From positions 1,469,764 to 1,533,763 of the forward strand of contig NC_092583.1 in the NCBI RefSeq assembly GCF_037975245.1: DNA of 64,000 nucleotides, given 5' to 3'. This DNA is from Apostichopus japonicus. Lineage: Eukaryota > Echinodermata > Holothuroidea > Aspidochirotida > Stichopodidae. The notes under the pieces were generated by a model. That model made no database searches. It saw only the letters and a program-made list of their open reading frames with translations, and had not been told where the DNA came from. A program made the translations under genes and the position numbers. Shown in pieces: positions 1-64,000 of this stretch. Within the stretch, counting starts at the first letter, position 1, and every line of letters starts with the position of its first letter.

Positions 1-935
1 CAAAGACCTTGAGAAGGACTGTACTGTTACTATATATGTTAAAATATATATGATCCATGAAAATAATTAAAACAAAAGTGAAACAAAATTGTTAGTTGTG
101 AACTTGTAAACACAAAATTATATTGACAGTCACATCAACAATGAAGTCTGTAAATTTCAAGAGAAATACAACATTAATTTTAAATAGAAATTACTGCAAG
201 AGAAAAAGGAGAAGGTTATCATTAACTTTTTTTTTAATTTTTTTTTAACAATACATCGATCTAACATACATGAAAAGCACATTTATGTGTTATTATGGTC
301 ATGCATGGAGCTACAGTGTAACAAGCACTGTAACAAGTGTAACAAGCACTGTGAACTAGACAATTTAAAGCCAAAAGGGAGCTAAATGGCTACACTCAAA
401 TATTCAAACAGCTAGCTTTAGGGTTCGGATGACCCTGATAACCCAGCTGTTGTCATTGGATATGGATTTGGTGCACAATACTGTATCTAGCCTAACCAAT
501 CAACAGTTTCCAATGGGTGACATCAACCAGTGACATGAAGACATAACCTATACTCAGGGACTCTCCATAATGACTCCCTGTTGTACACTAACCAAACAGT
601 ACCACACATTGTACACACTACTGCTATGGTTGAACATGAACAAGATATGGAACTCCAACACTTCCTCTTTCTTCTTTTGATAATTTAAATCTAATCAAAA
701 GGGTACTGTTAACTTGTAAATACTGCACAATATGTACAATACACTGTGCCATGAATGCACAGTATGCTGTGTTCAGTAAGGTCTTACGATAAACTAATCA
801 CAGGAAATACACTATAGGGGCACCGGCACTGCTTCAGGCTGCTACTGTATACTCGTCCAATATTTCCACAATGATCCTCAAAGATACTCCAACCTTTACT
901 GGTTTGGTTATTTGCAAATGACTTACCTGTCTCCT
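1..935. other. intergenic, nothing recognised
   Basis: AT-rich sequence with no coding signature, RNA gene or clear repeat boundary. It contains a short local duplication (about 315-352, 'gtaacaagcactgt' repeated) and a T-rich tract near 228-247. Words such as TACTGTA and TACAGTA are frequent here and throughout the first 17 kb. Confidence 0.6.
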
Positions 936-1302
936 CAGTGGCGTAGGAAGGTTCTTTGGAGTGGGGGGGCTGAAGACTGATGGCCGACCTGGGGGAGGGG
1001 TCTCAGGGGAGGGGGTGTCCCCCTCCCCTTTGGAATTATTTGCATTTCCAGGTGGCCTCAGATGCGATTTGGTGCAATATAGCACACTTCAATACCCACT
1101 CCATTTTGTAAACTTAATTTTGTATTTTCACCTGGCCTTAGATGCAATTTGGTGCTCCAAATGAGGTTTTTTTTCTCATATGGAAATGAAAAAGGGGTTT
1201 TCTGACTTGCGAAGCGGGGGGGCGGAATGATACTTCCGCCCCTCCACATTTTTCACTGGGGGGGCTGGCGCCCCCCCAGCCCCCCCGGTTCCTATGCCCT
1301 TG
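936..1302. mobile_element. hAT-type MITE with perfect 8-bp target duplication
   Basis: The element starts CAGTGGCGTAGGAAGG and ends in the imperfect inverse, GGTTCCTATGCCCTTG. It is flanked on both sides by TGTCTCCT (928-935 and 1303-1310). CA/TG termini with an 8-bp duplication are the hAT superfamily pattern. The 367-bp interior has no transposase, and long G and C tracts sit just inside both ends. It is related in style to the elements at 55.8-61.4 kb. Confidence 0.85.
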
Positions 1303-3889
1303 TGTCTCCTATCAATCGCACTCTGATCAACCTAGCAGGCCTACAAAACTGAACCACATTCTCTAAAGATTTCTTACACTGCAACACCCCATTTTGCAAA
1401 TGACCCTTATGAAGTCATTTGCCCTCTTCCTTGCACAAAGATTGTACTTAATACAAGAGGATTGAAACGGGATAAAAATACCCAACAACAACAACGCTTT
1501 GTACAGTAAGGTTTAAAAAGGGAATGGTAGATTTGGGACACAGTGCAAGAATTTTACCAGTCTGTACAGTATGCTAGGTAGGTTGGAGTGCATATATATA
1601 TCTACTATAGGAGACAGGTTCAGTATTAGAGAGGAATGAAGGTACTCCCCCTAGATTATTCAAATAAGGTCTTGAAAAACTAGATCAGTTGAGGATATTT
1701 TCAGACCTGAAATGACTTAATAATTCCCAATCTGTCACAATCATGAATGGAGAAATTAGGTCAAGCCGGTTTTAACATTATTTGGCACTTTTACAAAAAA
1801 GGTTTAAAGTACAATTTGTCTGTGTTTATCACCTTTCTTTCTCTATTATTCACAGATTTTTTCATCTTTCCAGGGGATGGACACCTTTGCATGATATTTC
1901 AAAGTAAACTGCTCATACACAGTACTTAATGTACTGTAGGAAGGTAATTAAGGGAAACAGGTTTAATAATGAGTGAAGCAAATATATATGGCTGGTTGAG
2001 AAGCAGAGCTGCAGCATTTGAAGCTTAAATTGTTTTTTGAATCATGATAATAAAACAGCATGCCAATGGGTATATATAGGTGTAAGCCAGCATTGATGAA
2101 ATAAGCAAAGCAGGATAATCAAACATTTATAAATATTTTAAAAAAAGAACTGAAAAAGAACCCAAAATAAAGAAAAGCAGCTGAGTTGCAAAAATCTCTG
2201 TTAGTGTAAATAAAGTGCTGTAATGATTGCCCAGAAGTGGCAAAAACTAGTGAGAAGTCATTCAAATGTTCTTCAGAGTGTTAAGGGTAGTGCACAGGAG
2301 GTGTACAGTAAGTACAGGGTTAATCAAGTTTAGTGTATAGGAAGGCCTTACTCTAACATTATTTTAGTTGCTATTGATGTTATTTGTGACTCTCCCATAT
2401 ACTGTTCACTTTCAATTTGATTTTGACTCAGATAGTCTCATGAGCTTCGTGGCTGCCTCCCATACAAACTCCGTGATTATAACTGAAATTGCTTATAATA
2501 CTGTACAACAGGGTAAAGTAATATGCCCAGCAGAGAATTTTCAAGTTTCAAGTTACAGCGACGGCACTACTATAACACTGCATATGTGTGTATACAGTTA
2601 CAGTATAAACTATTAAGTACCTTCTCTAAAAGCTTAGATGGTTTATCCTATTGTGATATCACAACTCCCTCTTACCTGTATATGGAATTTTGACCGTAAA
2701 ACCTGGAATAGTTATTGGACATTTCGCTTGCCATACACTGTACTCAATTGCACATGCATGCTTTAATCTTTCTACTCGAAATACACAATTATTTCAAGAA
2801 TTATTGAGTAAATGTTTTCCAAATCAACTTTGGCTGCACTGCATGCTTTTCCTGTCAGCATTAAATCCTCCATGCATGATCTCAAAAAATTACTTAAAAC
2901 CGAATGACGCATCTATATAGCGGGCTCAGCTGGAGATGTTAAAGAACAAGTTCCAATTAAGTTGCAGAATATTTTAGTGCCATCTGAACAAAACTGTAAA
3001 CTCTAGTACTCATCTTTCATCAGTTCTAAGACTTCAGGTCACACGGGTAATGGTACATACTCTTCTCTCCTGTACGTATGTTTAAACCAGTAAACAAACT
3101 GTTTATGCAATGAACATTTACATAATATGAACTTACTAAGTTTGAACTAAATTAGACATAAGGTTGAAGAGATATTGCCATCATCAGAATTTTACATTAA
3201 GGCCTGCCCACTCACTAATATGCAGGAGATGGGAACCACAAACAATATAGGGCACATCTACACATCATGGGGCATGTACCTACCAAGCATGACATAGACT
3301 CAACTTGTGCGTCTTAAAATATCGTATTTTCATTCTGGCCATCACCAACACACGCACGCACTGCACGCGCCCCCATACACACACACCAGCACAATTGCAA
3401 AGGTTACTGAGCCTTCAGCATCGTTACCAAAAATTGAATGAAACGATCAATTTATACTCCCTGTTCCCAATTCCCAAACCAATCATGATCAATGGAGGGT
3501 AGGGAGGGACGGTTCTTCAAAGATCCATCAACTTCGCTTTTTCCGATGAACTTGGAAGAAGAGTGGCCATAGTATTTAAAAAGCTATTTTTCCAGACTGG
3601 AAGATGTGTGTATATTATTAATTGATATTTCATTATAGGTGTGAAAGACACACCTAGTGTACAGTACGCAACACTACGGTACACATGTGCAAAAATATGA
3701 CCCTAAATTGTGTTCTAAATATGTTTGTTCAAAGGAAACTGTCTTAGGTTTTTGATAATTTCTCAGTTTGTTAATATATTCCAAGAGGAATAGCTTTCAG
3801 ATCAGAATCTGTCAATGGTACAGTACGTCTTGTAAGAAACATTTTCACACTTGTCTTGGGTGCAATTTCACAGAGCACTTGTAAGCAGT
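1303..3889. other. intergenic, nothing recognised
   Basis: No conserved coding block, tRNA or bounded repeat was seen on either strand. The open frames are short and have no recognisable motif. A CA-rich patch occurs around 3345-3390. Confidence 0.55.
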
Positions 3890-4411
3890 CAACATACTGT
3901 ACAGTACAGTACTGTATAGTACTGTTGAGTACTGTACAGTACTGTACTCTACAGTACAGTACAGTATGTACAGTACTCAACAGTACTGTAAAGTACTCTA
4001 CAGTACTGTACAGTACAGTATGTACAGTATTGTACAGTACTCAACAGTACTGTACTGTACAGTACTCTACAGTACTCAACAGTACTGTACATACTGTACT
4101 GTACAGTATGTACAGTACTGTACAGTACGTACAGTACAGTACTTACTGTACGTAAGTCTGTACTGTACTGTACAGTACTCAACAGTACTGTACAGTACTG
4201 TACAGTACTCAACAGTACTGTACTGTACAGTATGTACAGTACTGTACAGTACAGTATGTACAGTACTGTTGAGTACTGTACATACTGTACTGTACTGTAG
4301 AGTACAGTACTGTACAGTACTGTAGAGTACAGTACTGTACAGTACTGTACAGTATGTACAGTACAGTACTTACTGTACGTACAGTACTGTACTGTACAGT
4401 ACTGTACATAC
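3890..4411. repeat. GTAC-centred palindromic satellite
   Basis: About 520 bp are built almost entirely from overlapping CTGTACAGTACTGT words, with occasional CTCAACAGTACT, CTCTACAGTACT and TATGTACAGT variants. The unit is itself a palindrome, so both strands read alike. This explains the spurious open frames rich in Tyr, Cys, Thr, Val, Gln and Ser in several phases. No fixed repeat length is kept, so it looks like an expanding palindromic microsatellite rather than a phased satellite. Confidence 0.9.
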
Positions 4412-4417
4412 CCATCT

Positions 4418-4515
4418 TTTCACTTGTTCTTTTGTGAATTAATCTGCTTTCTCTGTAAAGTGCCTTGAGCAGCGACTTTTGTCTACTGATTTGGGGCTAT
4501 ATAAGTCTCATTTAT
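4418..4515 (+). mobile_element. LINE/SINE 3' tail fragment
   Basis: A 'TGTAAAGTGCCTTGAGCAGC' block followed by 'GGGGCTATATAAGTCTCATT' and an ATT-rich tail is the conserved 3' end of many CR1/L2-like LINEs and of SINEs that share their tails. Only the end is present. It directly abuts the GTAC satellite, and a second short GTAC patch follows at about 4534-4585. Confidence 0.6.
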
Positions 4516-4585
4516 TATTAATATTATTATATAGTACAGTACAGTACTGTACTGTACAGTATTGTACATACTGTACTTTGGTTCT

Positions 4586-5815
4586 ACTGTACATATGCAC
4601 GCTAGTACTAGTAACATATATATTGATCTTTTCTAGTCGGTCTGTCTGTGTGTGTGTTTTTTTCTTCGCTTCCTTTTCTCTTTTGCATTACTGTAATTTT
4701 ATATTCAGGCATAAATCTATACCGTGACCGCTGATCTAACAAAAACTTCCAAATCTGTAAGGCACTTCAGCTTATCTGTGAAACAATCGCATTTAGCCTG
4801 GATGGCAGAAATTGACAATGCTACAAGGCATACAACTGCACAGTACATAACATTAATGTATGCATACATGTGTGGAACATCCCTTGGCTTTGAAGTAGTT
4901 TTCACACTATATAGTGTACTTCTATCAATAATTCTTTATGTCCAAACCCCCCCTCCCACCCCCCCCCCCCATGTTGACAGCATACTAACTGTAGTATGAC
5001 TAGACAAATTTCAGTATATGAATCAATTGATTTCAATACCGAAGTACTGTAACCAGCCAAAAATCTTGAATATTTTCGATGCATTTCTTGCAAGTAATAC
5101 TTTTAAGATGAATTTTGCTTCTGGATAAGAAACCCTTTATCGCAAATCTCTAGTCGCAAATCACTGTTGATTATTATTTATTTTATTTTTTTCAAGAATT
5201 CCTAGAACGGAATATTTAAATACTGTAATCAATTTTAGCAATCTTCTTTTGAGTAATGATTACAGGACAATCCTGAGGAAACCTGAATGCTGAAAGTTTA
5301 AGTACAGAAGCTTCATGATTTTCAATAGCATTCATTTATTCTCCAACCCCCCCCCCCCCACTTCCACCCACCACGCACCTCCTTTTGATGTAGAGTAAAA
5401 GTGTAATTAGTTGCTTCCCCTTATCTTGTTCAAAATAGGCAGAGTAAATTATCCACCTCCTTCAGGGAATAATTTATCCAGTACTGCATGGCAAAATGAT
5501 ATGCAACTTGCATATATTATGATCAAATTACAAATCCAAACATTTATGTAGATAATACCATGTATGTAACTGCGGTTTCGGTGTTTGTACATCTTAGAAC
5601 AAAATTTGAGTCGCAAAATGTTTTCCTGACCTGGACAAAATTAGCTAGTCTGGCAAAAATGACATGTACCTCTAGGTTAAAGTGCAACACCTACCATTAT
5701 CTACATATAATTTGAAACAATTAGCAAGGAACCCTCTACAGTAGTTACCTTGCATTGCCCCCTCCTCCCCCCACCCCACCCCACCCGCCAGTTTTGCAAC
5801 AGATCTCCATCTTAC
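4586..5815. other. intergenic or 3' intron of the MGAT5-like gene
   Basis: This stretch lies downstream (on the minus strand) of the MGAT5-like exon and would be its first coding intron if the gene is intact. I searched the minus strand for the next MGAT5 exon and found none. C-homopolymer tracts lie near 4946-4970 and 5346-5360. Confidence 0.5.
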
Positions 5816-6083
5816 CGTAGCTGCCCTCTACATCTGGGATGATCTTTCCCACTCCTCGCCCGCCTTTCTCCAGAGCGACGGCTTTGACATACCGTTTGCT
5901 GAGGTCGAGTATCTTGCCCTTCAGTAGCTGGCTGTCCGTCCCTTCCTCATTGCGATTCAGTAGGATGAAAGACGTCATTGTGTAAAACCAGAGCACGATG
6001 AAAAGGAGGAAGACGAGCCAAGATTTCCTTCCCGAGTAACTAAAGCACCTTCTCCAGCCCCCTCTACAAAATCTGTTTCTCAT
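5816..6083 (-). CDS. MGAT5: N-terminal exon of MGAT5-like N-acetylglucosaminyltransferase V
   Basis: One exon of a type II Golgi membrane protein. I chose the ATG at 6083 because it gives a short basic cytoplasmic tail followed by a single hydrophobic anchor of about 21 residues (residues 21-41, WLVFLLFIVLWFY...). The next block, 'KILDLSKRYVKAVALE', closely matches the stem start of vertebrate MGAT5 (ILDLSKRYIKALAEE). MGAT5 adds the beta-1,6 GlcNAc branch to N-glycans in the Golgi. The exon ends at a good donor, CTACG|GTAAG, in phase 1. The open frame runs on upstream to 6239, so a longer start or an upstream exon is possible. The catalytic domain is not in this window and presumably lies beyond its left edge. 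Assignment is by recognition of the stem motif and topology, not by alignment. Confidence 0.7.
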
Positions 6084-6632
6084 CCTTGCTTTCTCATAGC
6101 CCACCCTAAAGACGAAGAGTTTATCAACCGCTTTTTTTCCTGACTGCGGCAGAAAGAGCTTTGACCTCCATGTTGTCCGTTGTTTTAGGTTTAAGTGTCT
6201 GTGAGATTTAAGAGAGATGAGCGAAGAAATAAAGAACAAATTATTACCGAACTGACGTTTGACCTGTGCCAGGGGTTGCGGAGAAGAAAGACATCATGGA
6301 AATCACACTAAAGTAGCGACACAAGGAGTATCGTATTTCCCTAGAAGTAATTAAACAGTACTGAAGTACTAGTGAAGTCAAATTTTGTAAGAACACGATT
6401 CCAATATACTAAGGAATACAAACTTGCCTGAGCAAATATCAGAGAATAAACTTTAGATATACTGAAGCACCGTTCATGCACATTTGCAGGATGCACAAAA
6501 CCTGCTGCTAATTAATTCCCATAAAGGTTGGGGGGGGAGGAATCTGCATCATAATTAATCACTGATTTGTCACTTCTTTTTGGCACTACTCTAGATATTA
6601 TAAAACTTACTGGTTTATATATATACGAGTGA
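6084..6632. other. upstream region of the MGAT5-like exon
   Basis: Probable 5' UTR, first intron or promoter of the minus-strand MGAT5-like gene. There is a short G tract at about 6530. No clear TATA box or further exon can be supported. Confidence 0.4.
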
Positions 6633-7493
6633 CCCACTTACCTGTCTCCCCACAACCTAAGCACCGCATTCTACCATGTCTAGTATGCCCTGGTAATCTT
6701 TTAACACTGTACACCCTTCACTGACCCTAGTGACCTCCTTCATTTTTCTACCACCAAAGTGTCTCATAGTGTTTTCGGATTGGGAAAAATTTTTCGCCGA
6801 ATTTTGCCCGGATACCTTGGATTATTATACCTAGAAGTTTCCTATCAGGAGTTCTAGACTTCCAACATCTTTTCCAGCCTGATAAGTATCCTATTCTTGT
6901 AGGGAAGGGTGTTTTGGGGGCTGTTTTTTATGTACACTCTCGCCCATGCGTTCATTTTTTAGCGTAACGTTGTTTTCACAGGTAGTAGTTCTGCGAGACT
7001 ACTTCGTTCGTTTGCCTTTTTCCGCCTTGTTTACGCGGATAGGCATGTGTTTTCTTATGTACATGTTTTTCAGCTTTCATACTTCTCATAAGATGTTTTG
7101 CTTGTTTCATGTACTTTCGTTACCTTTTTACGCTTTTAGTGTGGGTTTTCACTTTTGTAGCGTAGTTTGTAGCCACGTTCCGCTATCTCCTAGCTAGTCG
7201 AGATAGACGGTTCGTTTCGTTGTTTTGTCATGTTAAGACGGGAGTAACCTTGTTCTCATATATTGTTGTATATTTTCATGTTTTCTCCAGTTGTTGCTAC
7301 GTGCGCTCCCTGAGTCTCATGACTTGGGGCGTACCTCGTAGCCTTGTTCCCCCCTCCGCTGGTTCGCGGTTAGGGTGGTAGAAAAATGAAGGAGGTCACT
7401 AGGGTCAGTGAGGGTGTACAGTGTTAAAAGATTACCAGGGCATACTAGACACGGTAGAATGCGGTGCTTAGGTTGTGGGGAGACAGGTAAGTG
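6633..7493. mobile_element. foldback element with 120-bp inverted arms carrying an exon-like zinc-knuckle segment
   Basis: Left arm 6633-6755 and right arm 7374-7493 are near-identical inverted copies around a 618-bp T-rich spacer. Reading outward, each arm encodes a run ending in 'MRCLGCGETG' (a CxxC half-knuckle) followed by ACAG|GTAAGTGG, a near-consensus splice donor. The right arm also starts just after an acceptor-like GGTTAG. The arms could therefore be an inverted duplication of a short exon, or long terminal inverted repeats of a DNA transposon. The spacer has no recognised coding sequence. Confidence 0.6.
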
Positions 7494-9206
7494 GGGAACA
7501 AAGTAAATGTGAAGTTCACATCTTGTGAACATGAGTTACAGTACTGATTTTACTTTGACTTGAGGCTTATCAATTATGTCATTCTCTGTGTAATTACTGG
7601 GGTAGTTAAATTCCTATGTATACACAGTTTGGCTAAATTAGTATGAACTTCCAAGACTTTTTAACTTTGGAAGAATAAATCCTCTAGCAAATGACTGAAG
7701 CATCACTGCACTATACTTATGGGCACTATAGCATCATCATTTGTAGTTTAGCAGCTGAATAATATAGTTACAGAAGAAGTACTGTATCTTAGTTATATCT
7801 TAGTTAGCATGAATAAATTAGGACTGATTCCTTTCAACAAATTTTTCCTCCAGGGAAAGCTGACCCAATTTTACAGAACAGGTACAGAAAACTGACCAAA
7901 AACCCCACTAATCTACGGTATGCAAGGGCATTATAGTCAAATGGCTAAGGCAATTACCATCTAAAAATCTAAAAATTGCCATCTAAAAATTGCAGACCGT
8001 TCAAATTCTTGGCCAAATTATAACATTGTGTCCTAGGACAAGGCACATCATCTCTATTGCAGGGGTTAAATGTTGTTACAGTATTTACTATTTAGTTGTT
8101 TAAGAAGGCCTTGCCTTGACACAAGATTTAGCTTCACATATATATCTTTCCTAGCAATTTAAAATACTGCCAATCATACTGTACAAGCTATAAATTAAGA
8201 AAACAGCTGCTGCCATGTCATTTATCAGATACTGGAATCACTGTTACCCTCGCTAGACCACCATTACTTCAGACCTTCATAATATGTTTATACCAGTCAT
8301 ACAGTATCCTCCACTTATTGACCTCAACACACTAACTGCCACTATACACCTACACAGCACCTATTAGCACCATGTACAGTAGGATATCCTCACAGAAGGT
8401 GCTTCTTATCATTCATCCATCCATCCCAATGTATACTGTGTATGCACAGGAAGTTGGCAATACAGGTGAAGTATAGGTACAGTAGGCCCACCTAGGTAAA
8501 GTTTTAAGGTTTTTGGGGGTTTGTTTTGAAGAATGTAGGAAAATAGCAATCACCAGTATGGTCACCATATGATCTACAACTGTAAGAGAGATTTATAAGG
8601 GGGGGGGGGGGGGAGGATGAATAGAAGACCAGCTTTAGAGGTAATGTCAACCTTATCATTTATACCTACAGTATTTGGGGATATTGATAACAATGCAATT
8701 TCAATTTGACTTGAACGACTAGTCGTCCGCTATACAACCTCCATGTGCAGCTGAGTTTGGCTGTTCATTGAATAAGAAATTTGGTCGGACTCTCGGACAG
8801 CCATTAACAAATTTGCCCCGATGACGGGCAATATACAGTACTGTATGGTCCACCATATCTTCCGTATTCCACTCGATCCGTCTTGGTTTTGATCGATTGA
8901 GGAAAATAAGAATATACCACCATGTATGAGTGTTAGGAAACTATTAACTTAGACGGTGCTACTTAGCCATGTGTGATAGACCTGTCAGGTTGTGTAGTTG
9001 TATTTAACTACATATTTTCATCAAGCACAGATGGCCTGCCTGTGCACTAGTTACATAAATACCATACTATTCTTAACACTTTTGTTGCATTACCATGTAT
9101 GTACAGTATGTATACCACTTGGATGAGTCATACCAGATCGACTAGTCACACCTCACACAGGATACAATCTGTGCTTTTCACAACAAATTTATATTTCCAC
9201 TGACTA
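7494..9206. other. intergenic, nothing recognised
   Basis: No genes or bounded repeats seen. A G homopolymer of about 14 lies near 8600, and there is a local duplication 'CCATCTAAAAATTGC' near 7960-7993. Confidence 0.5.
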
Positions 9207-10017
9207 CAGCAGCATTTTGCGTTTGGTCGCTTTTTTCCACATTTTTAACATGTGCATCGATTTTTTTACATGTATCAATCATAAAACAGCAAACTAAGAT
9301 ACCATCCAAGTTTCACCCTGCCAAGAGCGTTAATTAGCGAGTAATTAACGATTTATATCGATAATGAGTAAAAGTGTCCTCGACAAAGTTTTCATATCTC
9401 CAAATCCACTAGTTTGAATTCCACCAATCAGTGAATAGTATGTTTATTCATGAGCATTTTGCGTTTGGTCGCCGTTTTCTACTTTTTTGACATGTCCATC
9501 GAGTTTTTTACATACATCAAATCACAAAACAGCAAATTAAGATATTAGCCAAGTTATTCCCTGCCAAAAACGTTAATTGGCGAGTATTCCACTGTATACA
9601 AAATTAAATCGCATTCAGTTCCCAAACCCACTAGTTTGAATTCAACCAATCAGAAATGCAGGTTTAGTTATGAGACGTTGCTAAAAATAGATTCAAGACT
9701 TTGCGTTGGGAGTTGTTATGCAACTCCCTGGTACAACTGCCATATAGACTGTACACAAATCAAGCGTGGTGTTATATTACGTATCTGTCAATGACGTTCG
9801 TAGTGTTTAAATATTCATATTATGGGCGAGGTTGATTGGGTTCCCAACGGAAAATATCTTGGAGAACAACAAAGTTGAAAGTTGCAATTTTTTCGACTTT
9901 TATGCCACCATTTGAAGTAAAATATAAATAGATAAGCTAGTTATGTATGTCGTTATGGCATAGTGGAGTCAGTGAGGTTGAGAAATATCATAGTCGAGGA
10001 CGCAAAATGCTGCTTTA
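9207..10017. mobile_element. probable MITE with internal tandem duplication
   Basis: The element begins with AGCAGCATTTTGCGT and ends with its inverse, ACGCAAAATGCTGCT, at about 10000-10014. Inside, a unit of about 240 bp is repeated in tandem: 'GCATTTTGCGTTTGGTCGC' at about 9212 and again at about 9453, each followed by 'ACAGCAAA..AAGATA', 'CGTTAATTxGCGAGTA' and 'CACTAGTTTGAATTC'. No coding capacity. I could not define a target duplication. Confidence 0.55.
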
Positions 10018-10505
10018 AACGGGTTGTACAGGATACTGCCACAAACAGTACTTACTAAATGATGATGTCCATGGTCAACCCCCCCCCTCTCCCACCCCCT
10101 CTCAATATCAATCAAAAACAATTATTAAGTGCCTAATATATAGCCAAAGTCAAGCAATGTTTTATGATGCTTAGAGGACTCATAAAAATGCTCTTTAGAA
10201 CAGATTTTAAATTTCCTTTAAAAGTGTTTCAGAATATTAAGAGCTGTTTTAATATCAGTTGAATGTGGAATATCAGTGGAAATGTGGAATGTACTGATTG
10301 TTACAAAGTTCAGGGGCATATAATGTTTTTTATACTGTACATATCACCGTAATGAGACATTTATTATCTGATCTTAGACATTGTCCCATCGTTAAATAGT
10401 GATCCCTGTATTGCTAGACTGTATCTTTTGATGTATACTGTACAGTATATATATATATACTTACATTGCAATTCTAGGATTTCAAATTGTAGGGTGGGGC
10501 ATTGA
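10018..10505. other. intergenic, nothing recognised
   Basis: AT-rich sequence with a C-rich patch at 10079-10101 and a short TA run at about 10447-10460. No gene signature. Confidence 0.5.
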
Positions 10506-10872
10506 TTAAAGGGTGTGAAGACTCGCGTACAAAGAAACGTCTCATGCCGGTAATCTGACCTAGTTTCGAATGAGGTGTAACAGAATTGTTAGACACCACC
10601 ATCGATCCCAGAAAATACACACACAACTTGCTAGGTACCGTCCGTAATTAGACACTAGTGTACAGTCAGTACATACAGCTACGGTCAATACCCACAACAC
10701 AGTGTACATAGCAGGGTGGACATCTCAGGTCCAGCTAAAGATAACAAGGTGTCACGTTTCATTACTGTCTGCATTTGGTAGAGACAAAAACAAAACGTCA
10801 TTTGCAAGCAACAGAAAGTTAACTTTTTTAGAGCGCCGCACGCAGTTTGGGGCGAGTCTTCAATGCCTTTAA
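10506..10872 (+). mobile_element. TTAA-flanked MITE (T2/Kolobok-like), copy 1
   Basis: It starts TTAAAGGGTGTGAAGACTCGC and ends GGCGAGTCTTCAATGCCTTTAA, so the termini are inverted repeats of about 20 bp bounded by TTAA. TTAA plus an AGG start resembles the T2/Kolobok-type MITEs known from vertebrates. The interior shares long blocks with three other copies in the window ('CATCGATCCCAGAAAATACAC', 'GGACATCTCAGGTCCAGC'). No transposase is present. Confidence 0.85.
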
Positions 10873-10910
10873 ATGGGTACAGATGGAGAGGAGGGTTGAA
10901 GGGGACCCAT

Positions 10911-10977
10911 CTAGTGTCTAATTTCCGATGGTAGCAAGCTGTGTGTGTATTTTCTGGGATCGATGGTGGTGTCTAAC
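10911..10977 (-). mobile_element. partial TTAA MITE in inverted orientation
   Basis: A 67-bp block ('CTAGTGTCTAATTTCCGATG' to 'GATGGTGGTGTCTAAC') is the reverse complement of an internal part of the neighbouring copy at 10506-10872. It sits only 38 bp beyond that element and lacks both termini. Confidence 0.8.
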
Positions 10978-11149
10978 CCCCAATCTTGTGTCACTAACCG
11001 ATGCCCGTACCACTCTACCACAGTGATTCTAAGTGGTGTGTATGCGTATAAATTAGCTTTGTATAACTGTCATTGAGGGCGGATTACCCAAGTGTTATGA
11101 TTGTACAGAGTGCACCCCTGGTACTTTGAATCTGACAATCAGACATTCA

Positions 11150-11183
<34 letters not shown>

Positions 11184-12908
11184 GGTAACTCTCTAAATTC
11201 TTTTGTTTTATCGAACAATTTCCGGTAGGCATGCAGACATTACAAAGAAAAGGGAATCAAATCGAGGCCTCTCTTAAAGTCTCAGTACAGGTTCCAGCTT
11301 ACTGCACTAACAGTTCAGTGAAAATGACACCGCTCTATGCAATTTTCATATCAATATTCATTATTTTTATTTAGTTATCTGTCGTTAAAAATGCTGAGCT
11401 GAATAAAATTTGCCAGATTTATTAACGAGTTCGTAGATTCTACAAACTTCAATCAAAATTTGCAAGCCCGGCCCAACAGTCTGCGCCAATCAAATCTTTT
11501 TTGTTTTGTTTTAATATGACTGTTAGGCCTACAGTAGGCTTACTTTTACTTTCGTGGCTAGCCTGTCGTAGGTCTCTGCTCTTATATCTTTCACTCGGTC
11601 TTACCGAAGTAGCTTGCAAAACTGTGTCATTTCCTTCCATTACAATAAATAAACAGGTGTTTTCAGACATTTCCTCCATGGAATTTTAAAGAGTGGACGA
11701 TACGAGTATAGGACTGCATTGAAATCTTGATCGGTCCGCATGTGTAGACTATATTGTTTTCATTTGTGTAATGAACATGCTGACATGGGCGGTCGCAGTG
11801 ATTTTACGGTAAATCGTTCGGGCCATAAGGGCCGATTGCAGCAGCTTTTCTCCATTACACCCACCTGGTCAGAGTGCATTTAGAATAAAGAAACATTGAA
11901 CCTACCTCGGAAGTTTGTTTTCTGAAATTCATCAGCAAACACTTATTGAGACTTTAAAACATAACACAAGAAAGTTCCAGCGACATCTCAGCAATCTATG
12001 AATCATGCAGGGGGGTGCTCACACTGGGCGGCACCGGGCGGCTACGCCCAGCAGTTCTGAATGCCGCCCAGCACAAAAAGTATTTTAAACAGTTCCGCCC
12101 GGCACTTTTTTGATGATAATTTAACAAATTTTACCATAACCAAAATTTGGGAGAATATATGGCACAGAATATGTAAAATAGCACCACCTAAGCATACTTC
12201 ATGTTCAAAATTTGTCCAGTGGGGAGGGGGTACCCCACCCATGAGATCCCTCTCCCAGGGTGTGGATCACACTACTGCACAATCTGCCTGGCACTCAAAT
12301 ATTCCTGAGCACATCCCTGTGTATATTGTTCTCTGTCTCTCTGGGTTCAAACCCACATCCTCATATCATTTTGTAAATTCTAATTTGTTGATATTTTGTG
12401 AATTCATGTCATCATGACCACTGAGCCGAGTATGTAAATTTCACAACAGGTGCATCCTCCAGGAGACAAGGTAGTGCATCCCCCCCCCCCTCCCCTGGAG
12501 GAAGTGATTCCATTGTGTGAGAGAGATGAACATGTGCAGTCACTGATTAATCGAGGCGTATAGCATTATTTTCATGAGGCCACAAGGACACACATGAGCA
12601 TCCAACGTGTTCACACAATAGTGCGAAACACGCAGTCGGGTATGTAAACTTTTTACTTCAACATGAAGGAATTAATACCTCCGGCAGGCAAACCCAAGTT
12701 ACCAATTAAATTAGTATTCAACACGTTAACGTGTCTGCACGTTTCAGTGGTTACAATGAAAGATTTGCTATCATATACAGTATGTATATGTACCATGATA
12801 GTTTGAAATAAAGGAGTAAGCTCCTTCAAAGCAGCATTCAAGCTTTCTTGAAACTTTAGGAGTCATGCTTTAGGAGTCATGCTAATACCAATTAGACTGT
12901 ACAGTAGC
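10978..12908. other. intergenic with AT microsatellite and an unassigned repeat-like block
   Basis: (AT)n runs at about 11154-11180. A GC-rich block at 12024-12110, with recurring 'CCGCCC(A/G)GCAC' words, looks repeat-derived but has no boundaries I can fix. C tract at 12480-12495. No coding evidence. Confidence 0.45.
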
Positions 12909-13263
12909 TTAAAGGGTGTGAAGACTCGTGCAAAAAGAAACATCTAATGCCGGTAATCTGACCTAGTTTCCGGTGTAACAGAAGTGTTAGACACCACCAT
13001 CGATCCCAGAAAATACACACACACACAGCTTGCTACCGTAAGTAATTAGACACTAGTGTACAGTCAGTACATACAGCTGCGGTCAATACCCACAGCTGTG
13101 TACAAACAATACATCTCAAGTCCAGCTAAAGATAACAAGGTATCACGTTTCATTACTGTCTGCATTTTGTAGCGACACGAACAAAACGTTACTTGCAAGC
13201 AACGGAAAGTACACTTTTTCAGATGGTCACAAGCAGTTTGGGGCGAGTCTTCAATGCCTTTAA
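12909..13263 (+). mobile_element. TTAA MITE, copy 2
   Basis: Same family and orientation as the copy at 10506. It starts TTAAAGGGTGTGAAGACTCG and ends GGGGCGAGTCTTCAATGCCTTTAA. It has small internal deletions and a longer CA run near 13015. Confidence 0.85.
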
Positions 13264-15022
13264 AAGGAAATGCTGCATTCCAAGTAGCATTAGGGGTTTC
13301 TTTCAACCTCAGAAATCATGATAGGATCTGTATTTTGTACCTACGGAATACTAATAGTACTGTGGATTCAAACAAAGGATTTAGTACCATTAAAAGCAGC
13401 ATTGAGGGTTTCTTTAAAAATAACTAATACGGCTTAAGAAGCACACATACACATGTACAGAATTAATACAAAGGGTAAGCTGCTCCTTCAAAGTAGCATC
13501 GATTTGGAGTTAAATTCTTGAATTTTCAGGAAATATGCTAAGAAGCACATCTTTCATATCATATATATCAGTTAAATTTGATCAACAGTGTGTAAAAACT
13601 TGTGAGGGGAATGAAAGAGCAATTTAAGATGATTATTTATATGGAAGACTTTAGTCATGATCCAAGGGTTTTCTGTTGATTGAAAATGAGGTTCAAGGAA
13701 CATGTTTGGGTTTGTGTTATTGGAATTTACAAAAACACTGGCTTAACATTCATTAATGTTTAGGGATGGCACTGAGGAGGCAACACCTTGTCTCTTTATT
13801 ACCTCAGAGAAGAATTCCAGACATTAATAAACATTTAGGGTGAAAATCATCAATATCTTTATAGCTACTGTACAGATTATGAAACATTAATTGGACTCAA
13901 AGTTTTCTCTCTTCTTAACTTCTGCCTAAACTCACCCATTAATTATAGTTGATTTTTGCAACTGAGACCACATGCAAAGATCCACATAAAAACAGTGTGG
14001 CTTCAATACTTGCAAGTATGGTTCACATATACTATAGTATACATTTACACAAATATCCATGTATACAGTACCTCAATAAAACTGATATACAGAATATTCA
14101 ACAGCATAAGTTGTTCATACTGTAAATATGAATATGGTATACAGTTTCTTTGAAAAGCACCAGATACTTGCAAGTAGGGTTCACTTACTATGAGATACAG
14201 ATCATAGTATGTACATGTACACAAATATCCATGTGTGCAGTACAGTTATGTACAGAATATTTAACAGCATAAGTTGTTCATAAATTTGAATATGGAATAC
14301 AGAGGAAAGGCAATCAATACTTTTTGGAAACAAAAGCACCAGCAATATCGGCAGCAGTAAAGGAGAAATAAAAATATCTGATTGCTATGGAAACGATGCA
14401 GTTATGACAGTAAATCACTGAGCCTGAGGCCTGCAAGTGCACAATACAATACATACAGTATCCATCACTGTACATACAGTAGAACTTTATAAGCCACACT
14501 GTATTGTGGACATATTTGTTAACAAAGCATATCAAATAAAATTTATAGCAAATTCCATCTTCTTCACTTTAAAGTTGAATTTTCGAAATTAATGATTTGA
14601 AAACTGAAAGGTTCAGAGGTTTGGCAAAGCAAAATTTTGATCTGTAAAAATAGGGTTTTAACTTAACATTTCTGTTTAGGAGTTGATTCAAGAGGAAGGC
14701 ATGAAAATTACAGAACGTATCATTTTTTTTTGCTTTTTAATATATTTTCTACTGTACTACATGACTTTATAAAGCTGTAAGTATTGCACTATCAAAATTA
14801 ATAAAATTAACAACATCCAGTAATTAAGCACTGTCAAAATAGACCGTACATGTGCCACTGGTCAATAATATCATTTCTCACAGTTTTGTCAGGGAGATAA
14901 TTGGCCAGTATCGCATACCAAATATGCTAACATATAATGGGCAACTTGCTATACAATTAAGTGCAAAGATGTACAGTATACAGCATGGTACTTATAACCG
15001 TATACACAAGCACAATGAACAG
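13264..15022. other. intergenic, nothing recognised
   Basis: AT-rich. Two related passages at about 13999-14150 and 14167-14290 ('ACTTGCAAGTA.GGTTCAC', 'CACAAATATCCATGT', 'ACAGAATATT.AACAGCATAAG') show a degenerate local tandem duplication of about 170 bp. No coding evidence. Confidence 0.5.
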
Positions 15023-15325
15023 CAGGGGAGGGGGGGGGCAACCTTCAGCCCATGGGCCAAATCAGGCCAGAGAGAAGCTTTTAACTGGCCCGGGACTTTC
15101 TGGAATTTTCAAAAAAAAAGTAAAAAAGTAAATTAAAAAATGATGAAAATCTCAACTTAAAATTGTAAAAACATGGCACTTTTAATAGCGGGTTGTACCT
15201 GGTTGGGGGGAGGAGATGGGGGGTGGTCGTACATTGGAAAAACCTGCTTTGATGTTGGTCCAGCCCGCCAGGATACCAGACTGCATCAATTTGACCACCA
15301 TGTAAAGAAAGGTTGCTCGCCCCTG
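15023..15325. mobile_element. hAT-type MITE
   Basis: It starts CAGGGGAGGGGGGGGCAACC and ends GGTTGCTCGCCCCTG, matching the CAGGGG..GGCAACC termini common in hAT/Charlie-like elements. It is flanked by ATGAACAG (15015-15022) and ATGTACAG (15326-15333), an 8-bp duplication with one mismatch. The 303-bp interior has a poly-A patch near 15110 and no coding sequence. Confidence 0.8.
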
Positions 15326-15333
15326 ATGTACAG

Positions 15334-16435
15334 TTTAGTATTTTATAAGAGACAAAATTTATACAGTAGCCTTCAAACCTGCTCTATGTACATGTGTACA
15401 CAAATATGACCTAGAGTGAACATGCTTTGTTTGGTCTCCAATATATTAGGAGCAAATTTATATAAATCCTCAAGAGCAATATTTTATTCAATTCAGTGTC
15501 AGGTGTTCTAGATGTTGACAACTTACTTGAAAATTGGTATTTACCATCACATCTAATCTGACAATGTGTCTTTTTTGGCAAGACCCGTCCAGCAGAAGCG
15601 ATTTGTTTCTGGAAACATAGCCAGGCTACTCGGTAGTACTGCATCAACTGTATAAGTACAGTACTATACTGTACACATATGGAAGTTAGGCAAATCCAGT
15701 GTGGTCACTGCTTCAATTTCAAGCAGATACAATTACCCTGTTAACAACATCTCACTTGTACTCCTCCTTAAATTATGCATCAAAATCACAGCTATTGTCA
15801 CACAAAACCTGAAAGTAACACCAAATTCTTCACTGAATTAGAAAAAAAAAACAGATGAAGATGCTAAATCCTTCTCAGCTATTCCTGGCATCATAATAAC
15901 ACCAAGAGCTCCCCTATCTACCTTTTTTGGATGCCAAAATGAAAAAGGTTGTACTGAATCTATTATCTACTTATCTCCAGTACTGTACATACTTCTTTAA
16001 ATGGCCTATTTGAATGACAATCTAGAACTTAAGAATTTCAGCTAGAGCACATGTCTACCAGGCTACAGCAATGGATATTTTTCAATTCGGGGTATATCAG
16101 TGGAAAGCTTAAATCTCTAACTGCACAAACAATGTAAACAATGGGAATTGAGAGACTCTAATCTGCTTGAACATTCCTCTGTTGGTGGCACAAGGAACAT
16201 TGCATTAAAAAGAGAGAAGGGAAAGTTAATTTATCACCAGAAAATGGAAATGGTCAGTCCCAGTTTCAATATAACCATTGAGCTCAACTAGTTGCATATA
16301 TTTGGTAGCTAAATTCTATCAAACCTTGTAAGGTTTACTCAATATGAATGAAAAATGGTTGCATTAAATTTAAAGACAGCATTCCATAGGGGTTCTCATT
16401 TTCTCATATACTGTACACTCCATCGAAAGGGCTCT
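15334..16435. other. intergenic, nothing recognised
   Basis: No gene or bounded repeat found on either strand. Confidence 0.5.
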
Positions 16436-16810
16436 TTAAAGGCGTTGAAGACTCGCCCCAAACCGCCTGCCGCGCTCTGAAAAAGTGAACTTTCCGTTGC
16501 TTGCAAGTTGCAAGTGAAGTTTTCTGCTTGTCGCTACAAAATGCAGACAGTAATGAAATGCGATACCTTGTTATCTTTGGCTGGACCTGAGATGTCCATC
16601 GTTGTATCGTTTATACACTGTGTTGTGGGTATTGACCGCAGCTGTATGTACTGACTGTACACTAGTGTCTAATTACCGATGGTAGCAAGCTGTGTGCGTA
16701 TTTTCTGGGATCGATGGTCCTGTCTAACACTTCTGTTACACCTCATTCGAAACTAGGTCAGATTACCGGCATTAGACGTTTCTTTTTGCGCGAGTCTTCA
16801 CACCCCTTAA
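16436..16810 (-). mobile_element. TTAA MITE, copy 3 (inverted)
   Basis: Reverse orientation: it begins TTAAAGGCGTTGAAGACTCG and ends CGCGAGTCTTCACACCCCTTAA. This is the most complete interior of the four copies and includes both the 'CTGCCGCGCTC' and 'ACACTTCTGTTACACCTC' segments. Confidence 0.85.
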
Positions 16811-17045
16811 GATCCCCAGTATTTGGCCACAATTTCAACTGTACAAGTTTACTACATTTTCTAGAGGCCTTGATACGCCATATTATTCTCAGCTTTTGGA
16901 GATTTAACTAAACCAGACAATTAAATGCTTTGGTTTGAAAAACTGGTTCTCTTTTAGGGGCTGTAAAATACTCGTTGAAATTGTAGAATTTGGTGACCGT
17001 AATCTGACTCTCTAGCATGTTTAGCGGCAACACTGATGATGACCT

Positions 17046-17459
17046 TCAATTCATGCATGCAGTTGTACTGGAACTTTGTACATAATATAGTACAGTAGGT
17101 ACCCTGTACAGAGATGCCTTGTGGAGGTTTGGCTTGGGGAGCAAAGCCAAATCTAGTCTGCGCCTGGTTCCGCGCAAATCTCCTGCCCAATGTGCTGCTA
17201 CTGAATATTCTTCACGGCCCAGTGACCGCAGTACTTCACTTGGCAAGTTAATGAGGCAGCCCTGGGTTGGGTCTACGAACACGTAACAATAAGCTTTCTT
17301 AGCAACAAGAAAGAGTGACATAAATTTATGAATAGGAGCTTACTTACACAGTCCGTCGCAACTTATCAATGGTCTATTGTTCACATTCTTTGTGCCTTGG
17401 TTTATTGCCGTACAATTGGTCTCGGTATCATTTCCCCTTCCACAATACTGACATCCCAT
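17046..17459 (-). CDS. possible small two-exon gene of unknown function
   Basis: A minus-strand ATG at 17459 opens an exon (17348-17459) with a zinc-knuckle-like start, MGCQYCGRGNDTETNC (CX2CX4DX4C, Asp where a knuckle has His). It ends at a strong donor, CTGT|GTAAGTAAG. An acceptor candidate, TAAGAAAG|CTTATT, opens a second exon (17046-17293). The join keeps frame and gives 119 residues, including 'YCYVFVDPTQGCLINLPSEV'. I do not recognise the protein. The second half becomes Arg- and Leu-rich and may be non-coding, with a small hairpin at about 17127-17150. The splice pairing is inferred only from site consensus and phase, and the locus may be a relic. Confidence 0.25.
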
Positions 17460-17624
17460 GAGTGTAGCCTAACCACACTGAACTCAATGGAAAAATCTAG
17501 CCTAACTATAGTGCACAGGCTTTGTGAATGTAAAAGTGCCATTCACGGTAAATGATGAGCGTTCCTAACTCCCAACCTACTTGCAAGGGTAAGGTCAATG
17601 ACTACTCTCGCACACTACAAGGTG

Positions 17625-18336
17625 TCATGCGGCCCAGCGCGGGAAGATCGCTGTTGTATTGAATTTTATAATCAGCATCACAGGAAATGTTTTGAACCAC
17701 TTATTGTATTCCACATTTATTTTTGGTAGCACATATATGACCGGTGTGCGGATCTTGTGGCTATATGGTGACAAGTACTCGAAGGTGCTTTTATCGATCT
17801 CTTTTGCAGAGAACATATCAATTTGTGTTTCCTGGACTAAAATTTTAGTTTGAAACGTCATATCACTTTTTAACTTTTGGTGGTGACTAGCTAATTGCCT
17901 TTCAATTTCGGCTTGATAGTCTGAGTGATTCATTAAAGCAATGCCTCTACCTTTATCGAAGGGTTTGACAATAATAGAGCGGTCGTTTTTAATTGAATTT
18001 AGTGCAAAACGTTCCGCCTTATGCGTGTTGCTATTGGCGTTTCGGATAGTAACACTTGCCATTTCGGTTTGTGTTGCTTCCAGATAGTCCTCTAGGTTTT
18101 TACTAAAAGTCATGTTAGGTGACCATGTGGGGGGTAGACGGAATTTTGTAATCCCTTTTTGCATTTTATTCTGCATGATGAAGCGGATTCTCATTTTTCT
18201 TTTAAGGTCTTTTAATGACATGAGAAGATCACTTCGTTTAGGTTTTACTGGAGTTGCTATGAACTTCAGACCCTTTCCCAACGTAATAAACTCTATATTG
18301 GACATGTTTCTGTCTGAAAAACAGTCATAAAAAGTA
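17625..18336 (-). pseudogene. Penelope-like reverse transcriptase, N-terminal fragment
   Basis: An open frame of about 235 codons continues upstream of the ATG at 18305. It carries the N-terminal signature of Penelope/Neptune-type retroelements: 'LGKGLKFIATP', then 'LKRKMRIRF', 'PPTWSPNMTFSKNLEDYLEA', 'LNSIKNDRSIIVKPFDKGRG', 'YQAEIERQL' and finally 'VIYVLPKINVEYNKWFKTFP', where the family has LPKIHK. The frame stops soon after, before the palm-domain catalytic residues, and no GIY-YIG endonuclease follows. This is a truncated, inactive copy. The high similarity over a long open frame suggests it is not very old. Confidence 0.85.
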
Positions 18337-18339
18337 GTT

Positions 18340-20596
18340 AAGTAAAATTAGATGAAGCTCGTCGCCTTTTGCCAAGTTACCAGTGTGTGGGCACCATTCT
18401 CGATTGAAACATTACACTTACCTGTAGTGTAATGGTTCGGTCCAATGTCATTGCGCAAGCGCAATGACATCACGTCGTTAGAAAAAAAGTTGGCGATTTT
18501 TACGACAAAAACATTTTTTCCCCTGAAAGATCTGTATGCACGCTGGTTCCAGTCAGTTTTAAACGTGTTTCTGGATATACTCTGATAACATCAATTGTAT
18601 TTGATGGTATTTTAAACCTGTTGTCTTGAGTTGTCTTGAGTTGTCGTGAGTTGACGCTAATTAGTGTGACCCGCTGGCAGTGCCGATGGCTGAATGACAC
18701 GGCCCTTGTATACATAAGGATGTCCCTGTGGAACTGTACCAATATAACAATAGCCAAAGGCTCTTAACTTAAGATCAATGTTAGACATGGCCATAGTATA
18801 TGTCCTAGGCTAACTTAGTCTAACTTTTGAGAAACTTAAGCTACTTATATAGCCTAGGCCATAGGCCTAACTGAGCGCTAGTTAGGTCGGGCCTAAGCTA
18901 GGCTACTATATGCTACTAGTACTGTAACAGTGAAAGTGTAAGGACGTCCCGTATTGCTACCTTCGAACAATCATGCCATGTTATCTTTTAGAGTATTGGT
19001 TATCTAACAAGGTCCGAATCGTTCCCTATATTGGATAAGACTTACCGGTGGAGTTCTTTCAGTAGGCCATCTTAATATTTGTTAACGTAAGCGCTTTGCC
19101 AATAGTACTATAATTAGTAGCTGCCTCACTCAAAGTCCAAACTTCCAGTCTTCTCCTCGGGATGCCGCAGCTTCACAAGTCCCTATAGAAACAAGCAGAC
19201 AGCATCACCCGTTTATTGCCGGATGAGCAGTTACGTATAATAATAGGAAGTACAATGTAACGTGATTTGCAGACAAAATGAACATAAATGGTAAAATGTG
19301 ACGTTAAACTTGACCAAGTCATTTTCATGCTAGCAACATGCTGCAAGAGCAGTATCTTTTGTAGGTAGAGGCGGGGGCTCCCTTTCAGAACAAAATGTTT
19401 TATCCTGCTCATATAAGAACTATATTATTATTGTCCGCACCTATTAATAAAGCACATTCTTATACATATATTTATTAATTTACCTTTTGACAGAAGGGAA
19501 AAACTTGGTTAGCATTAGCAAGAGGGCAAATCTCCCCCGAGGCCCTTAAAAGCAAAACGATTGTTAACAAATAGCAAACACTTTAGGAAATAAAGAACAA
19601 CAGAACTAAAACAAGAGGGGAAATGTAGCAGAAAATAAAAATTATCAACCAAAATGGGGCGAGGGCGAACTAACACTTTACTGAGATGCTGAAACATTAA
19701 AATAAAACGAAATGAATAATATACTTTCCTTGTGGGTCTAGCCGTGAGTTTCTTTTTAAAATGAGGGCCTACTTAGCCTATATTTGAGGATGTTATTACT
19801 TCGGGAGACGTAGAAAAGCCTTTGTGATGCTGTTGAAAGTTACAAGTTCTGGAAGAACATGTACGTATCTTCCAACTTTCCTCGCCAAAATCGGAAGATT
19901 TACAATTTTCCATTGCCAAATAATCAGCACTGGTATAACAAAACTGAAACATTTTTAGGTCTTGACGCGTCACCTCTGCAATTGAAATGGGATCCTAGTA
20001 TTCAAATTAGGGGTCGCTATCCCTTTTATGGCTCGAAAAATGTTTGGGAGGGCTGTCAAACAAATTAGGGCTTGCCAAACTAATCAAAAGAATATAGACC
20101 ATGGATGGGCTACTTCTTGTAGGAAGAAACCTAATTTTCAAATTCCTTAGCCCACACCTGTTATCTACACGCTACCAAGTTCGTAGGTAGTTTTGATGGT
20201 AGTTTTTTGAAACATCCAAATAACAATGTTGCCCAGTTCAAAAAACTGCACTATCATTAAACAGATATTATCATTAACAATAATCATTTAATTATAGTGC
20301 GCCCTCTCTTTTATTCTACCGCTTGAACTACCATACTACCACTATCTGCAAGGACAGGAATATTTGTTTGCGGTATGAAGAAAAAAATAATATACAGAAT
20401 TTGGTCTGCATGATACATGCCGCCAATATTTTTTTCATTCAGATACGTGGAGCTTTTACCACTGACTGGCTGGAACCGCTTCCTACGGGGAGGGGTATGG
20501 GGTCTATGAATTATGGTTTCATGCAATGTCTTAATATGTTCAATTTTACAACATTTCTTGCATACTCGGCTAATATCTACTTAAATATCTACGCTA
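18340..20596. other. intergenic, nothing recognised
   Basis: No conserved coding block. A GTTGTCTTGA unit is repeated about three times at 18619-18652, and TAGGC-rich patches lie at 18805-18905. A palindromic spot lies near 18448-18470 ('CATTGCGCAAGCGCAATGACAT'). Confidence 0.5.
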
Positions 20597-20685
<89 letters not shown>

Positions 20686-20692
20686 TATATAT
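20597..20692. repeat. (AT)n microsatellite at a SINE tail
   Basis: About 95 bp of nearly pure AT adjoin the 3' end of the minus-strand SINE at 20693. The array probably grew from the element's A/T-rich tail. Confidence 0.9.
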
Positions 20693-20880
20693 AACTGAAA
20701 TCGTAATGAGTTGGAAAATCCAGAACAGTGAAAAAATTTCCACCCTCCACCGGGATTCGAATCCGGGCCTCCTGCTTTATATGCGGACACCCTAACCATT
20801 AGGCTATAGACGCTGATTGTATGTCCAGAGGATCGAAACCGGTAAGGAAGGTGGTAGTTCCACTCTAGGCGTTTGTCACC
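20693..20880 (-). mobile_element. tRNA-derived SINE, family 1, copy 1
   Basis: On the minus strand there is an A box TAGCCTAATGG (20796-20806) and a B box GGATTCGAATCCC (20752-20764), spaced as in a tRNA. A conserved body follows, 'TTCACTGTTCTGGATTTTCC' then 'AACTCATTACGATTTCAG', and an AT tail. Upstream of the A box, 'GGTTTCGATCCTCTGGACA' resembles a second T-arm, so the head may be a tRNA dimer. Related copy at 22757. Confidence 0.8.
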
Positions 20881-21757
20881 TGTATCGAACAATAATAATT
20901 CTGGTTTGGTGACATATTTGCCTTGCTCTAGAGATAAAAAAATGATGCTAACCAACTCGAAAACATCTGTGATTCCTAAAACCGGATCTCGAAAGAGGTA
21001 CTTTGAACAAATTTTTATTAATGAAATGGAGGTAAACGACAAAGGCAAATGACTGTATCTATAATTGAAATCGTCGTGAGTTATATAAAATTTCCTGATT
21101 CACAGTTAACTAATATATTAATAACACTGTTATGCAGTGTTGGTTGGTCAGGTTTGGAAATATATTGTCGATATTTGTAGAAGAATAAGAAGTGATTCTT
21201 TTAAATTAGGTCTCCGATAAAGGACATGGAATATGACTAGAGACAGTCCGGAGAGTAATACAATACTCAGGCTAAGTTCATCAACAATTTTTGGCAGACA
21301 TAGCTTATTTCCGCAGTCATGAAATGAGGGCGCTATCTCAGTTCTCCGCAGAAGTATAACAAGATCGATTATAACTGAACATAAATTGTTTGACTCGGCA
21401 TTCTCTCTCTTTTTCAACATATATGGGAAAGAATTGAAATTGAGAAAGAAATTGTTAAAATAAAAAATAAACAACGAATGTCGAAAATGTTTTTTCTTGG
21501 ACTAACTTGAAGCAACTATGTATAAGGTGTCTACAATTTAAAGCCGACTCATCACTGCCATTGTATTCTGAGACATGTATACTTCCATGATATTATTTCA
21601 CACATTTACTGGAAAAAAAATTGCAACGCATGCCCGAAGTTAGGGAATTTTCCTCTCCCCCCTCCCCCTCCCCCACTTCCTCCTATCATTTCACTCTGCT
21701 GAATCTGAGGGAAAAGTAAACCACAGAGAAACTATCAGAGAGATCGAGAAAATCAGG
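20881..21757. other. intergenic, nothing recognised
   Basis: Contains a short remnant of the SINE 3' body at about 21057-21080 ('AATTGAAATCGTCGTGAGTT') and a C/T-rich patch at 21655-21682. No gene seen. Confidence 0.5.
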
Positions 21758-22096
21758 TTAAAGGGTGTGAAGACTCGCACAAAAAGAAACGTCTAATGCC
21801 GGTAATCTGACCTAGTTTCGAATGAGGTGTAACAGAAGTCCCAGAAAATACACACAGCTTTCTATGCATCGGTAATTAGACACTATAGTGTACAGTCAGT
21901 ACATACAGCAGTGCGGTCAATACCCACAGCACAGTGTACAAACAATACAGCGATGGACATCTCAGGTCCAGCTAAATATAACAAGGTATCACGTTTCATT
22001 ACTGTACTGTCTGCATTTTGTAGCGACACGAACAAAACATCACTTGCAAGCAACGATGGCTGCACGCGGTTTGGGGCGAGTCTTCAATGCCTTTAA
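21758..22096 (+). mobile_element. TTAA MITE, copy 4
   Basis: Starts TTAAAGGGTGTGAAGACTCG and ends GGGGCGAGTCTTCAATGCCTTTAA. The interior lacks the 'GTGTTAGACACCACCATCG' segment found in copies 1-3, so it is a deletion derivative. Confidence 0.85.
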
Positions 22097-22756
22097 CGGA
22101 AGACTAGCAAATACTTTCAGATCATGGAAGCGTTTACAGAAAAGTCACAAACCAACTGAAGTAAAGAGGAGCTTAAGCTGAATTTACTGCATGGGAGGCA
22201 TGCCCCAGCCCCAGCAAGACCACCCTCCCGGGAGTACTCAGCCGAAGAAAACGAAACTTCTCTTCCCGGTGGCTGGACTGTTAACCGGAGGAAAACTTTA
22301 CTTCCGGAGTTTGACTTACAAGCCCACTTTAGCCACCGGGTTCCTAAACTAGGGGCCCCTTCCCTCCGCAAGAGCCGAAGCCTCCTCCCAGTTAGAAAGT
22401 CGAACTTATTTAGGGAGGATTTTTAAATTATTCTTAGCGAAAATCTTATTAATTAGATACTTGAGTAGAAGATTCTTAATAAGGGTTGAAGGAGAATTTT
22501 TTTTTTTTTGCATATGTTTTTGTGGTTGAAGCAATAAATTGTGTGACTCGATACAATATAACATGATCCACCAGCAAACTGGAGTAACAATGTTTATGAT
22601 ATAAAAGCTTATTTAACAAGCAGGGGTGTGAGGGGGGGGGGGAGGTATAGTGATGGGATCGGGTGCACAAAGCTTTCATGTTCGAAAGACTTTTCCAAAA
22701 GAACATTATTCATGCATCGGAGCCAAAAGGATGCTTCGGGTTAATTAATCAGTCAA
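22097..22756. other. intergenic, nothing recognised
   Basis: A GC-rich stretch at 22200-22390 has imperfect inverted words ('CTTCCCGG', 'CCGGAGG') but no recognised protein. T tract at 22497-22509 and G tract at 22631-22641. Confidence 0.45.
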
Positions 22757-22930
22757 TATATATTTGAAATTATAATGAGTTGGAAAACCCAGAACAGTGA
22801 AAAAAAAAACTTACAGCCTCCTCCGGGATTTGAAACCGGGCGTCGGGGCTTTGTATGAGGACACCTTCACCAACTAGGCCATGGACACTAATTGACTGTC
22901 CAGAGGTTCGAAACCATTCCACTGTAGGCT
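22757..22930 (-). mobile_element. tRNA-derived SINE, family 1, copy 2
   Basis: Same body as copy 1 ('TTCACTGTTCTGGGTTTTCC', 'AACTCATTATAATTTC'), with an A-box-like TGGCCTAGTTGG and a B-box-like GGTTTCAAATCCC on the minus strand. A second T-arm-like block, GGTTTCGAACCTCTGGACA, again precedes the A box. Confidence 0.75.
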
Positions 22931-24230
22931 AGTTATTGTAGTGCGCGTGCGCGCTACAATATTGGAATTACTGGCCAAGTAAACGATACCTATATGACTG
23001 GACGTTGAAACTAAAAGTTTCATATAGTCTCTGTGCATTTGCAGTTTCAGAGGCTAGCTGCATGTATAGCCAACTTATTCTAAGCCTGTCACGGCGTTCA
23101 CAAGCGCCCTCACTTTGTAGATACCTATACATGACTATACTCCCATGGTGTGTTGTCCGCCCTAAAAATAACACCATGGACAAATGAAACTTTCTACCTA
23201 AAACTGCAAACACTTCACGTGCACTACTAACTGCGCGTTTGCAGGCAAATGCAGTTCTATTTATCTCCCGGATTAGCTTTACAACAAGCTTGTATACAAA
23301 ACCGATGATGGAGAAAATAAGCTACAGCGCTATCCTTTTTGAACCGACGGTCGTTTATTTTGTTATAAATTGTGCCCCCTCCATCTTTTTGCCAAGAGAG
23401 AAAACCCTTGACTCGACGGTAGAGTAAGAAAAATAAAGAAATGTAAGAAAGTAAACAATAAAGTGGTAATGAAAGTCAAGAAATAGGTGTCAGGCCCGTA
23501 CGGAGAGGGTTTGGGGGCAGTGATGGCATTTTCAAGGTCAGAAAAGTGTCTTCCAGCTACCTCAGGGTTGTTATTAGCAAACAAAAATATTCCACGCTAC
23601 CTGGAGCTACCTGAATACAACATGCAACATATACGGAGGATAAAATAGCAGCAATTGCATCAAAAACATGATAACATCTTTTACAGTTGGAAGACTTCTT
23701 CTTCCATTTTTCTATTTTTGGGGGTTTTGGGTTTGTAGCTACGAACAATGTCTCATTTTATTTCCTGAAACATCAAATTATGTATGCATTTGCTTTGATG
23801 ATTGATATAACAAATAGATGACCTTTGAATTACGAATTGCTAAGATTATATGCGAGGACAAAATATACTATGAAGTATTTGCGGAAATTTGGTACCAGGA
23901 CAATTCGTCCGGCCGATCTATATTTGCTGTGAAAGGGGGAGGGGGGGGGTACAAATTTCAGCAGGATGATATAGTGTCCGACCGGACTAAATGTGCTGGT
24001 ACAAATTGTCCCCCGCACACTTTATACAGGGAGACACTCCGTACTGTTACAATATATATATCTCCCACGATCTATAAATACTTTTGTAAGAAAAGTCACA
24101 TAGAAAAGAACCGGGGCACGAAAAAACCAAACAACCGAACGACTGATCCGCTCTCAACCCCATTCCCCTTGTATCGAGACTGTGTGGTCATCGTCAGCTG
24201 TGCATCATGATTCCCCTCGAAAGGGAACAG
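22931..24230. other. intergenic, nothing recognised
   Basis: No conserved protein or RNA recognised. A short alternating GCGCGTGCGCGC patch lies at about 22941-22954. Confidence 0.5.
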
Positions 24231-24274
24231 ATATAATACTACACATGATCTTAGCCAAAAGGCCGAGAAGCGAT
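24231..24274 (-). ncRNA. U2 snRNA 5'-end-like fragment or variant
   Basis: On the minus strand the sequence opens with the U2 snRNA 5' end (ATCGCTTCTCGGCCTTTTGG, then CTAAGATCA) and keeps the branch-site recognition part GTGTAGTAT. It departs from U2 at 'TATATCTGTTC', and further on a UUCCCUUUCGAGGGGAA hairpin replaces the expected Sm-site and stem-loop region. It is most simply a truncated U2 pseudogene, but a divergent U2-like RNA with a new 3' half cannot be excluded. No PSE can be assigned. Confidence 0.6.
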
Positions 24275-27200
24275 CTGTCACAGTAACAGCTCGCTGGCAG
24301 TCCCCATACGATGCAAAATGTTTGAACACATTCGTCACACGGCTGGATGCAGTGTTACCAAGCAACAGATCCTGCTTGTAACATGGTAGTGGACAATAAC
24401 CTTTTGCGAGTTTTCAAAACGCTAGAAAAGAATTTTACTTTTAGCATTGATAATGATATTCATTTTTTTCCTTGCTCAATACATAATTAGTCACTCCTTT
24501 CTGTCAATCTATCGTGGAGTGGAATTTTCCATTTTAACGTAACAACAAAAGAGTCTGCCTCGCCGTGCGAACCTTTCAGTTCAATTGATATTTGGAACGC
24601 CTCCCTTTCATCTATGCGATCCTACTATTGGTTCAAATGTTATGACGTCATAGATAGGCCTTTTCCAACCCAAAATAGCCAATACAAATCAATACGGATA
24701 TATCTAGCACATGGATATTTCACCGTGGACAATTCTGTTTTGAGTTTACAATTCACAAAGCACCTCTCCTTTCAGACGCTCCCGTTTTCGCAACCGAAGG
24801 CAAAGGTAAGCATATGTGTAGATACACTTAATAAAGAGAAATTCACATCAATTTAAGGACATAACAAAAATAAAATGTATCTGCTAAAGAAGTCTTTTTG
24901 AAGTACTGTTCGACGGATCATTTCTAATTGCCAGACGAATTCCAAAATAGTGCGCTGTCACGGTTACTAGCCTCTCTATATGTCTCTGCATGTGTTCCCT
25001 GGTATACATTGCGTGTGCACGCGAGGTGCCTTTTCTGCTCTCTATAATGCTAATTTCATGTTTCAGGTGGAGGAATGACCAAACATTTTTGGCCGTAGCA
25101 AATGGCAGTAACACTTTTTGATCACATGTATCTATCTATCTATCTATACATATATATATATGTACATATATAGGCCTATAGCTATATCTATAGAATTTTA
25201 TTAATTAATCTCCAAAAACTTGGCGCAAGATGGGTAAATTATGTATTTAATGTGCATCTATAAATCTGGCAGACTCTCGAAATATGAGAAGTGCAAGGAT
25301 GGAAGCCTTAGCTATATTCTACGGTGTTTGTAGCAGTTTAATGTTAAACGAATCGAAAAACTTACAGGGAACCATGTGAATAGTAACGACGAGAAATTTT
25401 GTTCCAGTGCTATCCCCTTCCCCGAATACCTTATACCTTGCCCAGCCCCATTCCATACTCTACCTCAGCAGCCCTATCGCTACAACCCCCACCCCCACCC
25501 CACCTCACCCCACCCCAATACTATGTAGCTTTGTGTCAAAACGTGTGCCTCATTCATAACCAGTATAAATCAAATTGCCTTGATTTAAAGTTTAACGTTA
25601 CAAGTTCTTGCTTATATTTTATTATCTCTGAGTGCATTAATTACATGGGTTATTGTCTCAGCACAATTTCACTGTGGGTAGCCATGGGTGTTTGTGTATG
25701 GGGGGGGGTTGATCGGGGGTTGTGTTCGGGGTGGTCGGGGATTGGGTTTGTGAGGGTATGTTAGGGAATTTGATGGTCTTGTAGTCTGTTTTTTCGTATT
25801 CTTAATTAATTTGTTTATTGCTTTGTCTATTTTCTAGCTAATATTCCTTTGTTCAATTTTTTTAAATTCTGATTTGACTTTTTTCTTCATTCTTTTTTGG
25901 GGGGCGGAAGGGGGGGGGGGGGGAGGTTTGAAAGCCCTTCTGGGATTTTTAGTTTGACTTCCTTCTACTTAAATGGCGGTTCATATTATGTTTGGTATTT
26001 TGTGCAAACTTGTACTATTTAATGTTGTAGCAAAAGAAGTAAACGATACGAACGAATGTGCATTTGTGCAACTTGAAGCCATTCAACTGCCTTAATGTGT
26101 GATTTGATACATACCGTAGCTTATATACTATTTGTATAGTTAAAGCCACTTGCAGCGCAGGGCCAAAATGCCAGCCCTTGGCATGGCCTAGGCTACCTAA
26201 TTGAGAGTATTTATATACTTACTCTCTTCGTGTCGCTAAAGTCACTTACCTTTGATCAGGGTTCGGGTTTTTTGTTCCGGACGAAACCTGTTTCATCAAG
26301 AATTGAGATAACGTTTCTTTAAAAGTCTATCTCTATTACAATGTTTGTCACTTCTTAAAGGATTACAAATCAAGGTTATAGTGTCTCTAGAAGTCCATCT
26401 CTGTAAAAAAAAAAAAATTGTCAGTTTTAAATCTTTACCTATACAAGTATACAGTAGGTCTATTGTCTTGTCTTTAATACAACAACTTTGAAAACTCCCT
26501 TTACGTGCAAGTTCGTTGCTTCCCTCCCCTTATGATAGGCAGATAGGCATAGCCTACAGTTTAAAACAGCACTTGACCAGTGTGAAATCTTGAGAATTAT
26601 GGACTTTGACATATACAAAGACTGACATCAGATGTCTTGTCCCGGCTTTAGAAACTTTAACTCATTGGCATTGCCTTCCCATCATATCCCTCCACAATAG
26701 TAATTCTAATATCTCTTTAAGTGCCACGTGAATGTCTTCAACCCCCCCCCCCCCAAATAGGTAGGACCCAAGAACCTACAATTACAGAGCACTGGAACCA
26801 GCTGTAGTGAATTCAATCCAGGACACAGGAAATTATACGCGTTGAAAGAAGAATATATCCTGGCTAGATATAAGCAGGAAGTTGTGTCCAGTTAGGCTCT
26901 ATAGCTCCACTGTCTGTGTTATCAGCTGATTTATTGACAGTTGTAACTGTGCTCTAAGTTCTGTTTACTTCGTAAATTCTCAAATTAATCAGTTAGTACT
27001 CAAAATAATGGTCTTAAAATTTAAAAAGTTATTTTCGCTTATTTGAGTTTCTTTCAATTTTGAGTGGAAGACACTGCAAAGGTAGAAACCTGTTTCTTTC
27101 CATCCGGCGAAAAACATGCCCCCCCCCCACCCCCGCGGTTTTTTCCCCTGGGACGAAACCTGCGAACTAGATTCTACGCCTTGGTATTACGCCTTGGTAG

Positions 27201-28023
27201 TACTACGCCCCGTAGTACTACGCCACGTAGTACTACGCCACTACGCCTTGGTAGTATACTTTATTTTACCAATAGTAAAAAAAAATGTGTATTCTTTTTT
27301 TTTTTATTCGTTTCTTTATAGGACTTTGATTATCAGAATATTTGACGTTGATTCATGACTGATGCAGTCGTGTAAAAGCGGTTTTCAATAACGGGGTTGG
27401 GACGCTGACCCCCCCCCCCCCCGGGAGGTGAGGGTCGCAGCAACTGATTGAGTTTTGTAACAGTTGGTGGGTTGGGAAGCCCTTTAAGTCGAACACCTTC
27501 GAGGCAAGGTCATCATCAGATAATTTGCTAAAAGAGATTTCAAGGAGATAAAAAAAGAAAAAGCAAACACCATTATTGGTATTTTTTGATAATTAAGAGA
27601 TAACTGTCATGAACTACTTCCATCGATATAACTTAAAAGAACATTGGGGGGGGGGCACGGGGGGTGGGCACTGGCACAGATTAAATGCCTGACTGATGTT
27701 TATCACATTTTATGCAGGGCGGCTCATGTCAAGGAATGCAAACATTGTTTACACACTTTACATAATCCATGCCTTACAGAGATTTCATCACATCATCATT
27801 GGGCCTTTTCTATTGTTTTTTTTTTCATTGTTCTCAACGCCATATATGCCCGGGCCACCTCTATATTTTCTTAATCCAATCCTTAATTATCCCAGGTCCT
27901 GGGCTGTATCCCCTATGCCCACCCCCAATTGTCACTGCATGGGATTGACAAGTCTTGCTTAATAATATCAAGCGCATGTACCTTGGACATGTTTATTGGT
28001 GAAGTTAAGGTTATTCATATATC
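24275..28023. other. long intergenic stretch with small repeats
   Basis: No supported gene. It holds a (TATC)n run at about 25130-25147 and G/C homopolymers at about 25490, 25700, 25908-25923, 26741-26754, 27120, 27411-27423 and 27647. A short tandem of GTAGTACTACGCC units occurs at 27193-27240. The open frames are short and compositionally biased. Confidence 0.5.
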
Positions 28024-28047
28024 CATGGAGCTATTAATAGCTCCATG
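28024..28047. repeat. perfect 24-bp palindrome
   Basis: CATGGAGCTATT is followed immediately by its reverse complement. The CCATGGAGCTAT core recurs in the hairpin at 54618-54667, and another CCATGGAGG follows 11 bp downstream here. It may be the joined termini of a small inverted-repeat element. Confidence 0.85.
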
Positions 28048-28985
28048 ATATAACCATGGAGGTAAAAACAGATGATATAACCAACCATATATAGGCAATG
28101 TACCGTATACACTTTTGTGTACTGTTTACTGTGGTATGCATATATGCAGCAATAGCGGCCTATAAGCCTATAGGGCGTTATGTCCGTGTTGTGTACGTCA
28201 GGATTGTTTGGACTGTATGGTCCGATGTTTGCCTTTTATTACGTCACAATAGCCGATTTTATATTGTTCCTGGTTCGGCTTTCAGTCTCCGGAGAGACCC
28301 GTGTAATTTCACACCATTATATTACTGATGACAATACAGGCTGATATATAGTGGAGTGTGGGGCAACCATATACACAGTACAACATTAAAGTTGGATATA
28401 CATGTGACACCAAAACCAGACCAGGGTGACAGGGTCAAGACTCAACCCGGTGATAGCGGATTTACTCTATAGCTAAACAGGATATCCCGTGTAGACATGC
28501 AAATTCAGACACTTTCATAGACAGGAGAAATATTCCAGAAATATTCCAGATAAGATTGTCTGAATGCATCCCCATTTTTGGCTGGCTAAGTCCTCCGTCA
28601 TTCTTTCGAGTGAAACACAGTATATGCTTAGTATATACGGGACTTGCATATACTGCGTATTCAAATTGGGAAGTCCCTGATATAATTAGATGTATTTACA
28701 ACACTCCCCCTTACCTGTCTTTTCTCAAGCCATGCACTTTCTCTTCTAGGTTCACGTGCCAAAATTTCAGAGGATATAGAACCTTGTAGTTGCTTTACAA
28801 ATTTAACTTATTTTAAGTGTTCCATAATGTCGAATATATTATGAAGGGATACATACAGAAATATACTGTAGCTTTCGATTAACACTTCTTCGCCTTCTTC
28901 TTCTTCTTTTTCTATACAGCTTCACCTTCCTTATTCGTTTTCATCCACACCGTAAACTGTTCAGTTCAAACCTCAGCTGCTAAAA

Positions 28986-31900
28986 ATGACGACCGACTCA
29001 TCAAACATAAAACCCATGACCCATGGCACCACCAACGGTATAACCAACGGGGGTACCAACGGCCACCTCAAAGAATACTTGGTGAAGCGGTCCGACCTCC
29101 ACGATAGAATGACGAAAGACTCATCTGGCAAATCCGTCATTGAGTGGTACGACGGGGAAGCTACCCTGTATGATGACGTAAGTATTTATGACCAGGATAC
29201 ACCGCGTACATCTCGAAAATGGAGGTGAGGGGTGCGTGGGGGGGGGGGGTGCGTGGGGGGGGGGTGCGTCGGGGTGGGTGGTAGACTGGTAGTATATGAT
29301 GGCATAAGTATGGGACAGTGGGGGAGGGGGCGCTGGGAAGGGAAGAGTATGACGAAGGAACACATACAACGCCAATAAGGGGAGGGGGAAGTGTCATGGG
29401 TAGGGACGTGTGGAGGGACGTGTGGAGGGAAGGAGAGGTGAACAGGGGGATGAGGAGAGGGGACTGGGTGATGGCAGGGTGTGTGCGGCAGAGATTGTAA
29501 TCGGATTTGTCTCAACGTCAAATGAGAGATTGAAGTATTTGTGTGATACGTGACTGTCTTAGCATGAAGCAAAGTGGTCAGATACCCGCAATGCCAAGTA
29601 AAGCTATACACAAGTGCATTTCTGTGTTTTGTGTCTTGTGTTATACGACCAGGGCTTGTTATACAAACGCCCTGCTAAGATCACGCAATATTTTATCATT
29701 CAGACATTATTTGATATACCCCCCTCAATTTTTATGTACCTTTACTATTATTTATGGTCTAAGATGGTATCACGAATTACAGCTTTAAAAGCAATTTTTT
29801 TTTTTTTTTTATGTGGCCAAATATATATTGGGGCAGCGTTACTGCACTTGCTTTGTACTATACCGACAAATATCAACACGGAAGGAATTTAATGTGAAAT
29901 GGTGAATCTACACTTTGAAAGGACCTTTTGTTCCTTTCTTTCCATTGGGACCTGAAAGTAGGGAACAATATTGGTGACTTTGTCACACACACACAGACAC
30001 ACACACGAACGGGCTAACTTGACGCAATATGGGTAGGCCTATGTGAGAAGCCTATGTGTTATGTGTTAATTATTTTGTTAGACGCTATATCAGATTTTAA
30101 TCTCTTCGTTTCTGCACGAATGGATTAATTTTCTTGCATGTTTACCAGTAATGCATATCTAGTTGAACATTATTCTTGTATTTTGCAACGGGTGGGTGGT
30201 GATGTATGTCCTTTAGGTAGCATGAACCCATCCCATCCTAATACGTAGCCACCGGCCTATACAACTTCATTCGTTTCAGACACAGGTCAATGTTCAGGGT
30301 TTTCTTCGGCAAGCTTTTGATTCCATCAGTAAATTGAGTTTAGTGCTTAGAAAATGTTTACATAATATGTGAATGTAAACAAAGCGATGAGGAGAACACA
30401 ATTAAGTTAAGGGATATCGAGTTTCACCAAACAAAACGCAGTCTTATTGTTGTTGTTCAATTAACTGGACGTTACCGGCATAAAAAAATGGGTTACCCCC
30501 CTCAAAGCTCGTACAACAACAGTGTAGAAACCCGTGGGCATGAAACCCTACGCGTAGCCAATTAATTCTCGTGTGTTATGCGAAGACGGTCATCCATTAG
30601 CTGTAGCCTGCATTGACCCCGTTTAATTTATTGAGAGCCCCAATGTTGTTGGCACAGTTCTAGCATGCAGATGTCCATAGATGTCTATATTGTTTTGTGC
30701 GTTCTTTTCCATGACGTCAATACATGTGCTCGAATAACTGGCTTAAGTATGTGTACAATGCAAGGCATGCCTTTGTTATCGCTAGCTGCTACTTAAAAAT
30801 TGGAGAGGAATATTTCAAACAAATCATCATTCTGATAGTACGTGTACATAACTGTATTGCTTATCTCCGATTAAGGAAGGAATTGCTGGCTTAAAATCAA
30901 TCTAAGGGGGATGTCCGAGAATCCAACATCGAACTTACGCTTAAAAATACAGGACGGGGGGTGGGGTGGGGTGGCAGAAGAGGGGCTAATAGCGTGTTTG
31001 ATACTTTCATGTGTGGGGGGGGGGGGGGGGTGGGGGGGGGGGTGATAGGAGGGAGCTGGCCATTTGTCTCAACCCCTGGAGTGAAACGAATTCAAGAGAA
31101 AAGCTTCAACTTGTCACTTTTGTCTGGGTTGCGAGGGTTGATGGGAAATAAAGCTTGTGACATCCACTTTTCTCTGTACGATATCCACAATTTTGGAAAA
31201 CAGAGTATATATATCCATGCATAGTCAATTTCGTTTTCAATTTTGAAGCTTAACAATAGTATCATGAAACAAATAATAAATGTCTCGTTTGTACTAGATT
31301 TTCACGTTTGAATCATTTTTTTCCCTTCAATCTTTGTGTTTCTCTTCAGCAATTCGAGCATGCTAACTTCATCTACCACAAAGATACAGCGCAGGCGCTC
31401 GCCGATTACGTCAAAGACAGAGGGGCGAAAGTTTTGGATCTAGCTGCTGGCTCGGGCAAAATAGGCCTCCTGGTGAGATATTTTAACATTTTGACCTCCA
31501 CCCATTTTTTCTATTTTTGCAGTGTTTGTGTGTGATGTGAAGGACGAGCAGCAAAAGAAATGGCAAATTATTGTAAATGGCGCAGAGTAGGGGGGGGGGG
31601 TGGGGGGGGGTTCGTTTTCTATTTCCCCGAGCAATATTCGCCGGTTAACCGACATCGATTATTATTCGTCGTAATATTCCGATCAAAACTTAGCAGACTG
31701 TCATCTAGCCAGTGTTAACCTTGGTGCGCTAGTTCATGCGTTATTGCTCGTTTTTCGTCTCTCCATACACCTTCCGGCGTCAAGGAACTCAACATTCATT
31801 GAGACCCAATTTCCACTCAAAAACAAAATGAACTAAAGGGGGAGAGAGAGAGAGGTGGAGAGAGGAAAAACAGACATTGGGCGGCAAAGAAGCTCCTGAT

Positions 31901-33004
31901 TTTCAAAGGCCAGTTTTTGAAGAGATGTGTCATAAATCAAACAAAGATGACGAAAATATTGAAAATCAATTATTGATTATGATAGTACAATGTCGTACCC
32001 ATGAGTCACGGCTTGGCTCAACTTTAAATGTTACAATGAGACAGATTTGTTTGTTTGTCTTTAGCCTTTTTTACGAATTTCCGAGGTTTGAATACGGCTA
32101 CCGCGTCACAAACAATTTAGATTAACAGCGCCATCTGTTAATAGTCCTTTCTTCTGCTGCTTGGTTTGTGGTGTTTCCGCTAATCGGTTAGTCTCGCTTA
32201 CTGTACATCATCGTTAGTTAACAGCCCCTTCCCCCCACTCCCCCACACCCTCCACCCGGCCAATGCCTCCGACCCCTCCCATCCCTCTGATGTATAGTGC
32301 ATATACGAATTTCCTTATATAACTCGCCAAAACAAAAAAGAAACTGAGAAAAAAATACTATGAGAAAAGAGAAGCATGTATCATCCATAGAGTATATTTG
32401 CGTTAAGTTTATGGTAATTCATCAGCAGCAGCCTTAGTTATTATAATTATTTTAATTATTATAATTATTTTAATTATTATAATTATTTTAATTATTATAA
32501 TTATTTTAATTATTATAATTATTATTATAATTATTATTATTCGACTTTAGTCGAAGTCGTTAGGGGTGCATTTGTTGTTTTTCTTTAATATTTAGTTCGC
32601 TTCCAATATTTACTAGGGTTTTTTATACCAGCCAAACTACTCCCGTGTGCGCTGGTTATGTAAAAACGTGGGGATGGGGGTGTGGGTGGGGGTGGCGGCG
32701 GTGGTGTGACGACGGTCAACCAGAATTATGAAAAGTACCTGGTAATTACGGCATACTTGCACAGCTCCCCTTCCTCTATCCACCCCTCCCACTATCATCT
32801 TACCCTTTGTTGCTTTAACCGTTCACGCAGTATAGCTACTGTAGTATTAGTATTATCTTTATTCCTTGCGCACCTCCCAACCCCCTCCCCCGACGAACAC
32901 TGCCCTTTAGAACCTCTCATGTCGTGCTACTATATATAACGCGCCTTCGTGAGCGTGGTCACTCAGTACCTCGCGCACTGAAATATATTATATAGCCTAT
33001 AAAG

Positions 33005-33037
<33 letters not shown>

Positions 33038-33572
33038 AAATATATATATAATATATATTATATATATATATAAAATAAATAAAGATCAACACACTAGGAA
33101 AATTCCACTTCACGAGCGGTCGTGAAGTGGAAGTCTTCTGGTGTGTTGATCTTTATTTATTTAATACATATCTGTCATACCACTTGCTACACATTCATTT
33201 CTTATTTTACGGCTTGGCTTGCTACAGTATAACTGGTAATTCTGTGTAAATTGTCAGATTCAAAGCACCAGGGGTGAACTGTGTACAATCATAACACTTG
33301 GGTTGTATATACGCCCTCATTGACAGTTATAAAAAGTCAGTTTATACGCATTCACACACCAGTAGAATCACTGGTCGAGTGGTACGGACCTCGGTCTGAC
33401 ACAAGGGGTTCGATTCCTGATGAGTCCCAAAAGGACGAACCGGTCGTGAAGTGGAATTTTTCTAGTGTGTTGATCTTTATTTATTTACTATATATCTTTC
33501 ATACCACTTGCTGCACAAGTACACATTCATTTCTATATGTATAATTATATTCTAATAATTAATTTCTATATG

Positions 33573-33607
<35 letters not shown>

Positions 33608-33668
33608 GTATGTATAATTATATTTATAGGCCTATATATATATGTATAATTATATAGATATAGATATA

Positions 33669-33721
<53 letters not shown>

Positions 33722-34208
33722 TATATATGATATATATATCATATATATATATATGTATATATGATATATATAAATATAGACATATGATATATAGATATAT
33801 ATCATATAGATATATATGATATATATATGATATAATATATATATGATATATATAGATATATATGATATATATAAATATCATGTCTGCTTTACTTTACCCC
33901 GTCGTTAGGAATGTTTCTGCTCGACTAGATTTCTTTAAGTTCTGAGAACAGTTCAGTAAACCGTGACTGTATAATTTTAGCCATGAATAGATTTCGTCGG
34001 TGTGGGATTTTTTATTCCGCTTTGCTGCTATTATTTGCTTCGCTTGAGAAAATCTGAGCATCCGCTAAAACAATATCGTTGCCCTTGTACTTGAATATTT
34101 AAACACGCAGACCTTTTTGTTGTGCTTACCGTGTACCTCACGTCATCGCTTTTATGCTGTACCGTTTTTAACGTTTAATCTTTCCTATAGTATAGCATAG
34201 TATATATA

Positions 34209-34258
<50 letters not shown>

Positions 34259-35247
34259 CTATACCTTTAGAGCTGGGCGGGTACCCACCCATTACAAGCA
34301 TTGGTGCTATTTGGTCATAAATTTGATGGGATAAATAGATAGGAAAGTTCCTGTGTATAACCTGGAGTAAATGGTCTTTTCGTTATGGCACCACCACCGA
34401 TATCATTGCCTGCAGGATTGCTGACATTCCCAAAAGCAAAGTCCTGGACCTCCACATTAATTTCCAACGTTGATGGGGGACAATTGGTGCTTTATTTGTT
34501 TCACTTTAAGAGTAATGCAGTTAGGGAAATAAGGTTCAATAGTGGTGACCAACTGACCACTGAATACGTAAACTCACGTGTTTATAATGGTAACAATTGG
34601 AGTTTTCTTGAAAGTCCGAAACCGGCATTTTGCCGTTTCTGTCGATTATTTTAACTTATCTGACAAAATGTATTCGAATTTGGTCCGGTTTTTAATGCGA
34701 AGATCGCCCCGGATACTAATATAACCTTAGGTTATGAAAGACTCCTAGGACACGATTCGTTCCATGTTAGCGTTTCATGATCAGTAATAGCGCCATCTTT
34801 ACGTCACTCTTGCTCGGTAAGATTGTACGAATCCGTGAAGAACATGATACAAATGTGGAAATACCTATTCAAACCCGTTGTGTGTATCTAAGGGATACCG
34901 CATCGGCTATTAATACGATACCATCTTGCCACTTGTTAAAGTCCAATAAATATGAATCCACATTTTCTCAACTGAGGGAGTCATTTGGCCTAAGCATTTA
35001 TGTCAAGCTATGTAAATGATAAACGGTATTTCCTTAAGACTTATAGATCACACTTCATAGCTCATGAAATGGACACATTACTTTTGCCGATACGAAAGAT
35101 AAATAGGAAATTGATTTGCAAGTATTTGAATATGTGCTTAATAATTATTCGTCGACAAAAGTTGGCGAATGGCGAAATTCCTGGTGTAAGGATGGTCCGC
35201 TTGAATGTTAAGACAATGTTCTTCTCTTACAACGGCAAGTCCTTTTT

Positions 35248-35328
<81 letters not shown>

Positions 35329-38291
35329 ATGTCCTTTTGTCAGGTCTTGCGTTCACCAATTGTCATCATGAAAAAAAGAAAATACACCATCTGTTCTTGT
35401 CATCTGTTCGCGCCATCACAATAACCAATTTTCCTTCTTCTTATAGCCTTTTTTTTTTTTTGGAAAGCTTTTTTTTTCTTGAAGTGAGTATACTTTCTTC
35501 TCATGTTACCATTTTTTTTCTTCTTCATTTTTTGAGAAAGATTCTTTTTAATAATCGGGAAATCTTACATTTTGTATCTTCTCACAGTCAGTGATCTTTC
35601 TCTGATCTAAGTAAAGATCAGATCCCAGTTCCAGCGTTAACAGCAAGAGATTCGCCCGTTGATCCAGAACTTTTCCATGCAAACGGCTGGGGATTCTCGC
35701 CCCATAGACTACACTCTTCCCTTTCCATTATTTTTCCATTAACGATGTTTTCACACACCGTTTGTAAAACCACTTATATATCACTACTTGATCACACTTA
35801 AACCATTTGATATAATAACTACCCGTGAGAGCACCCGTTTGTTCTTAATCAATTCAAACTAAACTGCATGCACGATATACATGTAGTTAGTGAAAAAAGA
35901 AAAAGTAGGAAGACAAAATGAGGAAAAAAGTTAAGAATGATGTGAAAACATCTCTAAAATCTTAAAAATGTGCCGTCTAGTCTGAGATTTCCAGCCGTTT
36001 CGTTTAATATGTGAAAGTTCCAGAGCCGACCGGTGCGTTTTATTGACCACAACGAGATGATGGAGTTGACGAATAAATATTCTCGTTCATTGACAGGAAA
36101 CGAGGGCAGGTAACTGACAACTGACGTCATAGACCATTCTCGTATATAACCGATTCTAACTCTCTTTTTTTCTATTTACCTTCATTCATGAATATTCATA
36201 TTATTCTGGGAAACGTCGGCTGTATGCTAGCGGAGAGGTTTGCAAAGTTTTACCAAAATTTCAAAACCATGAAATCGAACAACAAAACGACTGAATTCCA
36301 AGACATTGTATATATTATGCAAATTTCATATGATTTTTCCGAAGCCACTCGTTGTTTCTGCTCAATATAATATACACTCTTCTGACTGGCAAAGCCGGGG
36401 TCTCCCAGACAATTTTTTTTTGGTTTTGTTTCTGAAATTAAAGCGATTTATATCTACTTGCAATTGCAGTTCTTTTGCTAAGTCATTTGAGTGCTTGACG
36501 AATCCCTCTTTTGAGTTTCGAATTTCCGAAAACAAAGACAAAGAATACAATGTGCTTTTACAAATAAAATAGAAAGAAAGAAAGTAAGTCCATAGATCGT
36601 TTTTATGTATATACATATGGAAGGCAAAAGAAAGCCTAACATAAGATATAAAAAAAATTAACAGAACGAAAAGAAAAGCACAAAAAAAAGGTGTGATCTT
36701 GTACAGACAAATGCAACCAAATTGGTGTCGAAATTGGTGACGCATGTCACACCCGTGTCACAGCCATGTCATAGATCGGGAATTCAAATCACGTGACATA
36801 ATTGGCCACTCTTTTCGACCAGCCCTCCGCCGGCCCGCTAGAGTCTTCGCAGCTCAAACTGACCAACATCTGCAGTTGGAAGGCTGATATCCGATATATT
36901 CTCTCTGCATGCCGGGCCTCGTTTTAAACTCTGTTATTTGGGTATATCTCTCTTACAGTTGAAAGGTCACGGCTTCTGCAATATGGATGCCCTTGATGGA
37001 TCGAGTGGAATGTTAAAGCTGGCGAAGGAGAAAGGCATCTACCAAAAATACTTCCACTGCATGGTCGATTCCAAGAAAATACCAGAAGTGGATGATGGTA
37101 AGTAATTTAACTATTTTTGTTGTTGTTGTCGAAAGAATTCTTTCGAAGACAGATGTTCATCATTCATCGCATTTCAATATTGTTTACTTTTTGTCGAGGT
37201 TTACACCTTCTACTCACAACTCTTAGTGATTTTCGTACTCCAGATTTGGCGGGTGTTCCCCCACCCCTTTCCCCCTCCCTTAACCAGTTCACCTTCTCCT
37301 CTTCGTTGTTTTGGGCGTACTCCTATAGACAAACATTTGGCGCTCCTCCAAACCGTCTGTTTTTAACTCTCATGAATGGCATTCACATCCTTCCTCGACA
37401 TGTGCATTTCAATCCAACTCGACCTGCCACAGAGTTCCTTCCTTCCTCCCACCCCCCCCGGAAATGAGTGAATGGGGAGGGGAGAAGCAGTGCTGAAATG
37501 CTACCAATATGGGTTGGTAGCCTAAGGAGGATTGTAGAGCATTTGTCACATATGGAGACAGGTAACCATTGTTTTGTTTTTTTGTAGACCATGTACGGAT
37601 ACTCAAACCAAACAAGACTTTGGGGTGTCTGCACCTTACCTCCTGTCTCGTCACAACGATTGCACTACAATCTACTCGACCAATCCCTCTACTATGCGTA
37701 TTTAATATTTCAGGACACTTCGAGACTTCACTTACTGAACTACTCTTCTGTTCTGATTTAAATTTTTTTTCCAGCTTCATATGATGCGGTGAGCTGTGGC
37801 GGGTCAGTTGCGAAAGGCCATCTCTCGTATGATACCATTCAGACGATGTTAAGGGCTGTAAAGCCAGGTATGCTATTTATCCTCGATCTTTTAACCCTCC
37901 CTTCCTCCCCTCCCTCCCTCCCTCCCTCCGCCCGACAAAATTAAAATCGGGGGGGGGGGGGGTTATAGTCAGATTTAACATTGGAACTTTTCTTTTCTCT
38001 CTTTTTGCATCGCTGTACTTATCACAATTCGTGTTTCATCGCATTAAATTTCATGGGTGGCCGGAACTATTTTTTCTTCTCATTGCAGGAGGCTACCTCA
38101 TATTCAGCTGCGCCGGTTGGAACTTTCAGTTTGAAGAATTTTCACGCACTAAACTCGATGATTGTTTCTCCGAGTTGAAGAAAAGAGGACTTTGCGCCAC
38201 TGTCGAGGAGAGGCCGTCTTTTCATATCGGGGAGGAGCCCGGCTTCATATTCATTCTTCGCCGCGGTGACGGGGTCTTAAACGGCCATTAA
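28986..38291 (+). CDS. METTL27: METTL27-like class I SAM-dependent methyltransferase (five exons)
   Basis: Exons 28986-29177, 31350-31472, 36959-37097, 37775-37867 and 38089-38291 all have GT/AG borders and consistent phases. They join into a complete 249-residue protein, close to the roughly 245 of vertebrate METTL27 (WBSCR27). Residues 1-30 are a low-complexity Thr/Asn/Gly leader. Motif I is VLDLAAGSGKIG (92-103), the SAM-binding loop. The second-strand acidic region is NMDALDGSSGMLKLA (113-127), matching the family's 'GVDGSQGMLEQA'. FDAV-like YDAVSCGGS (154-162) is motif IV, and KPGGYLIFS (181-189) is motif V/VI. The substrate of METTL27 is not established. A pyrimidine tract ending in CAG at 28917-28919 suggests a non-coding exon upstream. 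Intron 2 (5.5 kb) is full of repeats. Confidence 0.85.
29178..31349 (+). other. intron 1 of the METTL27-like gene
   Basis: Starts GTAAGT and ends CTTCAG. Strongly G-rich at 29226-29400 and at 30955-31045, where runs of ten or more G occur on the transcribed sense strand. T tract at about 29796. No nested gene recognised. Confidence 0.7.
32438..32545. repeat. 18-bp AT tandem repeat
   Basis: About five near-perfect copies of TTATAATTATTTTAATTA, degenerating into ATT repeats. The unit contains self-complementary AATTATAATT words. Confidence 0.85.
33001..33075. repeat. TA-rich microsatellite
   Basis: Imperfect (AT)n abutting the inverted SINE end that follows. Confidence 0.8.
33073..33215. mobile_element. 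two SINE family 2 tails in head-to-head inverted orientation
   Basis: The 3' part of the SINE at 33363 appears twice. 33073-33115 is inverted ('AAAGATCAACACACTAGG', 'AATTCCACTTCACGA'). 33119-33215 is direct ('TCGTGAAGTGGAAG', 'GTGTGTTGATCTTTATTT', 'TACCACTTGCTACACATTC'). The two meet with a spacer of only a few bases, forming a hairpin with arms of about 43 bp. Neither copy has the tRNA-like head. Confidence 0.75.
33363..33545 (+). mobile_element. tRNA-derived SINE, family 2
   Basis: An A box TGGTCGAGTGG (33372-33382) and a B box GGGTTCGATTCC (33406-33417) resemble a Leu/Ser-type tRNA head. The body is 'GGTCGTGAAGTGGAATTTTT', 'GTGTGTTGATCTTTATTT' and 'CATACCACTTGCTGCAC', and the tail is TATATG-rich. 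The tail runs into a 340-bp TA-type microsatellite. Confidence 0.75.
33566..33880. repeat. compound TA/GATATA microsatellite
   Basis: (TA)n, TATATG and GATATATAT units follow the SINE tail. It gives a spurious Ile/Tyr-rich open frame on the minus strand. Confidence 0.9.
34207..34257. repeat. (TA)n microsatellite
   Basis: About 50 bp of alternating TA inside intron 2 of the methyltransferase gene. Confidence 0.9.
35251..35329. repeat. (GTCT)n microsatellite
   Basis: About 19 copies of a GTCT tetramer. It yields Ser/Val/Cys/Leu-rich and Thr/Asp/Arg/Gln-rich open frames that are not genes. Confidence 0.95.
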
Positions 38292-41200
38292 CTCATCCGT
38301 GTGAAAACATACACATGTTTTTTTTTTTCTATGTTGCACAGAAATGTATTAGATATAGTTGTAGAACTGACTAGATAGCTGTTTTAGAAATAACTAGAAT
38401 ATTATTCGTATCCGAATTTGTCATGAGAACCACTTGGTACCAAAAAGACAGAAAAAGGGAAGGTGGAAGACAACTTGTCGATAAGGTAAAACTATTTAAC
38501 AGAGATTTCCCAAAATTCAGCTTTTCAAATGGACATAGACCTTGCCGTCCACTACAGTAGTATCTGTCCTAAAAAAATCTGACAACGTTTCAGGGGGTTG
38601 GCGTAGGGCGGAGATGACCGGAAAATTATGATCTGCATTGAAAACGCATCGACCCTATAATGGTACTTCTTTTGTCCGACAAAGTGGAGAATGGAAATTG
38701 ACCCCAGCTGTTGTTCATGTATATTCATCGCTTTTGTTTCGATAGCTGTGCATACTGTTACAATTAGTTCGTTGTAAAAGTACCCTCCCCTTTCCCTCTT
38801 ATTCCAGGAAGTTGCATCACAGAAGGGGGGAGGGGGGAGGGGGAGGGTCTTTGATTTAATCTGTGCAAATGCTCTTCCAATAGGCTTTACTTAGGCTATG
38901 ATATGAGTTAACGCTGCATGCAACCCTATATATTTGGAATGTTTGCTTAGCTAACAAAGTTGATCGACACCATTATACAAAAAACAAAAAACAAAGACAT
39001 TTGCAGCTGAATTGCCCTGATGACATCTTCCATTCTACTGTTGCCAGATGCATTTATACAAGGGATCACTAAATTTGAAGAAAAAAAGAAAAGAAAAAGG
39101 CTCTTATCTTCGCGATATAAAATGCTATAAGGACTTGGTTGTCGCCTAAAGATTTTAGCCACAAGGATATCAGTTTAATGGCGCTCGTAATGTCGAATTA
39201 TAATGGTCACTAATCTCGAATCATTAAACAGTATTCCGTCTGTTTCCAAAATCTCAAAGACATTGAATTGTCTAATGTAACCATTCTTGAATGTATTGGC
39301 ATTAATCTGGAAAATCTTCCATATAAAAAAAAGTACTTATAAAAACTATATGTAGTTAGGTATATTCAGGACTAAAGTTGATGACGTAAGTTAACTGGAA
39401 GGTTAAAGGTAAAAGGTTAAAGGATGTTGAAGGTGATGATAGGGGTCTATGGCTCTTTCACATACTCTGCTTTTACCGTCCGTTCCAAAGTATTTCTCAC
39501 TAACGCCCTCTTAAAAATCTGGGCGTCTGGTCTTTTTTTTAGTTTTCTCTATTGTTTGTCTGAATTATGAATCCATGTGTTACATTTTATTGTTTTATTA
39601 ATTTCAGCGTCCGACGACACAAGTTTGCATCTTTGGCATTTGAAATCTGCTATCGCGAAAGTGGGAAACGTTCGACCCGCGGCAATTTGTCTTGCCCCCC
39701 CCCCCCCGCTGGTCAAAATTTCTTCGGCTAAAACCATATCAATGCTGCCCGCGGAAATTTATCATATCAAAGAATTGCTTTTATCCCACCACAAATCAAA
39801 TCGAAATGATGATTTTTACTGGATAACCGAAAAGAAAGACAGACAATATTTCAACTCTGTGAACTTAATAATTAGGACCGACCGACCGGCCTTCTGGTGA
39901 TATGATACTTCAACATATCACACATATGTATGTTTCTTATTCCACGCCCCCGGCCCCCTCTGACAAAGTACTCATCAATTTAGCGGCCACGGGGAGGGGT
40001 AGACCTCACATGACTATCTCGTGCTCAGCGTAACTTCTATTATTATTTCAGTGGTATTTTTGGAACTGATCACGTGCTCTCAGTGTGTAGTGATTCTTAC
40101 TATATCATAGTAAGGGGGGTGACGAATTTCGGACACACACAGATTCTATATTAGGTGACTTTAGGTACAAAAAGCAGCTTTTAATAACTCGGATTGAAAA
40201 AGAATGACAATGGGGACAAGAGTACATGCATGTTTGTGGGAGCGATTCTTTTGGTGGGTTGGGAAGGGGGAAGGGAGGCTTTAACCTAAAATACGGCCCG
40301 TTTTTATTTCATATCATATATGCATACCAATGTCAGGATGATTTCTAGCGCTGTATCCAAATATTTTAATTTTCTCAGGTGGCGCAAGTTCATTTTTTCG
40401 AAAAGCGTATTTTTTAGTTCATATTGCCATGCCGATATATATTCCAGGAAAGCTACGGTTTATATATATAAATATATATATTTTTTTTATAAAGGCAACG
40501 TAATGAAAAAAAAACAACACTCCGATATAGTTGTCGTTGCATGTTGTGTGTTCCATGTTTGCTTTTGGCGTGCTTTCGTGATACAAGTGTCCACAACGTA
40601 CCAGGGTGTATCTATAAAGGTTTGCTTCTGTTTGGGGTTATATGTGGTATACTTTTGTTGTTATAATACAATGCAGAAAACGGCGATGCAAACCTGTAAG
40701 TGACGAATTCTTACGTAAAAGTTAAATGTATTCAAATCATGAAGATCTTTTTATTTTAAACATTGAGATGTCGTATAGACAACCCTTGGCGAGGGTAACG
40801 TTTTCTGTGAGAATATAAATACAATGTGTTACAAGTAGACATACAGTGTCACTTAATTAACATAACAATGTCTAACTTAACATAGCAATGTTTAACTTAA
40901 CATAACAATGTCTAACTTAACATTGCAATGTCTAAGTTAACTGCGCTTTGTAACCACGCAGAGAGCTGTTATACCTATTTCACACTGTGACTTAGGCTTG
41001 TTAGTATATACTCTTATTAATACATAGGCCTAATACTTAGTGGCCCGCTCTCAATATGACGAAGAGAAGAAGTTTGTCCTTTTACAATCATTTGACTGAG
41101 TCTATTGACCAACTTTGAGGTCAAAACCGTTTGATGGGATATTCTGGTAGCAGAAAAAAACCCGTTTCACTATATTTTTTTGCCTTACTCTATGTATGGT

Positions 41201-42609
41201 TTAAATGGAGGGTTTGATTTGAAACTTAGTAGTGATTATTTTGTTCTTTTGTTTATTCTAATCATTTTAAAATGTCAATGAAATATCTTGTATGAATTAC
41301 TAATTTTCCTCGTTGGATCCAAAAAATCATTTGTTACATATAGTTAAGCAGACCAAAGACACGTTTTCAGCTCGATTGCCGTTACTAATGACAATAGTTG
41401 TTGTTGCCATGGAGATAAATTTATACGCTTTGAACCGATTGTTATCTTCACGATACACAATGTATATTATATGGATAGGTTTTGAACACAAGATGCAGAC
41501 CATTTCTAGAATTTCTGTTGAAAAACATCAGCTACCGTATAATGTCCCTTCGACTCAATGAAGATAATTAGCTCACAAAAATTAAGGGTAAATCTTAATT
41601 AAGTGTTTCATATAAAAACCGTCGAACCCGATGCCGAAATCTGAAGACTGCTGCATTTGCATATTTTTTTTTAATGGTTTTATGGTTTCATTACTCTAAC
41701 CGTCCGTTTTTGAAAGGTAGAATATAATTAATTGGTGACAAACAATTTGTGACCAAAAAACCGCAAATATACAGTGTGTGTTTTAATCTTTTTAGTGTTA
41801 AACGCATCATTTAGGGATCTATATTACTGTAGTAATATTGCTGTATTGACGACAATTTCCAAATCATCAAATAACCAAATAAAGACTAATCATTTACAGA
41901 AACCGAAGTTGTTCTTGTGTATTATGTTACTTCTCCAATCACACAAGTTTACTCTCTGCTTTTTTCATTATTTCCAAAACATCTTACGAGTTTCAGAATA
42001 TAGCTTTAATCTGAGTAGTTGCGGTTTACGCGGTGGCCGACAGCGGATGTGAAGGTAGTGTCGACTTATCCCAAAGACCAGTATACTTGCAAATATTCCT
42101 CCAACGAGACGTTTTTGTTTTTTTTTTAGCTCAAATTTTGTTTACCTGCATGGGTAACCTATATGGAGTAGCTTCCCTAAGAGCGAACTGGAAATATCGG
42201 AATGGAACGCAAAATCTCATATTAGCTTTCGGTTGTCGTACTTTCGACGAACATGAGAGAAACCTTATCAGAAAATCTCAGGCAAAAAGCCAAAGACTTA
42301 GGGAAAACAATAATAGCCCGGGTTAAGCATATACTTAACTCTCCACACGTAGTCTATATTAGGAAAACACGTGGTATTAGATAATGAGTGTTATGCTTCG
42401 CACAGACAAACGAGCAATACAGAAACTTCACGATCTCCCCCCCCCCCGTGGGGTTATATCGTCGATAATAATAATTCATTATATACTTGCAAAACGAGGT
42501 CCAAAAGCAGGCTACTACGCGTATGAACTGTGAAGCGCCTATAGTGTAGTTCTCTTACTTGTCCCTGTAACCTCTATTTGTACACGCATACACGCATGTT
42601 ACTATATAA
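38292..42609. other. intergenic between the METTL27-like gene and innexin-like gene A
   Basis: Downstream of the methyltransferase stop and of gene A's stop (convergent 3' ends), so it should hold both 3' UTRs. I could not fix a polyadenylation signal for either. G-rich patch at 38826-38848 and C tracts at 39697 and 42438. A 20-bp tandem repeat is listed separately. Confidence 0.5.
40861..40940. repeat. 20-bp tandem repeat, four copies
   Basis: Four consecutive copies of CATAACAATGTCTAACTTAA with one to three differences each. A partial fifth unit begins upstream at about 40851. Confidence 0.9.
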
Positions 42610-44750
42610 TTACATATCTAAGTGTATATTGTGACTGTCATTGTTCAGAAGCACTGGATTTGAGGACACAGAAGGCATGGTTGAACTTCCGGGGTAACTG
42701 ATGGATAGGCAACTGTCCTCCAGTCGGGCATTTCCATTATCACCTTGCGAAAAGATGTCTTTATTCTCAGCCTCGGTTACAATTATTGGTGAACCCCCCA
42801 GGGTTGGTAAAACCTGGCTTGATATCTCAGAGTTTCGTTCCATATTATCGAAGACATGCCGGAGATGTTCCAATATCTTTTCAGACATCGTTTGGAGGAA
42901 GTGGCCGTGATGGATATTGCTCTGCTTGTACAACCGTCCGATCAGATAGAGGTCGTTGGTGGATTTCATGAGTGCTCTGTACTCATTGCCGAATACCTCC
43001 GAGCCTAACGCCAGCTCTCTAGACAGGAAAGAATCCCAAAAGACTGGTCGTTTATCTCCGTTGTTCCCGCCTGATAATTTTCTAGCACAACGTCGGATTA
43101 CTCTAGAAAACCAGACTAAAGCGAAGCTCTGGAGGATTATATCCGTCGCATACGCGACAGTCAATGCGTAGACAGAGATGACAAATTCCATGGCGAACGA
43201 TACTGTACAAGTAACGTAACGTTGAGGTATCGTTCGGCACTGCAAGAGGTTATTAGCATCGTCGTGCAAGTCGCAAACGAACGACGAGAGGGAGAAAACG
43301 TCATGTTTAACATGTAGGACGACCAAGGCTCCGAAAAGGACAATGTCTATCAAGATGTCGAAGACTTTCCGCGTGACGTAGAGGTAATAAAGCCCTTTGC
43401 GTTTGGCCCGCTTTTCCACTTCCTCGAGACCAATCTTCTTCATGTTAGCCATCCAGGTTGTATACCGATTTATGACATTGAAAGCTGCTGCAGTTTGATG
43501 ATTGGCACTGCTTTCATTTTGCCGTTTGTTATGACCCTCGTACATCTCGACCGCCAACGATGCACCTCGCATTTCATGTTGAAACTCAGCAACTGTGGCT
43601 ACCCCGTTGACTCCTTTTCGGATGTCGGCCCCGCAAAATAACCGCCATAATGTTTGAGGAATGGCGCGAAGGACGACGAACAAGAACAGAAACCACAAGG
43701 AATACCGATACACAAAGAGCGATGGTATATATTTTGCTTCGTGCAGGTCGTCTCGCCAGTTGTTTTTGACGGCATTAGTGTTGCAAAAAACTTCACTTTG
43801 AGAACAGTTAATCTGAGAACAGTTCGTGCCCTTGGCTGCGTCTAAGCAGAATTCCGTGATGTACTTCTCTTGAGATGACGTAATAGAATACTCCTTGTCC
43901 GTATTTACGAAGCAACGTCCCAAAGATCTGTCGCCTGTTCGGGTTAAACAAACATTAAACAAAATGTTTTTCAACGGAAATAGAACTGTATATGAATGAA
44001 GGTTGCTGACAGTGTAAGCAGTGTGACACATATGTGACAGTGCAGGTAAAAGTAATAGGGGAAAACGCCCTCTTTGGTATCTTGTTGCCCGAACTTTGGA
44101 TATGGTGGATTGAATGTGACCTCCCCTGACCGGCCAAAACCCTCCCTCACTCCAGGGAGAAGTGGATCGCAGTATTTTCTGTAATTTTATCGTGGTAGAG
44201 TTGTCTTTTTATGAAGGGCTGGGGTTGGGGGTGTACACAAGCAGCCCCCCCCCCTCCCATGATCCGCACATGATATTGAATAAGTTTGACGAAAGTTTGC
44301 CGGATTCTATGCTTAGTGTATAGAAAAAGTGGCGCTATTGAAAAATAGAGCTCAGCGATGGTCGCTTTGACACGGCATGAAGAGCCTCGTTAAGCATTCC
44401 ATTTGATTTAAAACACACACTTGGCTGATCCCTAAACCGACAATCGTGTTGATACTTTTGGGCAGTCAATTTTGGCAAACGTTTTAACCCTACAGGGACA
44501 GAGATGTGGTGAACACAACCATGAAGCCGCCTTTATTTTAAACTTCAGAATTAAACAGGTTACCTTTACCTAATGTTGCCGTGATGACGTGCAATATGAA
44601 GAGACCAATAGGAAAGCCCTGTGTCATCCAGAAACCCATACTGTCTGCTGGCAGGTTTGTACTGACGGAGGACGATTTGAGAATTTCCCATCCTAAGGCA
44701 TCCTTCATACCCGGAAACATCTCGGCGATTAACTTAGGTGCTTTCTCCAT
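42610..44750 (-). CDS. innexin/pannexin-like four-helix channel protein A (two coding exons)
   Basis: Exons 44570-44750 and 42610-43934 join at ACATTAG|GTAAAG..ACAG|GCGAC in phase 1, giving 501 residues. Predicted helices: about 40-60, 138-160, 250-268 and 306-335. Loop 1 has C68 and C90 in 'GRCFV..YITEFCLD', like the innexin 'G.PI.CW..YV.NYCW', plus C99, C104 and C111 and two NCS sequons. TM2 reads YRYSLWF..LRAIPQTLWRLF, equivalent to innexin YYQWV..YIPRYLWR. Loop 2 has C281, C293 and C303 (VCDLH..VTCTVSFAMEFVI), equivalent to innexin CDF..CVLPINLFNEKI. 'TNDLYLIGRLYKQSN..HGHFL' (386-406) matches the innexin post-TM4 block. Inference: plasma-membrane gap-junction or hemichannel subunit. LRRC8-type channels share the fold, but the second loop looks more innexin-like. 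A TCTTCAG acceptor just upstream suggests a non-coding first exon. Confidence 0.8.
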
Positions 44751-45084
44751 TTTCCCGTGGTCTGAAGAGAAGACATTAAATTGTATAGCAATGTATAATC
44801 GGATTTATTGATTAGTTTTGAACAAAAATTAAAGGGTGATTTTAGGCACAAAATTAAATTTGATGCGTTACAGACCCTTTAAAACACATTTGGTAACAGT
44901 CCATTTCTTTATATTTATTCTATACCCCTAGTCTCAATTCTTGAGATGTGACACGTGAATAATAATTAAGCGGCTGGACTGCTTAGTCTAACACATGAAC
45001 TAACGGATCCAGCTTAACAAATCATTCTTCAATTGTGTTTACCTAGATAGAGTTCCCAGAATTATTTGGAACTCTTTCCAATTT

Positions 45085-45170
<86 letters not shown>

Positions 45171-46164
45171 TGAACTGCAGTGGCAATGGTGAGAATAGTT
45201 ACAGAATATTATTACAAGCCCAGTTATATTCTCATCCGTCTACCTGTTCGTCTGTATGTCTGTCCGTCGGATGGGGACGATTAAGAATGACATAATTAAT
45301 ATTTGATTTGTTGTAGACCTCTATAGAATACACGGAATCAGTCGAGGTGGCATTTACTAAACCAGTTTTGAAATTGCAGAAATGATCCTTGAAACATCTG
45401 GGGTGGTCACTTAAATTACAGTGACTGCATGGACTACTGTTTTTATAGTCATTTTAAAAAATTTAAAGAAATTTTGCTTTCCACCACTCTTATTTTCCAG
45501 TACCTATCCTGCTGTATAATTAGTTGAGGCTGTATATGTGAGTCTAGAATTCAACCTATCTTTATCCTTCAAGAAATGGCAATTCGTTCTGTTGTTGTTT
45601 TTTTCATTATAAAGATTATAAGTTATCATTCAACTCCACTTTTTTTTGTCAAAATGAACACCTTTTCAGTTTGTGATATACATCGTTATCACACTGCTTA
45701 TTATTATTATTTTTATTTTTATTTACCTCTCGGTACAAGCTACCTACTTCCTTCCATGTTTAATAGTTTCATTGTTGTAGATAATGAATGACACGTATTC
45801 GTAACTTACCCCTACATGTAATCAATTCACGATTCCACGTTTTAGACTCAACTTCCTCGCAACACAGTGTCCGTTTCCAAGCACCTTAAACTCTCGAATT
45901 CACCACCCGATATGTTATGAAATGTCTCTCACATATTACTTTCAAAAGTGCCCTTATAAACATCAGCTTATTGCAAATCGTCACTGTTTGCAAATCATCT
46001 GTGAATAACTGTTTTTTGGCTCTGTTTTAGCCTTTTTCACCCTATAAAGAACTGTGACCCCTTTATCATGTGTTTTGTCACTCTCTCTCTCTCTCTCTCG
46101 TTCGTTTTCTTGTCTCATTTTTAGAGTTATTTGTATTTTAAAATAAAATAAAACTCTTAGCAAA
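44751..46164. other. upstream region of innexin-like gene A
   Basis: Should contain a 5' UTR intron and the promoter of gene A. No TATA box can be assigned. It includes the TA microsatellite listed separately and a (CT)n run at 46080-46099. Confidence 0.45.
45087..45168. repeat. (TA)n microsatellite
   Basis: About 80 bp of uninterrupted TA alternation upstream of innexin-like gene A. Confidence 0.95.
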
Positions 46165-46555
46165 CTGCTTAATAATAATAATAACAACTAAGATTTATAA
46201 TGCGCTAATTATAAACAAAATAGTTGTCAAAAGCGCCATACATATAAATATGAATAGAAAGAAAAGCAAAAATAATAATGCAACGATGAAATATAATTAC
46301 AAATCAAATTGAAAAAATGTTTAGCATAGAGGTAGGTGTTTAGTTTAGATTTGAAAAGTGATTTATTAGGTATACATTTTAAATGGTTTGGGAGGGAATT
46401 CCACAATTTGGGACCAGAAACTGAAAAAGCACGGTTGGCATAAGTAACCCCATTGGTCCTAGGTTCAAGGAGGGTAATAAATTTTGACTGACGGGTGGCA
46501 CGCTTGTATTGCTTTACTCTTAGAAGTTCTGAAAGGTAGTTTGGAGCCTGTGTAG
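46165..46555 (-). pseudogene. 5'-truncated LINE, reverse transcriptase C-terminus and 3' end
   Basis: On the minus strand the frame contains 'RTNGVTYANRAFSVSGPKLW' then 'NSLPNHLK' and 'FKSKLNTYLY', the conserved C-terminal tail of CR1/L2/Jockey-type reverse transcriptases (RxFSVAGPxLWNSLPxxLR..FKxxLKTYLF). A short 3' region follows with 'GGCGCTTTTGACAACTATTT' and an (ATT)n tail at 46168-46185. The palm domain is missing. The frame ends normally. Confidence 0.8.
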
Positions 46556-46574
46556 GAGAATGTGTAAAAGTAAG

Positions 46575-46640
46575 TTGGCCTGACGTTTCGATCCTAGCAG
46601 GATCTTCTTCAAAGGCTAAATGACAAGTAACAGTAACAGA
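46575..46640 (-). ncRNA. possible degenerate hammerhead-like motif of a Penelope-type element
   Basis: Minus strand: 'TTTGAAGAAGATCCTGCTAG' and 'GATCGAAACGTCAGGCC'. The order is a CUGANGA-like box (degenerate), a GATCC/GGATC stem with loop TGCTA, then GAAAC and GUC. Penelope-like elements are known to carry minimal hammerhead ribozymes with this layout. The first box deviates at the catalytic C, so activity is doubtful. It lies next to the LINE fragment, not next to a Penelope ORF. Confidence 0.35.
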
Positions 46641-48349
46641 CGGGACAAAAACACGCACAGAATACAAATACAGACGTATTTGTATTTTGCAAGATTCTTC
46701 AAGCTTTTTGTGGGGCATGTAACATATTGTACTGCAACTTGCAGTCTAGACCAACCACTGCCAGTCCTGCCTGGAGGTTACATACCTACCCTAACCACAG
46801 CCACCATCATAGCTTATCTATATTATGCCCATAAATGAGCTTATATAACAGATTGTTCTACTAGAGTACTATAAACAGACATACTGCATTATTGCTGTTG
46901 CATACGTCCAGAGCCTCAACAACTGGAAGATCCTGTCTCGTGTAACTTATTAATATATGATAGTTATTTATTAATTGTCTAACAAGTTTATAGGGCATCA
47001 CTCTTCAGTCTCTTGCTCTTTAAACTTTGCCATGTCCCCAGCTCTCCCCTCCCCCGCTCCCCAATTTGAAATCCTTAGTAATTCTCTGGGAATGTAATAA
47101 ATAACTTCCATGTTAAGACAGATTTCACCTGTACTCAATAGTTGGCGATTTCCTTACACCCACTTGACTAAGTATATATAACGCATTAGGTGTAGATTGC
47201 TATAAACAATTATTATTTGTCCATGTGGTTATGCGGTTGTAATATATAATTATTGGGCAGTAAATATATGAAAGATCCCTATAGTTGAGCTTATACGCTA
47301 TAACACAATCCCAGGGTGTAGTGAAATATCGTGATTCCTCACCCCTTCCACTTCGCCGCAAAATGAGAGCGCTGAAATTTCCCACCGTAATATTTTCCAC
47401 ATGCATTTATAGTCTAGTCGTGTCTCACCAGCTAGAGAGTTGTTATTATGGGTCTCACAACCTATTTTACAACAGTGGCGTCATATATCGTTTCAGTGAC
47501 ACTGTACAATGTAGCGATAGGCGTTTAAAATAGTGAAATTTATTAGAAACAAAGTAATTTACACACTTACCAGAAGTACCGTACGGTTACACGTCTAAGA
47601 ACTGCGGATTATTACAACATTAAAACTAACATTCGTGAATGTTAATATATATGATTTGGTCAACGAGTCTCTCCCTCTGTCTGTCTGTCTGTCGGTCTGT
47701 CTTGGTCACTGTATCATCCCACCAAGGAAAACAACACACCAATGCAAAAACACTTCTATTGAAACTACGAACCGAAGAGCAGTTTTCTGAGAAAACTGAA
47801 GTGTGGGTCTGTTTTTCGTTATTCCAGAATATATATATAGCGACTTGCATGGTTTTAAACTGTACGATGTAATGTCAGTATCACGTGCTTATATAGCTAT
47901 TGCAACCGATGGGGAATTCCAGCTTTCACTTCAAAACATCAAACGTAGGTGTGTGGGAAGTTGGAGTTGGACGCCCCATCCGGTTTCATGCTATAGCATA
48001 TATAGCTACACTAAATGTGGGAATTTAGATTGTTCTATATTTAAGGGCTCAATTTCGTCAAAATGATGATTACATATCAATTTGCGATGCATATAGTAAT
48101 GATGTAGTGATCACATCATAATAATGGCTGGAAATGATTCATGCAGGGCAAAAAAGAAGTGTTTCGGTTCTTTTGATAATACAAAGTATTTCAGGTCGAA
48201 ATAAGAAGACGCAAATTCTAGACACACAAAAATGAAGGTAAAATAATAGTAAAAAAATTAATAAAACAAGCCACACGTTGACTTCAGAGTACACTCTCGT
48301 CATATACGGAACTTTAAAACAATCAAATCGCATTTTGTAGGAGAGAATT
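46641..48349. other. intergenic, nothing recognised
   Basis: No gene seen. A short (CTGT)n run lies at about 47678-47702. Confidence 0.5.
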
Positions 48350-48896
48350 CAGACCCGGCAACTCTCCCGGTTTTACCGGGAGACTCCCGGTCTTTAACCG
48401 AATCTCCCGGCCTCCCGGTTTCATATTCTATTCTCCCGGTTTTTTAATGTTTCATCACTTGCGACATTTCTGAAAATAACCAACAATTAGTTCTATTCTT
48501 AGTAATTCCCCACAGAAACGCTGAACAGGAAAGGCTATTCAGTGTAGTTCGCAAGAACAAGACAGACAGTCGGTCAAGTCTCAAGCTTGATGGGACTCTA
48601 TCTAGAATACTAGGCATGAAGTCACAGTACCCAGAGTCCACTGTTTCTTGTTTCAAATGGAAGCCTACTAAAGAAACCCTGTAGAAAGCGAAGCGAGCTG
48701 CTGTAAACTACAACAAGAAACACTGATTAGATGATTCTCTCACTGTATTGCATAAGTAGACTATACTTATTTAGGAGTATTTATATCATTTCAGTTGAAA
48801 ATTACCAAGCTCCCTACTTTCCCCTTATTCTCCCTATTTTTGGCCCTGAAAAATGTTATTCTCCCTATTTTGGGGTCAAACAGGTTGACAGGTCTG
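48350..48896 (+). mobile_element. hAT transposon remnant with transposase C-terminal dimerisation domain
   Basis: Termini are CAGACCCGGCAAC and GTTGACAGGTCTG, inverted repeats of hAT type. An AGAATT direct repeat flanks both ends. The plus-strand interior encodes about 70 in-frame residues of the transposase C-terminal (hATC) domain, including 'LVIPHRNAEQERLFSVVRKN', followed by 'SSLKLDGTLSRILGMK' and ending at a TAG within 'PTKETL*'. The family reads IPHSNAExERxFS. The catalytic core is deleted. Repeated CTCCCGG words at 48365-48440 precede it. Confidence 0.75.
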
Positions 48897-49989
48897 AGAA
48901 TTTAATGCTGATAGTCGTAATCGATTAATCGCCAGTAGTCGCGATTACACTTTGGAAGTTCGATTAACCGCCTTCAAAACCTAAGCTGCGATTACTCGAC
49001 TACAATTAAGCTAGCACTACACATAATCTGCTATTGGAAAATAGCCTAAGCTATCAAAAACAACACTAAAGCAGTTTGTCAGCAAATATCGCAATAAGTA
49101 TACAGGTTCTCACAGTCACAGTGTGTTGTGTTAAAAATGGGCAAGCATCTGCTCCAGTTTGATTCATGCTTTTGCCTGTCAGTATAATACGCTTGTTATG
49201 AAGTGCAACATTCAGTCCTGGCAATGTTTAATCATTGCACATAATCGCAAGTTTAATCTTTTACGATTGCCAAAGTATTTGTCATTTCTTTAGACATGTT
49301 TACAATTACTTCATTACTGGCCTGGTTCATTTTTCTCGGACGTCTGCAGTGTGTCGATTGCGGTGGAGTTTCAATTCAATGTGCAAAATATGTCCCTGAT
49401 ATCGCGCTAGGCTAATGCCTACCCTAAAACATTGAACGTCCTTTTACAAAAGAAAAACTCGTGCGTACTAATCATCATACCGCTACAAGGTGTGAAAACC
49501 ATTGTTTGCATGTTTGCTTTCATTGGTGCTTGTAGCTGAAGTAGCCTCGTAGATTCATTTCAAAACTTTTTGATTGACTATAATGGATGATTTTAAGAAA
49601 CGTTGATTATTATGATTATTTCTTTTTGGAATGGGATTGAGAATGGTAGGGGTGAGGGTCTACACACCCACACCCCTTGGATCCGAGGGTGACATTATTT
49701 ATGGATGTGTTCCTTTAAATATCTTTAATGACCTGAATTTTACCTGATACCTTTCACTAACATTGAATTCATCAATTATTGGATTTTTTTCTCTCGTGTA
49801 GGTTTAAAGTGGTTCCCGTACATGGCTATGCATGAAATAATCTGCTAGGTATACCCTACAAAATTAGAGATCGCTGTTATGAAACTATTCAAAATACTGT
49901 TGCTGTCAGAGCAAAAAGGAAACAGACAAAAAAAGACCCCGTTGGAAATAATGTGACGCCATTATGAATAACGTAAGCAAGTTACTTAG
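48897..49989. other. intergenic, nothing recognised
   Basis: AT-rich, with CGATTA/TAATCG-type words clustered at 48915-49000. No gene seen. Confidence 0.5.
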
Positions 49990-50923
<934 letters not shown>

Positions 50924-51865
50924 ATTGCGCAATCAATACAAATAGCAAAGGATCAACACATACACAGGACAAACACAAAAATACACACTGAACGCTTAAC
51001 TACGTAGAGACTATAAAACCATACAAACTATTAAAACTGTATACAAACAAAAAGGGAACCCCCCCCCAAAAAAAAAACAACAACGATATAAAAAAAAATT
51101 AAAGAAAGAAGCAATAACTATAAAAGCCGTAATACGCCTAGTTGACACTAAAATAATATGATCTTTTAACAAGAATAACGTTGAAAAGGATTAGGTGAAA
51201 TACCTTCATGTTATTACTTTCCCTGCCAGCGACATGAAAGTTCAATGATTACCGTAAAGAGGATTTTAGCCAACCATTGTTTTTAATTTCCCCATATAGG
51301 TATAGCAATGAACATCCTCTTTCACTTTTTACCACCGAGCTATTGGAGCTTTCGATGCAGGATGTATGTAATCTAAGGTCGAATCATTTCCTTACAAGTT
51401 GACGGAGAGCCTATATTGCTTTTTTCTTCTTCTGAGAATCACGCTTTTCATAAAAAAAATATAAAACAATGGAAATTCAAATTTTAAGTGAAACACAGTT
51501 CAGTTTTGTTCATAAAAAAAACAACAGTAATTGGCACTAGAGTGAGTGTATAGACCTTATTATACACTAACTAATTATGATAAATATATAGTATATGAAA
51601 AACAAAACCAATGTCAGTGGCATTAATTGCATGTATCTTTTAAATTAATGGGCATGCATTTACAGTTTAATGAATGTTCATATTTTGTACTTGCTGCAGA
51701 GTGTACCATATACAGGGTTAATATTTATTTGTTTAGATATTGTAACTTAAATTGGGTTATTGATGGTCCTCTATTTAGCGGTTTTTCCCAGGACCTGGGA
51801 TGTGTCAAATTAGATTTTATCGTACAGAGGACTGGTGTAGCTATACAAGATTTGTCCAAACTCTC
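50924..51865. other. intergenic, nothing recognised
   Basis: A-rich, AT-rich sequence with no gene or clear element. Confidence 0.5.
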
Positions 51866-54800
51866 TTATCCCTGATTGCTTTTTCTCTGTATACACTGAT
51901 ATGGCCTTAGCAAATGTAAATCTCTATTCAGCAATGGAAGGTTTAAATTATTACAAACCTTCCAAACATCACAGCAAAAGGTGAAAGATCTATTGAACCA
52001 TGTTTGCTGTATGGTACCCCATGAGAATTGAAGACAGCATTTCATCTCAGTCATGTTGGTTTTCATTGACAACCTTGATGAGTGACCTTTGCAGAGTTTG
52101 GTTGAATCTTTCATCAAGCCCATTGGTCTGTGGGTGGTAGCTAGAGGATTCTCTGTGGTCTACCCCTATCATGTCAAACAGGGACTTGTTCAGAGCATTA
52201 ACAAATTCTCCTCTCTGGTCCGAGATGACAATTTTCATGCACCCAAATCTAAATAAATGGAAACATTTAAATAACTATTGTTAAAGTATTGATTACGAGT
52301 AATGTAATGAACTACTGGCATCTGCAGAATGGCTGCATGGTTTAATCAGGAAATCATTTCAGCACTGATTTAAAAAAAAAGTAAGTTAAAAGCACTGACC
52401 ATATCCCACTAACATTTTATTGACATTAACTTAACAATCAACTTCTATAAATTCCTGTAACCATTTGGCCGCTTTCTGGATCACAGTTAAAACAGAGCAA
52501 ATTGTAGGTCTACGTAACTAATTTCATATGTATGCTATGTAAAGTAGAAACAAAAGGAGATGGATATTTACCTGGCCATGGTTTCAAACAGAAAGTTTGC
52601 AACAGTTTTTGCTGTTTTGTTTCTTACAGCAACAGCCTCTGGCCATTTTGAAAAATAGTCACATAGGGCTTATATGATGTACTTATTTCCATTGATGGTC
52701 TCTGGAAGGGGTCCAATCATATCCACACCCATCTAAAAAAAGAAGTAAAATAGCATTCAGAACCATACACAATCTTATAATACGAACTGATGTTCAAGTG
52801 ATTTTTATCTGAGTTTTGTAAAATGCTAAACATTCAATTGTTTTTTTTTAATTTTTTTATTGTAACTCACACTGGAAGACTCTGTTACCAAGTTTTTTCT
52901 TCATTACCAAACCTATTATATACTTACTGACTTGTCAAACCCAACTGTTATATCCAATGGGAAATCTCTGAAGTGAGATGCTAGTCACATGCAGTGATCC
53001 ATCTAGCTGACAATCTAGCTGGTAATTGTCACTAGGGACTATCATAGGCCTGGTAACCATTTTCATCACCTTTGAATGTGGGGTGGGGGGGGGGGAACAG
53101 ATGTATAAGTAACTGGATGAGTGATTGATAGTTAGTCAGAAAATTGCCTTGGAATCTGTCAGTGAGATGACAGGGTTACACCTAACTGATGTAGGAAGCA
53201 TACATTGGTACAACCTATACTTTGGTATCTATATATTGTAAGCATTTAGAAATGTTACAAATTAATCTTTGAAGGGAATTTGCAGATTTTTTTTATATTA
53301 ATGACAGAAATTCACACTGTAGAGTTATAGTATATGGAAGGAAAGACTTCTTGGTTATTAACCAAGTAGCAAATTTTACTTAAACAGATGTTGAAATAAG
53401 CATATGGGTTCATTGGGGATGAATTTTGGACAAAAGGCTCTGGCTTTGTTTGTACTTTAGTTATGAACTGCATATGAATTTACGTACCTAGGACATTTTC
53501 TCGGATACTTCTTTATGACAACAATTCAACTACTGAACTCTGTTATGTTCATGTGTCATTCTTGCTTCATATCACAATTCAGTTTTCTTTTCATTTTGAA
53601 ATTCATATCAGATAATCCTATGTAAAGGTTTTCCTGTTGCTTTAATTATACGCAGCTAAAAAAAATACCAAAATGTGTTCTTAGCGGAATTTGTGTTTAT
53701 GGCTGCAGTACATGAAAATTCCTGACAGTACTGCGAGTCATTAAGTCTACTGAATGTACCACCATCATGATCATCTTTAATATATGCTTAGTAAATTATA
53801 ACTTTGAGAACAAATGAATAAGCTAGATCTTTCATTCTCTGGGCAATCTCCACACATACTCCTTATACTCTTGCACTGGCCAGCAAAGGGATGCAAACTT
53901 TAAGCATCGGTTGATAACTTGATATGCATATGGTGAATGACTTTGCAGTTACAATCATGCAAACAAATATTGCTTTTAGATGACAAAAAACAAAGTGATT
54001 TAGTGATAACTGTGCTGCTTGTGAACAGTATTTTCGACCCAGGCCTAGCATTTATAAGCTGAACGCATAAGGTGGTTCATATGTATTCCATTAACATGTA
54101 AGGCCTATGAGCTAGGATCTAAAAAACATGTTACACAACTTCCATTGCAGATTCCATCAAAATCAGTGCCTCCTGAAATGCCGATGAAAAAAATACCTAG
54201 GTGGTGAAATTGTCACCACTCGTGTCCTACAAGGACTCTTACAGAAATTGAAATGAACCTGATATTTAGATGATTAAGCCACCTTCTCGGATCCCTTTCT
54301 TTCAAATTAGGGTCTTATACCAAAATACTCCCTATCATTTGGTCAAATAAGTTCATGATAACATGTGGGATAAAACAAAAGCAAATTGTTGTGCATCTTT
54401 ATTTGCTCTTTCTTCAATTGTTTCTCTCAACACCTGCAGCTATCCTCCTGAATAGAAATTTATTCACCCACCCTCAAATTTGTCAAAGAGATTACACTAG
54501 GCCTATATTAGTTTTTAGGTCCATTCTGGTCACCATTCTAGCAATACTACAGTATATCACCAAGCAGTGTCTACATGTGATAATACATTGCAAATTTAAT
54601 ATAAATGATATAAACTTGGTTTAACCATGGAGCTATAATCCCAGGTTTATAGCTCCATGGTTTAACCTGCACTAATTTAATTGCAACATTGTTTTGTGCA
54701 TATATTAACAACCTTAATTACTGTGGAGAATGTTTAATGAATATTCATACCATAACCATGTACATGTTTGCATAATTAAAATATCACCAGCAAAAAGGAC

Positions 54801-55772
54801 CATTAAACCGTACATTATTAGCCAACACAGCTAACCTCCTGACAATGAAGTGATGGGCAGGTGGCCAACTGATTACCTATAGCATATATTCGACCTGCTG
54901 CAGTGTCTGTGCACATCCCGGCACCAATATATTAAAAAAATATGGGAAAACCTCTAAAAAGAAAGAGATAATAAAGTAACACTCATTAATTTAATTGATC
55001 CTCCAAAATGGACAAGACAGGGACCCCCCCCCCACTCCCTTGCTACCTTGTGTTTTAACTAGTAAGGGGACTAATCCCAGGACATATCTTTCAGATAATC
55101 TGAAAAGTCCTATCCTGAAGATTTCTTTTTGTTTGTAACCTAGCAATTTCAAACACATAATCATTATTGAAATTAAAAGCTTGTATACTCATGGTAGCAT
55201 GCATGGGTACACACTACACAGCTGATATGTAACTGACAGCCGATCAGCCGAAGTCTTACTCCTAGGTTACAGTAAGGCTAGCCTATAGTAGCCCAATACT
55301 ATTCGTGTCTTGCCGACTAATTATGCATCACGATATTCTCTAACACTAATAAGGTTTAGACTTTTCAGTTCTACTCTTAGGTGATTACAAATAATAAAAT
55401 ATACCTATAATCTGCAAGGCCCAAATGGCCAATGCACTTATAGTTCAAGTTATATGCATATCTATGGAATCATTTTCTTCAGTGGAAATAATTCCTAAAA
55501 GTTTTATACAAATAAACAAATAAAACACTTACCGCCAAACCCTTCTTGTAAGCTCCAATTTTGTGGGCTTTGGCCAAGGGCCTATCTTCGTTGCCATGTG
55601 GGCCGACGTTAACTAGATCGGCATCTCCCGTCAGTCTAAAACTCTTCGATCTTCCCCTTATCGATCTTTCTAGATTTAACGTAGACTTTTCAGGGTACAC
55701 TCCTGACGAAAGATATTTTCCAATGATACTGTAGGCCTACTCGTCATCGGTATCCAGCTCAGGAGAAGTCAT
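51866..55772 (-). pseudogene. GIN1-like (Gypsy/GINGER-derived) integrase gene, multi-exon, disrupted
   Basis: Minus strand. Exon 55533-55772 starts MTSPELDTDDE, then a TAG, then 'AYSIIGKYLSSGVYP', and ends at a strong donor, GGCG|GTAAGT. The block recalls the N-terminus of GIN1 (IAYYKRTGEY..). A degenerate zinc-finger-like stretch ('VIHHMHIK', 'SMCGDCPENE') lies at about 53830-53960. Exon 52572-52732 (TTTTTTAG acceptor, CCAG|GTAAAT donor) encodes 'MGVDMIGPLPETINGNKYII', a TAA, then 'DYFSKWPEAVAV'. The next exon (from 52248, TTTAG acceptor) encodes 'MKIVISDQRGEFVN' and 'YHPQTNGLDERFNQTL', carrying the catalytic Asp and following residues. It breaks at a TGA where the family has Trp (QHDW) and continues with frameshifts. 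Real introns inside an integrase argue for a domesticated gene or GINGER-type element rather than a plain retrotransposon. Three in-frame stops make it a pseudogene as read. Confidence 0.7.
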
Positions 55773-56344
55773 CTTGTAATATCAGATCGGGCTAAGTAAG
55801 TTAACGGTCTCAACTCTTAATGCAATTACTGTGCGTGCAAATATGCAACTACTCACAGGCGCGTATCCAGGGGGGGGGCGGTGGGGGCGCGCGCCCCCCG
55901 GGTAAGGAAAAGAGGAGAGAAAAAAAGAGAAGAAAAACGGGAAAAGGAGGGGGAAAAAAAAAGAAAAGGAGGAGAGGAAGGAAGGGAAAAGAAAAAGAAA
56001 AAAGAGAGAAAAAGGAGAAAAGGAGGGAGTAGAAGATAGCCAAGACCTCGGGAAGAGAAAGAGGAACAGTCATAGTTAAAGCGCTGATCCCTATCATATA
56101 CACAGGGTAGCCAGTGACAGATCAAGGATTACGAAGGGGGTGTGCGCCTCACCCTACCCCTTACACCGACAACTCCATTTTTGACGTTTCCATTTTTCCT
56201 CTCTCACTAATGTATCTATATAAATACTATATATGGTCTATCATAACGCGTGTGTGTGTATGGACGCCTTAAACAATTGTAAACTTGTGCTATATGGAAC
56301 CGACTGTGGCTGGTCTTGAACTCGACCGAGTCGTCGGGGAACAT

Positions 56345-56600
56345 GACGCATGTGGGGGGAAGGGGGCGACCGCCCCCCCCGAGCAAATTTTCTTTATGAC
56401 ATCGCTAGTAATTTCAAAATAGACAATGCTTAGATGCAACTTACAAGGCCTGGGAAGTGTCAATTCCAGCGATCTGGGAGGCATTTTCGGCCAAAATTTT
56501 TCTTTACGCTTCGCGCCAACATATGGTGGCGCTTCGCTTAGATAGTTTGCCTAAAGGCTTTGCCCCTCCCTTGGCAATTACTCGCTAAACGCCTGTTCGA
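56345..56600. mobile_element. truncated hAT-type MITE related to the 59896 element
   Basis: Shares 'ATCGCTAGTAATTTCAAAA', 'ACTTACAAGGCCTGGGAAGT', 'GATCTGGGAGGCATTTTC' and 'TACGCTTCGCGCCAAC' with the element at 59896-60191. The right end is degenerate and the left terminus is missing. Confidence 0.7.
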
Positions 56601-56693
56601 ATTTGTAAAGCAAAGAGCAGATATAACATATCAGTGAGAATTGAAATGCATGTTCCACGATGAACAGCCTCAAAAAGTGTCTATGTGTGTAGT

Positions 56694-57139
56694 CAAAGGC
56701 GTAGGAGCCCAATTGGATTTGGGGACTGTAATGACTTGCCCGAAAAAAAAGTAAAAATTTTTCGCGCGCAAAGCGCGCGTTCAACATATCGATGCCAATA
56801 TCATATAAGCAAGCATCGGTCATTACATTGCATGGCATCGTGTACCGCACGGTCCGTCAAAGTTGCACAGTATACCGCCGGATGCTAATGTAAACAACCA
56901 AATGTCTTATGTAGATCAGGAGAAAAACCATACAGATCCATTTATGTCAAAACTCTCTTTTACAGTAGTAATGTCGGCCAAGCTTGGAACTTTATTTTAA
57001 TTACCAAGGAGATCATTTTTAAGCTATTCATTGCTATTTATTTTTCTTTCAGTAGGTGCCAGAAAAAAAGGGAAAACATTTGGTTGCGGCGGGGGGGGGG
57101 GGGCTGCAGCCCCCGCCTCCTACGGGACCTACGCCTATG
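56694..57139. mobile_element. hAT-type MITE nested in a larger element, perfect 8-bp duplication
   Basis: Starts CAAAGGCGTAGGAGCCC and ends GGGACCTACGCCTATG. TGTGTAGT flanks it on both sides (56686-56693 and 57140-57147). A palindromic CGCGCGCAAAGCGCGCG lies at about 56764-56780. No transposase. Confidence 0.85.
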
Positions 57140-57817
57140 TGTGTAGTGTTCGGTTTCGATATACCTGATATATCGGAAATATCTGGTATTTATCATTTCC
57201 TTCAACGAAGTTTTATAATAGCCATTATAAGAGGTTGCAATATTTCTACACCAATAAATTAACTGTGTCTGAATTTTCCAAAATTTCCTCACCAACATTC
57301 TTCATCATACTTTCCTCTACTCGTGCAATTTTGACTTGTCTGTTAGGGGTTGAAGGAGGTTTTTCTATATTGGTTGTCCATAGATTGAATTTTGTGCAAC
57401 ATTATGGGTATGTTTTGAAGTGATTTTATTCACGAGAAATGTGAATTTTCAAATTCTCAACAAATAATGGGCTTAAAACCTTCAAAAGTGGGGCTTTCGG
57501 ATATTGTGGGCCGTGACGTAGAATCACCCACAAAAGCAATGATCCATAGGACATGCAATGAGGTCGAACATGGTGTGTGACTGGTGACAATCTTCAAAAA
57601 GGTTATTGATGGAAAAAAACTTTTGGGAAATACTTGGTACTCGGGCAAAAGTGTACATCTGGTTGGTCATTTTCAAGCCCGAGAAGTGCCATTTCCGGTG
57701 ATATGGGGGGTATCGAAACCAGAAATTTTCTTGTACGCTGCGCGCCAACCGATGGTGGCGCTCCGCTTAGATAGTAATTCGCGCCCCCCGGGTTAGAAAA
57801 TCCTGGATACGCGCCTG

Positions 57818-59895
57818 ACTAAGAAATTTTGGGCCTGCGATATGTAACGTTAACGACGTAGACGGCACATTCACTTCACTGAGTAAACAGCAGTATAAAT
57901 TTTACAGTAGAATGCAAATACGCATGCGTGAAATAACAACTTTGTCACACCTAGAACGTAGAGCGGGAGATTTCCACATTTCCCGCGTACTGAATAAATA
58001 TATTGACTCTGACCAGGAAGTTTTTCCATAACAACTCCCTGCTCTGACCCCGGATTTGACCTCCAAGCTCCGGATGGCGGGGAACTTTCTGTCTGCAGCC
58101 GCGTACCGGTTGAAATACATTTACCTTCAACCTACATGGTTGATCTTTCTCCAACGTTAAGAAATTCCGACCTTCCAAACAACTACCCTAATAGTAGTAA
58201 CGATTGATAAGCAGCAGAGTCAGACAGACATGACTAATTAGTTCAGAAGATACATTTAACATTATGCAGCCTTATGACACTGACAGTCGACGATCGAAAT
58301 ATAGCGGACAGCGTCCCTTTGGAGTGTAGTCTCCATGATAATAATAACATTTTGCCGCCTCTTCCCACAACAGTCGACACTCGAAGTATTAGTTCTGCTT
58401 TAACCGAGTTTTGCGGGTGCATGCTGACCGATATATGACATTGTCATCCTGGTCTTCGCTAGTAAATTACCTCCTTTTAAGTAATAACGGAACGTAGATA
58501 GGGCCAGAAATGTTTGTCACTCAACAGAACCACGTTAAAGCTCTTTAAAGAGGACCCGGACACTTTCCACGGTGGCGTAGAAAGCAAGGGAAAGTGTCCC
58601 TGAGACACTATTCACGCAAATGAGACACTATATCCTAGTAATATGTGTCCTACGGACGCCCGGACACTCATTACTGCCACAGCGGCACACTGGCCTGCAT
58701 AGGGCCCCACAATAGTCTACAGGAGGGGGGGGGGGACAACTTTCCCTGTGGAATCTGTGCCACCACCACCCACATCTTTGTTTCAATTCGTTCCCATTAA
58801 CCACATCAAAGGTGTCCTGCACGAGAGTGCCCAGTCAGTGTAATTCTTGCAATGAACAATTGCCCATGCTATTAGCGGCAAGTACTTCCTCTTTTGAAAA
58901 CACCGTGTGTAATACAGGGAACAACCCTTATGGTGTAATCAACGTCTGTTTTACCAGACTGAATGAGTAGAGCCCGTCAGATGTTGGTTAGTTTCAAGTT
59001 AATTCAGCACTATAAGGTCTTTTATTTCGCTGATTTAATACTCTCTGGAGGAAAGTTTTCGAAGCTGTTGAAACAGAAGAAGAAGGAATATATTATCCGT
59101 CCAGGATATCTTTTAGTACGAGTAGTAAGTACGATACTTTTTTATATTTATTATTATTTAAACACTTGCTATGTGATGGTTATTATCAGAAAGAACCGCA
59201 GAGTCACGCTTTGATTGTTGTTCTGCATAACAAGGGCTGACCAATCTAGTTTCATTTCGGTCCTGTATACTAACACTGGTACGAAATAAAACTCTTTCTC
59301 CTTATTATTACATTAACAACTTTTCACTTAAATCATGATACGCGTGTGAAAAAAAAGGCAAGCTAACACGTGACAGCTTACTGTGAAATGTTGTCCGTAT
59401 AAGGTGTCAATATCTGTGTTCAGAAGATTTATTGTGCGGACAAGGCCAAACAATTCAGATCTGTAGAAGTGGGGTGGGGTTGGTGGGGTGGGCATCGGGT
59501 GTGGGTGGTAATCTCTATTTTAACTTCATCCGTATAGATTTTTAGCATGCTAACATCGCCAGAATTTTTCAGAGGTATATTTTACATGTCCTTCCCGAAT
59601 ACACCTACATGTGTAAAAGTAATAATAATAATAATAAAAAAACAAAAACAAAAAACATACTATTTCTGTGATTGAAAATTCTTTTGAGGGTGAAAGTCAA
59701 ATCCTCGTGAGAGTCACTGACCATTATGGCTCTGGTATATGCTTTGCGTGTAATATATGTTTGACCCAATCTAATTCCCTACTTGAATAATACTTGATCG
59801 AAATAAGAGATCCAAATTGTTGGATCCATTCTGCTATCGTCAATTTGGCGAGTCACTAAACCTTTCACGCAACATTGCCTCTCATCTCTTTACTC
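57818..59895. other. intergenic, nothing recognised
   Basis: No gene seen. Weakly self-complementary words around 58553-58680 ('CCGGACACTTTCC', 'GGAAAGTGTCC') suggest a decayed inverted-repeat element. G tract at 58724-58734. Confidence 0.45.
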
Positions 59896-60191
59896 CAGGC
59901 GCGTAGCCAAGGGGGGGGGGGCGAAGGGGGCAGCCGGCCCCCCCCTTGAGCATATATATATATATTTTTTTTAAATGATTTTATGATATCGCTAGTAATT
60001 TCAAAAGAGAAAATGCTAAGATTCAACTTACAAGGCCTGGGAAGTGCCATTTCCAGCGATCTGGGAGGCATTTTCAGCCAAAATTTTCTTGTACGCTTCG
60101 CGCCAACCATGGTGGCGCTACGCTTAGATAGTTTGCCATGCCAAATCAATAGTTTCGCCCCTCCCTTGGCAAATTCCTGGCTACGCGCCTG
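59896..60191. mobile_element. hAT-type MITE, complete, perfect 8-bp duplication
   Basis: Starts CAGGCGCGTAGCCAAGG and ends CCTGGCTACGCGCCTG. CTTTACTC flanks both sides (59888-59895 and 60192-60199). The 296-bp element contains the family blocks shared with 56345-56600 and 57590-57817. This is the reference copy for the family in this window. Confidence 0.9.
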
Positions 60192-60229
60192 CTTTACTCA
60201 GTAATTCATTGTCTATGTACATATTGTGA

Positions 60230-60512
60230 GACATTTTTTATTGGACACTTTTCTCTTGTATATACATGTTTGATTTTATATCAAATTGGTATGGCGGTAT
60301 ATTTTTAGAATAGGTCAGGATCGATGGCCAGACACTGGTTTTCTTATTGGTTTGCTCTTTCGTTTCTTGTCTGGTCAGCGGTCATTTGCTTCTTTTGTTG
60401 TGTGTTTGACTTGTATTCTTAATGTATTTTATGACTTTTATATTTGTAAAGCGCCCTGAGACTTCTGTTATGGGCGCTTAATAAGAACTGTTTATTATTA
60501 TTATTATTATGA
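60230..60512 (+). mobile_element. LINE 3' end with ATT tail
   Basis: The 3' block 'TTTGTAAAGCGCCCTGAGAC', 'GGGCGCTTAATAAGAACTG' and a (TTA)n tail is the typical end of CR1/L2-like LINEs. Upstream it is T-rich, non-coding 3' region. The 5' boundary is approximate. Confidence 0.6.
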
Positions 60513-60746
60513 GTTGAATATTGAAACGTTGTAACTTTAAAGTACATGCCTAACAATCATTTTTGCCTGATGCGACGTTTGTGGACTTAAAACGTACAAT
60601 GTTCTATTTTGTCTGTATGGTAACTTAACCGCACGTATCCTTTCGCGAAAATATGTAGCACTTTGCATGCATGACTTGCAAAATTCAAATGCAAAATGCA
60701 GCCTTGTTTGGTTGTAGGTGAGATACACGCTGATATCCGTGTCGTA

Positions 60747-61401
60747 CAAGGGCGGCGGAACCGGGGGGGGCACAGGGGGCACGTGCCCCCCACTTTTCCT
60801 CAGGTTAAAAATGTGCCCTTTTTTCTACATAAAAAGTGAGGTGTCTCAAGTTAGCAAGAGGCCAGGGAACCAGAATGAACACTCGGGAAGGCCGTTTCCG
60901 GCCATCTGAGGGGTTTGTAAAACCAAAAATTTTCTTGCACGATCCGCGCCAACCAATGGTGGCGCTCCGCTCAGATAGTCGTGCATACAACCTTGCAAAT
61001 CCAGGCTACGCCGCTGACTTTTTAATTAATTTCTGTGGGTCAAACTCAAAGCTATTGCGAATGGAAAAAAAATTGTTAGATATTAACAAGAACTAAACTC
61101 TAATTTGGAAGATTCCTACATTAGCAACTAGCATGATTTCACCTCATTTTGTCTCAAAAGAAAACTTGTTCCTTGTTTCCCAATTTGCACATTGGATATT
61201 GCAGTGCTAGTATGCATATTTTCCTTGCGGGTGGGGGGGGGGCGTTGATGGAGTGATGTGTATACGCAAAAATGATAATAAAATAAGAGTTATAAAGGGT
61301 ACTAAATATAAGGCTGCATCTGTCCAATCAAATTTCTGCAAAGTGCCCTTTGATGTCGGTGCCCCCCCCCCCCCAGATTAAAAGTGCTTCCGCCGCCCTT
61401 G
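60747..61401. mobile_element. hAT-type MITE with nested material
   Basis: Starts CAAGGGCGGCGGAACC and ends TTCCGCCGCCCTTG. Flanks GTGTCGTA (60739-60746) and TTGTCGTA (61402-61409) are an 8-bp duplication with one mismatch. Inside, 'GCACGATCCGCGCCAACCAA', 'TGGTGGCGCTCCGC' and a terminus-like CAGGCTACGCCGCTG near 61003 show that part of a CAGGCGCGTAGCC-type relative is embedded. Confidence 0.8.
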
Positions 61402-61471
61402 TTGTCGTACAAATAACACCGAACCCGAAGGATATATTTTAAATGACAAATGGTATGAACAAAAGTCGTAC

Positions 61472-61541
61472 ACATTACAACCTACGCGTTGAAACGTACA
61501 CGTTACAACGTACACGTTTACAACGTACACGTTACAACGTT
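61472..61541. repeat. short tandem repeat CAACGTACACGTTA
   Basis: Three to four imperfect copies of a palindrome-like ACGTACACGTT unit, about 110 bp upstream of the start of innexin-like gene B, within its presumed 5' region. Confidence 0.75.
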
Positions 61542-61652
61542 TGTCTTCTTATTCTTTAACAAAATGTCATCAGTTCCTTCATTCTTTTTCCCCGTTTCAA
61601 CCATTATCTGTCCTAGAACAAGAAAAGGGTATAGACGGGCCGAATAGAAACC

Positions 61653-63558
61653 ATGGCCGACGTAGCTAAACTGCTGAAAGAACTATTACCAACTTTGAAT
61701 GAAGTATTCGAGAAGGAAATATTGATATCGGGGGTCATTCAGACAAACCTACCTGCTGATAACTTTGGGTTCTGGTTGACCCAAGGGGTGCCATTCGGTC
61801 TCATATTTATACATCTTCTGATGGCTGTGTTAGGTAATTACGGTTGGTCGTTGTTGTTGTTGTTTTTGTTTGTTTGTTTCTTTTGTTTACTGCTAGTCCC
61901 GCAATGATTTCAGTTAGGTCTTTCGTCTCAAATTATAATAGCCTACAAACCAAAACCAAACTTGGAAGAGGATCTTATCGGCTGCTTGATCCATGTATCG
62001 TTTTACGGTATAGTTAAGATATAAATTGTATACATATATATTGACAAAAGTGTTTTCTGCGTGGGATCGCGGGTAGTTGGGTGATTGTAGGGTGTTAGGG
62101 GAGGGGCGAGGTTATGTTCATGGGTCGTGGATAGGGGTGCGTTTAAGGCGGGGTTTTAATGGGCCTTCTTAGAATAAATTGAGATAATTCCGATTGATTT
62201 AGTGTTAATTCTGGATTCTTTGTTCTCTCGTAATATCTTGACTAGGTGAAAGAGATGTCGGCAGATGTTTTGTACCAAAGGTCGAAGGTCAACCGCTCAC
62301 TCAATCACAAATACAATACATAACCGAGATGTGCTTGGATCAGGCTACACATTATGAGTGTTTTGACGAAAGCAACGGAGAATTTAAAGATGTGTGCCGC
62401 GCCTCTCCATGTGACAACATGACCGAAACTTTGCACATAAATAACACGTATCCAAATTCAGATAAAACGAATGTCTTTGAAACTCTTTTCTTTTATCGTT
62501 ACTACGTTTGGTTTCTTGTCGCTTTCACTTTTCTACGTGCTCTGCCTCAAATCGTATGGAAACTATCCTATACCGCTGATGTAAGGAAGGCCATCCAGGA
62601 CATAGCGGTTATTGCTGAATTTCAACACGCCATGTGCGGTGTGATGTCGCTCGTGAGTGGGGATAGCACCGGCGAAATGGTGGCCAGTACTTCGTCGTCC
62701 AGCATCAATACGAATTACAAATATCCAAAATGGATGAAATCTATGAACAGAATCGTCCTTGAAGAAGTCAGCAAACGAGCTTCAAAAGTGATCCTCTTCC
62801 GTGCTTACGTCATGCGTAAACTTGCCGATATAATTTTAGATTTGGTAATCATCGGTACCTTTATTTGGTTTCAGTATGATCGTACACCGTTTGACCAAAT
62901 AGTATTCGTTTGTGATTTACACGGTGATCGCGACAACATCTTCCTATGTGATTCTATACACAGACGGTTTGTACCGTGTACCGTGTCGTTCGGTTTCGAG
63001 TTCATGATAACTGCTTTTCTCGTATTTTTTATCATGGTAGGTGACTGCCTCCTACAACTTTTCGTGACTTTGGCATTTACGAGGGTGGGCCATCGGATAA
63101 TACGCAAATTGACTTGCGGCTATTGGTTTGGGAAAGCAGTTCTTTATTGGGATCCGTTCATCTCTCAAGAACTTGAACTTAATCAAAACAAGCAATGGAT
63201 GCATTTTGACCAATCTTTTATGCACTCACCGAACGATCTCTATCTTGTCGGTTTAATGTACAAGCAGAGTAGCGTAATGCATGGCCACTTTCTGAAAATG
63301 ATGGCCGAGAAAATGCTCGAACAGCTTCGACCAGCGTTTGATTATCTTAGACAAACGGCTGAGCACAATTCTAATCCATCCGTGTTCAGATCTAGGTCCC
63401 GAATTTCGACAAATCTCAGAGATGATGATAACGACAGATCTGAAGATGACACAACCCGTGATCCACCGGAACAATCCTCTCAAACTGAACAAACAGGGTT
63501 TGATTTTGAAGGAAGCTCACAATTTTCTCAGTACAGCGTACCGTATTCTCATCTTTAA
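61653..63558 (+). CDS. innexin/pannexin-like four-helix channel protein B (two coding exons)
   Basis: Exons 61653-61833 and 62246-63558 join at GTGTTAG|GTAATT..ACTAG|GTGAA in phase 1, giving 497 residues. The first exon is 181 bp, exactly as in gene A. Helices are predicted at about 40-60, 145-166, 253-270 and 308-337. Loop 1: C68 and C90 in GRCFVP..YITEMCLD, plus C99, C111, C116 and sequons NMT and NNT. TM2 has YRYYVWF and LRALPQIVWKL. Loop 2: C283, C295 and C305 with VCDLH..FVPCTVSFGFEFMI. The block SPNDLYLVGLMYKQSSVMHGHFL (388-410) follows TM4. The Ser/Asp-rich C-terminal tail is cytosolic. The canonical innexin YYQWV is replaced by YYVWF. Inferred role: gap-junction or hemichannel subunit at the plasma membrane, paralogue of gene A. 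A TCCTAG acceptor at 61616 hints at an upstream non-coding exon. Confidence 0.8.
61834..62245 (+). other. intron of innexin-like gene B
   Basis: 412 bp, GTAATT to ACTAG. It begins with a (TTG)n-like run. Gene A's intron (43935-44569 on the minus strand) interrupts the same codon, so the intron predates the duplication. Confidence 0.8.
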
Positions 63559-63659
63559 TTTAAGGTTGACCCTGGTTAAATTAATTCTGCTATTTGGTCC
63601 TCTAGCTAATTCTGCTGTGTTAACGACTTCTCTTCAACAAAACTCGGTTTAATATTGCC

Positions 63660-63663
<4 letters not shown>

Positions 63664-63698
<35 letters not shown>
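63664..63698. repeat. (AT)n microsatellite
   Basis: About 35 bp of AT alternation directly before the decamer array, 105 bp after the gene B stop codon. Confidence 0.95.
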
Positions 63699-63701
<3 letters not shown>

Positions 63702-63702
<1 letters not shown>

Positions 63703-63952
63703 TTACTTACTTACTTTTACTTACTTTTACTTACTTTTACTTACTTTTACTTACTTTTACTTACTTTTACTTACTTTTACTTACTTTTACTTACTTTTAC
63801 TTACTTTTACTTACTTTTACTTACTTTTACTTACTTTTACTTACTTTTACTTACTTTTACTTACTTTTACTTACTTTTACTTACTTTTACTTACTTTTAC
63901 TTACTTTTACTTACTTACTTACTGACTTACTGACTTACTTACTTACTGACTT

Positions 63953-63986
<34 letters not shown>

Positions 63987-64000
63987 TGACTGACTGACTG
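63702..64000. repeat. decamer satellite TTACTTACTT grading into a (TTAC/TGAC) tetramer array
   Basis: About 20 near-perfect copies of a 10-bp unit (ACTTACTTTT) at 63708-63912, then ACTT and ACTG tetramers to the window edge, where the array continues. The change from decamer to tetramer suggests slippage-driven evolution of one ancestral ACTT array. Confidence 0.95.

Follow-up and report, generated by a model that had tools for sequence, protein, structure and literature searches.

In the excerpted part of a 2019 survey, neither connexins nor pannexins are found in 11 echinoderm genomes, that of Apostichopus japonicus included, or in one crinoid read set (PMC6391747). Welzel and Schuster (2022) report echinoderm innexins from transcriptomes and, in the passages of their paper considered here, regard the paradox as solved (PMC8769644); according to the introduction of a 2023 ctenophore paper, the section drawn on here, innexins had still to be identified in the genomes of echinoderms (PMC9949713). 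Among open-licence PMC articles, screened by title and the start of the abstract, no further work on echinoderm innexins or pannexins was recognized; subscription papers and preprints fall outside this scope.

Here, we describe two genes, A and B, in a 64,000-nucleotide stretch of A. japonicus DNA, referred to as the window; their products are read as very divergent kin of the channel family through which animal cells trade ions and small molecules. The initial annotation of gene A had assumed that published surveys know no innexins in echinoderms. This premise is out of date in view of the passages cited from Welzel and Schuster (2022) and of the UniRef label “Innexin” carried by P0002, a Holothuria relative of A and B.

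Gene structure of A and B

Gene A is real. Its two exons are joined at a GT..AG phase-1 junction and yield 501 residues, which match P0005, an “uncharacterized protein” of A. japonicus at NCBI, letter for letter by string comparison; the host is thereby an echinoderm and, as surmised in the initial annotation, ambulacrarian. Hydropathy places four membrane regions near residues 38-60, 130-157, 251-281, and 303-336, in agreement with the four hydrophobic helices described beforehand. The blocks GRCFV..FCLD, IPQTLWRL, CDL..CTVSF, and DLYLIG..HGHFL, on which the earlier description was built, are all present in the 501-residue product and recur in gene B and the relatives. As they are conserved there at 37-51% identity to A, chance is excluded. 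The reported alteration of the YYQWV signature is seen in A itself, which reads YSLW, but does not extend to the four of the seven family rows, B among them, that keep YYxW as YYVW or YYIW.

Gene B is a paralog of A, and its product is 38% identical to that of A. The two genes are divergently oriented with about 16.9 kb between them, and their introns interrupt the same codon in the same phase. When the B exon-2 protein was compared with the host genome (671.6 Mb, 35 contigs), only A and B were recovered at E ≤0.001 (two matches, three candidates scored), and tblastn with seven family members detected no third copy in the window (remaining matches E ≥0.42). For gene B (61653-63558, +), no high-identity NCBI-sourced protein was found, the one close match being the partial protein P0001 (97%) from another source, and the gene may be absent from public gene-set annotation.

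The window also holds several features of a different kind (Table 1). To judge from its domain match, one open frame may be an exon of a gene for an MGAT5-like glycosyltransferase. Three long frames resemble, by eye, remnants of a retrotransposon reverse transcriptase, and two near-perfect simple repeats are present.

Table 1. Features of the window, with positions counted from its first nucleotide.
Feature	Position	Strand	Basis or remark
Gene A exon 1: start codon, N-terminus, TM1	44570..44750	-	Spliced product is P0005; conserved in B and the exon-1-bearing relatives
Gene A intron, phase 1, GT..AG	43935..44569	-	Splice sites read; position and phase as in B
Gene A exon 2: loop 1, TM2, cytoplasmic loop, TM3, loop 2, TM4, C-terminal domain, stop	42610..43934	-	Open frame; identity to P0005; family profile match
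Gene B exon 1, paralog of A	61653..61833	+	tblastn with family members; intron position and phase as in A
Gene B intron, phase 1, GT..AG	61834..62245	+	Position and phase as in A
Gene B exon 2	62246..63558	+	Product 497 aa; 97% identical to P0001, 59% to Holothuria P0002
Open frame	5745..6293	-	MGT5A N-terminal domain, 25.6 bits (E 1.2e-5), just below the cut-off of 27
Long open frame	17625..18347	-	Reverse-transcriptase remnant-like; no Pfam match
Long open frame	46227..46745	-	Reverse-transcriptase remnant-like; no Pfam match
Long open frame	49990..50688	+	Reverse-transcriptase remnant-like; weak DUF6451 Pfam match, E 1.4e-4, below cut-off
Simple repeat	50684..50923		80 copies of GAT, near-perfect
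Simple repeat	63707..63916		21 copies of the 10-base unit TTACTTACTT, near-perfect; about 150 bases past the gene B stop codon

Relatives of A and B

Relatives were sought among about 5.8 billion proteins, with B exon 2 and then a five-row alignment as queries. The searches gave six proteins: two from Holothuria, A itself (P0005), and three others. All relatives that carry a species name are sea cucumbers, and none of the matches of this search, which relies on shared 5-residue words, bears the name of a sea urchin or a starfish. Since it depends on such words, and since scoring for the alignment query was confined to the 7982 candidates richest in them, distant relatives could be missed. The genes of P0002 and P0003 in Holothuria leucospilota may be linked as well. 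P0003, recorded as 1,4-alpha-glucan-branching enzyme, consists of a CBM_48 stretch fused to a full channel protein and is probably a merged gene model. In P0006, the first ~38 residues resemble intron read-through; the family profile used below kept this start, and the expected effect is a blurring of the TM1 part only.

Pfam and PDB searches

At the curated cut-off, the innexin profile PF00876 matches neither A (searched as P0005) nor B, P0001-P0004, P0006, or the family consensus, while Drosophila Inx2 scores 433.5 bits as a positive control. Likewise, no connexin match to family members or consensus appears in Pfam, no leucine-rich repeat is matched there in family proteins, and sequence searches of Pfam and the PDB return no innexin, pannexin, or LRRC8. 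The CBM_48 of P0003 apart, all matches below the cut-off are unrelated, with E values no better than 0.032 (Pfam) and 0.83 (PDB). The seven family proteins end 92-115 residues beyond the start of the ND motif and lack C-terminal leucine-rich repeats. These blanks are weak evidence against kinship because accepted relatives are also found poorly by single-sequence search: Inx2 finds INX-6 but not the pannexins at E ≤10, and LRRC8A reaches a pannexin only at E 0.35.

In the host genome, PF00876 has no match at E ≤10; the same holds for all 14 control genomes (0/14), so that this blank does not demonstrate absence. Three host-genome matches to the LRRC8 profile PF12534 (best E 0.162) were rejected as noise; two of them lie in 51-residue frames adjoining frames that by eye resemble NACHT. 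Thus, of the two Pfam profiles named in the initial annotation, the first gives no match and the second nothing above noise. The loci L004 and L005 carry, from about position 1962 (+), near-identical frames of 391 residues that by eye resemble segments of NACHT-type immune receptors; a distance of about 344 kb separates the two on their common contig.

Profile-profile comparison

A link to known channels comes from hhalign. A combined profile was built from PANX1-3, LRRC8A, and five innexins; the match of the family profile to it covers 122 columns with a score of 44.8 (E 5e-5, probability 67.5%). The matched region runs from before TM1 to past TM2 and thus spans TM1, loop 1, and TM2, with the topology in register. 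In controls, columns changed places only inside windows of 10 or 20, so that the rough course of hydropathy was preserved. None of 239 shuffles (best 40.4; one of 240 yielded no score) and none of 449 in another set (best 37.9) reach the observed score, 688 in total, and the reversed profile scored 15.4. In local mode, a two-sequence connexin profile is at chance (16 of 60 shuffles reach its score) and a CALHM profile is near chance (5 of 60); both control profiles are smaller than the combined one.

The single groups match more weakly. Pannexins alone give E 0.023, reached by 2 of 120 shuffles, and a first innexin set E 0.11 (21/120). A more varied innexin set, run without shuffles, gives E 0.0027 over 38 columns at the TM2 block. 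LRRC8A alone is at chance (E 0.25, 57/120), but its addition to the pannexins improves the match from E 0.023 to 2.1e-4. In global mode, hhalign is at chance for pannexins (44/120) and innexins (46/120). As the combined profile is strong and the single groups are weaker, the signal is that of the superfamily rather than of any one branch. Judged by profile, the family is related to the innexin/pannexin/LRRC8 superfamily, which bears out the placement of A expected in the initial annotation; the best significant match did not fall outside this superfamily.

Of the nine sequences in the combined profile, two came from database search, and INX-6 from the PDB letters; among the other six, PANX1 and LRRC8A were compared with their PDB entries. 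On the family side, hhalign retained six of seven rows. A protein search with Drosophila Inx2 gave 3143 matches at E ≤10, the best 120 of which are 76-92% identical and offer little diversity. Wherever a species is given, we take these 120 to be from insects.

Conserved anatomy

The anatomy was read from a 15-sequence alignment of the family with pannexins, LRRC8A, and innexins. Loop 1 contains five cysteines in all six full loops and loop 2 three in all seven rows; in each extracellular loop, two conserved cysteines have counterparts that align with pannexins. The motif P-x-x-x-W-[KR] ends TM2 in every one of the seven rows. Glycosylation sequons occur in loop 1 of all seven and in or beside loop 2 of three. 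Between its anchors, loop 2 measures 20 residues in the family; pannexins have 16-17 there and innexins 47-49.

Fold models and phylogeny

Two models were compared with known structures by Foldseek. For the P0002-first model, built without innexins or pannexins and of low confidence (pLDDT 41), the first 31 PDB matches are pannexins, with PANX1 as the best (E 8.6e-5), and LRRC8A and LRRC8C follow from rank 32. The A-first model gave nothing significant. Both models form helices at the four hydropathy sites, albeit with low confidence; the four-helix part of the proposal stands, while the models are too weak to speak on disulfide-capped loops. Going by the P0002-first model, the family is probably akin to innexins, pannexins, and LRRC8 by fold as well.

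The tree was computed from 15 sequences and 322 of 687 columns; P0001 was omitted as a 97% copy of B. Sea cucumber-type rows form a single group with 100/100 support; its stem measures 2.64 changes per column. Their grouping with innexins receives a support of only 69/81, and a clade with pannexins (p-AU 0.353) or with LRRC8A (p-AU 0.198) is not rejected. The LRRC8A branch is very long (3.81).

Proposed function and alternative readings

On balance, we favor the reading that A and B are subunits of large-pore channels that belong to a very divergent innexin/pannexin/LRRC8 lineage and likely act mainly outside junctions. Judging from sequence, each subunit has four helices in the membrane, two extracellular loops rich in cysteine, and, beyond TM4, a conserved domain; we infer the cytoplasmic ends, the disulfides, and the fold, or take them from the low-confidence model. 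By analogy with pannexins, a ring of several subunits would enclose a central pore in the plasma membrane that may admit ions as well as ATP and other small metabolites, and the N-terminus or the C-terminal domain might gate it. The main mode is likely that of a hemichannel, as in pannexins. It is favored over a gap junction because of the loop-1 sequons in all seven proteins and the short, pannexin-sized loop 2. Against the sequon argument, seven innexins with such glycosylation sites form junctions according to the excerpted report (PMC8769644).

It is possible, if unlikely, that the same family instead works mainly as a gap-junction channel, docking via loops 1 and 2 and giving electrical coupling of the type seen in echinoderm embryos. 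Asterias embryos show electrical coupling without dye transfer, as stated in the part of the survey cited above (PMC6391747), and the 5+3 cysteines of the six sequences with full loop 1 could create a rigid docking surface. The lack of a PF00876 match in the host genome points the same way, if weakly, given the equal result in the control genomes. However, pannexins, with their similarly short loop 2, are held not to dock in the passages drawn from PMC8769644, the loop-1 sequons are invariant, and all species-named relatives are sea cucumbers, whereas coupling is recorded in starfish. We consider it doubtful that A and B represent a deeply diverged ambulacrarian lineage that standard innexin searches miss through sequence drift, with its stem of ~2.6 changes, rather than through gene loss, and that supplies echinoderm electrical coupling. 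An LRRC8-like subunit of a volume-regulated anion channel, devoid of leucine-rich repeats, appears improbable: the ranks of LRRC8A and LRRC8C in the fold list, the gain in the pannexin match upon adding LRRC8A, and the p-AU of the joint clade are consistent with it, but LRRC8A alone matches at chance, its branch is very long, no leucine-rich repeat is matched, and pannexins outrank LRRC8 in fold. Very improbable is an unrelated four-helix family that resembles innexins, with the low-confidence model having drifted to a remembered fold, as the profile score exceeds that of every shuffle in both sets, the matched columns keep register with the topology, and the connexin and CALHM controls stay near chance. 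That a pseudogene or an annotation artefact underlies the locus is hardly credible with intact frames in A, B, and the relatives, an intron common to both genes, and an identical NCBI gene model.

Comparison with known systems

The locus provides a linked pair in a 35-contig sea cucumber assembly that is invisible to PF00876, related to the superfamily by profile and probably by fold, and as such a concrete candidate for expression. The A/B pair shows how channel genes of this kind can escape surveys, and it adds a non-chordate deuterostome lineage for dating the divergence of the loops and glycosylation in the superfamily.

The echinoderm innexins of Welzel and Schuster (2022), as portrayed in the excerpt, likewise come from echinoderms, have four TM domains, and are innexins by the criteria of those authors; they are transcriptome-derived (PMC8769644). 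With canonical innexins (PF00876), the family shares the TM2 block Y-Y-x-W..P-x-x-x-W-[KR] and the part that follows, but it differs in its far shorter loop 2, in lacking a PF00876 match, and in keeping YYxW in a subset of rows. The LRRC8 (VRAC) pore domain has the ND motif after TM4 in common with the family, ranks below the pannexins in Foldseek, and is set apart by the leucine-rich repeats that the family lacks and by the chance-level match of LRRC8A alone.

Several features are common to the family and the pannexins. Extracellular glycosylation sites are found in both, those of pannexins as given in the excerpt of PMC8769644. PANX1-3 and the family further share paired loop-1 cysteines, the FVC..C frame of a short loop 2, the TM2 motif P-x-x-x-W (PPLFW in PANX1), and the ND-L motif after TM4, and pannexins are the best fold match, albeit of a low-confidence model. 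In contrast to the 2+2 loop cysteines of pannexins, the family has 5+3 and an insert in loop 1. Moreover, PANX1 carries Trp74-Arg75, which we take to be its pore constriction, as PDB titles also hint, at the place where all six full loops of the family read Ser-Gln after a variable residue. From this exchange, a wider and less anion-selective pore mouth is predicted for A and B.
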